Shown here piece after piece: positions 1 to 64,000 of a stretch of 64,000 bases of DNA. This DNA comes from Leptotrichia sp. oral taxon 847 (GTDB lineage: Bacteria; Fusobacteriota; Fusobacteriia; Fusobacteriales; Leptotrichiaceae): the NCBI RefSeq assembly GCF_001553645.1, contig NZ_CP014231.1, positions 1,302,001-1,366,000 of the forward strand. The letters run 5' to 3'. Both the position numbers and the translations under genes were made by a program. Position 1 is the stretch's first letter. Every line of letters starts with the position of its first letter. The notes below the pieces were generated by a model, which did not search any database, had not been told where the DNA came from, and was given only the letters and a program-made list of their open reading frames with translations.

Positions 1-289
1 TTATTTCAGTTTCCCCTTGCAATTTTCCATTACTTACAAAGAAATATCCGCTTTTTTGTGGAAGATCAAATGTAATTTTTCCTGTAAAAATTGCTCCTTT
101 ATAATAGATAAAATCGTTGTCGACCCTAAAATCAGTTGAATTTAATGCAACCGTAGCTCCTTGTGGATTTTGCGGCTTTGTATAAGTAGCAGATTGATAT
201 CTAGTATCTTTTGCATTATTATCCTTATTTTGGTTTGAACAAGATGCCATAAGTGCCAAAATAAGAACTACTATTGATAGTTTTTTCAT
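1..289 (-). CDS. Lipoprotein with MORN_2-like repeat, partial
   Basis: The gene starts with ATG at 289 and runs off the left edge of the window. The N-terminus is a lipoprotein signal: MKKL, then a hydrophobic stretch ending in a lipobox LMASC, so the mature protein should begin at Cys17 and be membrane anchored. Further in, residues around YYKGAIFTGKI and a following NGKLQGE resemble the MORN_2 (YwqK-type) repeat seen in fusobacterial exported proteins and some immunity proteins; this is a motif-level resemblance only. The start is supported by a GAAAGGAAAT ribosome-binding site just upstream. Function unknown. Confidence 0.7.
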   Translation of the reverse strand, partial: MKKLSIVVLILALMASCSNQNKDNNAKDTRYQSATYTKPQNPQGATVALNSTDFRVDNDFIYYKGAIFTGKITFDLPQKSGYFFVSNGKLQGETEI

Positions 290-331
290 ATTTAAATATT
301 TCCTTTCTCTAGCAGTTTGTGGACTGCTCAT
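290..331 (-). repeat. Leader motif, copy 1
   Basis: Sequence directly upstream of the lipoprotein gene. It recurs, with a few differences and a short gap, at 933-972 upstream of the next gene. Read on the minus strand both begin ATGAGYAGTCCA and end ATATTTAAAT. It carries the ribosome-binding site here. It could be a duplicated leader or a duplicated gene end; there is no known family for it. Confidence 0.45.
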
Positions 332-385
332 ATTTATAATTTTTATTTGACAATCCCAAATTTTCTTTTCAAAATTCTATCAAAA

Positions 386-844
386 TTATTTAATTTCATC
401 AGTAAATGGCAATTTTTTGTAGTCTGCCGCTTCAAAACCAAAATAGTTTTTTACAGTTTTCTCAAAAAATCCGACATTTTCAAAGCCAAGCTCAGATGAT
501 TTTGAGTAACCTGTTCCACGCATTTCTACAGTATAGTTTTTTTCAAAATTTAATTTTGTACCCGCATTAAAGTATGTTTTATGATTAGCCTTTAACTTTT
601 TATTAAAAAATTTATATGGAGCTACATTATCGCTTCTTCCCCAAGTGTATCCAAGAGCTACATCATTGTATTCTTTTCCGTTAATATTACAAACTTTATA
701 AAATCTAAAAAATTCTCCCGCTCCAGAACCATGATCTCCACCAATAGATGTAATTCCTGTGCAATAGCTTCCTTTTTTTGTTACGATTGTTTGTCCAAAC
801 GCAAAACTTCCTAATAATAATCCGACTAATAATAATTTTTTCAT
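386..844 (-). CDS. Exported protein of unknown function
   Basis: About 152 residues. A classic signal peptide (MKKLLLVGLLLGSFAFG then Q) predicts export. The mature part is basic and aromatic-rich, with two cysteines (in GSYCTG and YKVCNI) that could form a disulfide. I do not recognise the family. A GTG nine bases upstream is also in frame, but it overlaps the AAGGAAG ribosome-binding site, so the ATG at 844 is preferred. It lies in a run of four or five minus-strand genes for small exported or membrane proteins, which suggests an envelope role without saying more. Confidence 0.7.
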   Translation of the reverse strand: MKKLLLVGLLLGSFAFGQTIVTKKGSYCTGITSIGGDHGSGAGEFFRFYKVCNINGKEYNDVALGYTWGRSDNVAPYKFFNKKLKANHKTYFNAGTKLNFEKNYTVEMRGTGYSKSSELGFENVGFFEKTVKNYFGFEAADYKKLPFTDEIK

Positions 845-932
845 TATTTTCACTTCCTTTTTTTAGTTATGTTTTTGTAAATTATTTTCTTTTAATTTAA
901 TAAAATATATCTTCTGATTTAAAAAATTTACT

Positions 933-972
933 ATTTAAATATTTCATTTCTCTCTGTTTTTGGACTACTCAT
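933..972 (-). repeat. Leader motif, copy 2
   Basis: Second copy of the 290-331 motif, upstream of the exported protein that starts at 844. In this copy the short reading frame beginning ATGAGTAGTCC closes with TAG after 13 codons. Confidence 0.45.
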
Positions 973-987
973 GATTATATTTTATAA

Positions 988-1689
988 TCAAAATTTTTTA
1001 TTTCTATTGTCCATTCTTTCTTTAATTTGTTGTGCTTCTGAATCAGAAATAATTCTTTCGTTTTCATTGTGAACTCCGTATTGTTGTCTTTTATAAGCAG
1101 CCATGTCAATATCATCTTGAACTTCTTGAATTCTATTTGATGCTATCCCCGCTACAAAGCCTGTAATACTTAGGAATTTGAATACTACGTAAGCCGCTGC
1201 AACAAATAAAATTATTGGTATAGCAAACAATAATCCAAAAAATGCTAAAATTCCTATGCCAATTAGTTTTAGAAGTAAAAGTATGTATTGTTTTGTATCT
1301 GTAGCTTCTTCTCTGCCTATATTTTTTTCTGAAGTTAGATATCGTTTATTTAATACAGCAAAAATAATTGCATTAGCTACTGCATGTAAAGAGTATCCAA
1401 TCATAAAAATAGTTGATTCATCTATATGTGCATAATTCAAAAAATTTAAAATGGCAAAAATACCTTGTAAAATAAGTATTACCAAAAGACTTATAACCAT
1501 ACCTCCGATAAGTCCTGCTACCCAGTAAATTACAGCATATGTAATCCATATTCTTCCTTTTGTTATTCCTTCATTAGCTTTTCGTCTTGCTGCTTTAAAT
1601 ATAATAAACATATGTAGCAATATTGCTGCTAAAAATATAGATTTCATTATTAATGAAGAGTCATTAATAACTGCTATAAAATGGTTCAT
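988..1689 (-). CDS. Polytopic membrane protein, unknown
   Basis: 233 residues with about five hydrophobic segments: near residues 15-33, 48-80, 94-112 and a long double span around 135-175. A charged, helical C-terminal tail of about 55 residues (EVQDDIDMAAYKRQQYG and following) probably lies in the cytoplasm. The ATG at 1689 is preceded by an AAAGGAAAG ribosome-binding site. No family recognised. The neighbours are exported proteins and lipoproteins on the same strand, so an envelope function is likely, but this is inference from context. Confidence 0.65.
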   Translation of the reverse strand: MNHFIAVINDSSLIMKSIFLAAILLHMFIIFKAARRKANEGITKGRIWITYAVIYWVAGLIGGMVISLLVILILQGIFAILNFLNYAHIDESTIFMIGYSLHAVANAIIFAVLNKRYLTSEKNIGREEATDTKQYILLLLKLIGIGILAFFGLLFAIPIILFVAAAYVVFKFLSITGFVAGIASNRIQEVQDDIDMAAYKRQQYGVHNENERIISDSEAQQIKERMDNRNKKF

Positions 1690-1719
1690 ATTTCTTCTTT
1701 CCTTTCTTTTTTATTTTTT

Positions 1720-2304
1720 TTAGTAATTCCATTCATAATCCCCTTGTAAAATATGTGCTACATTTACATTTGGACCCACTAATGAAACATCAGAATTTTT
1801 TAGATTTTCTTTAGAAATAAGTTTTGAAATTTCATTATATGTTTTAACTGTTTCTTGTTCCAATTTATTTGGATCTAAGTTTTCTAATTCTTTTTGCATT
1901 TGTGCATATTCATCTATATGTTTCCTTTGTTCTTCAAATGTTTTATATGTAAGATTAAGTTTGTAAGTTTTTAAAATATCAAGTGGATACGTTGCTTTAT
2001 CAGTTAATATCAAATTTTCTTTTCCTGATGCTCTTCTAGATTCTTCAAAACCTTCAAATTTTTCTTTTACATTTCCTTTATTAATTTCACAACCGATAGT
2101 AGCGTGTATTTGAAGAAATCTTTCATAATTTTCATCAAAGGAATCAGTATTTCCATGAGGACCACCTGCATGGCTGTAATATTCTTTTAACATTTCATTT
2201 AATCCTTCTGGCGTAAGACATTTTGATTTATCCACTTTTACCTTTTTCCCGCATGATACAGTAAACATAGCTAAAATGATAAATAAAGTTATAATTTTTT
2301 TCAT
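1720..2304 (-). CDS. Putative lipoprotein, unknown
   Basis: About 194 residues. The signal ends in a lipobox (FTVSC), giving a lipid-modified Cys, followed by a lysine-rich linker (GKKVKVDKSK). The rest is mainly charged and helical, with a cysteine at CLTPEG and another at IGCEI that may pair. The ATG at 2304 has an AAGGAAG site eight bases upstream; a GTG three codons earlier overlaps that site and is rejected. Its stop lies about 30 bases before the membrane-protein gene that starts at 1689, so the two may be co-transcribed. Function unknown. Confidence 0.68.
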   Translation of the reverse strand: MKKIITLFIILAMFTVSCGKKVKVDKSKCLTPEGLNEMLKEYYSHAGGPHGNTDSFDENYERFLQIHATIGCEINKGNVKEKFEGFEESRRASGKENLILTDKATYPLDILKTYKLNLTYKTFEEQRKHIDEYAQMQKELENLDPNKLEQETVKTYNEISKLISKENLKNSDVSLVGPNVNVAHILQGDYEWNY

Positions 2305-2409
2305 ATTTTTCACTTCCTTTTTTTATTTTTATAAATTTTAATTTTCTTTTCTTAGTTTAAAAATTTTTTTTGTTATTATTTGTAACAAAAGGTTCCTTTT
2401 TAAAAATAA

Positions 2410-2958
2410 TTAATTATTATTGTGAAGTAGGCAATCTAAATACATTCTTGTATTTTTTTCAGTTTCAGAATTAAGTCTTTTTGCATTTTTTGATTTTAAT
2501 AAAGCGTTTAATTCATTTTCCGAAAGTATTTGAAAGTCGTTTCTTTCATATTTTTTACCCTTTCTAATTTCTGTTCCTGCGCTAATCACATAGTCAATTG
2601 TAATTTCGTAAGAATCTGTAACTGGTGTATTTTGATTTTTTCGGCTGTTTACATAATATTTTTTCTCGATTCTATAATTTAATATTGGATATTTTTCTCT
2701 ATCATAAGATTTTACATTGTCGAACGGAGTATATGAAACTCTATATTTGTTTCCAACAGGTACTACATTGATAAAATAGTTGAATTTTTTCCAATACGAC
2801 TCATCTGTTCCTGGTACTTCACCATAAAACCAGTCTTTTTGATTTGAAATATAAATTTTAGTATCTGATGAGAAAAAGCTCTCTGCTTCTTTAGTTGTAA
2901 TTTCTGAAAAAGCAAATGTTTCAAAAATAAGTACTAACATTAAAATAAATTTTTTCAT
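2410..2958 (-). CDS. Exported protein, unknown
   Basis: 182 residues with an N-terminal signal sequence (MKKFILMLVLIFETFAFSE, cleavage probably near residue 18). The mature protein is rich in Tyr, Lys and Asn and predicted to be mostly beta structure, ending in a short tail with a cysteine (YLDCLLHNNN). It is the first gene of the minus-strand exported-protein cluster; the ATG at 2958 follows an AGAAGG-type site. No family recognised. Confidence 0.65.
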   Translation of the reverse strand: MKKFILMLVLIFETFAFSEITTKEAESFFSSDTKIYISNQKDWFYGEVPGTDESYWKKFNYFINVVPVGNKYRVSYTPFDNVKSYDREKYPILNYRIEKKYYVNSRKNQNTPVTDSYEITIDYVISAGTEIRKGKKYERNDFQILSENELNALLKSKNAKRLNSETEKNTRMYLDCLLHNNN

Positions 2959-3061
2959 ATTTTTTAGCCTTCTTTCTTTTTTATAATTTTTTTATATCCA
3001 ATAATTTCTAAGTAAGAAAACTGAGATTTCTCCGAGTTTTCATCATTTTAAAATAACTAAA

Positions 3062-3094
3062 AATCTGTTCCTAAATTTTTTATTCTATCCTTTT
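3062..3094 (+). repeat. Remnant resembling the right end of the 466-bp element
   Basis: The sequence ATCTGTTCCTAAATTTTTTA matches the right-terminal segment of the element copies at 10904 and 13196 (ATCTGCCCCTAAAATTTTTA). It sits alone, upstream of the core copy at 3210, and may be left from another insertion. Between it and the core the sequence is AT-rich with a run of about 14 T and no gene. Confidence 0.35.
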
Positions 3095-3209
3095 CTTAAT
3101 TAATATCAAATTTTTGGATATACTTCTGTTATTGTATACCATTTTTTTTTTTTTTGATTATAAGCAACTTATTTTACTTATATAACATTAATAAAATATT
3201 AAAACAATT

Positions 3210-3597
3210 TTTTCTTTTTTTAAGCAGAAGTGCTCATCGCCGCACCCCTGCACCCCGGCAAGGCTCAAGACATTTTTATGTGCTGACAAAAAACTCGCAC
3301 TAGTCGTGCTCAGACAGTTTTGTCAGCACATAAAAATGCTCCGACGGTTTAAATTTTACTACTATAGAAAAAGTGTCGTGATTTTTTTGAAGTAAAGACG
3401 ACTGTCTGAACGAAGTGAGTTTCGGCTTTGCTTCAAAAAAATGCTTAGACGAGCGTGGGGATTATAAGGGGAAATGGCGGCCCTTTCCCCTTATGTGAAA
3501 AAATAGAAAACCATACTAAACAAAATAACATCCTGTAAATAAAAATAAATTAAAAAAGATTGAAATTAAAATTTATCCCTAAATATTTTACTCTATT
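3210..3597 (+). mobile_element. 466-bp element, copy A (diverged)
   Basis: Core of the structured repeat. It contains a 21-bp perfect inverted repeat (CATTTTTATGTGCTGACAAAA and its complement) around a loop, a second stem built on TTTTTTTGAAG/CTTCAAAAAAA, and a third built on AAGGGGAAA/TTTCCCCTT. Compared with copies B and C the left 75 bp are missing or replaced, and the right end reads CCCTAAATATTTTACTC, like the left-terminal type. It occupies most of the gap between the exported-protein cluster and the peptidase gene. No coding potential. Confidence 0.8.
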
Positions 3598-3677
3598 TAT
3601 TTATATAAAAAAATTGCTTTTTTTCCTTAACTGTGGTAATCTTTTGGTATAAAAATTAAGTGAAAGGAAGTAAAGAA

Positions 3678-5372
3678 ATGAACTTTAATGATTACAAATA
3701 CGAACATATAGAAGTAGAAAAAATAAAAGATGAATTTTCTGAAAATATTAAAAATTTTAAAAATTCTAAAAACGTGGAAGAACAATGTGAATATTTTGAC
3801 AAAATTATAAAACTTAGAAATTATGTGGATACGATGCAGACACTTGTGTCAATTAGACATAGCATTGATACAACTGACGAATTTTACGATAAGGAAAACG
3901 AATATATGGACGAAATTAGTCCAATTTTATTTAGTTTTACAAATGATTTTTATAAAGCGCTTGTAAATTCTAAATTTAAAAAAGAGTTAACCCAAAAATA
4001 CGGAAAATTTTTGTTTGAAAAAGCCGAAAATACGCTAAAAACATTTTCTAGCGAAGTTATCCCAGATTTTCAGGAAGAAAATAGACTTACAAGTAAATAT
4101 GAAAAACTTATCGCAAGTGCAAAAATTGAGTTTGACGGAAAAGAGCTAAATTTATCACAAATGGTGCCTTACACTCAGTCAAAAGACAGAAATGTGAGAA
4201 TTGAAGCGGCTAAAAAAGTTGCTAATTTTTTCTCCGAAAATAAAGAAGAATTTGACAACATTTACGACTCGCTTGTAAAAGTTAGAGATAAGATGGCAAA
4301 AAAATTGGGTTACAAAAATTATGTGGAATTTGGCTACAAAAGATTATCTCGACTTGAGTATGACGACAAAATGGTCGCTGGATACAGAAAACAAGTGTTA
4401 GAAAATATTGTGCCAATTTATACAGAACTTAGAAAAAGACAGGAAAAAAGATTGGGTGTAAAAAAATTGAGATTTTACGACGAAGCGATAAAATTTAATT
4501 CTGGAAATGCCGATCCGCACGGATCACCTGAATGGATTTTAAATAATGGAAAAACAATGTATAAAGAATTGTCCAAAGAAACCGACGAATTTTTTACATT
4601 TATGACTGAAAATAATTTACTTGACTTGCTTTCAAAAAAAGGAAAGATGAGCGGTGGATACTGCACCTACATTCCAGATTACAAATCGCCATTTATTTTT
4701 GCGAACTTTAATGCGACTTCGCACGATGTCGATGTTTTAACGCACGAAGCTGGACACGCTTTTCAAGTTTATCAAAGCCGTGGTTATGAAGTTCCGGAAT
4801 ATTTGTGGCCAACTTACGAAGCTTGTGAAATTCACTCGATGAGCATGGAATTTTTGACTTGGCCGTGGATGAATTTATTTTTTGAAGAAGATACCGAAAA
4901 ATACAAATTTATTCATTTATCAGAAGCGCTTTTATTTATTCCATACGGAGTAACTGTGGACGAATTTCAGCACTGGGTTTATGAAAATCCAGAAGTTTCG
5001 CCGCAAGAAAGAAGAGAAAAATGGCTTGAAATTGAAAAAAAATATCTTCCTACAAGAGATTACGGAGAAGTCGAAGAATTAAAAGACGGAATTTTTTGGT
5101 TTAGACAAGGACACATCTTTTCATCGCCATTTTACTACATAGATTACACTTTAGCGCAAGTTTGTGCATTCCAGTTTTGGATAAAAGCCAATGAAAATAG
5201 AGAAAAAGCTTGGAGCGAATATTTAAATTTATGTAAATTAGGCGGAAGTAAACCATTTTTTGAGTTGATGAAGTCGGCAAACTTGAAAAATCCTTTTGAA
5301 AAAGGCGTATTAGCTGAAGTTGTGCCAAAGATAAAAGAATATTTGGACAGTGTTGACGATATGAAATTATAA
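3678..5372 (+). CDS. pepF: Oligoendopeptidase F-type M3 metallopeptidase
   Basis: 564 residues. The zinc-binding HEAGH motif lies near residue 356 (DVLTHEAGHAFQ), and a downstream glutamate in TYEACEIHSM supplies the expected third ligand of the M3 family. The helical N-terminal half and total length are normal for the PepF/M3B group. The enzyme cleaves short peptides in the cytoplasm, probably in amino-acid recycling by this peptide fermenter. The ATG at 3678 is chosen because AAAGGAAG precedes it at good spacing; the in-frame GTG at 3660 would overlap that site. Confidence 0.93.
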   Translation: MNFNDYKYEHIEVEKIKDEFSENIKNFKNSKNVEEQCEYFDKIIKLRNYVDTMQTLVSIRHSIDTTDEFYDKENEYMDEISPILFSFTNDFYKALVNSKFKKELTQKYGKFLFEKAENTLKTFSSEVIPDFQEENRLTSKYEKLIASAKIEFDGKELNLSQMVPYTQSKDRNVRIEAAKKVANFFSENKEEFDNIYDSLVKVRDKMAKKLGYKNYVEFGYKRLSRLEYDDKMVAGYRKQVLENIVPIYTELRKRQEKRLGVKKLRFYDEAIKFNSGNADPHGSPEWILNNGKTMYKELSKETDEFFTFMTENNLLDLLSKKGKMSGGYCTYIPDYKSPFIFANFNATSHDVDVLTHEAGHAFQVYQSRGYEVPEYLWPTYEACEIHSMSMEFLTWPWMNLFFEEDTEKYKFIHLSEALLFIPYGVTVDEFQHWVYENPEVSPQERREKWLEIEKKYLPTRDYGEVEELKDGIFWFRQGHIFSSPFYYIDYTLAQVCAFQFWIKANENREKAWSEYLNLCKLGGSKPFFELMKSANLKNPFEKGVLAEVVPKIKEYLDSVDDMKL

Positions 5373-5425
5373 ATAAAATATATTATAGTATAAAAAAAAT
5401 ATATAATTAAATAATTATTTTTTAC

Positions 5426-5454
5426 TTGCATTTACAAATGTTTAGTGGTATACT
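5426..5454 (+). promoter_or_regulatory. Sigma-70 promoter of cysK
   Basis: TTGCAT at 5426 and TATACT at 5449 with a 17-base spacer, 57 bases before the cysK start. No T-box or S-box structure is evident in the short leader. Confidence 0.7.
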
Positions 5455-5510
5455 AATTGTAGATACAAATATGAGAGTTAAAAAATATAATAAATTATGG
5501 AGGAAAACGT

Positions 5511-6428
5511 ATGATATACGAAAATATTATTGATTTAATCGGAAATACACCAGTTGTAAAATTAAATTTTTTAAAAGGTGACGATGTTGCTGATATTTAT
5601 GTAAAATTGGAAAAATATAATATTGGAGGAAGTGTAAAAGATAGAGCAGCTCTTGGAATGATTGAAGCTGCGGAAAAATCTGGAGAATTAAAACCAGGTG
5701 GAACAATCGTAGAACCAACATCAGGAAATACAGGAATTGCATTAGCAATGATAGGGAAAGCAAAAGGTTACAAAGTTATAATTATTATGCCAGATTCAAT
5801 GAGTATTGAAAGAAGAAGTATTTTATCCGCTTACGGAGCTGAATTAATTTTAACTGAAGGTGCTAAAGGAATGAAGGGTGCAATTGCAAAAGCTGAAGAA
5901 CTTGCAAAAGAAAATGGATATTTCTTGCCACAACAATTTAAAAATCCTGCAAACCCTGCAAAACATTATGAAACAACAGCAAAAGAAATTTTAGATGATT
6001 TTCCTGTGCTAGATGCTTATATTTCAGGAGTTGGAACAGCTGGAACTCTTGTCGGAGTGGGAAGAAGATTAAAAGAAGAAAGACCAGAAGCAAAAGTATA
6101 TGCAGTAGAACCAGCATCATCAGCAGTGTTATCAGGAGAACAACCTGGAAAACATTTGCAACAAGGACTTGGAGCTGGATTTGTACCTGCCAACTACGAC
6201 AGCAGTGTAGTTGACGAAATTATAAAAACAACAAATGAAGAAGCTGTGGAATTTTCAACAAGAGCTGCCAAGGAAAACGGATTATTCGTTGGAATTTCTT
6301 CAGGAAGTGCAATAGCTGCAGCTTACAAAGTTGCTAAAAAATTAGGAAAAGGTAAAAAAGTATTAGCTATACTTCCAGACGGTGGAGAAAAATATTTGTC
6401 AGTGGAAGCATTTAGAAATAGTCTATAA
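5511..6428 (+). CDS. cysK: Cysteine synthase A (O-acetylserine sulfhydrylase)
   Basis: 305 residues, the usual length. This PLP enzyme makes L-cysteine from O-acetylserine and sulfide. Visible motifs are the PLP lysine in GGSVKDRAA (about residue 43), the phosphate/substrate loop TSGNTG near residue 70, and the glycine-rich GVGTAGTLVG loop. ATG at 5511 follows GGAGG. The next gene, cysE, supplies the O-acetylserine, so the two form a cysteine-biosynthesis unit although a hairpin separates them. Confidence 0.96.
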   Translation: MIYENIIDLIGNTPVVKLNFLKGDDVADIYVKLEKYNIGGSVKDRAALGMIEAAEKSGELKPGGTIVEPTSGNTGIALAMIGKAKGYKVIIIMPDSMSIERRSILSAYGAELILTEGAKGMKGAIAKAEELAKENGYFLPQQFKNPANPAKHYETTAKEILDDFPVLDAYISGVGTAGTLVGVGRRLKEERPEAKVYAVEPASSAVLSGEQPGKHLQQGLGAGFVPANYDSSVVDEIIKTTNEEAVEFSTRAAKENGLFVGISSGSAIAAAYKVAKKLGKGKKVLAILPDGGEKYLSVEAFRNSL

Positions 6429-6441
6429 TAAAAAAAGAAAA

Positions 6442-6465
6442 AAGGGAGTATATTTTTGCTCCCTT
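6442..6465 (+). terminator. Hairpin after cysK
   Basis: AAGGGAG...CTCCCTT stem 14 bases after the cysK stop; the T-run that follows is weak, so termination may be partial and allow read-through into cysE. Confidence 0.55.
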
Positions 6466-6591
6466 GATTTTAAATAAAACATATAAAATATGAGAATAAT
6501 TCAAGTAGTAATAAAATTATTTACTTGAAATTTTTTTATAAATTTTATAAAATTAAATATATAGAAAACTAAAAAAAAGGAGGAGTTTGCC

Positions 6592-7131
6592 ATTTTTAAA
6601 CAATTAAAAGAAGAATTTGACAATATCGCTCAAAAAGATCCAGCAGCAAGACATAAATTGGAAATTTTATTATATCCGTCGCTGCATGCGGTAATAAATC
6701 ACAAAATAGCGCATTTCTTCCAAAAGAGAAAACTTTATTTTTTGGCCAGACTTTTTTCTCAAATTTCGAGATTTTTTACTGGGATAGAAATTCACCCAGG
6801 AGCGACACTTGGAAAACGAATTTTCTTTGACCACGGAATGGGAATTGTAGTTGGAGAAACTGCTGAAATTGGCGATGATTGTGTAATTTATCACGGTGTT
6901 ACGCTAGGAGGGGTAACGACTGAAAAAGGAAAAAGACATCCCACATTAAAAAATAATGTGACAGTCGGCGCAGGAGCAAAGATTTTGGGGAATATAACGG
7001 TTGGAAATAATGTAAAAATAGGTGCAAATTCCGTCGTTTTAAAAGATGTTCCCGATAACGCCGTCGCTGTTGGGATCCCAGCTAGAATTATTCAAAAAGC
7101 CGAAGAGGATTTTTTTATGTGGCATATTTAA
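6592..7131 (+). CDS. cysE: Serine O-acetyltransferase, apparent AUU start
   Basis: 179 residues if started at ATT 6592. Transfers acetyl from acetyl-CoA to serine, making the substrate of CysK. The C-terminal half shows the left-handed beta-helix hexapeptide repeats ([32 protein letters not shown]) with the catalytic His in DHGMG and the CoA-site TLGGVT. The family N-terminus ([19 protein letters not shown]) is encoded in frame upstream of the first conventional start (TTG at 6658), and a strong AAGGAGGAG site lies seven bases before ATT. Starting at TTG would remove 22 conserved residues. Either AUU is used, as in infC, or an ATG has mutated. Confidence 0.88.
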
Positions 7132-7153
7132 TTTTAATAGTAAATTTCAAAAA

Positions 7154-7198
7154 TAGAGAATGTTAAAAGTTAAACTTTATATTCTCTATAATTTTTTC
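7154..7198 (+). terminator. Terminator after cysE
   Basis: TAGAGAAT...ATTCTCTA stem followed by an ATTTTTT run, 22 bases after the cysE stop. Confidence 0.7.
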
Positions 7199-7214
7199 TC
7201 TTCATTTCACACAA

Positions 7215-7300
7215 ATTTACGACATTTTTTTGCATTGTCAAAAAAGTCAATTTTGTACGAAATCGTCAATACGTAAAAATACTCTGATAGATTAAGCTTA
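7215..7300 (+). repeat. Degenerate remnant of 466-bp element hairpin 1
   Basis: The order CGACATTTTTTTGCATTGTC ... CGTCAATACGTAAAAATACTC resembles the first hairpin of the repeated element (CGACATTTTTATGCACTGCC ... TGTCAGCACATAAAAATGCTC). A terminus-like stretch of the same family (CTTAAATATTTTACTCTGTC) lies at 7601-7620, on the other side of the tRNA gene. If real, this is an old copy now split by or placed around tRNA-Gln. Weak, by eye. Confidence 0.3.
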
Positions 7301-7320
7301 TTAACAAATGATTGTAAATA

Positions 7321-7354
7321 AAAATAAAAAAAACTGTCTTAACAAAGAGACAGT
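7321..7354 (-). terminator. Terminator of tRNA-Gln
   Basis: On the minus strand ACTGTCT...AGACAGT followed by a T-rich run, about 30 bases downstream of the tRNA 3' end. Confidence 0.75.
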
Positions 7355-7385
7355 ATACATAAACAACTATTTTAAATTTTTAAAA

Positions 7386-7460
7386 TGGCTGGGCTGAATG
7401 GATTCGAACCATTGCATGCTAGAGTCAAAGTCTAGTGCCTTACCGCTTGGCGACAGCCCA
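7386..7460 (-). tRNA. tRNA-Gln (UUG)
   Basis: Full cloverleaf on the minus strand: acceptor TGGGCTG pairs with CAGCCCA, the T-arm contains GGTTCGAATCC, the anticodon loop is CTTTGAC with anticodon TTG, and CCA is encoded. A T-rich terminator follows. Confidence 0.96.
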
Positions 7461-7600
7461 ATAAATAATAATTTTAACGACTATGTAAGTATATCAAAAA
7501 AAAAAACTTTTGTCAACATTTTTTTGAATTTGAAAAAAGTTTTTGTGTACAGATGTCAAACATTTGTTACAAAAATATATTAAAAAATATTGAAATTAAA

Positions 7601-7620
7601 TTTACTCTTAAATATTTTAC
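7601..7620 (+). repeat. Solo terminus of the 466-bp element family
   Basis: CTTAAATATTTTACTCTGTC matches the terminus that ends copy D (CTAACTATTTTACTCTGTC). It lies 24 bases before the glmS -35 box and has no full element attached. Confidence 0.4.
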
Positions 7621-7643
7621 TCTGTCTTAAAAAAATTAAAATA

Positions 7644-7672
7644 TTGAAAAAAGATAATAAATTTGATATAAT
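7644..7672 (+). promoter_or_regulatory. Promoter of the glmS leader
   Basis: TTGAAA at 7644 and perfect TATAAT at 7667 with a 17-base spacer; transcription would start near 7679, about 25 bases before the ribozyme cleavage site. Confidence 0.8.
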
Positions 7673-7703
7673 TGTTAGACAAAAAGAATAAAAATCTTAA
7701 ATA

Positions 7704-7843
7704 GCGCCAGACCTTTTTAAAAGGAGACGAGGAAAAAGAGTTATCGAAATTTCGGCGGATGCTCTTTAGGTTATCACAACCTGAATAATATACAAAAATT
7801 ATAAGAAATTATAAAACAAAAATATTATAGTGATTATTCTTTT
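7704..7843 (+). ncRNA. glmS ribozyme/riboswitch
   Basis: Conserved glmS ribozyme core: the cleavage-site segment A/GCGCCAGA, then GACGAGG, TTATCGAAATTTCGGCGGA (the P2.1/P2.2 core with the catalytic guanine) and a P3 stem GGTT-ATCAC-AACC. A further stem GAATAAT/ATTATTC closes the 3' part. Cleavage should fall just 5' of G7704. In the known class glucosamine-6-phosphate acts as the cofactor for self-cleavage, so excess product lowers glmS mRNA. It sits between the promoter and glmS, exactly where expected. The 3' boundary is approximate. Confidence 0.93.
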
Positions 7844-7872
7844 TGAATTTTATATTTGTAAAGGAGAACGCT

Positions 7873-9702
7873 ATGTGTGGAATAGTAGGTTACATCGGTT
7901 CACAAAACGCTCAAGATTTTGTAATTGATGGATTAGAAAAATTGGAATACAGGGGATATGATTCAGCTGGAATTGCTGTAAATACAGGGAAGTCAAAATT
8001 TGACATTGTAAAAAAAGTTGGAAGACTAAAAAATTTGGAAAATGCTCTAAAGGAAAATCCTTTAGACGGAAATATTGGAATAGGGCATACGAGATGGGCA
8101 ACTCATGGGAAACCATCTGATATAAATTCTCATCCGCATTTTAATAAAGACAAAACTTTAGTTGTAGTTCACAATGGAATTATTGAAAATTATCTGGAAC
8201 TAAAAAAAGATTTAATTGCCAAAGGATATGAATTTGTTTCTGAAACTGATACGGAAGTTGTAGTACATTTGCTAGATAGCCTTTATGAAGGTGATTTATT
8301 AGAAGCTGTAAAAAAATTGTTAAAAATTATTAAAGGTGCGTATGCGCTAGGAATGATGTCAATTTCAGAACCTGAAAGAATTATTGCTGCAAGAAAAGAA
8401 AGTCCGTTAATAGTAGGTTTAGGGAAAGGTGAAAATTTTATTGCTTCTGACATTCCAGCAATTTTGAAATATACAAGAGATGTATATTTGATTGAAAATA
8501 ATGAAATCGTAGAAATAAAAAAAGATTCTGTAAAAATTATGGATACTGAAGGAAATGAAATAAAAAGAGATGTAACACACGTTGAGTGGGATTTGGAAGC
8601 GGCTTCAAAAGGTGGCTATGAATATTTTATGGAAAAAGAAATTCATGAGCAGCCAGAAGTGCTTGTAAAAACTTTAAACAGCAGAGTTGATGAAAATTAT
8701 AACATTAATTTTGATAATGCGGGGCTTACAAAGGAATATTTGAGCGGAATCAATGATATTTATATCGTGGCTTGCGGAACTGCTTATCACGCTGGGCTTG
8801 CCGGAAAGCATATTATTGAGAAAAAAACAAGAATCCGTGTAGATGTTGACATTGCGTCAGAATTTAGATATAGAAATCCTGTGATTGATGACAAAGCATT
8901 GGTTATTGTGTTAAGCCAGTCTGGAGAAACTTTGGATACGCTTGAGGCTATGAAAGAAGCGAAAAGACATGGGGCAAGAGTTGTTGCAATTACAAATGTA
9001 GTTGGCTCTTCAATAGCAAGGGAAGCGGATCACGTTATTTATACTTGGGCAGGGCCTGAAATCGCTGTTGCTTCTACAAAGGCATACACTACTCAAATGG
9101 TAATTTTAAACTTGATGGCAATTGATTTTGCATATAAATTTGGGAAAATTACAAAAGATGAAGCAGTTGAAGATATTAAGAAATTGTATGATGTGGAGCA
9201 AAGTATTCAGAAAATGCTGGAATATGACGAAAAAATAAAAAATGTCGCAGACAAGATTAAAGATAGTGAAAGCATGTTCTATCTTGGACGTGGGCTTGAC
9301 TATGTAATCGCTGTGGAAGGGGCATTAAAATCCAAGGAAATTTCGTATATTCATTCAGAGGCTTTTGCTTCAGGAGAATTGAAACATGGTACAATTGCAC
9401 TTATTACAGATGGAGTGCCAGTTGTTGTAAACGTTACACAGTCTGACTTGTTTGAAAAATCAGTATCAAATATAAAGGAAGTTACTTCAAGAGGAGCCTA
9501 CGTTATCGCAATTGCAAAAGAAGGAAACACAGTTGTGGAAGAGGTGGCGGATGAAGTGTTCTATATTCCAGATGTGGCAGACGATTACGCAGGATTTCCA
9601 ACAATCGTGATTCATCAGCTATTAGCATACTATTTATCAAAGTTAAAAGGAAATGATGTGGACAAACCAAGAAACTTGGCAAAATCAGTAACTGTAGAAT
9701 AA
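7873..9702 (+). CDS. glmS: Glutamine-fructose-6-phosphate aminotransferase
   Basis: 609 residues. Makes glucosamine-6-phosphate from fructose-6-phosphate and glutamine, the first step to UDP-GlcNAc for peptidoglycan and LPS. The N-terminal glutaminase begins MCGIVGYIG, with Cys2 (Cys1 after Met removal) as nucleophile, which fixes the ATG at 7873 with AAGGAGAA upstream. Glutaminase motifs RYRGYDSAG-like (EYRGYDSAG) and GHTRWATHG follow. The C-terminal half has two SIS sugar-isomerase domains (SQSGETLDT; LGRGLDYVIA, and EISYIHSEAFASGELKHG). Regulated by the upstream ribozyme. Confidence 0.97.
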   Translation: MCGIVGYIGSQNAQDFVIDGLEKLEYRGYDSAGIAVNTGKSKFDIVKKVGRLKNLENALKENPLDGNIGIGHTRWATHGKPSDINSHPHFNKDKTLVVVHNGIIENYLELKKDLIAKGYEFVSETDTEVVVHLLDSLYEGDLLEAVKKLLKIIKGAYALGMMSISEPERIIAARKESPLIVGLGKGENFIASDIPAILKYTRDVYLIENNEIVEIKKDSVKIMDTEGNEIKRDVTHVEWDLEAASKGGYEYFMEKEIHEQPEVLVKTLNSRVDENYNINFDNAGLTKEYLSGINDIYIVACGTAYHAGLAGKHIIEKKTRIRVDVDIASEFRYRNPVIDDKALVIVLSQSGETLDTLEAMKEAKRHGARVVAITNVVGSSIAREADHVIYTWAGPEIAVASTKAYTTQMVILNLMAIDFAYKFGKITKDEAVEDIKKLYDVEQSIQKMLEYDEKIKNVADKIKDSESMFYLGRGLDYVIAVEGALKSKEISYIHSEAFASGELKHGTIALITDGVPVVVNVTQSDLFEKSVSNIKEVTSRGAYVIAIAKEGNTVVEEVADEVFYIPDVADDYAGFPTIVIHQLLAYYLSKLKGNDVDKPRNLAKSVTVE

Positions 9703-9751
9703 GATAATTATCTAATAATTATAAATAATAATGAAAATGGAGGAAAAAATT

Positions 9752-10063
9752 ATGAAATTTGATGATTTGAAAAAAGGAGCGGAAGACGCTTTAAAGAAAA
9801 CTGAAGATGGAGCAAAAAATTTAGCTGATAAGGCTGCTGAAAAAGCAAAGGAAGTTGCAGGAAGCGAAGTTGCTCAGAATATTAAAAAAGGAACAGAAGA
9901 AGTTTTTGAAAAAACTGTGGAAGGTGCAAAAGATTTAGCAGAAAAAGCTTCAAATAATAAAATTGTTCAAGATGTGAAAAAAGGCACTGAGGAAGCAGTA
10001 GACAAGACAGTAGAAGGAGCTAAGGGCTTAGCAAACAAAGTTACTGGTGTATTTAAAAAATAG
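9752..10063 (+). CDS. Small amphipathic-helix repeat protein
   Basis: 103 residues, almost all Lys, Glu, Ala, Asp and Val. It is built of two imperfect repeats of about 40 residues around the motif IKKGTEEVFEKTVEGAKDLAEKA / VKKGTEEAVDKTVEGAKGLA, each an 11-residue-type amphipathic helix as in LEA or apolipoprotein-like stress proteins. No signal peptide, no membrane span. The ATG at 9752 follows GGAGG; the in-frame ATG at 9731 lies before that site. It may ride on glmS transcription (gap 49 bases) and ends at a strong terminator. Function unknown, perhaps stress protection or membrane-surface binding. Confidence 0.7.
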   Translation: MKFDDLKKGAEDALKKTEDGAKNLADKAAEKAKEVAGSEVAQNIKKGTEEVFEKTVEGAKDLAEKASNNKIVQDVKKGTEEAVDKTVEGAKGLANKVTGVFKK

Positions 10064-10107
10064 TAATTTTATAAGATTTACATAGAAGAACAAGAGTAAT
10101 AAAAAAT

Positions 10108-10139
10108 TAAGGGTTATCTTTTTATAAGATAGCCCTTTT
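10108..10139 (+). terminator. Strong terminator
   Basis: GGGTTATCTT...AAGATAGCCC stem followed by TTTTA; it is preceded by an A-run, so it may also serve the convergent gene at 10159. Confidence 0.85.
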
Positions 10140-10158
10140 ATGAACTTAATTTATATAA

Positions 10159-10821
10159 TTATTTTGAAATTTTATACATTTGTCTATAATTTTCTAATTT
10201 TTCTTCAAGTTCAGCAACTCCCCATTTTCCATTGTCTTTTTCCAAATAAATTGTAGCTTTTGAAGATGAATATTCTTGTGTTTGTTCCAAAGTTTTTTTC
10301 ACAGTTTCAAACATTTTTGTTGTTATTTTATCAAAAATTTCATCTTCTGACAGATTTTTCAATTCTTTTTTGCTTATAAAATCTTCGTTTGTCATTAATT
10401 CAAATATTTTTTTGTAGCTTCCTGCCACATCTGGCATTTTTATATTTAATGTAACTTCTGCGACATCATTTGTAACATATCTTATTTTTTCAACTTCAAT
10501 TTTATTGTTATTTAACATATAGTCGAACATATCGCTAGAAAATTTTTCCATCTTTTTTTGATAATTTTTAAACATTTGTTTATTAGTTTTAGATGTTTGT
10601 AATTCTTGGTTCATCATTCGGGAAAGCATTGATTTCGTCCCAATTGATGCTCCTTGTAAAATTAAATTATAGTCTCTTTTAGCAGCAATTTCGATTTCTT
10701 TATTATTCTTATCCAGTTCTTGCTGTGATAAAGTGACACCTTTTTTTTGAATAACTTTATAATTGCCTGAAAATAGCTGGATTGACAAAGTTAGTAAGAG
10801 AAAAGTTAGTAGCTTTTTCAT
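10159..10821 (-). CDS. Exported protein, unknown
   Basis: 220 residues with a signal peptide (MKKLLTFLLLTLSIQLFSG). The rest is helical and lysine-rich, then a beta-rich end (ATIYLEKDNGKWGVAELEE). The overall plan, with a helical body and a terminal 'KDNGKW.V' strand, resembles DUF4878/DUF5105-type exported proteins, but I cannot assign it. ATG at 10821 follows a GGAGTGA-type site. Transcribed alone, convergent with the glmS unit. Confidence 0.65.
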   Translation of the reverse strand: MKKLLTFLLLTLSIQLFSGNYKVIQKKGVTLSQQELDKNNKEIEIAAKRDYNLILQGASIGTKSMLSRMMNQELQTSKTNKQMFKNYQKKMEKFSSDMFDYMLNNNKIEVEKIRYVTNDVAEVTLNIKMPDVAGSYKKIFELMTNEDFISKKELKNLSEDEIFDKITTKMFETVKKTLEQTQEYSSSKATIYLEKDNGKWGVAELEEKLENYRQMYKISK

Positions 10822-10903
10822 AAATAATCACTCCTTTAAATTTTATTTTCTAGTGTCATTTTAACATATTTTTTTAGAAAATGTAAAATTTTTATTTAAC
10901 ATA

Positions 10904-11369
10904 GACAGAGTAAAATAGTTAGGGGTAAATAAAAAATCTTATTTTAAGTTTTTCATTCAATCCAGAAAGTTACTAAAATATTTTTTTATTTTTTAAGCAG
11001 AAGTGCTCATCGCCGCACCCCTGCACCCCGGCTAGTCTTCGACATTTTTATGCACTGCCAAAAAACTCGCACTAATCGTGCTCAAACAGTTTTGTCAGCA
11101 CATAAAAATGCTCCGACGGTTTAAATTTTACTACCATACAAAAGTGTCGTGATTTTTTTGGAGTAAAGACGACTGTCTGAACGAAGTGAGTTTCGGCTTT
11201 GCTTCAAAAAAATGCTTAGACGAGCGTGGGGATTATAAGGGGAAATGGCGGTCCTTTCCCCTTATGTAAAAAATAAAAAAATAATATTAAACAAAATAAC
11301 ATCTTGTAATCAAGAATAACCTAAAAAATTTGAAATTAAAAAATCTGCCCCTAAAATTTTTAAACCATC
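10904..11369 (+). mobile_element. 466-bp MITE-like element, copy B
   Basis: Intact non-coding element. It starts GACAGAGTAAAATAGTTAGG and ends AAATTTTTAAACCATC; the ends form an imperfect 22-bp terminal inverted repeat (15 of 22 match). It is flanked by a 10-bp direct repeat ATTTAACATA (10894-10903 and 11370-11379), a target duplication. Inside are three hairpins (around 11040-11120, 11145-11215 and 11230-11265). No open reading frame for a transposase, so it must move in trans, if at all. It inserted at the stop codon of the HxlR gene. Confidence 0.9.
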
Positions 11370-11682
11370 ATTTAACATAATATTTCTTCCCATAACTTTG
11401 CATAAGTTCCAAAATAGGCAATAAATCTTTTCCTTTTTCTGAGAGGATATATTCTGTCTTTTTTGGGTAAACATTGTATTCCCGTTTTTCTATAAGTTTT
11501 TCTTTGATTAAATAGTTTAAATGCTCAATAATCATTTTTTCGTTGCTGCCTTTTATTTGATTTTTGAAATCTTTTGTTCTGACTTTTCCGTGTCTTAAAA
11601 GCCATAATATGATGACTGTCCATTTTTTTGATAATATTTTTTGAGTTAGTTCCAGCGGACAAGTGTAAATTTTTTCTTCCAT
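11368..11682 (-). CDS. HxlR-family winged-helix regulator
   Basis: 104 residues, normal for the family. The typical motif set is present: an N-terminal Cys (YTCPLELTQKIL), the KWTVIILWLL first helix, GSNEKMIIEHLNYL recognition region, and the wing KREYNVYPKKTEYILSEKG. Such regulators often sense thiol or carbonyl stress through that Cys. It lies 83 bases downstream of the MATE gene on the same strand and probably controls it. Its stop TGA is formed across the junction with element B: the original frame would have ended TAA at the same codon. Confidence 0.9.
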   Translation of the reverse strand: MEEKIYTCPLELTQKILSKKWTVIILWLLRHGKVRTKDFKNQIKGSNEKMIIEHLNYLIKEKLIEKREYNVYPKKTEYILSEKGKDLLPILELMQSYGKKYYVK

Positions 11683-11765
11683 ATAAATTTTCCTTTCAAT
11701 GAAATTATTTGAAATTTTAAAAAATACTAAATAATCTTGTTTTTACTATAATTCTTTTAATTTTT

Positions 11766-13085
11766 CTATATTTTTTTAGAAATTTTTATAAAATACCATA
11801 CTCGAATTAGCAGTCCTCCTGTCCAGCCTATCGGTGCGGCAATCCAAATTCCGTTATAGCCTAACGATGTTTTGGAAAGTAAAATGGCTAGAGGCACTTG
11901 AAACATACAAAATGAAGTAATAGATGCTATTAGTGGAACTAAGGATTTTCCGTAGCCTAGTAGCAACCCATTTAGTATTTGCATTGTGCAGAAAATTACG
12001 TAAAATGCTGAAATTATACGTAAATATTGATTTCCTATAAAAATCACTTCGGGATTTCGGTTAAATATTGAAATAAAGAATGCTGGAAAAATAAAAATAA
12101 TAATTGAGATTATGATGGAAAATGTGATTCCTAAAATTAGGCTATCTTTTCCACCTTTAATTATTCTATTCATTTTTTTGGCTCCATAGTTTTGGGCTGT
12201 AAAAGTCATCAACGCCTGTCCTAAATTTATGGATGGCAATTCTGCGAAGGAATCAATTCGGGAAGCAGAAATAAAAGCTGCAATACAGTCTGTTCCAAAT
12301 CCATTTACAAGAATTTGAATGACAATAAATCCTAGGCTGATTAAAACTTGCTGTAACATTGCTGGCATTCCAATAATCAGTATTTCTTTTAAAATATTAA
12401 AATTTAAGTTGAAATAATGTTTTTGAAAAATTAAATTTGGATATTTAAATTTTATGTAAAGTAAGCAAAGAAAAAAAGAAACAAACTGTGAAATAACAGT
12501 TGCAATTGCTGCTCCTGCAACTCCAGAGTTTAGTACTGCTACAAAAAATATATCTAGGATAATATTTAAAATCACTGCGGTAATTAAGATGTAAGTCGGC
12601 GTTTTTGAATCACCTACGCCTTTTAACGTATTTGTGAGGGAATTATAACCAAAAGTTGGAACAACTCCAATAAAAATAATTTTTAAATAGATATTTGCCT
12701 CCAGTAACAATTTTTTCGGAACATTAATTAAAATTAAAATATTATTTGATAGTAAAAAACCTAATGTTGTAACAATAAGAGATAAAACTATGGAAAAAAT
12801 AAATCCTGTATTTGCAGTAATTTTCAAATTTTCCATATCTTTTGCCCCAAAATATTGGGAAATTAGAATGCTTGTCCCTAATGAAATACCTATCGAAACA
12901 GCTATTATAAGTACATTAATTTGATAACTTGAGCCTACAGCCGCAAGGCTTTCCTTTCCTAAAAAATTTCCCACAATGATTGTGTCTGAAATATTGTAAA
13001 TCTGCTGAAATAAATTTCCTATTAAAATTGGCAAAGAAAAATAAATTATTGTTTTTAATTCGTTTCCTTTTGTTAAGTCTTTCAT
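11766..13085 (-). CDS. MATE-family multidrug efflux transporter
   Basis: 439 residues with about 12 hydrophobic segments, the standard MATE length. Family signatures are visible: LPILIGNLFQQIYNISDTIIVG in the first helix region and AAVGSSYQI shortly after, with the repeat of this pattern in the second half (AMLQQVLISLGF, INLGQALMTFTAQNYGAKK). These pumps export cationic drugs using Na+ or H+. Probably in an operon with the HxlR gene downstream. The gene pair is bracketed by element copies B and C. Confidence 0.92.
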   Translation of the reverse strand: MKDLTKGNELKTIIYFSLPILIGNLFQQIYNISDTIIVGNFLGKESLAAVGSSYQINVLIIAVSIGISLGTSILISQYFGAKDMENLKITANTGFIFSIVLSLIVTTLGFLLSNNILILINVPKKLLLEANIYLKIIFIGVVPTFGYNSLTNTLKGVGDSKTPTYILITAVILNIILDIFFVAVLNSGVAGAAIATVISQFVSFFLCLLYIKFKYPNLIFQKHYFNLNFNILKEILIIGMPAMLQQVLISLGFIVIQILVNGFGTDCIAAFISASRIDSFAELPSINLGQALMTFTAQNYGAKKMNRIIKGGKDSLILGITFSIIISIIIFIFPAFFISIFNRNPEVIFIGNQYLRIISAFYVIFCTMQILNGLLLGYGKSLVPLIASITSFCMFQVPLAILLSKTSLGYNGIWIAAPIGWTGGLLIRVWYFIKISKKI

Positions 13086-13195
13086 CTTTATTTTTTCTCC
13101 TTTTTTTCTTTATCTGCCTGTTAATTGATATTTTAACATTTATTTTATTTGATATGAATAACATACTTTTTTGTAAGTAGATATTTTATCAGTAT

Positions 13196-13661
13196 GACAG
13201 AGTAAAATAGTTAGGGGTAAATAAAAAATCTTATTTTAAGTTTTTCATTCAATCCAGAAAGTTACTAAAATATTTTTTTCTTTTTTAAGCAGAAGTGCTC
13301 ATCGCCGCACCCCTGCACCCCGGCTAGTCTTCGACATTTTTATGCACTGCCAAAAAACTCGCACTAATCGTGCTCAAACAGTTTTGTCAGCACATAAAAA
13401 TGCTCCGACGGTTTAAATTTTACTATTATACAAAAGGTGTCGTGATTTTTTTGGAGTAAAGACGACTGTTTGAGCACGTTTAGTGCGAGTTTCGGCTTTG
13501 CTTCAAAAAAATGCTTAGACGAGCGTGGGGATTATAAGGGGAAATGGCGGTCCTTTCCCCTTATGTAAAAAAATAATATTAAACAAAATAACATCTTGTA
13601 ATCAAGAATAACCTAAAAAATTTGAAATTAAAAAATCTGATCCTAAAATTTTTAAACCATC
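13196..13661 (+). mobile_element. 466-bp MITE-like element, copy C
   Basis: Same length and ends as copy B, with the same terminal inverted repeats. Its own 10-bp target duplication TTATCAGTAT lies at 13186-13195 and 13662-13671. Nearly identical to B except in the loop of hairpin 2, which here reads CTGTTTGAGCACGTTTAGTG and is the reverse complement of its hairpin 1 loop at all but one position. Inserted between the divergent MATE and pgi genes, just upstream of the pgi promoter. Confidence 0.92.
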
Positions 13662-13677
13662 TTATCAGTATTTTTAT

Positions 13678-13706
13678 TTGAAAAAAATATATTTTTTTGA
13701 TATACT
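13678..13706 (+). promoter_or_regulatory. Promoter of pgi
   Basis: TTGAAA at 13678 and TATACT at 13701, 17-base spacer, 16 bases right of the end of element C. Confidence 0.7.
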
Positions 13707-13749
13707 TAAAATGTAAAAAAATATTTTATAGATTTGAGGAGAAAAAAAG

Positions 13750-15105
13750 ATGAAATTGGAATTTAGTTATAAATTTGCAAAAAATTTTTTTGATGAAAAA
13801 GAAATTACTCAACTAAAACCATTTGTAGAATTGGCAAATGAAGTTTTAGTAAACAAAAAAGGAGCGGGGAACGATTTTTTAGGTTGGACAACTTTACCTT
13901 GCGACTATGACAAAGAAGAATTTGCTAGAATAAAAAAGGCTGCCGAAAAAATTAAAAATAATTCAGAAGTATTGGTTGTAATTGGAATTGGTGGCTCTTA
14001 TTTAGGAGCAAAAGCTGCAATTGAATTTTTATCACACAGTTTTTATAATAATTTACCAAAAGAAAAAAGAAATACCCCAGAAATTTATTTCGCTGGAACA
14101 AATATGAGCGGAGTTTATTTAAAACATTTAATTGAAGCAATTGGAGACAGAGATTTTTCAGTAAACATTATTTCAAAATCTGGAACAACAACTGAACCAG
14201 CAATCGCTTTTAGAGTGTTCAAAAAATTGTTGGAAGAAAAATATGGAAAAGAAGGTGCAAAAGAAAGAATTTTTGCCACTACTGATAAAGTAAAAGGAGC
14301 ATTAAAAACATTAGCTACAAGTGAAGGATATGAAACTTTTGTTGTACCGGATAATGTTGGAGGAAGATTTTCTGTTTTAACAGCAGTTGGATTATTGCCG
14401 ATCGCTGCAGCTGGAATAGACATTGATGAGTTGATGCGAGGAGCAGCTGATGCTGTAAAAGATTTTTCTAGTAAAAAATTGGAAGAAAACCAAGCTCTAC
14501 AATATGCAGCTGTTAGAAATATTTTACTTAGAAAAGGTAAAAGTGTGGAATTGATGGTCAATTATGAACCAAGATTACATTATTTCGCTGAATGGTGGAA
14601 ACAATTATTTGGAGAATCTGAAGGAAAAGACGGAAAAGGACTTTATCCATCATCAGCTGATTTTTCAACTGATTTACATTCTTTAGGACAATATATTCAA
14701 CAAGGACAAAGAGTATTCATCGAAACTGTTGTTTCAATCGACAAACCATCGGTTGAATTTGAAATTGAAAAAGATGCAGAAAATTTGGATGGATTAAATT
14801 TTGTGGCAGGAAAAACTCTGGATTATGTAAATAAAAAAGCGAGAGACGGAGTTGTTTTAGCTCACGTTGATGGTGGAGTACCTAATCTAGCGGTAAATAT
14901 TCCTGAATCAACTCCTTATCATTTAGGATATGCTTTTTATTTCTTTGAAAAAGCGTGTGGAGTAAGTGGATATGTGTTGGGTGTTAATCCATTTGATCAA
15001 CCAGGAGTGGAAGCTTACAAGAAAAATATGTTTGCATTACTTGGAAAACCTGGATATGAAGAAGCTGGAAAAGAATTGGAAGCAAAGTTAAAAGAAATGA
15101 AATAA
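13750..15105 (+). CDS. pgi: Glucose-6-phosphate isomerase
   Basis: 451 residues, the short bacterial type. Interconverts glucose-6-phosphate and fructose-6-phosphate in glycolysis. Motifs seen: [26 protein letters not shown] (phosphate-binding SIS motif), [16 protein letters not shown], and the C-terminal signature [23 protein letters not shown] at 13750 follows GAGGAG. Monocistronic, with its own promoter and a strong terminator. Confidence 0.96.
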
Positions 15106-15143
15106 ATAAAAAATTTTTTTAAAAAATAAATGTGGTAAAAAAG

Positions 15144-15185
15144 AGTTATTTTTTAGTAAAAAAAATAAAAAATAACTTTTTTTTT
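15144..15185 (+). terminator. Terminator after pgi
   Basis: AGTTATTTTTTA...TAAAAAATAACT stem followed by nine T. The rest of the 257-base gap to the next gene is AT-rich with nothing else obvious. Confidence 0.85.
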
Positions 15186-15362
15186 GTGGATTTTAAAAAT
15201 AGCTTGATTTTTTATAAAAAAGATGTAAAATATATTTAGGATAGGTGTAATATTAATTTTAAAATTGGTTTAATTGTTAAATTATTCATTGGAAAATTTA
15301 ATTGAAAGTAATTTAAAGATAAATAATAAAATATATTTATGAGAAATAAATAAAAGGAGTTA

Positions 15363-16739
15363 ATGGTGACAAAAGAAAATTTATGGAAAAACTATTCCGA
15401 AGGAAAAAAATCAAAAGTATTTGAATTTGCCGAAGAATATAAAAAATATTTGGATTTGGCAAAAACGGAAAGAGAATTTGTAGTAGTAACAGAAAAAGGA
15501 CTTAAAGAAAATGGTTTTATTGATATAAATGAAAAAGAGATTTTGAAAGCGGGAGATAAAGTTTATTTTAATAATAGAGATAAAAATCTTATTGCGATAA
15601 TTATTGGAAAAGAAGATATAAAAAATGGAATTAATATGGTTGTTTCGCATCTGGACTCACCCAGACTTGATTTGAAGCCAAATCCGATTAAGGAAGTAGA
15701 AGAATTTGCGCTATTAAATACACATTATTATGGAGGAATAAAGAAATATCAATGGGCTTCAACTCCACTTGCACTGCACGGAGTAATTTATCTAAAAGAT
15801 GGTACAAAAATAACTTTGTCAATTGGTGAAAAAGAAGGAGAAGCAGTATTTTGCGTACCTGATATTTTACCACATTTAGCTCGTAAAGTACAAGGGGAAA
15901 GAAAAGCGTCAGACGTAATAAAAGGCGAGGAATTAAAACTGCTTTTCGGGAATACGCCTGTAAAGGATAAAGATGTTGATAAAAAAGTAAAACAGTGGGT
16001 TTTGAATAAATTAAAAGAAAAATATGGAATAGAAGAAGATGACTTTTTTACGGCGGAATTAGAAATTGTTCCAGCTGGTAAATTAAAAGATGTGGGACTT
16101 GACAAAACTATGGTAGGTGGCTATGGACAAGATGACAGAATCTGTGCATATACTTCGTTAAAGGCGTTATACGAGGTTAAAAATCCTAAAAAAACTGTTA
16201 TGGTTTATTTGACTGACAAGGAAGAAATTGGAAGCGAAGAGTCAACAGGGCTAAAAACGACATTACCTGAATATATTGTAGGAAAAATTTTATCAATGAC
16301 TGAAAAAAATTATAATGACCAGATGTTAAGAGAAACATTGTGGAACTCAAAAGCGTTGTCGTCAGATGTGACAGCAGCTATAAATCCCGTTTTTTCTTCG
16401 GTTCATGATTTAGATAATGCGGCGAGATTATCTTATGGAATAGCTTTTGCAAAATATACCGGTGGCGGTGGAAAAGTTGGATCAAATGATGCTGATGCAG
16501 AATTTATCCAAGAAGTTAGAAAAGCTTTCGATAAAAATTCTGTAAAATATCAGATTGGAGGCTTTGGTAAAGTGGATGAAGGCGGTGGAGGAACTGTCGC
16601 AAAATTTTTAGCATATTACGGAATAAGAACAATAGATGCGGGACCTGCACTTATATCTATGCATTCACTATTTGAAATTTCATCGAAAGCTGATTTATAT
16701 GAAACGTATAAGGCGTATAAAGTGTTTTTCGGGATATAA
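15363..16739 (+). CDS. M18-family aminopeptidase
   Basis: 458 residues. Zinc-ligand and catalytic motifs of the aspartyl-aminopeptidase family are clear: SHLDSPRLDLKP (metal His and catalytic Asp), GGYGQDDRICAYTSL (bridging Asp), DKEEIGSEES (catalytic Glu pair) and the terminal SMHSLFEISSKAD (metal His). It removes N-terminal residues from peptides in the cytoplasm. ATG at 15363 follows AAAGGAGTTA. The next gene starts 12 bases after the stop, so the two and the GNAT gene form an operon. Confidence 0.93.
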   Translation: MVTKENLWKNYSEGKKSKVFEFAEEYKKYLDLAKTEREFVVVTEKGLKENGFIDINEKEILKAGDKVYFNNRDKNLIAIIIGKEDIKNGINMVVSHLDSPRLDLKPNPIKEVEEFALLNTHYYGGIKKYQWASTPLALHGVIYLKDGTKITLSIGEKEGEAVFCVPDILPHLARKVQGERKASDVIKGEELKLLFGNTPVKDKDVDKKVKQWVLNKLKEKYGIEEDDFFTAELEIVPAGKLKDVGLDKTMVGGYGQDDRICAYTSLKALYEVKNPKKTVMVYLTDKEEIGSEESTGLKTTLPEYIVGKILSMTEKNYNDQMLRETLWNSKALSSDVTAAINPVFSSVHDLDNAARLSYGIAFAKYTGGGGKVGSNDADAEFIQEVRKAFDKNSVKYQIGGFGKVDEGGGGTVAKFLAYYGIRTIDAGPALISMHSLFEISSKADLYETYKAYKVFFGI

Positions 16740-16751
16740 AGGAGAATATAG

Positions 16752-19700
16752 ATGAGTTATAAACTAGAGATATACAAAGATAATAAGTTTTATGAAAAAG
16801 TCGATTTTAGGGAAAAAGGAGAAAAACTTTTGACTTACAAATGGGAAAATGTCGATAAGGGAAGTTATTTCTTTACAATAAAAAATGAAAATGATGAAAC
16901 TTACGGAGTAACTTATAGCCATACAGCTCCATTTGCTGAAACTTTTGACGCTGTTGTCGAAAAAGACGTGGTGTCTAAACCGATAACAGGTTTTCAAAAA
17001 GGTGTTGATATTTTAGTATTATTTATACCTGAAGAAAAAAAATTTATTTTAAAAAAGATGAAATTTTTTAAGATGAATTTGGATATAACTGAATTCGGTT
17101 TAAGTGAGGCAGAAAGTGTAAAAATTGCTACAAATTACGGCGGATGGAGATTGGAAGATGAACCAGTAAGGCAGCTCGATAAGACAAATTATGAAATAGT
17201 TCTGGCAATTCCAGAAGGAAGTTACGAATATAAATATTCCATCGATGGAAAGTGGTATCCTGAAGGTGCAAATAAAAAACTGATAATTGGAGAAAATGGA
17301 GATTTATTTGCCAAAGGGGATTTGGGCACTGGAAAATTTGTATTTGAAGCAATTGATAAAAATGTGAGTTTAAAAGCAATTGCACATAATTATAAAAGTT
17401 TACAGTATTTTAATAAAATTTCTGACAGGGAATATGAATTTAAGCTTAGAACGCAGATGAACGATGTTGAAAGAGTTTATATAAGTATAGTTTTACACGA
17501 AGAAGATAATTATGAAATGATTTATGAACTCGAGAGATTTTGCGATAGGACAAATGGATTTGATTACTTTGAAAGAATTATAGATTTTGGGAAAAAAGTT
17601 GATAAAATTCGTTATTACTTCATTTTAGAAGATGGTGGGGTAAAAGCTTACTTTAATGGAAAAACATTGGATTACAAAGTTCCAAAAAAAATTGTAGTCG
17701 ATACAAAATCAGATGACATTCAGATTTTTAGCGTTCCCGACTGGTCTAAAGAAGTTATCTGGTACAATATTTTCCCTGATAGGTTTTACAATAAAAATCA
17801 TTATAACGATCCCGTTTTCAATGAATTTGGGCCGGAAAAGTTCGTGAAAAATGATCTTCATGAACAAAATTTTATAGAAAAATATAAATGGAAAAGAGTT
17901 AATAATCTATACGGAAAATTTGACAGAAATCGTTGGACAGCAGATTTTAAGGATAAAGTTGGCTGGGAAAGAATTGGGGAACAAAATATAGATTATAGCC
18001 TAAAATATGCCAGAATGTACGGTGGCGATTTGCAGGGAATAAAAGAAAAAATACCATATTTAAAAGAATTAGGAATAACAGCAATATGGCTAAATCCAGT
18101 ATTTTTTTCATATCAAAACCATAAATATGGAGCAAATGACTTTAGACATATTTCACCAGATTTTGGGACTATTAAGACAAGTGGAAAAGAGTATGGCGTA
18201 AAAATTAATAGAGAAAATAGATTTGGAAATAAATCTTACGTGGATGTGTTAGGTTCCACAGTAAAAAATAACAGTGAATTAGAGCTATTGCAAGTAAAAT
18301 TGAAAGGGGAAGATAAAGGTAAAAACGGCTATGGCGAAACAGAAGATCCAGCAACTTGGGTTTGGACAGAGTCAGATTTAATAATGGTCGATTTGATAAA
18401 AGAATTGCACAAAAACGGTATAAGAGTCATATTTGATGGAGTTTTTAATCATAGTAGTGACAGACACTGGTCATTTAATGTGGTAATGGCACAAGGAGAG
18501 AGCTCGAAATACAAAGATTGGTATAAATTTACCGATTTTAGCGAACATATTCCTATAACTGATGATATGACTGACGAACAGGCTTATGAAACTTTAATAA
18601 ATAACAAGAAAAGAGTAAAATATAACGCTTGGGCAGGATTTAATTCACTTCCGGAGTTTAACACATTTAATCAGGAATATAAAGATTATATCTTTAATAT
18701 CACGAGAAAATGGATGTATGGTCCAGATGGAATTGAAAATGAAAATTGGATGGAAGATGACGGAATTGACGGTTGGCGATTAGATGTACCAAATTGCTTG
18801 GAAAATCAAGGATTTTGGAATGAATGGAGAAAAGTTGTTAAAGAAAGTAAAAAGGATTCTTACATAACAGCAGAATTGTGGGGAAATGCTTCATCTGATA
18901 TAAACAATGGAAATAAGTTTGACACAGTTATGAACTACGAATGGCTAAAAACTGTAATTGGATTTTTTATAAACCAGAGTACTAAAGGTGGAAATCAATA
19001 TAAATTAAAAGCACAGGATTTTTTTAACGAACTTCGGGAAAAAAGATCCTGGTATCCGTATCAAGCGCTTCAAGCCAGCCAAAATTTAAACGGTTCACAC
19101 GATACAGATAGACTTTATTCAAGAATAGTCAATGATGGAATTGGAAGAAATTTGGAAGAAGGAAAGCAACTGGAAAAAGGTTATAACAGCATAAAACCGT
19201 GTCTTGCAGGAAACTATCATCCAAATACAACAATTGACTGGAGAAATAGCGAAATTAAACCAAAAGACATTTTAAAATTAATTTCAGTTTTTCAAATGAC
19301 TTATATCGGAGCTCCTATGCTATTTTACGGCGATGAAGTGGGAATGTGGGGAGCAACTGACCCATATTGCAGAAAACCTATGTTATGGGAAGAATTTATT
19401 TATGATGAAGAAAGAAACCCATCGTATGTCAATCAAAATGAAGTTTATTCTCAAGAAGTCGACAATGATTTATTTCAATGGTATAAAAAATTAATAAAAA
19501 TAAGAAAAGAAAATAGAGTACTTGTTTATGGAAAATTTAAGGAAATAATGGCGGACAATGAAAAGGATGTTATTGTTTACGAAAGAATAAATGATAGTCA
19601 TTCGATAATTGTCATAATTAATAATTCTTTTAATGAACAGGAAATAGAATTTTCGACTGATTACTTAGATGAAAAATTTTTAAATTTAATAAATGGAAAC

Positions 19701-19784
19701 GCGATTCGTTCGACTAGTAGCGGAAAAATAAAATTAAAGTTAAAACCAAAAGAAGGGAAAATTTTAAAGAAAGGGCATAGATGA
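16752..19784 (+). CDS. GH13 alpha-amylase family enzyme (pullulanase/neopullulanase-like), cytoplasmic
   Basis: 1010 residues, long for the family because of about 330 residues of N-terminal beta domains (a CBM48/20-like GGWRLEDEPV...GSYEYKYSIDGKWYPEG unit near 125-180). The catalytic barrel has all four GH13 regions: DGVFNHSSD near 562, GWRLDVPN near 673 (nucleophile Asp), ITAELWG near 705 (acid Glu) and NGSHDTDR near 780. No signal peptide, so it should act on imported maltodextrins or stored glycogen-like glucan. The order peptidase-amylase-acetyltransferase is tightly packed (12-base gap before, ATGA overlap after). Exact bond specificity is not readable. Confidence 0.9.
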   Translation: MSYKLEIYKDNKFYEKVDFREKGEKLLTYKWENVDKGSYFFTIKNENDETYGVTYSHTAPFAETFDAVVEKDVVSKPITGFQKGVDILVLFIPEEKKFILKKMKFFKMNLDITEFGLSEAESVKIATNYGGWRLEDEPVRQLDKTNYEIVLAIPEGSYEYKYSIDGKWYPEGANKKLIIGENGDLFAKGDLGTGKFVFEAIDKNVSLKAIAHNYKSLQYFNKISDREYEFKLRTQMNDVERVYISIVLHEEDNYEMIYELERFCDRTNGFDYFERIIDFGKKVDKIRYYFILEDGGVKAYFNGKTLDYKVPKKIVVDTKSDDIQIFSVPDWSKEVIWYNIFPDRFYNKNHYNDPVFNEFGPEKFVKNDLHEQNFIEKYKWKRVNNLYGKFDRNRWTADFKDKVGWERIGEQNIDYSLKYARMYGGDLQGIKEKIPYLKELGITAIWLNPVFFSYQNHKYGANDFRHISPDFGTIKTSGKEYGVKINRENRFGNKSYVDVLGSTVKNNSELELLQVKLKGEDKGKNGYGETEDPATWVWTESDLIMVDLIKELHKNGIRVIFDGVFNHSSDRHWSFNVVMAQGESSKYKDWYKFTDFSEHIPITDDMTDEQAYETLINNKKRVKYNAWAGFNSLPEFNTFNQEYKDYIFNITRKWMYGPDGIENENWMEDDGIDGWRLDVPNCLENQGFWNEWRKVVKESKKDSYITAELWGNASSDINNGNKFDTVMNYEWLKTVIGFFINQSTKGGNQYKLKAQDFFNELREKRSWYPYQALQASQNLNGSHDTDRLYSRIVNDGIGRNLEEGKQLEKGYNSIKPCLAGNYHPNTTIDWRNSEIKPKDILKLISVFQMTYIGAPMLFYGDEVGMWGATDPYCRKPMLWEEFIYDEERNPSYVNQNEVYSQEVDNDLFQWYKKLIKIRKENRVLVYGKFKEIMADNEKDVIVYERINDSHSIIVIINNSFNEQEIEFSTDYLDEKFLNLINGNAIRSTSSGKIKLKLKPKEGKILKKGHR

Positions 19785-20374
19785 AAAAATTAGATGAAAA
19801 GATTATAAATTTTAGATTTGCGACAGTTGAAGATGCGGGTAAAATTTTAGAAATTTACAAGCCTTACGTGGAAAATACGACGATAACTTTTGAGTATGAT
19901 GTACCAGCATTAGAGGAATTTAAAAATAGAATAAAAAACATCTTAACTGACTATCCATACATTGTCTGTGAATATGAAAATAAAATACTAGGTTATGCTT
20001 ATGCTCATAAAGTTTGGATGAGAGCTGCATATCAGTGGGATGCGGAGCTTTCTGTTTATATAGATAAAAGGTATATGGGCAACGGATTAGGAAAAAAATT
20101 ATATAAAATATTAATTGAAATTTTAAAATTGCAAAATGTCGTAAATGTGTACGGCTGTGTAACTTATCCAAATGAAAAAAGTGACAGGTTACACGAAAGT
20201 TTCGGATTTAAAAGAGTTGGAATTTTTGAAAATGCGGGATACAAATTTGGAAAGTGGATAGGTGTAACTTGGTTTCATAAAGCAATTTCAGAGTACAAAA
20301 AAAATCCAGAAAAATTAAAAAAAATATCACAAATCGACAAAGAAAAAATAAAACTGCTTTTTTTAAACAAATAA
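19781..20374 (+). CDS. GNAT acetyltransferase, phosphinothricin acetyltransferase-like
   Basis: 197 residues. The family pattern is clear: FRFATVEDAGKILEIYKPYVENTTITFEY at the N-terminus, SVYIDKRYMGNGLGKKLY as the acetyl-CoA loop (R/Q-x-x-G-x-G/A), and ESFGFKRVGIFENAGYKFGKW near the end. Members acetylate amines such as methionine sulfoximine or phosphinothricin; the true substrate here is unknown. A lysine-rich tail of about 25 residues is extra. Its ATG overlaps the upstream stop (ATGA), so translation is coupled. Confidence 0.87.
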   Translation: MKKLDEKIINFRFATVEDAGKILEIYKPYVENTTITFEYDVPALEEFKNRIKNILTDYPYIVCEYENKILGYAYAHKVWMRAAYQWDAELSVYIDKRYMGNGLGKKLYKILIEILKLQNVVNVYGCVTYPNEKSDRLHESFGFKRVGIFENAGYKFGKWIGVTWFHKAISEYKKNPEKLKKISQIDKEKIKLLFLNK

Positions 20375-20469
20375 AAAACGTTTTAGAGAATAAATTTGTG
20401 TGATAAATAACTTAAAAATTAGATTAAAGAAGGATATAATTCTTATCTTTGATAGTTAAGATAATAAAA

Positions 20470-20514
20470 ACCTACCTTAGCCCTTTTTTTAGGGATTTAA
20501 GGTAGGTATTTTTT
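20470..20514 (+). terminator. Strong bidirectional-type terminator
   Basis: ACCTACCTTA...TAAGGTAGGT stem with an inner CCCT/AGGG pair and T6 on one side, A5 on the other. It ends the peptidase-amylase-GNAT operon and marks the left edge of the accessory island. Confidence 0.88.
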
Positions 20515-20574
20515 GTTAAATTTTTATGTAATATTTTTCATATTTTTTAAAAATTAGATAGATTGAATGATAAA

Positions 20575-20800
20575 GTACAACAAGAACTTTAAACATTTTA
20601 AGAAAATTGGTAGTATCAATATTTGAAGAATTACTATTTAGAAACAAAGTTTGTTAGAAGAATAAATATATTATATCGTTAGATGTGAGAAGATAATTAA
20701 AATTATTTTTTAAAATATGAGGATAATATTGTAAAAAAAAGAAAATAAAAAAAGGTAGTTTAAAATATTCATGTCATTGCCTGCATTCTAAAATTTTTGT
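20575..20800 (+). mobile_element. IS remnant 1 (transposase 3' end plus right terminus)
   Basis: A broken reading frame (LNILRKLVVSIFEELL ... ISLDVRR, interrupted by stops) followed by about 130 bp identical to 37930-38050. It reads like the C-terminal end of a DDE transposase, most like the ISAs1 type, then the IS right end. The family call is tentative. With the copy at 37.8 kb it forms direct repeats flanking the 17-kb toxin island. Confidence 0.6.
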
Positions 20801-20949
20801 TGTGAGATAATACATATGTGACAAGAGTGTATAAAAAAAGAAAGGTTTCTGATATAATGTAACTTACCAAAACCACATTAAGGAGAAACCTTTCATATGA
20901 GTAGTATATCAGAAATATACCGTGTTCGTCAACGGGCAGTTGAGTATGC
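20801..20949 (+). mobile_element. Fragment of a second IS, 5' end only
   Basis: A leader with a TATAAT box near 20854 and AGGAGAAACC site, then ATG at 20897 opening MSSISEIYRVRQRAVEYAM. This is the start of a helix-turn-helix transposase-type protein. It is cut after 19 codons by element D, and the rest of the gene is not found on the other side. Confidence 0.6.
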
Positions 20950-20959
20950 GATGGTTTAA
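20897..20959 (+). pseudogene. Transposase N-terminus, truncated by element D
   Basis: Nineteen codons (MSSISEIYRVRQRAVEYAM) then Val and TAA supplied by the element end. The N-terminus looks like HTH transposases of IS481/IS3-like groups whose next residues continue the helix-turn-helix; the family cannot be fixed from this length. Confidence 0.55.
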
Positions 20960-21417
20960 AAATTTTAGGGGCAGATTTTTTAATTTCAAATTTTTTAGAT
21001 TATTTTTGATTACAAGATGTTATTTTGTTTATATTATTTTTTTATTTTTTTACATAAGGGGAAAGGACCGCCATTTCCCCTTATAATCCCCACGTCAGTC
21101 TAAGCATTTTTTTGAAGCAAAGCCGAAACTCGCACTAAACGTGCTCAAACAGTCGTCTTTACTCCAAAAAAATCACGACACCTTTTGTATAATAGTAAAA
21201 TTTAAACCGCCGGAGCATTTTTATGTGCTGACAAAACTGTCTGAGCTTAAGCGAGTTTTTTGGCAGTGCATAAAAATGTCTTGAGCCTTGCCGGGGTGCA
21301 GGGGTGCGGCGATGAGCACTTCTGCTTAAAAAAGAAAAAAAATTTTAGTAACTTTCTGGATTGAATGAAAAACTTAAAATAAGATTTTTTATTTACCCCT
21401 AACTATTTTACTCTGTC
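20950..21417 (-). mobile_element. 466-bp element, copy D (reverse)
   Basis: 468 bp in the reverse orientation with both canonical ends (GATGGTTTAAAAATTTTAGG at left, ATTTTACTCTGTC at right). It has no target duplication: the left flank TTGAGTATGC and right flank CCGTCTAAAA differ, so one flank was lost by recombination or deletion. Its hairpin 1 loop is the short GCTTAAGC version. Confidence 0.88.
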
Positions 21418-21434
21418 CCGTCTAAAATTTTTAA

Positions 21435-21463
21435 TTGACATTCCTTCTGATTTATGTTAAAAT
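21435..21463 (+). promoter_or_regulatory. Promoter of the truncated tpsB
   Basis: Perfect TTGACA at 21435 and TAAAAT at 21458 with a 17-base spacer, 24 bases upstream of the gene. Confidence 0.75.
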
Positions 21464-21486
21464 TATTTAATTTATATTAGTAAGAG

Positions 21487-21987
21487 GTGAAAAATATAAA
21501 AAAATATATAACAATACTAATTTTTTCTCTAGCTACTATTAATTTTTCAGCACCTGTTGATGATGCTACTAAAATTTTAGATATTCAACAAAGACAGCTT
21601 GAGCAGGAAAGAAGCAGGATGGAGCAGCAAAAAAGTCAAGAAGAATTTGAAAATACTAGATTTAATGATGTTCCAAAAATTGATAAAAATAGCAACTTTG
21701 ATGATAAAAATTCTAAAAAATTTTTGATAAATGAAATTGATATTGAGGATAAAGACAAACTACTTTCTAAGAAAGAAAAGAAAAACATACTTAAAAAATA
21801 TGAATATTTGAAAATGGGAAGCAGCGATATTCAAAATATTCTGGTTGAAATTACTAATAAATTAGTTTCTAAAGGGTATATTACAAGTATTGCAACAGTT
21901 TCAGATAAAAATGATTTGACTACAGGTACTTTAAATTTAAAAGTTATCGCAGGGAAGATTGAAGATGTCAGACTCAACATTTTCTAA
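21487..21987 (+). pseudogene. TpsB (FhaC/ShlB-type) transporter, 5' fragment
   Basis: Up to 166 residues remain of a protein normally around 550-600. Signal peptide (YITILIFSLATINFSA), a Gln/Glu-rich helix (ILDIQQRQLEQERSRMEQQ) as in the TpsB N-terminal plug helix, then part of a POTRA domain (FLINEIDIEDKDKL ... VEITNKLVSKGYITSIATV ... GTLNLKVIAGKIEDVRLN). The reading frame ends inside element E, so the second POTRA and the whole beta-barrel are gone and no export pore can form. The likely original ATG at 21496 now reads ATA; only a GTG overlapping the AAGAGG site remains. Confidence 0.85.
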
Positions 21988-22394
21988 TTTATTCTTGATT
22001 ACAAGATGTTATTTTAGTTAGTATATTTTTTTACATAAGGGGAAAGGACCGCCATTTCCCCTTATAATCCCCACGCTCGTCTAAGCATTTTTTTGAAGCA
22101 AAGCCGAAACTCACTTCGTTCAGACAGTCGTCTTTACTCCAAAAAAATCACGACACCTTTTGTATAATAGTAAAATTTAAACCGTCGGAGCATTTTTATG
22201 TGCTGACAAAACTGTCTGAGCTTAAGCGAGTTTTTTGGCAGTGCATAAAAATGTCTTGAGCCTTGCCGGGGTGCGGAGGTGCGGCGATGAGCACTTCTGC
22301 TTAAAAAAGAAGAAATTATTTTAGTAACTTCGTAAGTTGAATAAAAAACTTAGAAACAGAAGTTTTTATTTACTCCTAAATACTTTACTCCATC
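21979..22394 (-). mobile_element. 466-bp element, copy E (reverse, one end truncated)
   Basis: Same three-hairpin core in reverse orientation. About 50 bp of the canonical GATGG end are missing where it joins the tpsB fragment; the other end reads TTTACTCCATCC, a diverged form of the canonical TTTACTCTGTC. Its sequence supplies the tpsB stop codon. More diverged outside the hairpins than B, C and D. Confidence 0.85.
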
Positions 22395-22410
22395 CAAACA
22401 TTAAAAAATT

Positions 22411-22439
22411 TTGACAATGACTTAATATAGGGGTATACT
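22411..22439 (+). promoter_or_regulatory. Promoter upstream of tpsA
   Basis: Consensus TTGACA at 22411 and TATACT at 22434, 17-base spacer, about 150 bases before the tpsA leader. Confidence 0.72.
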
Positions 22440-22510
22440 TTTAATAATAATATTTTTTTTTTAGTAAAAAATAGAAAAATTATTAAAGTAAGAAAAAAGT
22501 AGACTAATGT

Positions 22511-22585
22511 TTCACAAATAGATAAAAATAGCAACTTTGATGAAAAATTTTTTATAAACTAAATGAATGCCTAAGATAAGGAAAT
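22511..22585 (+). pseudogene. Second, decayed scrap of tpsB
   Basis: The 20-base string GATAAAAATAGCAACTTTGA also occurs in the tpsB fragment (the IDKNSNFD region, near 21678), and the bases after it (TTTTTTATAAACTAAATGAA) echo TTTTTGATAAATGAAATTGA there. All frames contain stops. It shows that tpsB-like sequence was once present, or was duplicated, on this side of element E. Confidence 0.55.
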
Positions 22586-22590
22586 AAAAT

Positions 22591-22636
22591 GTGAAAAATA
22601 AAGTTTTAAGGAAATCAATTGCATTCTTAATTGATG
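22591..22636 (+). other. tpsA signal-peptide start, out of frame by one base
   Basis: GTG at 22591, nine bases after AAGGAAA, opens KNKVLRKSIAFL, the positively charged start of a signal peptide whose hydrophobic end (LMLSMNMNSFAA) is in the next frame from 22631. Removing one A at 22629-22630 joins them. As it stands, translation from GTG ends after about 21 codons at TAG. Confidence 0.75.
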
Positions 22637-25600
22637 TTATCAATGAATATGAATAGTTTTGCAGCAAATCTTGAACTAGATCCTAACTCAAGATACAATA
22701 CAAAACTTGATATGTCACGAAATGGAACTCCAATCGTTAATATTTCTACTCCGAATGGTCGTGGAATAAGTATTAATGAGTTTCTTAACTACAATGTCGG
22801 TCATGAAGGGCAAGTGCTTAATAATGCTGATAACATTGGGCGTAGCCATCTTGCCGGGATTATTAATGCTAATCCGAATTTGGCTGCCAACCAGGCTGCA
22901 AACTTGATAATCCTTCAGGTAAACGGGTCTAACCGTTCGGATATTGAAGGGTATCTGGAAGCTTTGAGCCGTCAGAAGGTAAATGTCATTTTGAGTAATG
23001 AAAATGGTATTTACTTAAATGGTGCAGGAACTATTAATATTAGAAATTTTGTTCCGACTACAGGAAGAGTAAAGCTTCAGAATGGAGACTTCGTAGGAAT
23101 TGATGTTGAAAAGGGAAGAGTTGTGATAGGCTCAAACGGGTTTGATGCATCGACTACGGATTATGTCAATGTAATTGCAAAAGCTCTTGAATTGCAGGGA
23201 AGTCTTGTTGGAAACAAGGTTGATGTAACTCTTGGAGAAAATACAGTTGATAAAAATGGTGCAGTTACTTCAAAACATGGAATAAATTCTGTTGCAATTG
23301 ACGCAAGCAAACTGGGTTCGATGTATGCAGGACAGATCAGCATAATCAGTACTGATAAGGGTGCAGGAGTAAACTCAAGAGGAATTGTTTATTCAAGAGA
23401 CAAAAAACTTGAAATTACAGCAGATGGAAAAATAAATGTTGCAAAAATTAAAGGGAACGGTATTGAAATTAATGGTACAGAGTACAATCAGGCTGAACTT
23501 GCCAGTTCTGATAAAGGAATTAATATCAATGCTAAAAATATTAAGCTAAATGGAGAAACACAGGCAGCTGGGGATATTAATTTAAATGGGAATACTCAAA
23601 ATAACTCTAAAATATATTCTGAAGGAAATTTTAACACAAGAAGTCTTTTAAATACAGGCGATATTAATGTTGCTGGGAATTTTAAGGCTGATGATTTTAA
23701 AAATGTTTTGGCAGCTGTTAATACAGGTGGGAATTTGAATGTTAAAAACTTGGAAAACAGTGGTAGCATTCAAGTTTCTAGAAGTACAGGGATTGACGGA
23801 AAGTTAAATAATTCAGGTAACTTGACTTCTATAGACAAAATAACTGTAAAAAATGATATTTTAAATTCCGGAAATATTTCAACTAATGGAGATTTGTCAA
23901 GTAAAAATGCAGTTTCATCAGGTATGATTGTTGCAAATAATTTTACAACAAGTAATTTGCAGAATGATGGAAAAATCTTTACAAATGCGGATTTGAAAAC
24001 AAAATATTTCAAAAATACTGGAGAAATTTCAGCCGTTGGGAAAATATCAAGCGACAGTATGGTTTCAAGTGGAAGCATTAGAACAAATGAAGCTCTTGAT
24101 ATTTCAGGTGACTTGAATAATGACGGGACTTTACAGAGTGCTAAAGATATTACGGTTTCAAGTAACATTAAAAATAGCGGTAAAATTTATGCTGGCGGAA
24201 ATTTATCAGGAAAGGATGCTGTTTCAAGCGGGAAAATAGTTTCTAAAAATTTAAGAGTGAATGACCTTAAAAATGATGGAGAAATTTTTACAAATGAAGA
24301 TCTTCAGGCTAAAAATGTTACGAATACTGGTAAAATAGCATCTGCTGGAAATATTTCCACAAAAGATTTGAAAACTTCAGGAAGCATAAAATCTAATAGA
24401 AAAGTTACAGTTTCAGGAAAGCTTGAAAATGATGGGGATTTGGAAGCTGTAGAAGATATAAAGGTTTCGGGAAATGTAAGAAACACTAAAGAGATAGCGA
24501 CAAATGGTAATTTTTCTGGTAAGAATGTGGTTTCAAAAGGGAAAATTATTTCCAAAAATTTTGAATCTGATGATTTGGATAATGATGGGAAAATTTCTTC
24601 AAATGAGAATGTAAAAGCTAGAAATATTAAAAATACTGGAGAGATTCAGGCTGTAGGATCAATATCAGGAAATAATTTAAAAACTTCAGGAAAAGTTAGG
24701 GCAAATAAAAAAATTACAGTTTCAGGAGAACTTGAAAATGGTGGGGATTTAGAATCAGGAAAAAGTCTGACTGTTTCAAAAAATATTAAGAATACTGGAA
24801 AGATTGCTGTAAATGAGGATATTTCAGGGAAAGATACTCAAAATTCAGGAACCATGTATTCTAAAAATCTTAAAACTGATAATTTGAAAAACGATGGAAA
24901 AGTTGAAGTTGGAAACGATTTGAAAACGGCGGATATTGAAAATACTAAAGATATTACAGCTGTTGGGAAAATCTCAGGGAAAAATGTCAATAATTCTGGA
25001 AAAATTTTGACTAATGGAACACTGGATGTTAAGAATGTTAAAAATATTGGAAAAATTGCAGCAGGAAGTGATGTTACATCGCAAAGGCTTGAAAATTCAG
25101 GAGTTCTGGCGACAAATGGGAACATTACGACTTCGGATTCGATGACTAACAGCGGAAATATTGAGGGTAAAAATCTTGATATAACTGGTTTGGAATTCAC
25201 AAATAGCGGTAAAATATCAGCTGACAACATTAGGGCAAGGGTTAATGACACTAAAAATAATGGAAGTATTTCTTCAGCAAATGACATTGATTTAACGACA
25301 AATACTTTAACGAATACAAAAGAAATGCTGGCAGTAAACGACATAAATTCAAATAATGCGACAGTTTTAAATTCAGGAAAAATGGCTTCAAACGGTAAAA
25401 TACTGCTAAATAATTCAAGCATTACAAATATTGGACAGATTTTGTCTGGAGAAATTTCTATGCAAAATGCGAAAAAATTTGATAATACTGGAACTGTAAA
25501 AGGGAATAAGACGGTTCTTACAACTGACCAGGATCTAAATCTGGTTGGAAATTTGCATGGAGAAAGCTTGCTTGAAATTTCAGGAAACAACATTACAAAC

Positions 25601-28600
25601 AATGGAAATACGACAGGGGCGGGGCTTATTAAAATAAGTTCTAATGACTTTACAAATAATAAGGAACTGGCTTCAAATGCTGTGATTATTGATGGTCGTG
25701 GGAATGTTGTAAACAACAATATGATTACTGGAAATGATGGTAAAATTAATGGAAACAGCATTACTAACAATGATTTGATCGCTTTTGATAATTATCTTGA
25801 GATGAATGCTAAAAGTAAGGTCTTGAATAATAAAGATAAAAGTATTTATGGTGGTCAAACTTTAATTATTCACGGTCAGGAACTGATGAATGATGAAGGT
25901 GAAATTCTTGGTGGAAATATGGATCTGAATGCTTCTAAAATCACTAATAATGTTGGAACTGTTCAGTCAACTGGGGATATTTTCGTTACTTCAAATGATT
26001 TTCAGAATATTGGAAGAGTTACTGGTTTAGGAAATTATGAGAAGTATTATGAAACTTGGGATGGACAAAGATTATCTGAATCAGAAATTGCAAGTAAATG
26101 GCTGCTTAATGATAATGGAGGATGGAAGAAAAAAACTAGCGGACATACTAGAAAAAAAGCAAGAAAAGAACAAAAAGAGTGGTTTGAAAAACAAATCCAG
26201 AATAATAATAAATCTGAATCTAAATCATATCTGCTTACAAAATATGAGCAATTTTTTAGATCGATTTTAGGACATACAAACGTAGATGATTCAAAAAAAG
26301 TAGCAAGCAGTACCAAAGATCCGACAATACCTCTTGTTGGAAAATTAAAAAGTAAAGCATCAACTGAATATGGAAAAGTCCTGGCAAATGGAAACATTAC
26401 AATAAATTCAGGTAATTTTAAAAATAAGGACAGTTTAATTTCAGGTGGAGGCTTAGTCAATATTACTGCAACAAATTTTGAAAATTCAGTAAGCATTGAT
26501 GATAAAAATCCTATAAAACTAAAAAATGGTAGAGAGATATTGGATTTAAATATCAAGGAGGGAACTCATCATCATATTCTAAGAACTACTCTAGTTGCTG
26601 TTCACACAAGAGATATGGTTGACGAGGATATAGGCTATGCAACAGGACAGCCTTCTATCATTGAAGGTTCACTTGTAAACGTGAATGCTCCAAATATCAT
26701 AAAAAATTCTATTGAAGCAGGAAACGGAAAAGTACTGAATAATGGTGGGGCAACTGGTAGAGCCTTGATTTCTTCAAATTCAATAGGAATTAACAAGGGT
26801 ACAGGTTCAGCAAATGGAGCGGTTCAGGTTGCTGGAAATGCTTTACTATCCAAAGTAAATAGCGGCTTTAATGGAAATTTACAGGTTAATGGCAGCAGCA
26901 ATAATAGTTTTGACAGGGCAATACAAATTTCAGGAAATAATTCAGTTATTCAAAATATTAAAAAAACTGGAACAATTGATGTAAACCCACTATTAAGCAG
27001 CGCAATGTTTACGATGAATATGAGTCCATCTTCAAAATATCTTCTAGAAACTCGTTCAAAATACATAAGTCTAGGTCAATACTATGGAAGCGACTACTTC
27101 ACTTCAAGAGTTGGGTATTCGGAAATTTGGGACAGAAGTAAAAGATTAGGAGATGCCTTTTATGAAAATCAATTGCTTACAAGAGCTTTAAATGAAAAGC
27201 TTGGAACAAGCTTTTTGAACGGAAAATCTAATCAGGAATTGATTCAGTCAATGATGGATAATGCGGCTGATGAAAAAGCAAGGCTTGGTCTTGTTGTCGG
27301 TCAGGCATTGACTCAGGATCAGATAAATGCCTTAAATGAAGATATTATCTGGTATGTCTCAAAGGAAGTGAATGGAGTCAGTGTTTTGACACCACAAATT
27401 TACTTGTCAAGCAGAACTAGGGAAAGCATAAGCGATGACACTAGAAATAGAATTGGTGGAATAAATGGAACTTATGTCAAGACTAAAGATTTTGTAAATG
27501 ACGGGACAAAATGGGGTAACGGCGGAGTTACCTATGTTGAAGCGAATACTGTGAGAAATGAGACTACAACAAATCTTCTTTCTGAAATTTCAGGAGATAG
27601 AACATTCATAAGTTCAGTTGGAAATATTGAAAATATCGGCGGAAAAATAAAGGGAAATGAAGTTGTAGGTTTAATTTCTGAAAATGGAAATGTAATCAAC
27701 AATACAACCAAAAGAAAAGTAGGATTCAATAATGGCGAGTTTGACAGAAGCTGGCATGAAGAAATAGGCTCAATTGGGCAAATTTCTTCAAATGGATTAA
27801 CTTTTATTAAGGGTAACAGCTATGAGTCAACAGGAGGAATTCTAAACACAAATCATCTTGAACTTGATGTAAATAAATTCAATGTATCGGCATTGTCTTT
27901 AAGCGGTGAAGATAAATTCGGCAAGGGCAGCAATAATTACACAAAATATGGTGCAACAGAACATTTAGGCGGAGAAGTAACTGCAAATTCTACTTCAGGA
28001 AGAATAGGAGATTTAAACCTTACAGGCTCAGCATTTATTGGCGGAGATACACAAGGTCTGAAAATTGGGAAAGTGAATGTAGAATCCGCTGTAAACAGTT
28101 ACGACTTGGAGTCAAAACAGACAAGTAAGAATACGGTTTCTAAAAGCAGTACATACATAAAATCTCATCAGGAAGAAAATGTTGCAGGAAATTTACAGCT
28201 TAGCGGAGCAAGAATTGAAGGAAACTTGACAGGAATCGGAAGTAACATTGATTTAGGTGAAAATACCTTTGTTGGCGGGAAATTGACAACAGATTCGAGA
28301 GAATTACATAATAGTTTTTATGAAAAAAATACGTCCAGAGGATTTAGTGCAGGAATTAGTCACGGAACGGCTTCATTAAATTATGGAAAATCAGGCAGCA
28401 CCTATGATGAAAAAGATACGATAAATGCCAAATCAAATTTAAGAATTGGCGATGGAAGTGTGCTAAATAACGGAGCGGAAATTACTGCCACAAATTTTGA
28501 GTATGGAAATATTCAAATTAATAATGGTGACGTAAAATATGGTGCAAGAATTGATACAAGAGATGTAAAAACTACTTCAAGAAGTAGTAATTTTGGTGTG

Positions 28601-31096
28601 TCAATTGGAATAAACAGTCCAATTAAAGATAGAATTGAACAAGCAGCTGGAGCTGTAAAGCAAGCTAGAAGGGGAGATACGATAGGTGGTCTTGTAGCGG
28701 GAGTAAATGCAGGAACTGGAATGGTTTCAGGACTTGCAGGAAATCAAGGGACAAGACAGGCTTATCACACAGGAAATTTAAGTCAAAGTGAAGTAAGAAA
28801 TGCGAGTGCAAACAATAACTTTTATGCAAATATTGGAGTAAATGCAGGATATTCTACTTCTAAAAACAGTAACAACTCCCACAATGAAAGTGCCGTAGTT
28901 ACGACAATGAAACCAATGCATGAAAATTCAAGCATAACTTACAACAATGTAAACAACATAACTTATCAAGGAACACAGGCTCAAGGTGGAACATTCATTT
29001 ACAACAATGTTAAAAATATTCGGAAGGAAGCAGTAGAACTTCATAACAGCAGCAGTTCAAGAAGTTCAAATTTTGGAATAAGTACGGGAGCGACAATTGG
29101 ATATGGCTACGGAACACAGATTACTGGAAATGGTGGAAGTGTTTCTGCAAATAGAAGTAATCAAAATACGAATGAAACTATTTATCAAAATGGTAATTTT
29201 CAAAATGTAAATGAAGTTCACAATAATACTGGTACAATGACACTTTCAGGATTTAACCAGGAAGGCGGAAAAGTTACAGGTAATATCGGCAAGTTGGTTG
29301 TAGAAAGTAGACAGAACACAAGCACGACAACTGGAAGATCAAGCGGTGCAAGTGTAGGAATAAATGCAAATGGAGTTCCTAGTTCTTTAAATGTAAATGG
29401 AAGCAGAACAAATGGAAGTAGAGCATTTGTAGATAATCAAAGCAGCTTTATTGTTGGAGAGGGAAGTAATCTTCATGTTGGTACAGTTGAAAATACTGGA
29501 GCAATTATTGGAAAACAGAGTGAAAACGGTACTACATTTAAAGTTGATAAGTATGTTGGCCACGATATTCAAAACTACGATACAATGACAACAACTGGAA
29601 TTTCAGTAGGGACTTCATTAGGAAAATCTCCTAGAGTTACAAATATCGGATTTAATCAAGAAACAGGAGATAAACAAGGAGTAACTAGAAATACAGTAGT
29701 TGGAAATGTAGAAATAGGAGAAGCTTCTGGAAGTCCAATAAATAAGGATGTTACAAAAGCTAATGAAGTTACAAAAGATGTACAGCATTCGACTAATATT
29801 AATGTTGAGAGTCAGACTATTGAGTATGCTACTAATCCTGGTAAGTTGAAAGAAGATTTGAATAAGGCTAAAGATGAAATAAAGGATGTTACAAAGGCAC
29901 TTGATAATTCAATTCATGACCCGGGAGATGACAACAGAAATTTCTTTGGACAGTTGAGAGAAACTAGACTTTCTGAGACAGTCAATAATATTGCTGGAGA
30001 GAGATTGAAAGTTGCACAAACAAGAAAAGAAATAGCAAGTGCCTTTGAAGAGGCTTACTCTGATTTGGGATATAAAAATGTAAAAGTAATTTTTACAACA
30101 CCTGAACATGCTAGTCAATTGATTGATGAAAATGGAAAACCAAAGGCTGGAACGGCTTATATAAATAAAAAAACAGGTGAAAAAACAATATTTATCAATG
30201 AAAATGCTGAGGAAAATCAAACAAAAACAGGACTTATTGGAGTAATTGCTGAAGAAGGAAGCCATATTATAAATGGAGTTGAAGGAAGACAAATAGAAAC
30301 AGGAACTGAAGAAAAAGGACTTGAAAGTACAGGAAGAGCAACTAATGAATATTTCCAAGAAAAATATAAAGATGATGCTGACAAGTTAATAATTCATAAA
30401 TCTGATGGGATTGACTATTCTGGAATTGATTTTGGAGAAAATGTAGGAGATAGAAAAGGAAAAGAAATTACAAGTACTTTTCTAGATTTCGTACCTTATG
30501 TTGGAACAGCAAAAGGTATAATTGAAGGAATAACGGGGAGAGATTTAGTAACTGGTGAAAAAATTGACCTATTTTCAAGAGTGATGGGAATAATTCCAGG
30601 TGCAAAAGCAGTAGGTAAAGGAACAAAAGCAACAGTTAAAGGAATAAAAGCATCAGGTAAAATAATAAAAAATTCCAAAAAAATAAAAGTAGTGTTATCA
30701 GATGGTTCAAAAATAACATTAAAGTCAAATGAAGTTACTAAATTAGAAAATAAATTTAAATTTAAAATATCTACGAAAAAAGAAAATATTAAGATAAAAT
30801 CTACGCGAACAATTAATTCGAGTAAAATAAAATCAGATATACTTCAAACAAATAAAAATATAAAGTTTAACGCATTAAAAACTAACATAAAGGGACAAAA
30901 AGTTTTTAAAAATTCAAAAGGTTTTGTCTTTTATGCAGATGATTTTCATTATCCAGTTCATTATGAAGTTTTTAAAAATGGGAAGCATGTAGGTATAATA
31001 GATGCGAAGACTCTACAAAAAAATAAAGGAAATTTTGATATAAAATCTGTTAATACAAGTGAAGCCAAAAAAGGAAGAACTATAAATATGAAATGA
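22631..31096 (+). CDS. TpsA/CdiA-like filamentous haemagglutinin with toxin tip
   Basis: About 2820 residues. Residues 10-190 form the TPS secretion domain (GRGISINEFLNYNVGHEGQV, NLIILQVNGSNRSDIEGYLE, NVILSNENGIYLNGAGTINI). A long beta-helix follows, including exact 103-residue repeats near 445-855. Ser/Asn-rich haemagglutinin repeats cover about 1830-2400. A conserved box EEGSHIINGVEGRQ near 2540 and ENVGD near 2602 close the constant part. Then comes a pretoxin-TG-like segment (FLDFVPYVGTAKGIIEGITG, near 2614) and a basic C-terminal tip with HYPVHYEVF that I cannot name. Family knowledge: such proteins are exported by TpsB and deliver the tip to neighbouring cells. Here the usable start (TTG 22631 or ATG 22634) lacks the charged part of the signal peptide, and the local tpsB is truncated, so export is doubtful. 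Confidence 0.9.
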   Translation: MMLSMNMNSFAANLELDPNSRYNTKLDMSRNGTPIVNISTPNGRGISINEFLNYNVGHEGQVLNNADNIGRSHLAGIINANPNLAANQAANLIILQVNGSNRSDIEGYLEALSRQKVNVILSNENGIYLNGAGTINIRNFVPTTGRVKLQNGDFVGIDVEKGRVVIGSNGFDASTTDYVNVIAKALELQGSLVGNKVDVTLGENTVDKNGAVTSKHGINSVAIDASKLGSMYAGQISIISTDKGAGVNSRGIVYSRDKKLEITADGKINVAKIKGNGIEINGTEYNQAELASSDKGININAKNIKLNGETQAAGDINLNGNTQNNSKIYSEGNFNTRSLLNTGDINVAGNFKADDFKNVLAAVNTGGNLNVKNLENSGSIQVSRSTGIDGKLNNSGNLTSIDKITVKNDILNSGNISTNGDLSSKNAVSSGMIVANNFTTSNLQNDGKIFTNADLKTKYFKNTGEISAVGKISSDSMVSSGSIRTNEALDISGDLNNDGTLQSAKDITVSSNIKNSGKIYAGGNLSGKDAVSSGKIVSKNLRVNDLKNDGEIFTNEDLQAKNVTNTGKIASAGNISTKDLKTSGSIKSNRKVTVSGKLENDGDLEAVEDIKVSGNVRNTKEIATNGNFSGKNVVSKGKIISKNFESDDLDNDGKISSNENVKARNIKNTGEIQAVGSISGNNLKTSGKVRANKKITVSGELENGGDLESGKSLTVSKNIKNTGKIAVNEDISGKDTQNSGTMYSKNLKTDNLKNDGKVEVGNDLKTADIENTKDITAVGKISGKNVNNSGKILTNGTLDVKNVKNIGKIAAGSDVTSQRLENSGVLATNGNITTSDSMTNSGNIEGKNLDITGLEFTNSGKISADNIRARVNDTKNNGSISSANDIDLTTNTLTNTKEMLAVNDINSNNATVLNSGKMASNGKILLNNSSITNIGQILSGEISMQNAKKFDNTGTVKGNKTVLTTDQDLNLVGNLHGESLLEISGNNITNNGNTTGAGLIKISSNDFTNNKELASNAVIIDGRGNVVNNNMITGNDGKINGNSITNNDLIAFDNYLEMNAKSKVLNNKDKSIYGGQTLIIHGQELMNDEGEILGGNMDLNASKITNNVGTVQSTGDIFVTSNDFQNIGRVTGLGNYEKYYETWDGQRLSESEIASKWLLNDNGGWKKKTSGHTRKKARKEQKEWFEKQIQNNNKSESKSYLLTKYEQFFRSILGHTNVDDSKKVASSTKDPTIPLVGKLKSKASTEYGKVLANGNITINSGNFKNKDSLISGGGLVNITATNFENSVSIDDKNPIKLKNGREILDLNIKEGTHHHILRTTLVAVHTRDMVDEDIGYATGQPSIIEGSLVNVNAPNIIKNSIEAGNGKVLNNGGATGRALISSNSIGINKGTGSANGAVQVAGNALLSKVNSGFNGNLQVNGSSNNSFDRAIQISGNNSVIQNIKKTGTIDVNPLLSSAMFTMNMSPSSKYLLETRSKYISLGQYYGSDYFTSRVGYSEIWDRSKRLGDAFYENQLLTRALNEKLGTSFLNGKSNQELIQSMMDNAADEKARLGLVVGQALTQDQINALNEDIIWYVSKEVNGVSVLTPQIYLSSRTRESISDDTRNRIGGINGTYVKTKDFVNDGTKWGNGGVTYVEANTVRNETTTNLLSEISGDRTFISSVGNIENIGGKIKGNEVVGLISENGNVINNTTKRKVGFNNGEFDRSWHEEIGSIGQISSNGLTFIKGNSYESTGGILNTNHLELDVNKFNVSALSLSGEDKFGKGSNNYTKYGATEHLGGEVTANSTSGRIGDLNLTGSAFIGGDTQGLKIGKVNVESAVNSYDLESKQTSKNTVSKSSTYIKSHQEENVAGNLQLSGARIEGNLTGIGSNIDLGENTFVGGKLTTDSRELHNSFYEKNTSRGFSAGISHGTASLNYGKSGSTYDEKDTINAKSNLRIGDGSVLNNGAEITATNFEYGNIQINNGDVKYGARIDTRDVKTTSRSSNFGVSIGINSPIKDRIEQAAGAVKQARRGDTIGGLVAGVNAGTGMVSGLAGNQGTRQAYHTGNLSQSEVRNASANNNFYANIGVNAGYSTSKNSNNSHNESAVVTTMKPMHENSSITYNNVNNITYQGTQAQGGTFIYNNVKNIRKEAVELHNSSSSRSSNFGISTGATIGYGYGTQITGNGGSVSANRSNQNTNETIYQNGNFQNVNEVHNNTGTMTLSGFNQEGGKVTGNIGKLVVESRQNTSTTTGRSSGASVGINANGVPSSLNVNGSRTNGSRAFVDNQSSFIVGEGSNLHVGTVENTGAIIGKQSENGTTFKVDKYVGHDIQNYDTMTTTGISVGTSLGKSPRVTNIGFNQETGDKQGVTRNTVVGNVEIGEASGSPINKDVTKANEVTKDVQHSTNINVESQTIEYATNPGKLKEDLNKAKDEIKDVTKALDNSIHDPGDDNRNFFGQLRETRLSETVNNIAGERLKVAQTRKEIASAFEEAYSDLGYKNVKVIFTTPEHASQLIDENGKPKAGTAYINKKTGEKTIFINENAEENQTKTGLIGVIAEEGSHIINGVEGRQIETGTEEKGLESTGRATNEYFQEKYKDDADKLIIHKSDGIDYSGIDFGENVGDRKGKEITSTFLDFVPYVGTAKGIIEGITGRDLVTGEKIDLFSRVMGIIPGAKAVGKGTKATVKGIKASGKIIKNSKKIKVVLSDGSKITLKSNEVTKLENKFKFKISTKKENIKIKSTRTINSSKIKSDILQTNKNIKFNALKTNIKGQKVFKNSKGFVFYADDFHYPVHYEVFKNGKHVGIIDAKTLQKNKGNFDIKSVNTSEAKKGRTINMK
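23963..25198 (+). repeat. 309-bp tandem repeat inside tpsA, four units
   Basis: Units begin NDG (AAYGATGG) at 23963, 24272, 24581 and 24890, exactly 309 bases (103 codons) apart. Each unit is made of five coils of about 20 residues with the pattern NxGxIxxxxxLxxxN, as expected for a right-handed beta-helix. The repeats have drifted in sequence but not in length. Confidence 0.9.
28127..29890 (+). repeat. Shared constant region, copy in tpsA
   Basis: This stretch is repeated at 31890-33653 at a constant offset of 3763 bases with no net indel across about 1.7 kb, and very high identity by eye (long identical runs of 50-100 bases). Identity falls after the ESQTIEYATNPGKL motif. It encodes the haemagglutinin-repeat part before the pretoxin region. 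Confidence 0.92.
30440..31096 (+). other. Variable C-terminal tip 1 of TpsA (pretoxin + toxin candidate)
   Basis: From the ENVGD box onward the sequence has no counterpart in the second module. The first half resembles the pretoxin-TG linker (DFVPYVGTAKGI, ITGRDLVTGEKI). The last 75 residues (IKGQKVFKNSKGFVFYAD, FHYPVHYEVFKNGKHVGIID, ending KKGRTINMK) form a compact, basic, His/Tyr-containing domain, typical in size for a nuclease tip. Family not identified. Confidence 0.6.
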
Positions 31097-31109
31097 AAGG
31101 AGAATATTA

Positions 31110-31807
31110 ATGTATAGAAAAATAAAAATTTTTCAAGATATTTATTTGTATAATTATTACGAAAACAATATTTTTATTTCGGATTATATTGTATATAAAA
31201 AAATATATTAGGTACTTTTTATTTTAAAAAAGAAAATAATGTGTCTGAGTATTCTTGCTTAAATAATTATATTCAAATTGGAATGAAGATAGAGATAGAT
31301 ATAGATGATAAAACCTTTTCGATATGTACAATAGATGAAAATGAGGAAGAAATAGGAAGAAGTTTAGTTTATGATATAAAAACAGGAAAAATATATCATA
31401 ATATAATTTCAATTAACAATAAATGGTATTATGAAAAAGATTTTACGGTAATTAATAAAGATAAAAATTCAGTAGAAAAATCCTTGATATTAGATAAAAA
31501 AATCATATTAAAAAAAATCTTTTATAATGAAAAATGTATAGATTTTAAATTATTTAAAAGTAATAAATTATATGGTTTTAGAGAAATTAGAGATAATAAT
31601 GGTAAATTATTACTAAGAGGAAGTTATTTAAATGGGAAAAAAATAGGATTATGGTATGAATATGAAAATGGAAAGATTATTTATAAAGCTTCTTTTGATG
31701 AGAAAGAGAGACTTTGTGGATTATGTAAAGAATATGACTTAAACGGAAAATTATTAGCAAAAGAAATTTATCTAAAAGGTAATCTAATAAAAAGGATAGA
31801 AATATAA
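31110..31807 (+). pseudogene. Candidate immunity protein 1 (MORN_2 repeats), frameshifted
   Basis: Starts 14 bases after tpsA with AAAGGAGAAT and ATG at 31110. The first 33 codons run to TAG at 31209, while the rest (GTFYFKKENNVSEYSC onward) is open one frame away. One more A in the A7 run at 31198-31204 would give a single protein of about 232 residues. Its C-terminal half holds MORN_2/YwqK-type repeats (NGKLLLRGSYLNGKKIGLWYEY, NGKLLAKEIYLKGN). Its position directly after a toxin tip is where cognate immunity genes sit. Could be a real lesion, ribosomal slippage on the A-run, or a sequencing error. Confidence 0.7.
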
Positions 31808-31889
31808 AGAAAAATTACATGTACCGTAAATTTTGCATAATCAAATAGAAGATTATTTTTCGGCTTGTTAAAATATATTCCAAATAAAT

Positions 31890-33653
31890 AAGAATACGGT
31901 TTCTAAAAGCAGTACATACATAAAATCTCATCAGGAAGAAAATGTTGCAGGAAATTTACAACTTAGCGGAGCAAGAATTGAAGGAAACTTGACAGGAATC
32001 GGAAGTAACATTGATTTAGGTGAAAATACCTTTGTTGGCGGAAAATTGACAACAGATTCGAGAGAATTACATAATAGTTTTTATGAAAAAAATACGTCCA
32101 GAGGATTTAGTGCAGGAATTAGTCACGGAACGGCTTCATTAAATTATGGAAAATCAAGCAGCGCCTATGATGAAAAAGATACGATAAATGCCAAATCAAA
32201 TTTAAGAATTGGCGATGGAAGTGTGCTAAATAACGGAGCGGAAATTACAGCCACAAACTTTGAATACGGAAATATTCAGATTAATAATGGTGATGTAAAA
32301 TATGGTGCAAGAATTGATACAAGAGATGTAAAAACTACTTCAAGAAGCAGTAATTTTGGTGTGTCAATTGGAATAAGCAGTCCGATTAAAGATAGAATTG
32401 AACAAGCAGCTGGAGCTGTAAAGCAAGTTAGAAGGGGAGATACAATAGGTGGACTTGTAGCTGGAGTAAATGCAGGAACTGGAATGGTTTCAGGACTTGC
32501 AGGAAATCAAGGGACAAGACAGGCTTATCACACAGGAAATTTAAGTCAAAGTGAAGTAAGAAATGCGAGTGCAAACAATAACTTTTATGCAAATATTGGA
32601 GTAAATGCAGGATATTCTACTTCTAAAAATAGTAACAACTCCCACAATGAAAGTGCTGTAGTTACGACAATGAAACCAATGGATGAAAATTCAAGCATAA
32701 CTTACAACAATGTAAACAACATAACTTATCAGGGGACACAGGCACAAGGTGGAACATTTATCTACAACAATGTAAAAAATATTCAGAAGGAAGCAGTAGA
32801 GCTTCATAACAGCAGCAGTTCAAGAAGTTCAAACTTTGGAATAAGTACGGGAGCGACAATTGGATATGGCTACGGAACACAGATTACTGGAAATGGTGGA
32901 AGTGTTTCTGCAAATAGAAGTAATTTGAATACAACTGAAACTGTTTATCAAAATGGTAATTTTCAAAATGTAAATGAAGTTCACAATAATACTGGTACAA
33001 TGACACTTTCAGGATTTAATCAGGAAGGCGGAAAAGTCACAGGTAATATCGGCAAGCTGGTTGTAGAAAGCAGACAGAACACAAGCACAACAACTGGAAG
33101 ATCAAGCGGAGCAAGTGTAGGAATAAGTGCAAATGGAGTTCCTAGTTCTTTAAATGTAAATGGAAGCAGAACAAGCGGAAGTAGAGCATTTGTAGATAAT
33201 CAAAGCAGCTTTATTGTTGGTGAAGGAAGTAATCTTCATGTCGGTACAGTTGAAAATACTGGAGCAATTATTGGAAAACAGAGTGAAAATGGTACTACAT
33301 TTAAAGCTGATAAGTATATTGGCCACGATATTCAAAACTATGATACAATGACAACAACAGGAGTTTCAGTAGGGACTTCATTAGGAAAGTCTCCTAGAGT
33401 TACAAACATTGGATTTAATCAAGAGGATAGGGATAAACAGGGAGTAACTAGAAATACGGTAGTTGGAAATGTAGAAATAGGAGAAGCTTCTGGAAGTCCA
33501 ATAAATAGAGATGTTACAAGAGCAAATGAAGTTACGAAAGATAAACAACATTCGACTAAAATCAATGTTGAGAGCCAGACTATTGAGTATGCTACTAATC
33601 CTGGTAAACTGAAAGAGGATATTGGAAAAGCCAAAGGGGAAATAAATGACATA
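31890..33653 (+). repeat. Shared constant region, copy in the orphan module
   Basis: Near-identical copy of 28127-29890, offset 3763 bases. The junction at its left end is abrupt: the preceding 60 bases (CAAATAGAAGATTATTTTTC and on) match neither tpsA nor an obvious start site. Confidence 0.92.
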
Positions 33654-34964
33654 AAATGGGCAATAAAAGAGTCAATTCACGATAGAGGAGATGACAACAG
33701 GAACTTCTTTGGACAGCTTTCAGAAGTTAGACTGGACAAGAGTCTTGAAAATATAACGAGCGAAAGACTGATAGGTAAGACAGTAGATACTGAAATAGCA
33801 GATGTTTTTAAGGATGCCTATAAAGATTTAGGATACGATATAAACATCATATTTTCAGATCCTAAAAATTCTCCGCAATTATTAGATGAAAAAGGAAAAC
33901 CAAAAACAGGAACGGCTTATGTACGTGATGAGAATGGAAAGAAAATCAAGACAATAATAATCAATGGAGAAGATCCTAAGAATGCAACAAAGGCTGGACT
34001 TATCGGAACAATAGTTGAAGAGGGAAGCCACGTAATAGGAAAAGTCGAAGGTAGACAAAGAAAAACTGGAACTGATGAGAAAGGATTAGAAAGCACAGGA
34101 AGAGCTTCAAATGAATACTTTGCTGAAAAATACAAGGATGACAATACACCTATTAGTATTCATTCGGATGGTAAGGATTATTCCAATGTTGATTTTGGGG
34201 AGAATGTGGGAGATACTGCAAGTTCAGTTAATCTCTATAGATTAGTAGGAGCTTTAATTAATGCAGAAAAAGTATTATCTCAAAATTATAGTGATAAACA
34301 TAAATATTTCTCCGTGTTGAAAGAAGTAGGAAAATATGCAGGACATAGAGTTGGAAGCCCATATGAGGCATTGTATTTAATATCAAAAAAAGGTAGGAAA
34401 AATGTTTTAAATAATAATAATTTAGATATAAAAAGTTTTGATCCAGAGGGATGGAAGAGAGTTGAAGGAAGAAATGAATATAAAAAAGCAGTAGAAAGTG
34501 TAAAAATTAAGGCAAAAAATATTGCACTTAACATTTTAAGAGAAAAACCTGACACTAAATATTTAGAACGACGTAGTAAGGGAGATATTGTTTCTGGATT
34601 TAAATTAGAAGGATCTGAAAAAATAATAGATAAAAAAGTTTCTAATACTTTAGAATTTGCTTTAGGGAGTCCTGTTATTACTGGAACAGCACTAATACAG
34701 AAAAATGTGAAATCTAATGGTAGGATAGATTTAAAAATTAGTGTCAGATATAATCTATCAGATGAATTTGGAGATGTTTATGGTATAAAAGAAGCTCAAA
34801 AAAAATTCTGGAAAATATTAGGATTAAAAAATATGCCTCAATTAATTCCATCAGAATATGGAGCTCCTTATGGAATGTTAGGACCTTCTAAAACTGAGAA
34901 AATTCTTTCAGAACAATTTAAATCGAAAAAAGAATATTTAAAATTTTTGGAAGGAAAATATTAA
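31890..34964 (+). pseudogene. Orphan TpsA C-terminal module with different toxin tip (tip 2)
   Basis: An open frame with no start signal of its own; the first usable codon is TTG at 31989 without a ribosome-binding site. It lacks the secretion domain and so cannot be exported by itself. The first 590 residues match TpsA; the box EEGSHVIGKVEGRQ and ENVGD (near 34195) are conserved, after which about 250 residues are unrelated to tip 1 (NLYRLVGALINAEKVL, HRVGSPYEALYLI, GSPVITGTALIQKN, IPSEYGAPYGMLGPSKTEK). I do not recognise the toxin family. This layout matches orphan cdiA-CT/cdiI modules known in contact-dependent inhibition loci: a silent store of tips. Confidence 0.82.
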
Positions 34965-34966
34965 AA

Positions 34967-35536
34967 ATGAGAAAAAAATTATTACAATTTTCTATATCAA
35001 TCTTTCTATTAGTTTTTATAAAGTATGTAGGCTTTTTTCTGTTTGGAATTTTTCCTTTATTATTTAATTTATTAACTTTAAAAACTGAATATGATACAAA
35101 TGGTAAAAATTTAAAACTTTCAAAAAGTTATAATATAATAGATTGTGATTTTGGAAATTATTTAGTCTTACATGGACCAGAATATTTGTATTCTTTCAAA
35201 AAAAAAGATTATCTTAGCTATGATTATGGGGTAGTAACAAAACTTGTCAAAAATGGAAATGATTGGATAGGTTTTATTCGAGATGAAGACAAAGAAAAAA
35301 TAAAATATTATATGGTTAATTTTTCAAAAGAAGATGAAGGGTTTTATAGAGCATCAGAAAAAAAAGTTAGGGAAGTACATGGATATTTTATAATAAATGA
35401 AAAAGAAGCTGTCTTCAATTTATCTGAAGAAGAATTAAAAAACAGAAAAATAAATAAGATAGAATTTAAAAACCCTGGTTATTATGTAGCAAAATATGGA
35501 GAAAATACGTGTAAAGATATTCTTAAAACAAAATAG
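34967..35536 (+). CDS. Candidate immunity protein 2, membrane anchored
   Basis: 189 residues, starting 2 bases after the tip-2 stop (AAAATATTAAAAATG). One long N-terminal hydrophobic stretch (about residues 8-38, SISIFLLVFIKYVGFFLFGI) should anchor it in the inner membrane; the remainder is a soluble domain rich in Tyr, Lys and Asp with several 'YLSYDYG'-like strands. No family recognised. Tight coupling to a toxin tip is the main reason for the immunity call. A membrane location hints that tip 2 acts at, or enters through, the membrane. Confidence 0.65.
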   Translation: MRKKLLQFSISIFLLVFIKYVGFFLFGIFPLLFNLLTLKTEYDTNGKNLKLSKSYNIIDCDFGNYLVLHGPEYLYSFKKKDYLSYDYGVVTKLVKNGNDWIGFIRDEDKEKIKYYMVNFSKEDEGFYRASEKKVREVHGYFIINEKEAVFNLSEEELKNRKINKIEFKNPGYYVAKYGENTCKDILKTK

Positions 35537-35654
35537 TTTTGTTCGGCAATCTTTTATTTGAAGAATAATATTAAAGTATAATAATACTGTTGATAAAAAT
35601 GATAAATGTTGTTGCAAAAAATAAAAAAACTTAGAGAGGAAAACTGTTTTTTGA

Positions 35655-36095
35655 TATATTAAATTAAATCCTAAATATAATATAGAATTTTCAAATAGAA
35701 ATGTTGGAAATGTGACAGTACCAATAGATTTTGATAATCATATTATAGGCGGAGAAATAAACAGACGTGGAGATCCGGTAGGAGGTCACAGCACTCTAAC
35801 TCCAACCGTTAGAATTAGCAATGATTTGGGAGTTACATCAAATGGAGTTCGTAAAAATAATATTGAGATATTTAATTCAAGAACTAATCAATGGCTTCCG
35901 AAGAGATATATAAATACTATGTTTCCAGAATGGTGGACAGGGAATAGAATAAAAGTTGAAAATGATACGGCGTATAAATTAAGAACTCAGCATCCTACAA
36001 ATCAATCAAAATGAGAAGGAATTACGCCATCAGGAATTAAAGTAGAAGGATTCGAATATCCGAGAACAACAGTATTTCCTAAAAAAAATCAATAA
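35655..36095 (+). pseudogene. EndoU-type nuclease tip (tip 3), broken
   Basis: Bacterial EndoU domain, recognisable by its motifs in order: NHIIGGEINRRGDPVGGHST (two active-site His), TMFPEWWTGNRIKVE, then GITPSGIKVEGFEYP and TTVFP. Known members cleave RNA as CdiA or other polymorphic toxin tips. The frame is stopped by TGA at 36012, exactly where the family has Trp (TGG) before 'xGxTPSGxKVEG'. Upstream there is no start and no constant region: the frame opens at 35655. So the module is 5'-truncated and also has a nonsense codon in the catalytic domain. Confidence 0.85.
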
Positions 36096-36109
36096 GAAAG
36101 GATATTAAA

Positions 36110-37058
36110 ATGAAGTTTAAATTTAAATTTGTGTCTGTAGGAAATAATAATCTTATTAAAACGAGAGCTGATTGTATTAGTTTAAATAATTCAATACAGG
36201 AAAAAAATGTAACAAGTTATTTAGCAGATATTGAAGAAGATATATTAAATGGAAAAATTGATTATAAATATAATATAAAAATGTTGAGAAGTGATGTATA
36301 TGATGTAAAAACTGGAACTGAAGGATGGGCATGATATATAGTAGCGAACAACATGTATCTTTCATTTATTTTTTCTCCAGAAGATAGATATTCGCAGGCG
36401 GAAATTTCAAGGAAATCAATGTCAGTACTATTAAAAAAATGGACTAAATTTTTAGAAAGAGAACCAGAATTAAATTATGAAGAGATAGTTGAATTGCCTG
36501 ATAATGAAAATCCTACTGTGTATTCAGAAGCATATTTTGGTACATATGAAACTTTTCTAGAAAAATTTGAGGAGGGGCAACAATATGAGGAAGATTTACT
36601 ATATACTGCTTTTTGCAATTATGAACCTAAAGAAAAATATAAAATAGTTAAATTTTTATTAAAAAAGGGAGCTTCAGTCAAAAAGAAGAAAGGGGGTGGA
36701 ATAAACCTGTTTTTCCCATTGTTTAGTAATATATCCTTGGATAATAGAAAAACAGATTTAGAAATTACATTGGATTTGTACAAAATATTACTAGAAAGAG
36801 GAGAAAGTTTATCGTCAATAGATATGAATACAGGAGAATCTCCATTAAATCGCCTTTTTTGTGCATATGGGACATTGTATCCTGATGAAAAAATGACATC
36901 ATTATACAATATAGTATTCTCAGAACCCAATTTAAAAATTTTATTTAAAGATAAAAATGGGAATACTCCAACTTGATATAGCCAGAAAAAATAGAAGAAA
37001 AACAGGTGTGAAATATATGGAAGAATACATTGAAAAATATCATTTAACAAAGGAATAA
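36110..37058 (+). pseudogene. Immunity gene 3 (ankyrin-like C-terminus), two lesions
   Basis: Begins 14 bases after the EndoU frame with AAGAAAGGATATTAAA and ATG. Two interruptions break it. A TGA at 36332 lies in frame between EGWA and YIVANNMYLSF, consistent with TGG (Trp) changed to TGA. An extra T near 36974 shifts NGNTPT away from DIARKNRRKTGVKYMEEYIE, which is the usual end of an ankyrin repeat (GxTPxDIA). Repaired length is about 315 residues. Ankyrin-like helices are also visible at KYKIVKFLLKKGASVK and LYKILLERGESLSS. Location makes it the EndoU immunity partner; the N-terminal part resembles immunity families I cannot name. Confidence 0.7.
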
Positions 37059-37414
37059 AATATATTACAGAAAAACAGACGGGGAGAACTATCTTGTCCC
37101 GAGATACAATGAAAGTCCAGTTTTTTCTTTCAACTTTATACATTCCAAATAATTAACACAAAATATTTTGACTATATCAAATTTGCCCATATAACCCCTA
37201 CAAATTAAAATTTTTATTTAAGGCATAGAAAAGTTTATACCAAAAATCGATTTTTCAAGCTATATGGATGTTATATGGACTTTTTAAATGATATTTTTTT
37301 AATAAGTTAGATGGCATATTTTTTAAACCAGTTTTCAAAATAATTAAAATCTCAAGAGCATAAATTTTTTTATATAAATTCCTAAAATTATAAATGGATA
37401 CTCCCTTTTTTTAT
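37059..37414 (+). other. AT-rich gap without a gene
   Basis: 356 bases between the immunity-3 pseudogene and the convergent small gene. I see no gene, terminator with a T-run, or copy of the 466-bp element here. A GC-richer patch (GACGGGGAGAACTATCTTGT at 37079) may be a scrap of a former module. Confidence 0.4.
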
Positions 37415-37755
37415 TTATCTTTCCAAAAATTTTGAAATTAAATCTTTAACTTTTTCATTAAATTCTTTACTTAAAAAATAGTCTTTTACTTCTTTCTGAA
37501 TACCGGAAAGTCTAGTTGCAGATTCCATAATTTTAGTAACAGGATTTTCTTTTCCTGAACTGAATTTCTTTATATTTTTTTCTTCTAATTTAAATTGCTT
37601 CTCAAATTCAAAATATTGTTTTTTTAAAGTCAGCTCTTCTTCAAAATTTAACAATTTTTCAAAATTAATTATTGGATAAAACTTATTTTTATACATTCCA
37701 TAAAGATAAGATTTCTGATAAATTTCTTAGATTTTAGATTACTTTTTTCTTCCAT
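37415..37755 (-). pseudogene. Small charged protein, apparently frameshifted
   Basis: A good start (AAAGGAGT, then ATG at 37755) opens MEEKSNLKSKKFI, but that frame closes soon. A second frame (YLYGMYKNKFYPIINFEKLL ... KVKDLISKFLER, 93 residues from ATG 37696) continues to 37415. One missing base near 37714 would join them into about 113 residues. The protein is Lys/Glu-rich and helical; no family recognised. It sits between the toxin modules and the IS remnant. Confidence 0.5.
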
Positions 37756-37819
37756 AGTTATTACTCCTTTTTCTATATTTATTTATAAAATTCTTTCTTT
37801 TATTTTGGATAAATTGTAT

Positions 37820-38050
37820 AATAAAATACAGTAAGAAATTTAAATATTTTAAGAAAATTAGAAATATCTATACTTGAAGAGTTGCCATTTAGAAAAAAAT
37901 ACAGTAGAAGAATAAAAAGGTATACTATATCATTAGATGTGAGAAGATAATTAAAATTATTTTTTAAAATATGAGGATAATATTGTAAAAAAAAGAAAAT
38001 AAAAAAAGGTAGTTTAAAATATTCATGTCATTGCCTGCATTCTAAAATTT
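37820..38050 (+). mobile_element. IS remnant 2 (same IS end as at 20575)
   Basis: An open stretch NLNILRKLEISILEELPFRK ... RRIKRYTISLDVRR ending in TAA, then about 130 bp identical to 20672-20800, ending CTGCATTCTAAAATTTTT. It is less decayed than remnant 1. Same orientation, so the two are direct repeats bracketing 20.8-37.8 kb. Likely the C-terminus of an ISAs1-like transposase (tentative). Confidence 0.6.
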
Positions 38051-38055
38051 TTTTA

Positions 38056-38084
38056 TTGAAAAAAATGTCAATATATGATAAACT
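38056..38084 (+). promoter_or_regulatory. Upstream promoter of the alpha operon
   Basis: TTGAAA at 38056 and TAAACT at 38079 with a 17-base spacer, immediately right of the IS remnant. Confidence 0.55.
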
Positions 38085-38125
38085 AAAAATTAGTATAAGT
38101 AAATTTGAAATTTAAAAAAATTTAC

Positions 38126-38154
38126 TGGACAATTTTTTTAAAATTTGATACAAT
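38126..38154 (+). promoter_or_regulatory. Proximal promoter of the alpha operon
   Basis: TGGACA at 38126 and TACAAT at 38149, 17-base spacer, 24 bases before infA. Confidence 0.6.
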
Positions 38155-38178
38155 AAAAAGGATCCGAGGTGATTTTCA

Positions 38179-38397
38179 ATGGCAAAACAGGATGTTCTTG
38201 AGCTAGAAGGTGAAATAATTGAAGCACTGCCTAATGCGATGTTTCAAGTGAGGCTTGAAAATGGACACGAAGTTTTAGGACATATCTCAGGAAAGATGAG
38301 AATGAACTATATAAAGATTTTACCAGGGGATAAAGTTACGGTTGAAGTTTCTCCGTATGATTTATCGAGAGGTAGAATTGTGTATAGAAAAAAATAA
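38179..38397 (+). CDS. infA: Translation initiation factor IF-1
   Basis: 72 residues, exact family length, one OB-fold S1-like domain ([40 protein letters not shown]). Binds the 30S A site during initiation. First gene of the alpha operon here; the usual secY-adk-map block is not upstream, where the island lies instead. ATG at 38179 follows CCGAGGTGAT. Confidence 0.97.
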
Positions 38398-38418
38398 AAT
38401 CTGGAAGGAGGGTTTTTA

Positions 38419-38532
38419 GTGAAAGTAAAAGCTTCAGTAAAACCTATGTGTGACAAATGTAAAGTTATTAAGCGTCACGGAAAAGTAAGAGTAATATGCG
38501 AAAACCCTAAACACAAACAAATACAAGGATAA
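38419..38532 (+). CDS. rpmJ: Ribosomal protein L36
   Basis: 37 residues, GTG start, GGAAGGAGG site nine bases upstream. Zinc-binding type: CDKC, then ICENPKHK with the third Cys and the His (Cys11, Cys14, Cys27, His32). Sits 21 bases after infA as in most bacteria. Confidence 0.96.
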
Positions 38533-38725
38533 TTAATATTTTTTAAAATATTTAGGGCGAAAAAAGTTAAAAACAAACTGATTAAAAATTTTTATTATAA
38601 GACTTTTAAAGATATTTAAAATAAAAATTGTAAAAGTATGTTTAGCTGTAGAGCTTATTCCTTATATCATTTGTGAGGGCATATTGAAGAAGATTAAAAA
38701 TATCAAATAACGAGGAGGAAACAAT
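38533..38725 (+). promoter_or_regulatory. Long leader before rpsM
   Basis: 193 bases between rpmJ and rpsM, unusually long inside this operon, where other gaps are 7-35 bases. It contains a structured-looking stretch (TTAGCTGTAGAGCTTATTCC...GTGAGGGC). Ribosomal-protein autoregulatory leaders occur at such sites, but I cannot match it to a known class. Confidence 0.35.
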
Positions 38726-39091
38726 TTGGCTAGAATAGCAGGAGTAGATATTCCAAGAAATAAAAGAGTAGAAATTTCATTAACTTATATTTTTGGAATT
38801 GGAAAAAGCACTTCAAACAAAATTTTAGAAAAAGCAGGTGTTAATAAAGACACTAGAGTTAAAGATTTAACAGAAGAACAAGTAGCAAAAATCAGAAACT
38901 TTGTAGAAGAATATAAAGTTGAAGGTGAATTGAGAAAAGAAATCAGACTTAATATAAAAAGATTGCTTGACATAAAAAGTTACAGAGGATTAAGACATAG
39001 AAACGGTTTACCTGTAAGAGGACAAAAAACTAAAACAAATGCAAGAACAAGAAAAGGGCCAGTAAAAATGGCGATTGCTAAGAAAAAATAA
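38726..39091 (+). CDS. rpsM: Ribosomal protein S13
   Basis: 121 residues; [25 protein letters not shown] at the N-terminus and the [25 protein letters not shown] tail are diagnostic. TTG start, fixed by AGGAGGAAACAA upstream and by the family N-terminus. Part of the 30S head, contacts tRNA and bridges to the 50S. Confidence 0.97.
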
Positions 39092-39121
39092 TAAATTATT
39101 GAGTTAAGGAGGAAACCATAA

Positions 39122-39511
39122 GTGGCTAAAAAACCAGCAGTTTCAAAAAAGAAAAAATTAAAAAATATTCCTAATGGGATAGCATATATACACTCTACTT
39201 TCAATAACACTGTTGTAACAATTACAGATGCAGAAGGAAAAGTAGTAATCTGGAAATCAGGAGGGACTTCAGGGTTCAAAGGAACTAAAAAAGGAACTCC
39301 ATTCGCAGCTCAAATAGCAGCTGAACAAGCAGCACAAGTTGCAATCGAAAACGGAATGAAACAAATCGAAATTAAAATAAAAGGACCGGGATCTGGAAGA
39401 GAAGCTTCTATAAGATCAATTCAAGCAACTGGATTAGAAGTAACAAGAATAGTTGATATAACTCCAGTGCCTCACAATGGTGCAAGACCACCTAAAAAGA
39501 GAAGACCGTAA
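39122..39511 (+). CDS. rpsK: Ribosomal protein S11
   Basis: 129 residues; [19 protein letters not shown] and the [18 protein letters not shown] end are family hallmarks. GTG start with AAGGAGG site. Located in the 30S platform near the E site. Confidence 0.97.
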
Positions 39512-39539
39512 TTTTAAAAACTAAGGAGGAAATAGATAA

Positions 39540-40127
39540 ATGGCAAGAAATAGACAGCCGGTTTTGAAAAAATGTAGAAATCTTGGCTTAGATCCAAGCG
39601 TTCTAGGAGTAAATAAAAAGTCAAACAGAAATATTAGACCAAACGCAAATAGAAAATTAACTGAATATGGAATACAATTAAGAGAAAAACAAAGAGCAAG
39701 ATTTGTTTACGGAGTTCAAGAAAAACAATTTTATAAATTATATGAAGAAGCAACAAGAAAAGAAGGAGTAACAGGGGAATTGTTACTTCAATATTTGGAA
39801 AGAAGATTAGATAACGTAATTTATAGACTAGGATTTGGTTCTACAAGAAGACAAGCAAGACAAATCGTAAGTCATGGACATATTTTAATTAACGGAAAAA
39901 GAGTAGACATCGCTTCTTACAGAGTAAAACAAGGTGATGTTATTACCGTAAAAGAAGATTCAAAAGAGTTAGCTATTATCAAACAATCTGTTGGACAAAA
40001 AACAGTTCCAGGATGGTTATCACTTGAAGAAGGTTCATTAACTGCAAGAGTAATGGAGAATCCAGGAAGAGATGCTGTTGACTTCGAAATTGATGAAGCA
40101 ATGATTATCGAGTATTACTCTAGATAA
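39540..40127 (+). CDS. rpsD: Ribosomal protein S4
   Basis: 195 residues. The N-terminal segment (ARNRQPVLKKCRNLGLDP) has only one cysteine, so this is the zinc-free form. The S4 RNA-binding domain is clear (YLERRLDNVIYRLGFGSTRRQARQIVSHGHILING). Nucleates 30S assembly and in many bacteria represses its own operon. Confidence 0.97.
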   Translation: MARNRQPVLKKCRNLGLDPSVLGVNKKSNRNIRPNANRKLTEYGIQLREKQRARFVYGVQEKQFYKLYEEATRKEGVTGELLLQYLERRLDNVIYRLGFGSTRRQARQIVSHGHILINGKRVDIASYRVKQGDVITVKEDSKELAIIKQSVGQKTVPGWLSLEEGSLTARVMENPGRDAVDFEIDEAMIIEYYSR

Positions 40128-40158
40128 TAATATTTTGTTCGAAGGAGATGAATTAGCT

Positions 40159-41139
40159 TTGTTAAAAATTGAAAAAATAGCTAAAAATGTTAAATTAACA
40201 GAAGAAAAAACAGATGATTATACAGCAAAATATACATTAGAACCTTTATATAGAGGTTATGGAAATACTATTGGAAATGCATTAAGAAGAATATTGTTAT
40301 CTTCAATACCGGGAACAGCAATAAAAGGAATTAAAATTAATGATGTTTTAAATGAATTTTCTACAATAGAAGGTGTAAAAGAAGCAGTTACAGATATTAT
40401 TTTAAATGTAAAAGAAATCGTTGTAGAAGCTGATGAACCTGGTGAGAAAAAAATGTCCCTATCTGTAAAAGGGCCTGCCGTAATAACAGCTGCCGATATA
40501 AAAGTAGAGCCTGGTCTAAAAATTATAAATCCTGAACAAGTTATAATGACTGTTACAGTTGACAAAGAAATCAATATGGAGTTTCTTGTTGATTCAGGAG
40601 AAGGATTTGTAATTTCGGATGAAATCAATACGGATGGATGGCCAATTGGATATTTAGCAGTAGATGCAATTTACACACCTATCAAAAGAGTAAATTATGC
40701 TGTGGAAGACACAATGGTTGGAAGGGTTACAAACTACGATAAACTAATTTTGGAAGTTGCGACAGACGGAAGTATCGAAATAAAAGATGCATTATCTTAT
40801 GCAGTAGAATTACTGACTTGGCACGTGGAGCCATTTGCAAATATTGGAAACAGTATGAGTAAATATCGCGAAGAAGAAGTTGAAGCGGTTGTATCAAGTA
40901 ACGAATCTGAATCCAGTGTCGAAGATATGAAAATTGAAGAGTTAGACTTTACTGTTCGTTCTTATAACTGCTTAAAAAAAGCTGGAGTCAATACAATTTC
41001 TGACTTAACTTCAATGAGTTATAACGAACTTTTAAAAATAAAAAATTTAGGTAAAAAGTCTTTAAATGAAATCATTGATAAGATGAAAGAGCTTGGTTAT
41101 GATCTAAGCGACCACGTTTCAACTAATGAAGAAAACTAA
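40159..41139 (+). CDS. rpoA: RNA polymerase alpha subunit
   Basis: 326 residues. The N-terminal dimerisation domain (LEPLYRGYGNTIGNALRRILLSSIPG) and C-terminal domain (LDFTVRSYNCLKKAGVNTISDLTSM ... LGKKSLNEIIDKMKELG) are both present. TTG at 40159 is chosen: it gives the family start MLKIEK and follows GAAGGAGATG. The in-frame TTG at 40135 would lie before this site, only seven bases after the rpsD stop. Confidence 0.95.
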   Translation: MLKIEKIAKNVKLTEEKTDDYTAKYTLEPLYRGYGNTIGNALRRILLSSIPGTAIKGIKINDVLNEFSTIEGVKEAVTDIILNVKEIVVEADEPGEKKMSLSVKGPAVITAADIKVEPGLKIINPEQVIMTVTVDKEINMEFLVDSGEGFVISDEINTDGWPIGYLAVDAIYTPIKRVNYAVEDTMVGRVTNYDKLILEVATDGSIEIKDALSYAVELLTWHVEPFANIGNSMSKYREEEVEAVVSSNESESSVEDMKIEELDFTVRSYNCLKKAGVNTISDLTSMSYNELLKIKNLGKKSLNEIIDKMKELGYDLSDHVSTNEEN

Positions 41140-41174
41140 AAAAATTTAACTAAAACTTTTGACGAGGAGGGAAA

Positions 41175-41549
41175 ATGAATCATAATAAATCATATAGAAA
41201 GCTAGGTAGAAGAACTGACCATAGATTAGCTATGCTTAAAAATATGACAATTTCTTTAGTAAAAGCAGAACAAATTGAAACTACTTTAACAAGAGCTAAA
41301 GAATTGAGAAAATTTGTTGAAAAATCTATAACTTTAGGGAAAAAATATAATAATTCAACTGATGTTGCAAGAAGAGTACATTTGAGAAGACAAGCTTTTG
41401 CTTTTTTAAGAAATGAAGAAGCAGTTGGAAAAATCTTTAATGAAATTGCTCCAAAATATGCTGATAGAAATGGTGGATACACTAGAATTATTAAAACAGC
41501 AGTTAGAAGAGGGGATTCAGCTGAATTAGCGATTATTGAATTAGTATAA
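41175..41549 (+). CDS. rplQ: Ribosomal protein L17
   Basis: 124 residues, short type without extension. Motifs [23 protein letters not shown] and the [20 protein letters not shown] end. Last gene of the alpha operon, followed by a terminator. ATG after GAGGAGG. Confidence 0.97.
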
Positions 41550-41558
41550 ATTTTACAG

Positions 41559-41586
41559 GAGCGGTTTTTAATCGCTCTTTTTTTTA
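41559..41586 (+). terminator. Terminator of the alpha operon
   Basis: GAGCGGTT...AATCGCTC stem followed by eight T, ten bases after the rplQ stop. Confidence 0.88.
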
Positions 41587-41602
41587 AATTTAATATATTA
41601 AA

Positions 41603-41631
41603 TTGTCGCCAGTTCATAAGTGTGGTATAAT
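41603..41631 (+). promoter_or_regulatory. Promoter of the S1-domain gene
   Basis: TTGTCG at 41603 and perfect TATAAT at 41626 with 17-base spacing. Confidence 0.65.
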
Positions 41632-41666
41632 AAGTACATAAAAATTGTGAAAAAGAGAGGAAGATT

Positions 41667-43477
41667 ATGAGCGAAAAAGATTTATTTGAAGAAATGCTGC
41701 CAGATTATTTGCCAAAAGAGAGAAAATCAGGTGATGTAGTTGAAGGTATGATTTCAAGAAAAGAAATTCAGTTTGGATATTTGGATTTAAATTTAAAAAA
41801 AGAAGGAAGAATTTTAATTCGTGAAATTGAAAATTTCAATGTTGGAGATAAAATTGAAGTTAAGATTTTAAGAGAAGATGAAAATAACATCATTGTTTCA
41901 AAATTTTTATTGGACAAAGCTAAAGAATTTGTTTCGTATAACGTAAACGACATTGTTACAGGAGAGATTTCTAAAAAAGTTAAAGGTGGATATATTGTAA
42001 AAATTGGAAAAAATGAAGCATTTTTGCCATTTTCACTAGCTAGATTTGAAAAAGACAAAGATTACACAGGACAAAAGTTCAAATTTTTGATAAAAGAGAA
42101 AACTAAAAATAAAATTATAGTTTCCCGAAGTGATTTAATTAAAATTGAAGAAGAAAAATATTTTGAAAAAATAAACGTTGGAGATATCGTAACTGGAAAA
42201 ATTAAGGAAGTACTTGATTTTGGACTAGTTGTAAATTTAGGAGCGACAAATGGGTTTGTTCATATTTCTGAAATTTCTTGGAATCCTGTGGACGACTTAG
42301 TCGAAAAATTCGGAATAAATGATGAAATTAGTGCAAAAATTATTGAAAAAGATACTGAAAAAATAAATTAAAATTGAGTATAAAACAATTATCACAAAAC
42401 CCTTGGGAACTTTTTGAAGAAAAACACAAAATAGGGGATATTGTAAAAGTTAAAGTGATAGAAATTCTTGATTTTGGAATAGTTGGAAATATCGTGGGAA
42501 GTGAAGTTTCAGGATTTATACATATCTCTGAACTGGCTTGGAATAATGGTGCAAAAGAATTGAAAAACTATAAAATTGGCGATGAATTTGATGCAAAAAT
42601 CATTGAAATTGAAAGCACTAAAAGAAATGTAAAATTGAGTGTAAAACAGTTGTCTGAAAATCCTTGGGAAAAAGTGAAAGAAAAATATAAAATTGGAGAT
42701 GTTTTGGAAAAACCAATTGCAGAAATATTTGATTTTGGACTGCTTATTGCAGTTGAAAAAGATGTAGACGGACTACTGCACATTTCAGATTTGGCTTATA
42801 AAAAAGTTTCAAATTTGGCATCAAAATATAAAGTTGGTGATGTAATCAAATCTAAAATTATAGAATTTAATGATGAAAAAAATAGAATCTCATTGAGTAT
42901 GAAAGCAATTTTTGATGAAAAATGGGAAAATATTGAAAATAATTATGACTTATCTGGAGCTTTAAAAGGGAAAGTTGTAAATGTTCAAGATTATGGAATT
43001 TTTGTGGAAATTGAAGAAGGAATTGAAGTATTTATCCATAAAAATGAGTTTTCTTGGGATAAAAGGGAGAAAAAATCTTATAAAGTTGGTGACGAAGTTG
43101 AATTTAAAATAATTGTAATGGACAAAATCGATAAAAAGTTGGCAGGAAGTATAAAACAGCTTTTAAAATCTCCGTGGGTTGAGGTAACAGAAAAATATAA
43201 AAAGGGAAACATTGTAAACACTCAAATCGAAGAAATAAGCGAAAATTTTGTGCTAGTGAAGTTAACTGACAGATTTAATGGAATTGTGCCAAAAAGAGAA
43301 TTATCAGAACATTTTTTGAAAAATATCTCTGAAAATTTTTCTGTTGGAGATAAAGTTACTGCGGTAATCACCGATATTAATGACAAGAGAAAATCTATCG
43401 CGCTGTCAATTAAGAAAGTTGAAGAAATGGAAGAAAAAAAAGAAATGGAAGAGCTGATGAAAATTTACGGAGTATAG
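41667..43477 (+). pseudogene. S1 RNA-binding-domain protein (ribosomal S1-like), split by a 1-base deletion
   Basis: Two frames, 41667-42371 and 42374-43477, together code for about 603 residues with seven S1 repeats (starting near SGDVVEGMIS, NDIVTGEISK, GDIVTGKIKE, GDIVKVKVIE, GDVLEKPIAE, GALKGKVVNV and GNIVNTQIEE); the first two are degenerate, as in bacterial S1. The break is in the third repeat: DTEK then KNKLKLSIKQL needs seven A at 42358-42363, where six are present. The second part has no start signal. S1-type proteins bind mRNA on the 30S subunit. A real loss seems costly, so a sequencing error in the A-run or slippage is as likely as a true lesion. Confidence 0.8.
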
Positions 43478-43498
43478 ATTTTGTATTAAGAAAAAAAT

Positions 43499-43527
43499 TT
43501 TACATATTGAGCTAAAAGTGGTAAAAT
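43499..43527 (+). promoter_or_regulatory. Promoter of ilvE
   Basis: TTTACA at 43499 and TAAAAT at 43522 with a 17-base spacer, about 45 bases before the gene. Confidence 0.6.
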
Positions 43528-43574
43528 AGTACTCAAGAATAGCAATAAAAAAATTAAAATATTGGAGGAAAAAA

Positions 43575-44516
43575 ATGGCAGGTAAAACTAAATTTATGAA
43601 ATATGCTTATTTCGATGGAAAAATAGTGGAGTTTGAAAAAGCGACAGTAAGCATTGCAACAAACAGTTTACAATACGGAACAACTTGTTTTGGAGGTGTC
43701 AGAGGATATTACAGAAATGGAAAAGTGGCAATTTTTAGACTAAAAGACCATTACATAAGACTTATGACAGCTTCAAAAATGTTGGGGTATGAATACTTTA
43801 TGGAATGGGATGAGTTTAAAAATATCGTAACAGAATTGGTTAAGAAAAACGATATAAAAGAAGATTTCTATATGAGACCTTTTATTTTCTGTAAGGAACC
43901 AAGAATATCACCTAAAAAGGCAGGACTTGATTTTGAACTTGCAATTTATATGTTGCCACTTGCAGATTATGTAAGTACAAAAGGTGGACTAAAATTAATG
44001 AGTTCAACTTACAGAAAATACAATGATTCTTCTATTCCAACCAAAGCAAAAGCAGGTGGATCTTATGTTAATTCATTCCTTGCAACAAGTGATGCTCAAA
44101 GAAACGGTTATGATGATGCGTTAATGCTTGATGATGCAGGAAATGTAGTAGAAGTTTCTGTTGCAAATATTGTATTAATTTACAGAGATCAAGTAATAAT
44201 ACCTGATACAGGAAATGCAGCGCTTGAAGGAATTACAGTTAGATCAGCATTAGAATTGTTGGAATACAACGGATATAAAGTTAATCGTGGAAAAATTGAC
44301 CGTTCAATGGTATTTACAGCGGACGAATTGCTAGTAACTGGTACAGCAATGAAAATCACTTATGCTGAATCATTGGATAAAAGACCAATTGGACAATTAG
44401 ATTTTAACGCAACACCAAAACCTGGTAAATTCTACGAATTGTTAAAAGGTGAATACGAAAAAGTAATTAATGGAGAACACGAATTGTCTAAAAAATGGTT
44501 ATTTATTGTAGAATAA
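43575..44516 (+). CDS. ilvE: Branched-chain amino acid aminotransferase (class IV PLP)
   Basis: 313 residues. N-terminal YFDGKIVEFEKATVSIATNSLQYGTTCFGGVRGY is typical of IlvE; the PLP Lys is in TKAKAGGSYVNS and the phosphate-binding region is EGITVRSALELL. Transfers amino groups between Leu/Ile/Val and 2-oxoglutarate. It stands alone with its own promoter and terminator, so it may serve in amino-acid fermentation or balance rather than in an ilv operon. Confidence 0.94.
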   Translation: MAGKTKFMKYAYFDGKIVEFEKATVSIATNSLQYGTTCFGGVRGYYRNGKVAIFRLKDHYIRLMTASKMLGYEYFMEWDEFKNIVTELVKKNDIKEDFYMRPFIFCKEPRISPKKAGLDFELAIYMLPLADYVSTKGGLKLMSSTYRKYNDSSIPTKAKAGGSYVNSFLATSDAQRNGYDDALMLDDAGNVVEVSVANIVLIYRDQVIIPDTGNAALEGITVRSALELLEYNGYKVNRGKIDRSMVFTADELLVTGTAMKITYAESLDKRPIGQLDFNATPKPGKFYELLKGEYEKVINGEHELSKKWLFIVE

Positions 44517-44531
44517 TTTAAATAAAAATTT

Positions 44532-44552
44532 CAGGAGTTATAATAACTCCTG
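44532..44552 (+). terminator. Bidirectional terminator between ilvE and sbcC
   Basis: Palindrome CAGGAGTTA-TAA-TAACTCCTG with a T7 run on the plus strand and an A-rich run on the other side, between convergent genes. Confidence 0.85.
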
Positions 44553-44557
44553 TTTTT

Positions 44558-47500
44558 TTATGAAATGTTTATTTTTGCATGGCTGATTCCATTGGCATCT
44601 TTTGTTATGAGGATCTGTTTTTCAATTTCTTCTTTTAATTCATTCACGTGAGAAATTATACCGATAAGTTTATTATCCGTTGAAAGACTTTTAAGAGCCG
44701 TCATCGCTTGTTCTAGTGTCGTATTGTCAAGCGTTCCAAATCCTTCATCAATAAACAAGGTGTCAAGTTGAATTCCTCCTGACATTGCCTGAATTTCATC
44801 AGAAAATCCAAGAGCTAAGGATAAGGATGCAAGAAAAGACTCCCCTCCTGAAAGAGTTGTAACTTCTCTAATCGTTCCATTGTGATGGTCAAGAATATCT
44901 AAATTTAATCCAATTTTTGAATTTCCGTCAGAGTTAATGCTTCTTTTTAATTCATATTTTCCATTTGACATAGTAAGAAATCTTTTGTTTGCTCGAAAAA
45001 GTATTTTTTCAAAATATTTTGCATGAATGTAAGTTTCAAATTTTATTTTATCTTTTCCAGTTAAATTTCCTTGAATTGTGTCCAAAAGAGCTTTTATCAA
45101 AGTATTTTTTCTTTGAGCTTCTTTTAATTTATCAGTTTTTTCCTCGTATTCTATTAAGATTTTTTGATTTATCAAAAGCTTGGAATTATTTTTTTGAAAA
45201 TTTTCGTTTTTCAAGTCCGCTTCATTTTTTATCTTTTCAAAATTTTGTAAAAGAAACTCTATGTTTAAGCTCTCACTTTTTTGAATTTCCTTTTCCAGCT
45301 CAAAAATTTTATTTTTTATTACAATTAAAATGTTGTTTGATTCGTCAAAAAGCTTCTTTTCATTTTTTATCTTTTCTCTAATTTTAAAAATTTTATTTTC
45401 CAATTCTAAAATTTTTTCTGTAGCTAAATTTTCATTTTCAAATTCAAGAGAGCTTTTTATTTTTTCAATATTTTTTTCGTAATTTTTTAAATCAGCTTTT
45501 GTCAAAGTTATTTCATTTTCCAATCTAGTTACATCTTTTTTTCCATTTTCAATTTCAATTTCTTTTGAAGGAATAATTTTTTTCAGATTTTCAAATTCCA
45601 GAGAATTTTTTTTCTCATTTTCAAGTAGTTTTTCTAATTTACTTTTTTCGTCAAACAAAATATTTTCTTCTTTTAAAAGTTTATTTTTTTCATTTTCAAA
45701 TTCAAAATTTTCTTTTGTTCTCTTTTCAATTTCAAAGACAACATTTTTAAAATTAGCAGTTGTTTCCGCTTTTAGAGAAATCGCTACTGTTTTTTCATTT
45801 TGATTTGTTTTTTGAGCTAAATTTAGATTTTCTAATTCTTTTTTTAAGAACTCAATTTCATTTTGACATTTTCTCTTTTCAACTTTTCTTTTTTCTTCAT
45901 TTTCGATTAATTTTTTTATTTGCTCCAATTCATTATTTAAAGAAGAAAATTTATTAGAAATCCAGTCTTTAATTTTTTCTTCGTCAATATTTTCCATCTC
46001 GAAAAAATCTTTCAAATTTTTTTGCAAGTCCAATTTTTTTATTTCAATTTTTTTTGCTATTCCACCACAATCTGTAGTTAAATTTTTCATTTTTAAAAAC
46101 AATTCTTCGGATGTCTTTTCTTTCATTTCCACCTTTTCCAAAGTTATATTTTCGATTTCAGAAGTATAAGCGGGTTTCGGATGATTTGTTGAGCCACAAA
46201 CTGGACAAGGCTCATTGTCAATTAAAGTTTTAGCAAGAAAGCCAGCCTGATTATTGTTGTAAATTTTTCTTAAATTTTTGGAAATTTTATATTGTGCTTC
46301 AAAATCTTTTTGAATTTTGTCATATTCCATTAGTTTTAAATTATATTCATTGCGAGTTTCGTCTAGTTCCTCTGTCAAATTTTTCAAATTATCCAAATTT
46401 TTTAAATCATTTAAAATTTTATTTTTTTCCAAAGAAAAATTTGCCAAATTTTTTTCAATCGTGTCAAAACTTGTCAATTCTTTTTCCTTATTGTTCAAAA
46501 ACTCATTATTTTGATGAATTTTATCTATAATTTCGGTTTCTATTTTTTCCAGTTTTTCAACTTTGTTTTCGTAATCTTTTTTACTTTCTTTTTTTTCGCA
46601 GTAATCTTTAAAAAGATTTTTTAATTCTTCCAGTTTATCAATTTTATCTTTCAATTTATTCATTTCATTTTCAAATTTAAAAATATTTTTAGAAGAGTCT
46701 TCTAAACTTTCTTTTTTATCTTTCAAAATTTTTAAATTCTTTAATTCAAATTCCAGTTGTTGTTCCAAATTTATTTTTTTCTTTTCTTTTTCAAAAAATA
46801 ATTTTTGTAAATCATTTTTTTCAAATTCCAAATTTTTTAATTCAGAATATTTCCCCAAATCCTTTTTTATAATTTCTTTTTCCCCATTCAATTTATCAAT
46901 TTCAAGTTCTTTATCTGGGTGATTTTTCAAATTTTTTTCGTAATTTTCAAATTTAATTTTTTCTTTTATTTCCTCTTTTTTCAAATTTTCTAATTTTTCT
47001 TTTTTTAATTCAATTTCTTTTACTCTATCCAATTTTTTTTCAACAGATTGTTTTTCATTTTCAATATTTTTAATTTCATTTTTCAATTTTTCGTTTTTTT
47101 CTGACTGTAATGAAATTAGTTCTCTTAAAAAATTAGAAAAATCTATATTTTTTGTATCTTTAGGAAGAAAATTTAATTTACAATCTTCGTCATATTCCAC
47201 TCTTTCTTTAAAATTTTCCAGTTGTCGTGTCAAAAAAGTATTGTCATTTTCAATATTTTTATATTTTTCTTTTATTTTATTTTCTAAAATTCCGTAATTT
47301 GCTGTTTTAAAAATATCTCTAAAAATATTTTCTTTCTCAGAAGTTTTCGCAAAGAGAAATTTTGCAAAATCACCTTGTGCAATCATACAAATTTGTCTAA
47401 ATTGATTTTGATTGACTCCTAAAATGTCCTTTATTTTTTCATTTACTTCATTTTTTTTTGTTAGAATTTTGCCATTTGGCAGGTGAAATTCAACTTTTGA

Positions 47501-47839
47501 GTGTTGAGTTACAGTTTTAGCTTTTCCTCTTTTTGATTTTCTTTCATAAGTTGGATTTCTTTTAATGAAATATTTTTCATTTTTATAAGAAAATGTAAGT
47601 TCGACAAAAGTTTCCTCGGTTTCAAGCGCATATTTAGATCTTAAAGTAGACGCTTCATTAATATCGTTACTCGGATTTCCAAAAAGTGCAAAGCTTATCG
47701 CATCAAAAATAGTAGTTTTTCCAGAGCCAGTTTTTCCAGCAATTAAATAAATTCCATTATTTCCTAATTTTTCAAAATCAATTTCTTCTTTTTTTCCATA
47801 AGATTTAAAGGCGCAAACAGTCAGTTTTAAAGGTCTCAT
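44558..47839 (-). CDS. sbcC: Exonuclease subunit SbcC
   Basis: 1093 residues. SMC-like ATPase of the Mre11-Rad50 type: Walker A AGKTGSGKTTIFDAI near residue 35, two long coiled coils, a zinc hook CPVCG near residue 545, signature LSGGESFLASLSLALGFSD and Walker B LDTLFIDEGFGTLD at the C-terminus. With SbcD it cuts DNA hairpins and double-strand ends, which is of interest given the hairpin-rich repeats in this genome. The ATG at 47839 overlaps the sbcD stop (ATGA), so translation is coupled; upstream in-frame codons would overlap sbcD further. Confidence 0.95.
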   Translation of the reverse strand: MRPLKLTVCAFKSYGKKEEIDFEKLGNNGIYLIAGKTGSGKTTIFDAISFALFGNPSNDINEASTLRSKYALETEETFVELTFSYKNEKYFIKRNPTYERKSKRGKAKTVTQHSKVEFHLPNGKILTKKNEVNEKIKDILGVNQNQFRQICMIAQGDFAKFLFAKTSEKENIFRDIFKTANYGILENKIKEKYKNIENDNTFLTRQLENFKERVEYDEDCKLNFLPKDTKNIDFSNFLRELISLQSEKNEKLKNEIKNIENEKQSVEKKLDRVKEIELKKEKLENLKKEEIKEKIKFENYEKNLKNHPDKELEIDKLNGEKEIIKKDLGKYSELKNLEFEKNDLQKLFFEKEKKKINLEQQLEFELKNLKILKDKKESLEDSSKNIFKFENEMNKLKDKIDKLEELKNLFKDYCEKKESKKDYENKVEKLEKIETEIIDKIHQNNEFLNNKEKELTSFDTIEKNLANFSLEKNKILNDLKNLDNLKNLTEELDETRNEYNLKLMEYDKIQKDFEAQYKISKNLRKIYNNNQAGFLAKTLIDNEPCPVCGSTNHPKPAYTSEIENITLEKVEMKEKTSEELFLKMKNLTTDCGGIAKKIEIKKLDLQKNLKDFFEMENIDEEKIKDWISNKFSSLNNELEQIKKLIENEEKRKVEKRKCQNEIEFLKKELENLNLAQKTNQNEKTVAISLKAETTANFKNVVFEIEKRTKENFEFENEKNKLLKEENILFDEKSKLEKLLENEKKNSLEFENLKKIIPSKEIEIENGKKDVTRLENEITLTKADLKNYEKNIEKIKSSLEFENENLATEKILELENKIFKIREKIKNEKKLFDESNNILIVIKNKIFELEKEIQKSESLNIEFLLQNFEKIKNEADLKNENFQKNNSKLLINQKILIEYEEKTDKLKEAQRKNTLIKALLDTIQGNLTGKDKIKFETYIHAKYFEKILFRANKRFLTMSNGKYELKRSINSDGNSKIGLNLDILDHHNGTIREVTTLSGGESFLASLSLALGFSDEIQAMSGGIQLDTLFIDEGFGTLDNTTLEQAMTALKSLSTDNKLIGIISHVNELKEEIEKQILITKDANGISHAKINIS

Positions 47840-48978
47840 AATTCCATCTCCCAAATTTCGTCAATTAAATTTTTCATTATCTCTTCTTGTTCAGTCGTCA
47901 TTTTCTGATTATTTTGCAATTCATAAAATTCTGAAAAAATGTCAAATGGGTTTTCTTTTTCAATTTTTTTCAAATTAATTGAGTTATACTTTTGAGTTCT
48001 TTTATTATCATAGTCTAATTTTAAAATGTTTTCATAAATATTTCGCAATTTTTGGAGTGCATTTGGAATGTCATTTTCATCAGTCAAAGTTATGGCAGTA
48101 AAATTTTTCGTATTCATATCACAATAAAATGATTTTTTTGAAATTTCTTCAAAAGATCCTTTTATAACTTGCATATTTCGTAGTGGGATAAGCGGTATAG
48201 TTTTCATTTTAAAATCATTTTTTGAATCTAATTCCACAACTGTAACCGATTTTTCTACATTTATTTCGGAAAGCGAATATTTTAGTGGAGAGCCACAGTA
48301 TCGTACTCTTTTATTTTTTCCAATACTATAAGCTCTATGAATGTGTCCCAGTGCAACATAGTCAAAATCACCAAAAATATCAGAACTAATATTGTCAATT
48401 TCCCCAACATTTATTTGATCTGAGATATTTTCGCTTTCTTTGCTTTCAGTCACAAATTGATGTGCAATCAAAATATTTCTTTGGGAAATGTCAATATTCA
48501 TATTTTTTACCATTAATTTTGCAGCATCGTTGTAAGAAATTATTTCTTCGTTTGGAAAATATTTTTTTACGTTCACAGGTTTTAAAAATGGTAAAAGATA
48601 AAAATTAATTTCCCCTTTTTCGTCGGTCAATGTATATTTTGAAACTTTTCCCTCAAAGACAGGTGAAATATAGATTTTTCCAAACTTTAGAATTTTTGCT
48701 CCAAATGAGAGCCTTTCTGCTGAATCATGGTTTCCACTGATTATAAATGTATTGATTCGCCTTTTAGAAATTTCAAAAATAAAATTGTCTAAAACTTCAA
48801 CAGCTTCCACAGTCGGAATCGTTTTGTCGTAGACGTCTCCTGCGATTATAATAACATCAGGTTTTATATTATCTATAATTTTTAAAATTTGTTTCAATAT
48901 AAATTTTTGATCTTCTATCATCGAAAATTCATTAATTTTTTTTCCAATGTGCAAATCAGCTAAATGTAATATCTTCAT
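47836..48978 (-). CDS. sbcD: Exonuclease subunit SbcD
   Basis: 380 residues. Mre11-type calcineurin-like phosphoesterase: LHLADLHIGK, IIAGDVYD, ISGNHDSAERL, and ALGHIHRAY provide the two-metal site in the expected order. The ATG at 48978 (MKILHLADLHIG) follows AGGGGAAAA; the ATG seven codons earlier lies before that site. First gene of the sbcDC pair. Confidence 0.95.
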   Translation of the reverse strand: MKILHLADLHIGKKINEFSMIEDQKFILKQILKIIDNIKPDVIIIAGDVYDKTIPTVEAVEVLDNFIFEISKRRINTFIISGNHDSAERLSFGAKILKFGKIYISPVFEGKVSKYTLTDEKGEINFYLLPFLKPVNVKKYFPNEEIISYNDAAKLMVKNMNIDISQRNILIAHQFVTESKESENISDQINVGEIDNISSDIFGDFDYVALGHIHRAYSIGKNKRVRYCGSPLKYSLSEINVEKSVTVVELDSKNDFKMKTIPLIPLRNMQVIKGSFEEISKKSFYCDMNTKNFTAITLTDENDIPNALQKLRNIYENILKLDYDNKRTQKYNSINLKKIEKENPFDIFSEFYELQNNQKMTTEQEEIMKNLIDEIWEMEL

Positions 48979-49052
48979 TAATTTTCCCCTTTTTTTCATT
49001 TTTATAAATTATACAACAGAACTAATAATTTAAAAATATTTTATTTTTTTGA

Positions 49053-50690
49053 TTAAAACTTTTTATTTTTTTTCACTATTTCAATTATTCCCAAAATAGC
49101 TGAAATTGCATATCCTAAAAATCCTAGCGCAGGAATTCCATTTATTTTAGGTGGAATATTTGACAGCACTAGTATTGATGAAGCAATTAATAATGCCGCA
49201 ATGATTATAGCAGTCACCAATCTATCGAGAGTTTTTTGCAGCTCTTTAAACCCCATAACTTCGTGTTTATGTTTTAATTCGCCGTTTAATAGCTTTTGGG
49301 ATATACTTTTTAAGTCTTCGGGAAGAGATAACCAACTTTCAGACACTTGTGCAAATTTTTGACTTCCTTTTTCAAAGATATATCTTGGATTTAATCTTTT
49401 TTTTGAAATTTCGTTGGCGTAAGGCTTCATAATTTTACTTATGTTAAGGGATGGATCCAGGTGTCTTCCAATTCCTTCAATTTGACCTATTCCTTTTGCC
49501 AGAAGATAAATATCTTCGGGAAGAGTAATTTGATTTTTACTTAAAATAATTCTTGTTTTTTCAAAAATATCTTTCAAGCTAATTTCATTTAAGGAATTCC
49601 CATCCACCATGTACACGATTTCTGTCAATTCACGCTCAAAATTTTTTTCATCGGGAACATTGTACATCACTGAAAGTTCTCTGATTGTTTCAATTGCTTT
49701 TTTTATATTTTTTTGAATAAAATACATCAAAAGACTTTCCAGAAGTTCCTTATCTTGTGGATAAAGGCTTCCCATTGCTCCAAAATCAATAAAGACTATC
49801 TTTCCATTTTCTGTCATTAAAATATTTCCTGGGTGTGGATCGGCATGAAAGAAGCCATATTTTAAAACTTGTTTAATATACAGATCCAAACCTACTTTTG
49901 CTACTTCTTCTGGCAAGAATCCACATTTTTTAATTTTTTTTATGTCTGTAATTTTAAATCCGTCTATAAATTCCATACAAAGAATGTTGTCGTTTGACAG
50001 CTCTTTGTAAGTTTTTGGCGTATGAATTCTTTCGTCATTTTTAAAATTATTTGCAAAGCGCTCCATATTGTTTAGCTCGTTTCTAAATGACAGCTCTTTT
50101 GTGATAGAATTTGCAAAAGTATTTATTATGTATGACAAATTTATTTTTTTTATTTCTTCGTTTACTTTTTCAAGATTTGACGCAAAATCCTTCATCACAA
50201 GCAAATCTGCCGCCACAATTTCTTTTATATTTTCTCTTCTAACTTTTAATACAATTTCATTTCCATTTTTTAAAATCCCCCTAAATACTTGTCCCATCGA
50301 AGCCGAGGCTATTGGAATTTCTTCTATTTTTTTAAAATATTTAAAAGGCTCGATATTTAGTTCATTTTTTATTTTTTCATAAATATTTATTTTTTCAGGT
50401 TCTACATTATCTTGTAATTTTTGAAATTCTGCAATTAATTCTGGTGGGAAAATATCTGTTCTGTTGCTACACATCTGTCCCAATTTGACATAAGTCGGCC
50501 CCAATTCTTCCATTGCCATCCGGATTCTTTCGGGAAATGAAGTTGCTTTTATGTTTTCAATTTTTTTGCTTTTCTGCTTAATTTTATTTGGAATAAATTT
50601 TTCAATCCCGCTGCGGTCAAAAAGCTCCTCAAATCCATATTTGAAAAGAATTTCTGATAATCTTGCCATCCTTTTAAATTTTTGTATCAT
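49053..50690 (-). CDS. UbiB/ABC1/AarF-family atypical kinase
   Basis: 545 residues. Family features: the ASMGQVFRG A-rich loop in place of a P-loop, catalytic HADPHPGNIL and metal-binding IDFGAMG, and the KxGQ N-terminal motif (YVKLGQMCSNR). Two hydrophobic helices at the C-terminus (near residues 490-540) anchor it in the membrane. UbiB proteins aid quinone synthesis in respiring bacteria. A fermentative anaerobe with this gene probably uses it for some other isoprenoid lipid; that is inference. Stands alone. Confidence 0.9.
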   Translation of the reverse strand: MIQKFKRMARLSEILFKYGFEELFDRSGIEKFIPNKIKQKSKKIENIKATSFPERIRMAMEELGPTYVKLGQMCSNRTDIFPPELIAEFQKLQDNVEPEKINIYEKIKNELNIEPFKYFKKIEEIPIASASMGQVFRGILKNGNEIVLKVRRENIKEIVAADLLVMKDFASNLEKVNEEIKKINLSYIINTFANSITKELSFRNELNNMERFANNFKNDERIHTPKTYKELSNDNILCMEFIDGFKITDIKKIKKCGFLPEEVAKVGLDLYIKQVLKYGFFHADPHPGNILMTENGKIVFIDFGAMGSLYPQDKELLESLLMYFIQKNIKKAIETIRELSVMYNVPDEKNFERELTEIVYMVDGNSLNEISLKDIFEKTRIILSKNQITLPEDIYLLAKGIGQIEGIGRHLDPSLNISKIMKPYANEISKKRLNPRYIFEKGSQKFAQVSESWLSLPEDLKSISQKLLNGELKHKHEVMGFKELQKTLDRLVTAIIIAALLIASSILVLSNIPPKINGIPALGFLGYAISAILGIIEIVKKNKKF

Positions 50691-50897
50691 TTTTTTCCTT
50701 TCTCTTTAACTTTTTTTATTGTATCATTAAATTTCTATTTTTTCCACTGGAGTAAAAAATATGATAAGTTAAAACTTTTTTTGTAGATTTTAATTGGCTT
50801 TTGTTACGAAATATTACTTTATTTAACAAAACTCTTTAATTTTTTTCATAATACTTTGGTCATTCTAACATCAAATTATCAAACTTTTAAATTAGTT

Positions 50898-51434
50898 TCA
50901 TATTTTGTTCAAAATTTTTCTCATCTTTTCAAATTCATCCCAATTTTTTTCATTTACAAATCTCTTCCAGTTTTCAAAATTGTTTTCTCTCATATATTTT
51001 CTCAAGGTGGAGGCATTTATTTTTATATTATTTCTGGAAATTGGAATAAAATTCACCTCAGTTTTTATTTTTTCGTTAAACCAGCTTTGGCATTTTGTTT
51101 CCTCGCCGTACACAATACAATCGATTTTTCCTACTAACTTTTTCGCTTGACTGAACAAATAATCTCCCCATTGGGTAACATTTCCTACACCTAGGTCAGC
51201 TAGTGGAAAAATTATTAATTTATTTTTTTTTATTTCATCTTCATAAATTTTTTTTATCATTTTTTTTCTTAGTTCGTAGGAAAAAGGATTTTCTTTTGTT
51301 CCAGATTTATTGCTGGAGCCTATAAATACTAAAACTTTACTGCAAATCTCAAGAGCTTTATTTATAATATATTCGTGTCCTTTGTGAAATGTTTGAAATC
51401 TTCCCAAAACTAAACCTGTTTTATATTTTTTCAT
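50898..51434 (-). CDS. NMN adenylyltransferase (NadR/NadM-type nucleotidyltransferase)
   Basis: 178 residues. LVLGRFQTFHKGHEYIINKAL carries the nucleotidyltransferase GxFxxxHxGH motif; FIGSSNKSGTKENPFSYELRKKMI and ISRNNIKINASTLRKYM (the second conserved loop) fit the NadR/archaeal NadM type. It joins ATP to NMN (or NaMN) to make NAD or its acid form. It lies 31 bases downstream of pncB in the NAD-salvage operon nadE-pncB, which supports the role. No kinase or HTH domain is present. Confidence 0.85.
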   Translation of the reverse strand: MKKYKTGLVLGRFQTFHKGHEYIINKALEICSKVLVFIGSSNKSGTKENPFSYELRKKMIKKIYEDEIKKNKLIIFPLADLGVGNVTQWGDYLFSQAKKLVGKIDCIVYGEETKCQSWFNEKIKTEVNFIPISRNNIKINASTLRKYMRENNFENWKRFVNEKNWDEFEKMRKILNKI

Positions 51435-51465
51435 TTAAGTTCTCCATTTTCATCGTAAAAAAATT

Positions 51466-52666
51466 TTACTGATATTCACGTTCCCGCTCTAATCTGAATT
51501 TTACCGAGTCCTTCAAATATTTTAAGTATTTTTCGTCATCACACATAGTTTTTCCTTCAACATCACTCAATTTGGCGACAGGTCTATCGTTTACATACTG
51601 AAGCTTAATTACAATATTTAGAGGTTTTTCTTTGGTGTCATTAGTTATAAATGTTCCGATTCCAAAAGAAATTTTTACTTTATCTTTAAATTTTTGATAT
51701 AATTTTTCAGCATCGTCAAAATTTAGTGAATCGCTGAATAAAAGTGTTTTTGTCTTTGGATCTATTCCATATTTTTTATAGTGATTTAATATTTTTTCAG
51801 CCCAGGTATATGGATCACCTGAATCATGTCGTACTCCTGTGTAGTTATTTACCATGCTCCTGTCAAAATCCCTTAAAAATAAGTCTGTAGTTATCGTATC
51901 TGTAAGCGCTGTACCATTATCTCCCTTATATTCGTTGTACCAGTCTTCTAGTGCATAATGATTTGTATAAGCTAGTGGAATGGAGTCAATTCCCTGATAC
52001 ATCTGAACATATTCGTGTGCATAAGTTCCAATTGGTACTAAATTGTATTTCATTGCCAAAAATACATTGGAAGTTCCAACCATATTTTGAGTTTCGCTGG
52101 ATAATTTTTTCACTACTTCTTCCTGCCATTCCCTTGAAAGTCTTCTTCTACAGCCAAATTCCGCAAATTTAAAATTATATTTTTTATTTTTAAAATCCAA
52201 AATTTTTTTATCCAATTTTTCTTTTGCTGAAATTATCAGTTCGTCGTAGTCAAATTTCATTCTAAAATACACTTCATTAATAATTTCAAGCAAGTAAATT
52301 TCAAATTGCATAGCACTAAAAAGCGGACCTCTCACAATAACTTTAAGTACTCCATTTTCAAGTGTTGTAGTCACATAATCTTTAATTGGATGCCACAATC
52401 TCAAAAATTCAACGTAATCTGACTTAATAAATCTTATCGAGCGTAAATAGTTCAATTCTTCACTTTTAAAACGCAAATTGCAAAAATAATCAATCTGATC
52501 GTTTATTTCCTTTAACATTTCTTCGGTAAAAATAATTCCTGAGATTTCTGCATTTAAAGTGATATTCTCCCACTAAATCCGTATGTTTGTGAAATATTAC
52601 CTGATTCATATTGAATTTGTAGAAATCCGTGTCCAGTAAAGATGTTATAATGGGTTTTAATTTCAT
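51466..52666 (-). pseudogene. pncB: Nicotinate phosphoribosyltransferase, frameshifted
   Basis: Repaired length about 399 residues, like E. coli PncB. The start (ATG 52666, MKLKPIITSLLDTDFYKFNM) and EYHFKCRN are in one frame; from GIIFTEEMLKEINDQIDYF on the protein continues in another, to 51466. One extra base near 52560 explains the break. Key motifs are intact: FLRLWHPI, GPLFSAMQFEIYLLEIINE, and RHDSGDPYTWAEKIL. Converts nicotinate plus PRPP to NaMN. Its start lies 1 base after the nadE stop with the GGGGGA site inside nadE. Truth of the lesion needs read-level checking. Confidence 0.85.
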
Positions 52667-52667
52667 T

Positions 52668-53405
52668 TTATTTGTCCCCCTTTTTATATTTTGGCATAGG
52701 TAGTATTTTGTGTAAATTAATTTTATGTAAATAATCTATTTTTTCTTTTGCTTTTAAATCAGAAATATTTCCTGTTCTAATATATTCGTCCAAAATTTCA
52801 TAGCTAAATCCTAATTTTTCTTCATCAGATTTTCCGCTCATTCCATCTTCAGGTACTTTTTTTAAAAACATTTCAGGTAATCCAAGTTCAGCTCCCAATT
52901 TTCGCACTTCAGTTTTTGTAAAATCGGAAATCGGTGAAAAATCTCCTGCAGCATCTCCAAATTTTGTCGAATAGCCCACATAATCTTCAGATAAATTACA
53001 AGTGTTAGCCACTCTCCCGCCAACAATAGCAGAAATTCCATACAATACAGCCATCCGTATTCTAGCAGGTTGATTAGTTTTGTAAGCGTCGAATTCATCG
53101 GGATTTACTCCCATTTGTAAAGAAATTGCCTCTTTCAAATCGTTTACAGTCTTTTCAATGTTGACTTCATAGTGCTCTATTTTCAAAAATTCCACTAATT
53201 TTTTTGAAAAGACAATATCGTGCTGTAATCCCTTCGGCATAAGGACTCCTATTACATTCTCATTTCCTAGTGCTTCCACACAAAGTGCTGCTACAACTGA
53301 GGAATCTGTTCCTCCAGAAATTCCCACGACAGCTTTACAGCTTTTTCCATTCTCTTCAAAATATTTTTTGATCCAGTTGATAATTTCTTCTTTTTCATTT
53401 TTCAT
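52668..53405 (-). CDS. nadE: NH3-dependent NAD synthetase
   Basis: 245 residues, no glutaminase domain, so it uses ammonia. The ATP-pyrophosphatase P-loop is VVGISGGTDSSVVAALC; QPARIRMAVLYGISA and EDYVGYSTKFGDAAGDFSPI complete the active site. Amidates NaAD to NAD. ATG at 53405 with AGAGGTGG; the GTG three codons earlier overlaps that site. First gene of the salvage operon nadE-pncB-adenylyltransferase, a nicotinate-to-NAD route. Confidence 0.95.
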   Translation of the reverse strand: MKNEKEEIINWIKKYFEENGKSCKAVVGISGGTDSSVVAALCVEALGNENVIGVLMPKGLQHDIVFSKKLVEFLKIEHYEVNIEKTVNDLKEAISLQMGVNPDEFDAYKTNQPARIRMAVLYGISAIVGGRVANTCNLSEDYVGYSTKFGDAAGDFSPISDFTKTEVRKLGAELGLPEMFLKKVPEDGMSGKSDEEKLGFSYEILDEYIRTGNISDLKAKEKIDYLHKINLHKILPMPKYKKGDK

Positions 53406-53568
53406 GAATACCACCTCTTTTTTATATTATACTCAGAAATTTAAAGAATAACAAGTTTTATGAAAAAATTATAAAAATAATATTCATATTAGAGTTTTCT
53501 AATGTGAAATACAGTCTGTTATAGTATAAAAAATATATAATTAAAAAATTTAAAAATAATGAGGAAAA

Positions 53569-54873
53569 ATGGATAAGATAAATAAAAAAGTAATGGAACT
53601 GACGGAAAATTTACTTTCAATAAATAAAAATATATTTTCCGAGTTATTAATTGATAATTTTAACAGTAAAACGTTAGAAAAAATTTTTTTTGAAAATACT
53701 AAATCAAGTAAAAATTTTTTTGAAAAAGAAGTTAAAATTATTTTAGAAATAAAAAAAGGAAACAAGAATATTTTAAAAAAATTAATAAATTTTAATAATG
53801 AATACGTAAAAAAAAATTATTTGAATTTGAAAGAACAGGAGTATTTGGAAGAATTTAAAAAAAATAAAATAAGAAGAATTTTTGGACGCGGAATAAATCC
53901 TGAACAAATGATACTTTACATTTTAAGTACAAATGAGATGTCCAATTATTTAGATTTTTTCAAAAAAGAATATTTAATTTGTACTCAAAATTTTAAAGAA
54001 AGTACAGCAGAAATATTTAAAGAAGCTCCGTTTGTAAATGAAATGTTTAAAGACAAAAATTTCAAAAAAGAGTTTCAAAATTATATAGAAACAAAATTTA
54101 AAAATACGAAAAACAGAAATTTAGAAAAAATATCAAAAAAATATAGTTTGGAATTGGATAAAGAGTCAAAATCTTTCTTTGTTCCAGTAGAATACATCAC
54201 TTTTTTTGATGAAAAAATAAAAGAATGCTTTGAGATGTCTGAAAAGTTTAAAACTGGCTTTGAAGTTTTTAACACAAACTCACATAAAATGAGTGAAACG
54301 GAAAAAGAGTTGGAAGAAATAATGGTAGAAATGGAAAAAATTGAAGAAGAAAATATATTTTTTATTTCAGAACACGATAAACTTGAAAAAGAAAATAAAG
54401 AATTAAAACAAAGTTTAAAAAAACAAAAAGATAGTAAAACTGAAAAAACAATTGAAAAACTGCAAAAAGAAATTGAGAAATTAAAAAATAAAATTGAAAA
54501 ACTTAACGAGAAAATCACAAATATGGAGCAAGATGAAAAAACAGAGATACTAGAAAATATAAATATAAAGGAAGTTTCAGAAGAAAAATTTTTGAATTTT
54601 AAAAATAAAAATGTAAAAGTCGTTGGAGGAAAATGGAATTCTCAAAGTATAGAAAAAGCGAAAGAATATGCATTAGAAGCAGAATTTGACATAGAATTCA
54701 TAAGTGCCAAGAAAGTTTTTAGAAATTTCGACAAATTGAAAAATTCCGATATAATAATTTTCGATACTTCGTACAATTCTCATTCTGCATATTACAAATT
54801 AAAGAGTTATGGATTAAAAATATGCCGTATTTCAACTTCAAATTTAGAAAAAATAAAAAAATTAAATTTATAA
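53569..54873 (+). CDS. Coiled-coil protein with C-terminal DUF2325-like domain
   Basis: 434 residues. An N-terminal helical region of about 230 residues, then a coiled coil (about 245-325: EKELEEIMVEMEKIEEEN, KTIEKLQKEIEKLKNKIEKL) and a C-terminal alpha/beta domain (NVKVVGGKWNSQSIEKAKEY, IEFISAKKVFRNFDKLKNSD, IIFDTSYNSHSAYYKLKSYG) that matches the DUF2325 pattern. Members are often near stress or toxin genes; function unknown. Single gene between nadE and the rrn operon. The very AT-rich code with long A-runs is like the neighbours. Confidence 0.78.
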   Translation: MDKINKKVMELTENLLSINKNIFSELLIDNFNSKTLEKIFFENTKSSKNFFEKEVKIILEIKKGNKNILKKLINFNNEYVKKNYLNLKEQEYLEEFKKNKIRRIFGRGINPEQMILYILSTNEMSNYLDFFKKEYLICTQNFKESTAEIFKEAPFVNEMFKDKNFKKEFQNYIETKFKNTKNRNLEKISKKYSLELDKESKSFFVPVEYITFFDEKIKECFEMSEKFKTGFEVFNTNSHKMSETEKELEEIMVEMEKIEEENIFFISEHDKLEKENKELKQSLKKQKDSKTEKTIEKLQKEIEKLKNKIEKLNEKITNMEQDEKTEILENINIKEVSEEKFLNFKNKNVKVVGGKWNSQSIEKAKEYALEAEFDIEFISAKKVFRNFDKLKNSDIIIFDTSYNSHSAYYKLKSYGLKICRISTSNLEKIKKLNL

Positions 54874-54921
54874 ACTAAATTTAAAAATTGAAAAAAAACA
54901 AAAAAAATAAGAAAAAAGTAG

Positions 54922-54950
54922 TTGACAAGGAAAAGAAACTTTGATATAAT
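54922..54950 (+). promoter_or_regulatory. rrn operon promoter
   Basis: Perfect TTGACA at 54922 and TATAAT at 54945 with a 17-base spacer, about 105 bases before 16S. Confidence 0.9.
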
Positions 54951-54979
54951 ATATTTCGTCGATACAAAAAGTGTCGCAA

Positions 54980-54989
54980 AAGGACAATG
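54980..54989 (+). promoter_or_regulatory. Leader motif AAGGACAATG (antitermination-like), copy 1
   Basis: The same ten bases recur in the 16S-23S spacer at 56616-56625. Paired motifs in these two places are typical of boxA/boxC antitermination or processing signals; the assignment is inference. Confidence 0.45.
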
Positions 54990-55056
54990 AAAAAAGAAGA
55001 AGAATTTAAGTGTGATAGATTAAAAAAATATGTAAGGTGAAATTTAATATATTGTT

Positions 55057-56567
<1,511 letters not shown>

Positions 56568-56680
56568 TAAGGAGTTTGTTTCTACACTTTCTTCTTCTTT
56601 ACAGTTTTTCTTTTCAAGGACAATGGGAAATGAATAGTAGGTAAAAGATTACAACAAAATAGTTTATTCTGTTAATAAAA
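56568..56680 (+). other. 16S-23S spacer without tRNA
   Basis: About 113 bases, no tRNA-Ile or tRNA-Ala. Holds the 3' strand of the 16S stalk (ACACTTTCTTCTTCTTT), the second AAGGACAATG motif (56616), and the 5' strand of the 23S stalk (GAATAGTAGG), which pairs with CCTACTATTTATTTC after 23S at 59593. Confidence 0.8.
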
Positions 56681-59578
<2,898 letters not shown>

Positions 59579-59639
59579 TTTTATCTTTTACTCCTACTAT
59601 TTATTTCTCATTGCCTTTTTTCAATACCCTTTATATTCT

Positions 59640-59755
59640 GTTTGGTGACTATTGCAACAGGGATACACCTGGTCTACATTTCGAACCCGGAAGTTAAGTC
59701 TGTTTACGCCTACGATACTTAGTGTTTACTAGGAAAAATAGGTAATTGCCAAACT
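59640..59755 (+). rRNA. rrf: 5S ribosomal RNA
   Basis: GTTTGGTGACTATTGC pairs with GTAATTGCCAAAC at the ends; the diagnostic CGAACCCGGAAGTTAAG is at 59683. About 115 nt, 60 bases after 23S. Confidence 0.95.
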
Positions 59756-59768
59756 TTTTCTTTTTTGC

Positions 59769-59845
59769 GTCTCCGTAGCTCAGCTGGTTAGAGCATCTGA
59801 CTGTTAATCAGAGGGCCGTTGGTTCAAGTCCAACCGGGGACGCCA
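59769..59845 (+). tRNA. tRNA-Asn (GUU)
   Basis: Acceptor GTCTCCG pairs with CGGGGAC, D-arm GCTCAGCTGGTTAGAGC, anticodon GTT at 59803-59805 in the loop CTGTTAA, T-arm GGTTCAAGTCC, CCA encoded. Fourteen bases after 5S, so part of the rrn transcript. Confidence 0.96.
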
Positions 59846-60109
59846 CTTTTTTTTAAATAAAAAAATACCAATCCTATATTTTGTCATTTCTTTTTATTGA
59901 ATTCTGTTTATCTTTTAATTTTATTCACTTGAAAAAATTTTTAGTTATGATAAGATTAAATATAATAAATTAAAAAAGTTAGAAATTTATTTATTTATAT
60001 AAAGTATACTTTAGTGAATTTTTAAAATAATGGAATATGAGATATTTAAATGTGAAAAAAATATTGTAGTTTGATTTGCGATATTTATTTTTAAGAAAGA
60101 AGGGAAGAT

Positions 60110-61135
60110 ATGAAAACTATTTTAGTTCCTGGTGGAGCAGGATATATCGGTTCGCACACTGTGTTAGATTTGATTAAAAAAGGATTTAATCCTATTATAG
60201 TGGATGATTTTAGTAATTCTAGTAAAAAAGTTATTACAATTTTAGAAGAACTTTCTGGAGAAAAAATAAATTTTTATGAAATGGATATAAAGAATAAAGA
60301 AAGTTTGAGAAAAATTTTTAGAGAAAATAAAATTGACGCTGTTATTAATTTTGCAGGATTTAAGGCGGTGGGAGAATCTGTGGAAAAACCGCTTATGTAT
60401 TATGAAAATAATTTATTTGGAATGATTACTTTACTTGAAGTAATGAAGGAATTTAATGTAAAAAATATCGTATTTAGTTCGTCAGCTACTGTTTACGGTG
60501 TTTCTGAAAAAGTGCCTTTTGTGGAAACTGATCCAATGGGAGAAGTTACAAATCCTTATGGGCGTACAAAAGTAATAATCGAACATATTTTAATGGATTT
60601 GGCAAAATCTGACAATACTTGGAATATAATTGCTCTTAGATATTTTAATCCATTAGGTGCTCATGAAAGTGGAAGAATTGGAGAAGATCCAAACGGAATT
60701 CCAAATAATCTTTCACCGTATATAACTCAAGTTGCAGTTGGAAAATTGGAAAAATTACATATTTTTGGAAATGATTATGACACTCCAGATGGAACTTGCA
60801 TAAGAGATTTTATTCATGTAAATGATTTGGCGGCAGGACATTCAGCAGCATTAAATTATTTATTTAATAATGAAAATCTTGGTTTCGATGCAATAAATTT
60901 AGGAAGTGAAAAAGGTTACAGCGTACTTGAAATTGTGAAAAATTTTGAGAAAGCGGTTGGGAAAAAAATTCCGTATGTCATAGATGGCAGAAGAGCGGGA
61001 GATGTTCCAGTTTGCTATGCTGATGCTTCTAAAGCTAAAAAACTTTTGAACTGGAGTGCAAAATATTCGATAGAAGATATGTGCCGTGATTCTTGGAATT
61101 GGCAAAGACAAAATCCAAATGGTTACAAAAAATAA
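60110..61135 (+). CDS. galE: UDP-glucose 4-epimerase
   Basis: 341 residues. Extended SDR: NAD-binding GGAGYIGSHT at the N-terminus, VFSSSATVYG with the catalytic Ser, and NPYGRTK with the Tyr-x-x-x-Lys pair. Interconverts UDP-glucose and UDP-galactose (the Leloir pathway and surface sugars). ATG after AAGAAGGGAAGAT. The 264-base gap before it holds only AT-rich sequence. Confidence 0.95.
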   Translation: MKTILVPGGAGYIGSHTVLDLIKKGFNPIIVDDFSNSSKKVITILEELSGEKINFYEMDIKNKESLRKIFRENKIDAVINFAGFKAVGESVEKPLMYYENNLFGMITLLEVMKEFNVKNIVFSSSATVYGVSEKVPFVETDPMGEVTNPYGRTKVIIEHILMDLAKSDNTWNIIALRYFNPLGAHESGRIGEDPNGIPNNLSPYITQVAVGKLEKLHIFGNDYDTPDGTCIRDFIHVNDLAAGHSAALNYLFNNENLGFDAINLGSEKGYSVLEIVKNFEKAVGKKIPYVIDGRRAGDVPVCYADASKAKKLLNWSAKYSIEDMCRDSWNWQRQNPNGYKK

Positions 61136-61188
61136 AATTTTTTTAAATAAATTAGACTTTTTAATAAAAAATTTTGAGAGGACAAGAA

Positions 61189-62424
61189 ATGAAAAATTTT
61201 GAAGAAAAATTAGATAAATATGCCGAGATTATTGTAAAAATCGGGGCAAATGTACAATCTGGACAGAAAGTTTGGATAAACTGTACAACGGATTCATTGA
61301 CTTTGGTTTATAAAGTTACGGAGTTGGCATATAAAATGGGAGCAAGTGAAGTTAATGTAAAACTTTCAGACGACAAACTTACTAGATTACATGCTGAATA
61401 TCAGTCTAAAGAAGTGTATTCAAACATCCCGAAATGGGCTGTTGATGAAAGAAACGACTATTTGGACAACAATGTTGTGTTTATACATATTTTGAGTAGT
61501 TCTCCAAATCTTCTTGCAGGAATTGACCCAAAGAAAATAGGTGCTCATACTAAAAATGTGGGAGAAGCTTTTAAATATTATCGTTCAAGAATTATGAATG
61601 ATATAAATTCGTGGACTATTGCAAGTTATCCGTCTGAAAATTGGGCAAAATTGGTATTCCCAGAAGAAAAAGATGTGGAAATTGCAAAAGAAAAATTACT
61701 TACTGAAATTTTAAAGACCGTAAGAGTTGATAAAAGAGATCCCGTGCAAGCGTGGCACGAACATCATAAGACATTGTCTGAAAAAGCCGATTATTTGAAT
61801 AAAAAAAGTTACAAGGCACTGCATTATAAATCAAAAGGAACTGATTTGACAGTGGGACTTCCTAAAAATCACATTTGGGTTGCAGCTGGTAGTAAAAATG
61901 CGAAAGGTACAGAATTTTTGCCAAATATGCCGACTGAAGAAGTGTTTACAGCAGGGGATAAATATCGTGTGGATGGCTATGTTTCAAATAAAAAACCACT
62001 TTCTTACAGAGGAAATATAATTGACAATTTCAAATTGACTTTTAAAGATGGAAAAGTTGTGGATTTTGAAGCGGAAGAAGGGTATGAAATTTTAAAACAA
62101 TTGCTTGAAACAGATGAAGGTTCCAAAAGAATAGGAGAAGTGGCACTAGTTCCCAATGATTCTCCAATTTCAAATTCAGGATTACTGTATTATCAGACAT
62201 TGTTTGACGAAAATGCGGCAAATCATTTGGCACTTGGAGCGGCTTATCCGACAAATGTTAAAAATGGAATTAATATGAGTGAAGAGGAGCTGGAAGAAGC
62301 TCATGTCAATCAGTCAATTTCGCATGTAGATTTTATGGTTGGAGATGCCGAAATGGATATTGATGGAATTACGGAAGATGGGACAAAAGAGCCAGTATTT
62401 AGAAATGGAAACTGGGCATTTTAA
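61189..62424 (+). CDS. M29-family metallo-aminopeptidase
   Basis: 411 residues, the AmpS/PepS length. Motifs around the metal site: IASYPSENWAKLVFP, FLPNMPTEEVFTAGD (metal Glu), GEVALVPNDSPISNSGLLYY (metal Glu), ENAANHLALGAAYP (His), and NQSISHVDFMVGDAEMDIDG (His and Asp). ATG at 61189 follows GAGAGGACAAG; an in-frame TTG at 61174 overlaps that site. Third aminopeptidase or oligopeptidase of the window, fitting a peptide-using fermenter. Confidence 0.93.
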   Translation: MKNFEEKLDKYAEIIVKIGANVQSGQKVWINCTTDSLTLVYKVTELAYKMGASEVNVKLSDDKLTRLHAEYQSKEVYSNIPKWAVDERNDYLDNNVVFIHILSSSPNLLAGIDPKKIGAHTKNVGEAFKYYRSRIMNDINSWTIASYPSENWAKLVFPEEKDVEIAKEKLLTEILKTVRVDKRDPVQAWHEHHKTLSEKADYLNKKSYKALHYKSKGTDLTVGLPKNHIWVAAGSKNAKGTEFLPNMPTEEVFTAGDKYRVDGYVSNKKPLSYRGNIIDNFKLTFKDGKVVDFEAEEGYEILKQLLETDEGSKRIGEVALVPNDSPISNSGLLYYQTLFDENAANHLALGAAYPTNVKNGINMSEEELEEAHVNQSISHVDFMVGDAEMDIDGITEDGTKEPVFRNGNWAF

Positions 62425-62449
62425 ATTTTAAAATTTTGGAGATAATATT

Positions 62450-62740
62450 GTGAAATGTGATAGTTTGGAAGAAGTGAGAGAAAATATTGATAATATAGAC
62501 GATAAAATTATAAAATTAATTGCACAGCGTTCGGATTATGTAAAACAGGCTGCTTATTTTAAAAAGTCAAAAACAGATGTAAAAGCGGCTGACAGAGTTG
62601 AAAAAATAATAAAAAAGGTCAGGGAAAAAGCTAAAGTTTATAATTGTAGTCCAGATGTTGTGGAATTGATTTACAGAGATATGATAAATTATTTTATTGG
62701 TGAAGAAATGAAAACTTTTGAAAAAATAAACAGTCAATAA
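62450..62740 (+). CDS. Chorismate mutase type II-like small protein
   Basis: 96 residues, all helical, with the CM_2 pattern: LEEVRENIDNIDDKIIKLIAQRSDYVKQAAYFK (active-site Arg and Lys), then VEKIIKKVREKAKVYNCSPDVVELIYRDMINYFI. Stand-alone AroQ domains convert chorismate to prephenate; close relatives act as isochorismate-pyruvate lyases, which cannot be excluded. GTG start, GGAGATAATATT site, 25 bases after the aminopeptidase, so probably co-transcribed. Confidence 0.82.
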   Translation: MKCDSLEEVRENIDNIDDKIIKLIAQRSDYVKQAAYFKKSKTDVKAADRVEKIIKKVREKAKVYNCSPDVVELIYRDMINYFIGEEMKTFEKINSQ

Positions 62741-62751
62741 ATAGTCAAAAA

Positions 62752-62787
62752 AAAGAAACTACTTTAAATTTAAGAGTTTCTTTTTTT
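62752..62787 (+). terminator. Bidirectional terminator
   Basis: AAAGAAACT...AGTTTCTTT stem with T-run on the plus strand and A-run before it, between convergent genes. Confidence 0.8.
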
Positions 62788-62795
62788 ATAAATTT

Positions 62796-63836
62796 TTATC
62801 TAAAATTATTTAAAATATCTTCATAATATTTTTTATATTTAGCCCCAATAAGTTTTAAATCCCTTTCACAAGCCACATTGTACGCATTTTTTATAATATC
62901 ATCCAAATTTTCGACTTTATTTTCCACAATATTTTTTATTTTTTGACAAAATTCTTCGTTATCTTTAGCTTTAAAACAGCTCTTGCCGTCTTCAATCCAA
63001 TCGTTGTAAACAGGGATGTCTCTTACAACTAATGGTAGTTTTGCTGAAAAAGTTTCAAGTACGACAATTCCTTCATTTTCTTCGTAGGTCGTGAATAAAA
63101 AGGCTTTTGCTGCACTAAAAGCTCCGATTAAAATATCTTTTTCAACATATCCTGGAAAAACTAAGTTTTTTGGCGGATTGTCTATTATATCTTGAATTCT
63201 TTTTGGAAGCATCGATTTTACGCTTGATGAGCCAAACCATAAAAATTGATAATCACTACATTTATTTACAATTTCTACAAAATCTCTTATTCCCTTTCGC
63301 TCAAAAGGAAGTCCTGCTGTGATTATAAGAGGTTTTCTTATGTCATAGATATTTTTGTACTCGTTTAAAAATTTTTGTTTTAATTCCTCACTTTTTTTAA
63401 ATTTTTTGGTATTAACTCCATTTGAAATCACTCTTATTTCTTTATCTTTTTCTAAATACTTTGTCTTTATCAAATTTTTTGTGTATTCTGATGGAGAAAT
63501 TAAGTAATCGGCGGCATTGTATAATTTTTTTGCCCAAAATTTTATTATTGGTGACAAAAAATAACTTCCTTTTATGCTTCCACGAAAATCCTCGTAAGTT
63601 GTATGCGTATGAAAAATAACAGGTTTATTTAATTTTTTAGCTTCTTTTAACATATCATAGGATTTTATTCCAATTGTATTTATATGAACTAAATCATAGG
63701 TATCATCTTTGTCTAATGTAACTTCGACATTATTTTCTCCAAGGGCTTCTATTTGATGATTTAGGGCTTGCCCAACGCCTGATTTGCTGAATGAATTTTT
63801 CCCCTCTGAATAAAGTAAAACTTTCACTACTATCAT
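62796..63836 (-). CDS. GT4-family glycosyltransferase (glycolipid synthase-like)
   Basis: 346 residues, GT-B fold. N-terminal VKVLLYSEGKNSFSKSGVGQALNHQ and HTHTTYEDFRGS, SPSEYTKNLI, VISNGVNTKKF at the domain link, and the nucleotide-sugar motif TTYEENEGIVVLETFSAKLPLVVRDIP. The set is like processive 1,2-diacylglycerol glucosyltransferases of Gram-positive and fusobacterial genomes; membrane glycolipid synthesis is likely but the sugar is unknown. Starts inside the end of the preceding glycosyltransferase gene, ATG after GAGGAGT. Confidence 0.87.
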   Translation of the reverse strand: MIVVKVLLYSEGKNSFSKSGVGQALNHQIEALGENNVEVTLDKDDTYDLVHINTIGIKSYDMLKEAKKLNKPVIFHTHTTYEDFRGSIKGSYFLSPIIKFWAKKLYNAADYLISPSEYTKNLIKTKYLEKDKEIRVISNGVNTKKFKKSEELKQKFLNEYKNIYDIRKPLIITAGLPFERKGIRDFVEIVNKCSDYQFLWFGSSSVKSMLPKRIQDIIDNPPKNLVFPGYVEKDILIGAFSAAKAFLFTTYEENEGIVVLETFSAKLPLVVRDIPVYNDWIEDGKSCFKAKDNEEFCQKIKNIVENKVENLDDIIKNAYNVACERDLKLIGAKYKKYYEDILNNFR

Positions 63837-64000
63837 ACTCCTCTATCGTTTTTTTATAAAGTGCTTCCACACGGTTTCCAAAATTTTCGGCTGTATAATC
63901 CATAGAAACTTTAAAAGCATTCTCTATAGTTTTTTTCCTGAATTCCGTGTCTTCTTTTAGTTTTTTTATATTATTAATAAATTCCTCTTCATTTCTATAA
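63730..64000 (-). CDS. Second glycosyltransferase, C-terminal part
   Basis: Enters from the right edge. The visible part (YRNEEEFINNIKKLKEDTEF, YTAENFGNRVEALYKKTIEEY) is the C-terminal helix pattern of GT4 enzymes. No in-frame stop occurs until 63732, about 105 bases inside the next gene; an overlap of this size is unusual, so the true end may be near 63836 with a lost stop. Adjacent tandem GT4 genes often build the same two-sugar glycolipid. Confidence 0.65.
   Translation of the reverse strand, partial: YRNEEEFINNIKKLKEDTEFRKKTIENAFKVSMDYTAENFGNRVEALYKKTIEEYDSSESFTLFRGEKFIQQIRRWASPKSSNRSPWRK

Follow-up and report, generated by a model that had tools for sequence, protein, structure and literature searches.

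A short MITE-like element of Leptotrichia with two inverted structured modules, probably mobilised by an ISLre2-family transposase

Copies of the element and their empty sites

The window analysed here is a stretch of 64,000 bases, positions 1302001-1366000 of the complete genome of Leptotrichia sp. oral taxon 847 (G000; 2,194,935 bases, one contig). It contains two complete copies, B and C, of a 466-bp element, further copies designated A, D and E, and a decayed remnant.

3202..3598, plus strand: copy A, in which the similarity of the left arm is at background level; U1 at 3212-3350 (minus), U2 at 3372-3505 (plus)
7198..7626, no strand given: decayed sixth remnant; U1-like match at 7198-7293 (minus), left-type end at 7605-7626
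10894..10903, no strand: left target duplication of B, ATTTAACATA (flanking repeat and empty-site comparison)
10904..11369, plus strand: copy B, a complete 466-bp element with its ends at 10904-10925 and 11348-11369; site empty in G006, G008 and G002
10985..11122, minus strand: module U1 of copy B (covariance models)
11142..11276, plus strand: module U2 of copy B (covariance models)
11370..11379, no strand: right target duplication of B, ATTTAACATA (flanking repeat and empty-site comparison)
13186..13195, no strand: left target duplication of C, TTATCAGTAT (flanking repeat and empty-site comparison)
13196..13661, plus strand: copy C, a complete 466-bp element with its ends at 13196-13217 and 13640-13661; site empty in G006
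13277..13414, minus strand (sense): module U1 of copy C, a structured hairpin unit; the U2 model also detects it (71 bits)
13435..13575, plus strand (sense): module U2 of copy C; the U1 model also detects it (55 bits)
13662..13671, no strand: right target duplication of C, TTATCAGTAT (flanking repeat and empty-site comparison)
20950..21417, minus strand: copy D, two ends, no target duplication; U2 at 21043-21183 (minus), U1 at 21205-21337 (plus)
21979..22394, minus strand: copy E, lacking the right end; U2 at 22024-22158 (minus), U1 at 22179-22312 (plus)

A first-pass annotation, made from the sequence alone, had placed B and C at these positions, and both are confirmed as 466-bp copies, 96% identical to each other, with different exact 10-bp flanking repeats. 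The imperfect 22-bp terminal inverted repeats that it described hold for B (15/22 by hand count), and the right end of C carries two further changes (also a hand count). Its three additional copies, near 3210, 20950 and 21979, are real (A, D and E above). No open reading frame of 80 or more amino acids lies inside B or C, which therefore lack a transposase gene, as had been proposed.

A 24-mer from the core of the element, searched with up to 3 mismatches, matches 77 times in G000, 69 of them exactly; the reversed pattern, used as a control, gives no match there. Both ends are kept (at most 6 substitutions per end) at 47 of the 77 matches, and 37 of these 47 are flanked by an exact repeat, which measures 10 bp in 32 copies, 9 bp in 4 and 11 bp in 1. 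The other 10 two-ended copies, D among them, have no such repeat. Among permuted flank pairs, chance repeats average 0.3 for a length of 5 bp, 0.06 for 6 bp and 0.0 for every length of 7 bp or more. The genome-wide counts thus bear out the MITE-like nature and the 10-bp duplication first proposed from the window. All 37 duplicated copies are located between open reading frames (100 or more amino acids); in raw counts, the neighbouring frames are codirectional in 27 cases, diverging in 8 and converging in 2.

Seven relatives have an ortholog, at 94-97% identity, of the 1.8 kb that separate B from C. One of these, G006, runs without gaps across both insertion points, over 419 bp at B (flanks 95.7% identical) and 420 bp at C (97.1%). 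Its B site contains the target ATTTAACATA once and exactly, and its C site contains the target once, reading TTAGTAGTAT, a match of 8/10. The B site is also empty in G008 (target exact) and G002 (1 mismatch), where both flanks align and gaps fall elsewhere. In G010, G001, G012 and G011 the alignments cover the B junction with only 6-44 bases on the left; something else is inserted farther left of the site in G010. At the C site the alignments of the other six relatives end before the junction, and G006 alone is readable. B and C are real insertions. Because both G006 sites are empty, the simplest reading is that the two copies were inserted after the split from G006, in agreement with the recent movement that the first-pass annotation had suggested. 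It had also named empty sites beforehand as the comparison that could overturn its proposal; wherever a site is readable, the result went in its favour.

G006 itself holds five matches to the element at 91-98% identity among the best 40 of 122 candidates, against the 77 core matches of G000. Searches of plasmid and phage collections with the element, of viral contigs with a 19-base module pattern, and of a collection of genome contigs with an exact 21-mer of the element gave no match. Nor is the element described in the titles and abstract openings listed, up to 15 per search, in searches of openly licensed literature.

Architecture and distribution of the interior modules

The interior of the element, in which no transposase DNA is recognisable, consists of two back-to-back, inverted, homologous hairpin modules of ~135 nt, U1 and U2, whose 5' ends face each other. 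Read in opposite directions, the two share one architecture. It comprises a short GUC/GAC helix, a long stem rich in A and U whose GAGC..GCGAG tip varies, a linker, and a second hairpin, variable in its stem and largely conserved in its loop (RUGGCGAYUGA or CGGCGAUGA). By eye, several different stems surround a similar loop at this second hairpin in G000. On both strands, copy C forms a much better fold than shuffled sequences do (z -8.8 on plus, -8.2 on minus).

Homology of U1 and U2 is adopted because covariance models of each, built from 15 sequences, detect the other: each of the five U1 copies in A-E is recovered by the U2 model (60-72 bits), and each of the five U2 copies by the U1 model (55-61 bits). 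Stem symmetry contributes to this cross-match, since the U1 model also scores 22-34 bits on its own long stem read from the other strand. The modules occur together and apart. Loci L229, L252, L254, L259 and others hold U1 and U2 within a few hundred bases, and G002 has at least 24 rows with the left half (U1) only and at least 19 with the right half (U2) only, at different places, among the best 40 of 161 candidates.

Across the order, the U2 model matches 20 of 96 genomes. These include all 13 genomes of the genus and none of the 20 others of the same family; matches in 7 of the 63 genomes of other families are weak (E 3e-5 to 1e-3). Twelve genomes of the genus contain at least 10-34 matches each and G009 contains one, counts that are lower bounds since the filters were strict and at most 34 candidates were scored per genome, so that weak relatives may be missed.

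As a rule, it is the ends that hold MITEs together, and their interior can decay freely. In the present case the modules adjoin two types of ends, and the same cargo thus sits in frames whose ends are unrelated. GACAGAG-type ends lie beside modules in G006, G010 and G011, as well as in G000. Ends of the form TACTAAACCCC(A/G)TTTAAA flank U1 on at least one side in 9 of the 11 relatives read (G009 left out), with none in G006 or G012; beside U2 they are rarer, at 9 of 52 loci, some entered twice, in G002, G007, G008 and G010. Twenty-one distinct MITE-like elements of 325-688 bp have both TACTAAACCCC-type ends, and none of them is flanked by a repeat of at least 4 bp. For the TACTAAAC frame, a duplication of 3 bp was considered and rejected (11/21 observed, 8.1 expected, a level reached in 9.7% of shuffles). 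Because the interior is common to the genus and the ends differ, it seems to be the cargo, rather than the frame, that persists as a unit.

RNA, neutral palindrome or DNA signal

Several lines of evidence suggest that the module is probably transcribed as RNA, a view we hold with moderate confidence. In the U2 alignment (A4), 99.0% of pair cells are paired, and two-sided changes affect 11 of 40 pairs, a number reached by 8 of 500 shuffles; two-sided cells number 46, compared with 14.4 +/- 3.4 in shuffles, none of 500 reaching 46. Further pair types in A4 are not above shuffles (19 versus 25.1). The U1 alignment (A3) is weaker, with two-sided changes in 3 of 36 pairs (reached by 83 of 500 shuffles), and its covariation score exceeds all 500 shuffles; the structures tested are favoured in both cases because they were derived from the same alignments. 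The antisense-strand fold of a 73-sequence U1 alignment shows covariation in 1 of 27 pairs.

The strands also differ. In each of 16 examples, the better fold is that of the sense strand. When A3 and A4 are pooled, the sense strand has G-U in 15 pairs (98 cells) and A-C in 3 (8 cells). Across 136 unique copies of U1, the antisense fold contains 143 G-U and 104 A-C cells and the sense fold 566 and 81, its G-U cells stemming mostly from a few pairs shared by descent.

Candidate promoters are suggestive only, since other positions peak as well and related copies are not independent. A -10-like hexamer (TATAAT, at most one mismatch; 0.4-2.7 expected per position) precedes the GUCG of U1 by 13 bases in 21 of 25 upstream sequences from G000 and in 32 of 61 from elsewhere. 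Before the GUCG of U2 it stands at 18 bases in 27 of 44 sequences from outside G000 and at 15 bases in 10 of 30 from G000; one of the peaks elsewhere is position -43, in 29 of 61. At gathering scores, Rfam gives 7 matches in the window, none of them in copies A-E. The S4-Fusobacteriales leader is among these seven. At a low threshold, copy C returns six sub-threshold matches, to five eukaryotic families (best E 0.0055) and Ocean-V.

We advance, as a possibility still short of probable, that the modules constitute a new structured-RNA family specific to the genus, with dozens of copies per genome, carried as cargo by unrelated transposable frames. In the reading we prefer, the module would benefit the element rather than the host.

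A possible account, which we also rate below an even chance, holds that the element is an ordinary MITE with a neutral interior, an old functionless palindrome kept paired by intrastrand template switching and homogenised by recombination. Compensated stems could indeed arise through DNA-level repair of imperfect palindromes, and the way in which interiors vary among copies agrees with homogenisation. Interior similarity drops gradually towards the arms. Of the 30 core matches lacking one or both ends, 24 have cores 0.89-0.99 identical to the consensus with arms down to background and 6 have cores of 0.39-0.83, in a sample biased towards kept cores because these copies were found by the core pattern. 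The most direct comparison comes from L124 / 1610743, the sole orthologous pair with the same orientation in G000 and G006. Between the two species, the identity of its arms is 0.977 and 0.980 and that of its core 0.960; to the family consensus, it is only 0.78-0.87 for the arms and 0.967-0.971 for the core. Steady purifying selection predicts a core less diverged than the arms. The values are better explained if other copies have replaced the cores, and purifying selection as the sole cause of alike interiors is disfavoured, with the core of this one pair no less diverged than its arms. Exchange between copies, that is gene conversion, would probably keep the interiors alike, a conclusion drawn from one orthologous pair with few differences. 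Copies seem to recombine with each other in other ways too, since L123 / 801701 and L125 / 1448031 have opposite orientations relative to their flanks in G006 and G000, and L126 joins flanks located at two different copies in G000.

Homogenisation fits the neutral account well, but template switching should not prefer G-U to A-C on one strand (15 versus 3 pairs), and on its own it leaves unexplained both the presence of one module in elements with unrelated ends and the retention of loops while stems change.

It is unlikely, in our assessment, that the modules are DNA signals, such as REP/BIME-like palindromes, protein-binding sites or bidirectional terminators, and not an RNA gene. REP/BIME palindromes consist of inverted pairs of palindromic units in many intergenic copies, and the element resembles them in its inverted palindromic pairs, its high copy number, the intergenic position of all 37 copies examined, and the stable hairpin formed on either strand. 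REP units are, however, much shorter than the ~135-nt two-hairpin module, which in addition lies inside elements with target duplications. A double-stranded signal also gives no reason for the consistent advantage of the sense fold. As for a terminator, the sense strand 3' of the second hairpin is A-rich, not T-rich, and no T-run follows U1 or U2 on that strand.

An ISLre2-type insertion sequence and proposed mobilisation in trans

Beyond what the first-pass annotation had seen, the interior can be described as a pair of conserved structured modules, and the transposase family can be named as ISLre2-type. The latter comes from insertion sequences with matching 22-bp ends in sister genomes. The left-end pattern is matched in 9 of the 13 genomes of the genus, and in several relatives end pairs face each other 1.5 kb apart. 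They delimit an insertion sequence of ~1.5 kb with perfect 22-bp ends, GACAGAGTAAAAAATATAGGGG, and a transposase of the ISLre2 family (NF033529, PF06782). Of 18 loci fetched, 17 hold an end pair, 10 of these measuring 1509-1526 bp. An exact duplication of 8-10 bp flanks 7 of the 17 (10 bp in 4 of the 7), and 10 of the 17 have no exact duplication. The 407-aa protein of locus L131 scores above the NCBIfam ISLre2 cut-off (E 2.7e-71) and also matches Pfam UPF0236 (E 4.4e-25).

The left end of the element agrees with the insertion sequence end at 19 of 22 positions and the right end at only 16 of 22 (hand counts); in one copy (G000:1436763) the left end is identical to it over 30/30 bp. The element shares with ISLre2-family insertion sequences these ends and duplications of 8-10 bp, but differs from them in its length of 466 bp, its non-coding and unrelated interior, its imperfect inverted repeats and its far greater number of copies here.

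ISLre2-family proteins are matched in 7 of the 13 genomes of the genus, above the cut-off in 4, with no transposase match in G000 or G006, so mobilisation has no direct link in these two genomes. A 118-bp stretch at G000:792826, which matches the final 133 bases of the insertion sequence with 74% identity, is a possible end remnant. A 1.5-kb end pair at G000:2072738-2074234 was rejected as an autonomous copy; by eye, none of its listed open reading frames is transposase-like. Over 68% of its length, the G001 transposase shows 94% identity to part of a plasmid from Leptotrichia shahii. The family is described in sections of PMC9208149 as having 49 members in ISfinder, as occurring almost exclusively in Firmicutes, and as preferring insertion 50-250 bp from genes.

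The structure of the element identifies it with high confidence as a MITE of the ISLre2-mobilised type, its mobilisation in trans by an ISLre2-type transposase being inferred. We consider it likely that the element is a non-autonomous MITE mobilised in trans by such an enzyme, with the two inverted structured modules as cargo. After recognising the 22-bp ends, the transposase would either excise or copy the element, whose insertion by a staggered cut would leave the 10-bp target duplication. Sections of PMC10969869 show that other bacterial MITEs, such as QMITE2 of Coxiella, are likewise short and AT-rich, with terminal inverted and flanking repeats, intergenic positions and a stable stem-loop when transcribed, a property only predicted here; the main text of that paper contains no occurrence of the name ISLre2. 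What sets the present element apart from MITEs in general is an interior made of a conserved paired module that is also found across the genus in elements with unrelated ends.

It is very improbable that the element owes its mobility to a different transposase family, such as IS4/IS231: although IS4/IS231 elements generate 10-12-bp duplications, so that duplication length taken alone fits IS231-like elements, and although the left and right ends of the element differ, a search of 13 genomes for PF01609 gave no match in G000, none of the relatives' 30 IS4-type loci carries a pair of ends with 5 or fewer substitutions (paired 6-substitution matches occur at L107 and L118, in AT-rich DNA), the sole close match (L117) is the end of an ISLre2-type copy, and ISLre2-type elements already offer ends and duplications that match; an IS4/IS231-type origin is accordingly rejected.

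With mobilisation by an ISLre2-type transposase as the likely reading, the many copies in G000 would be the trace of a past burst, since the insertion sequence is undetected there except for the possible end remnant. This burst would offer a clean natural case for the study of ISLre2-type mobility. If the module is an RNA, it would represent a highly repeated family without an Rfam match at gathering scores or a description in the titles and abstract openings listed in the searches of openly licensed literature. Were that reading true, the two divergent modules of each element would provide one sense copy whichever way transcription runs.

An element remnant around a tRNA gene and a possible one ahead of copy A

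A decayed remnant of the element, the 466-bp MITE-like repeat, is recognisable in the window by two parts, a match to hairpin module U1 (7198-7293, E 2e-7) and a left-type element end (7605-7626), which are separated by a tRNA gene on the minus strand (7389-7460).

7198-7626, decayed element remnant with a U1-like match and a left-type end

A short way ahead of copy A, window positions 3060-3090 look similar to the element's right end (AAAATCTGTTCCTAAATTTTTTATTCTATCC), and this stretch is perhaps another remnant.

Open reading frames at copies B and E

Copy B supplies part of the stop codon of a neighbouring ORF: two of the codon's bases are the last two of the copy, and the other is the first one of the target repeat, the 10-bp duplication flanking it.

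11368-11682, minus strand, 104-aa ORF

Copy E cuts short a 166-aa ORF (window region 21487-22631), and it does so shortly ahead of a 2821-aa ORF (22631-31096). A 52-base repeat flanks this copy, occurring once at 21668 and again at 22507.

Hairpin tips, inversions and module pairing

The tips of the module hairpins take a few long forms (CGCACTAATCGTGCTC-type) and short forms (CGCTTACGCTC, GAACGAAGTGAG).

13358-13380 and 13466-13490, example hairpin tips

Tips were counted by hand in the 69 of 77 genome matches to the element core that are readable at both tip sites. One long and one short tip occur across the two modules in 52 of these 69, both are short in 11, and both are long in 6.

Comparison of loci L123, L125 and L126 in the relative G006 with the window's own genome (G000) shows two shared copies whose orientation is reversed with respect to the flanking DNA; in the third case, each of the two flanks belongs to a different G000 copy. 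Elements may frequently flip or recombine.

Inspection by eye of loci L283-L302 in relatives reveals a further back-to-back unit left of module U2 in about 17 of 20 U2 copies, and the outer hairpin of many such partners bears the same kind of loop. Because most of these U2 copies are paired and many partners carry a like loop, the divergent module pair may be the older form.
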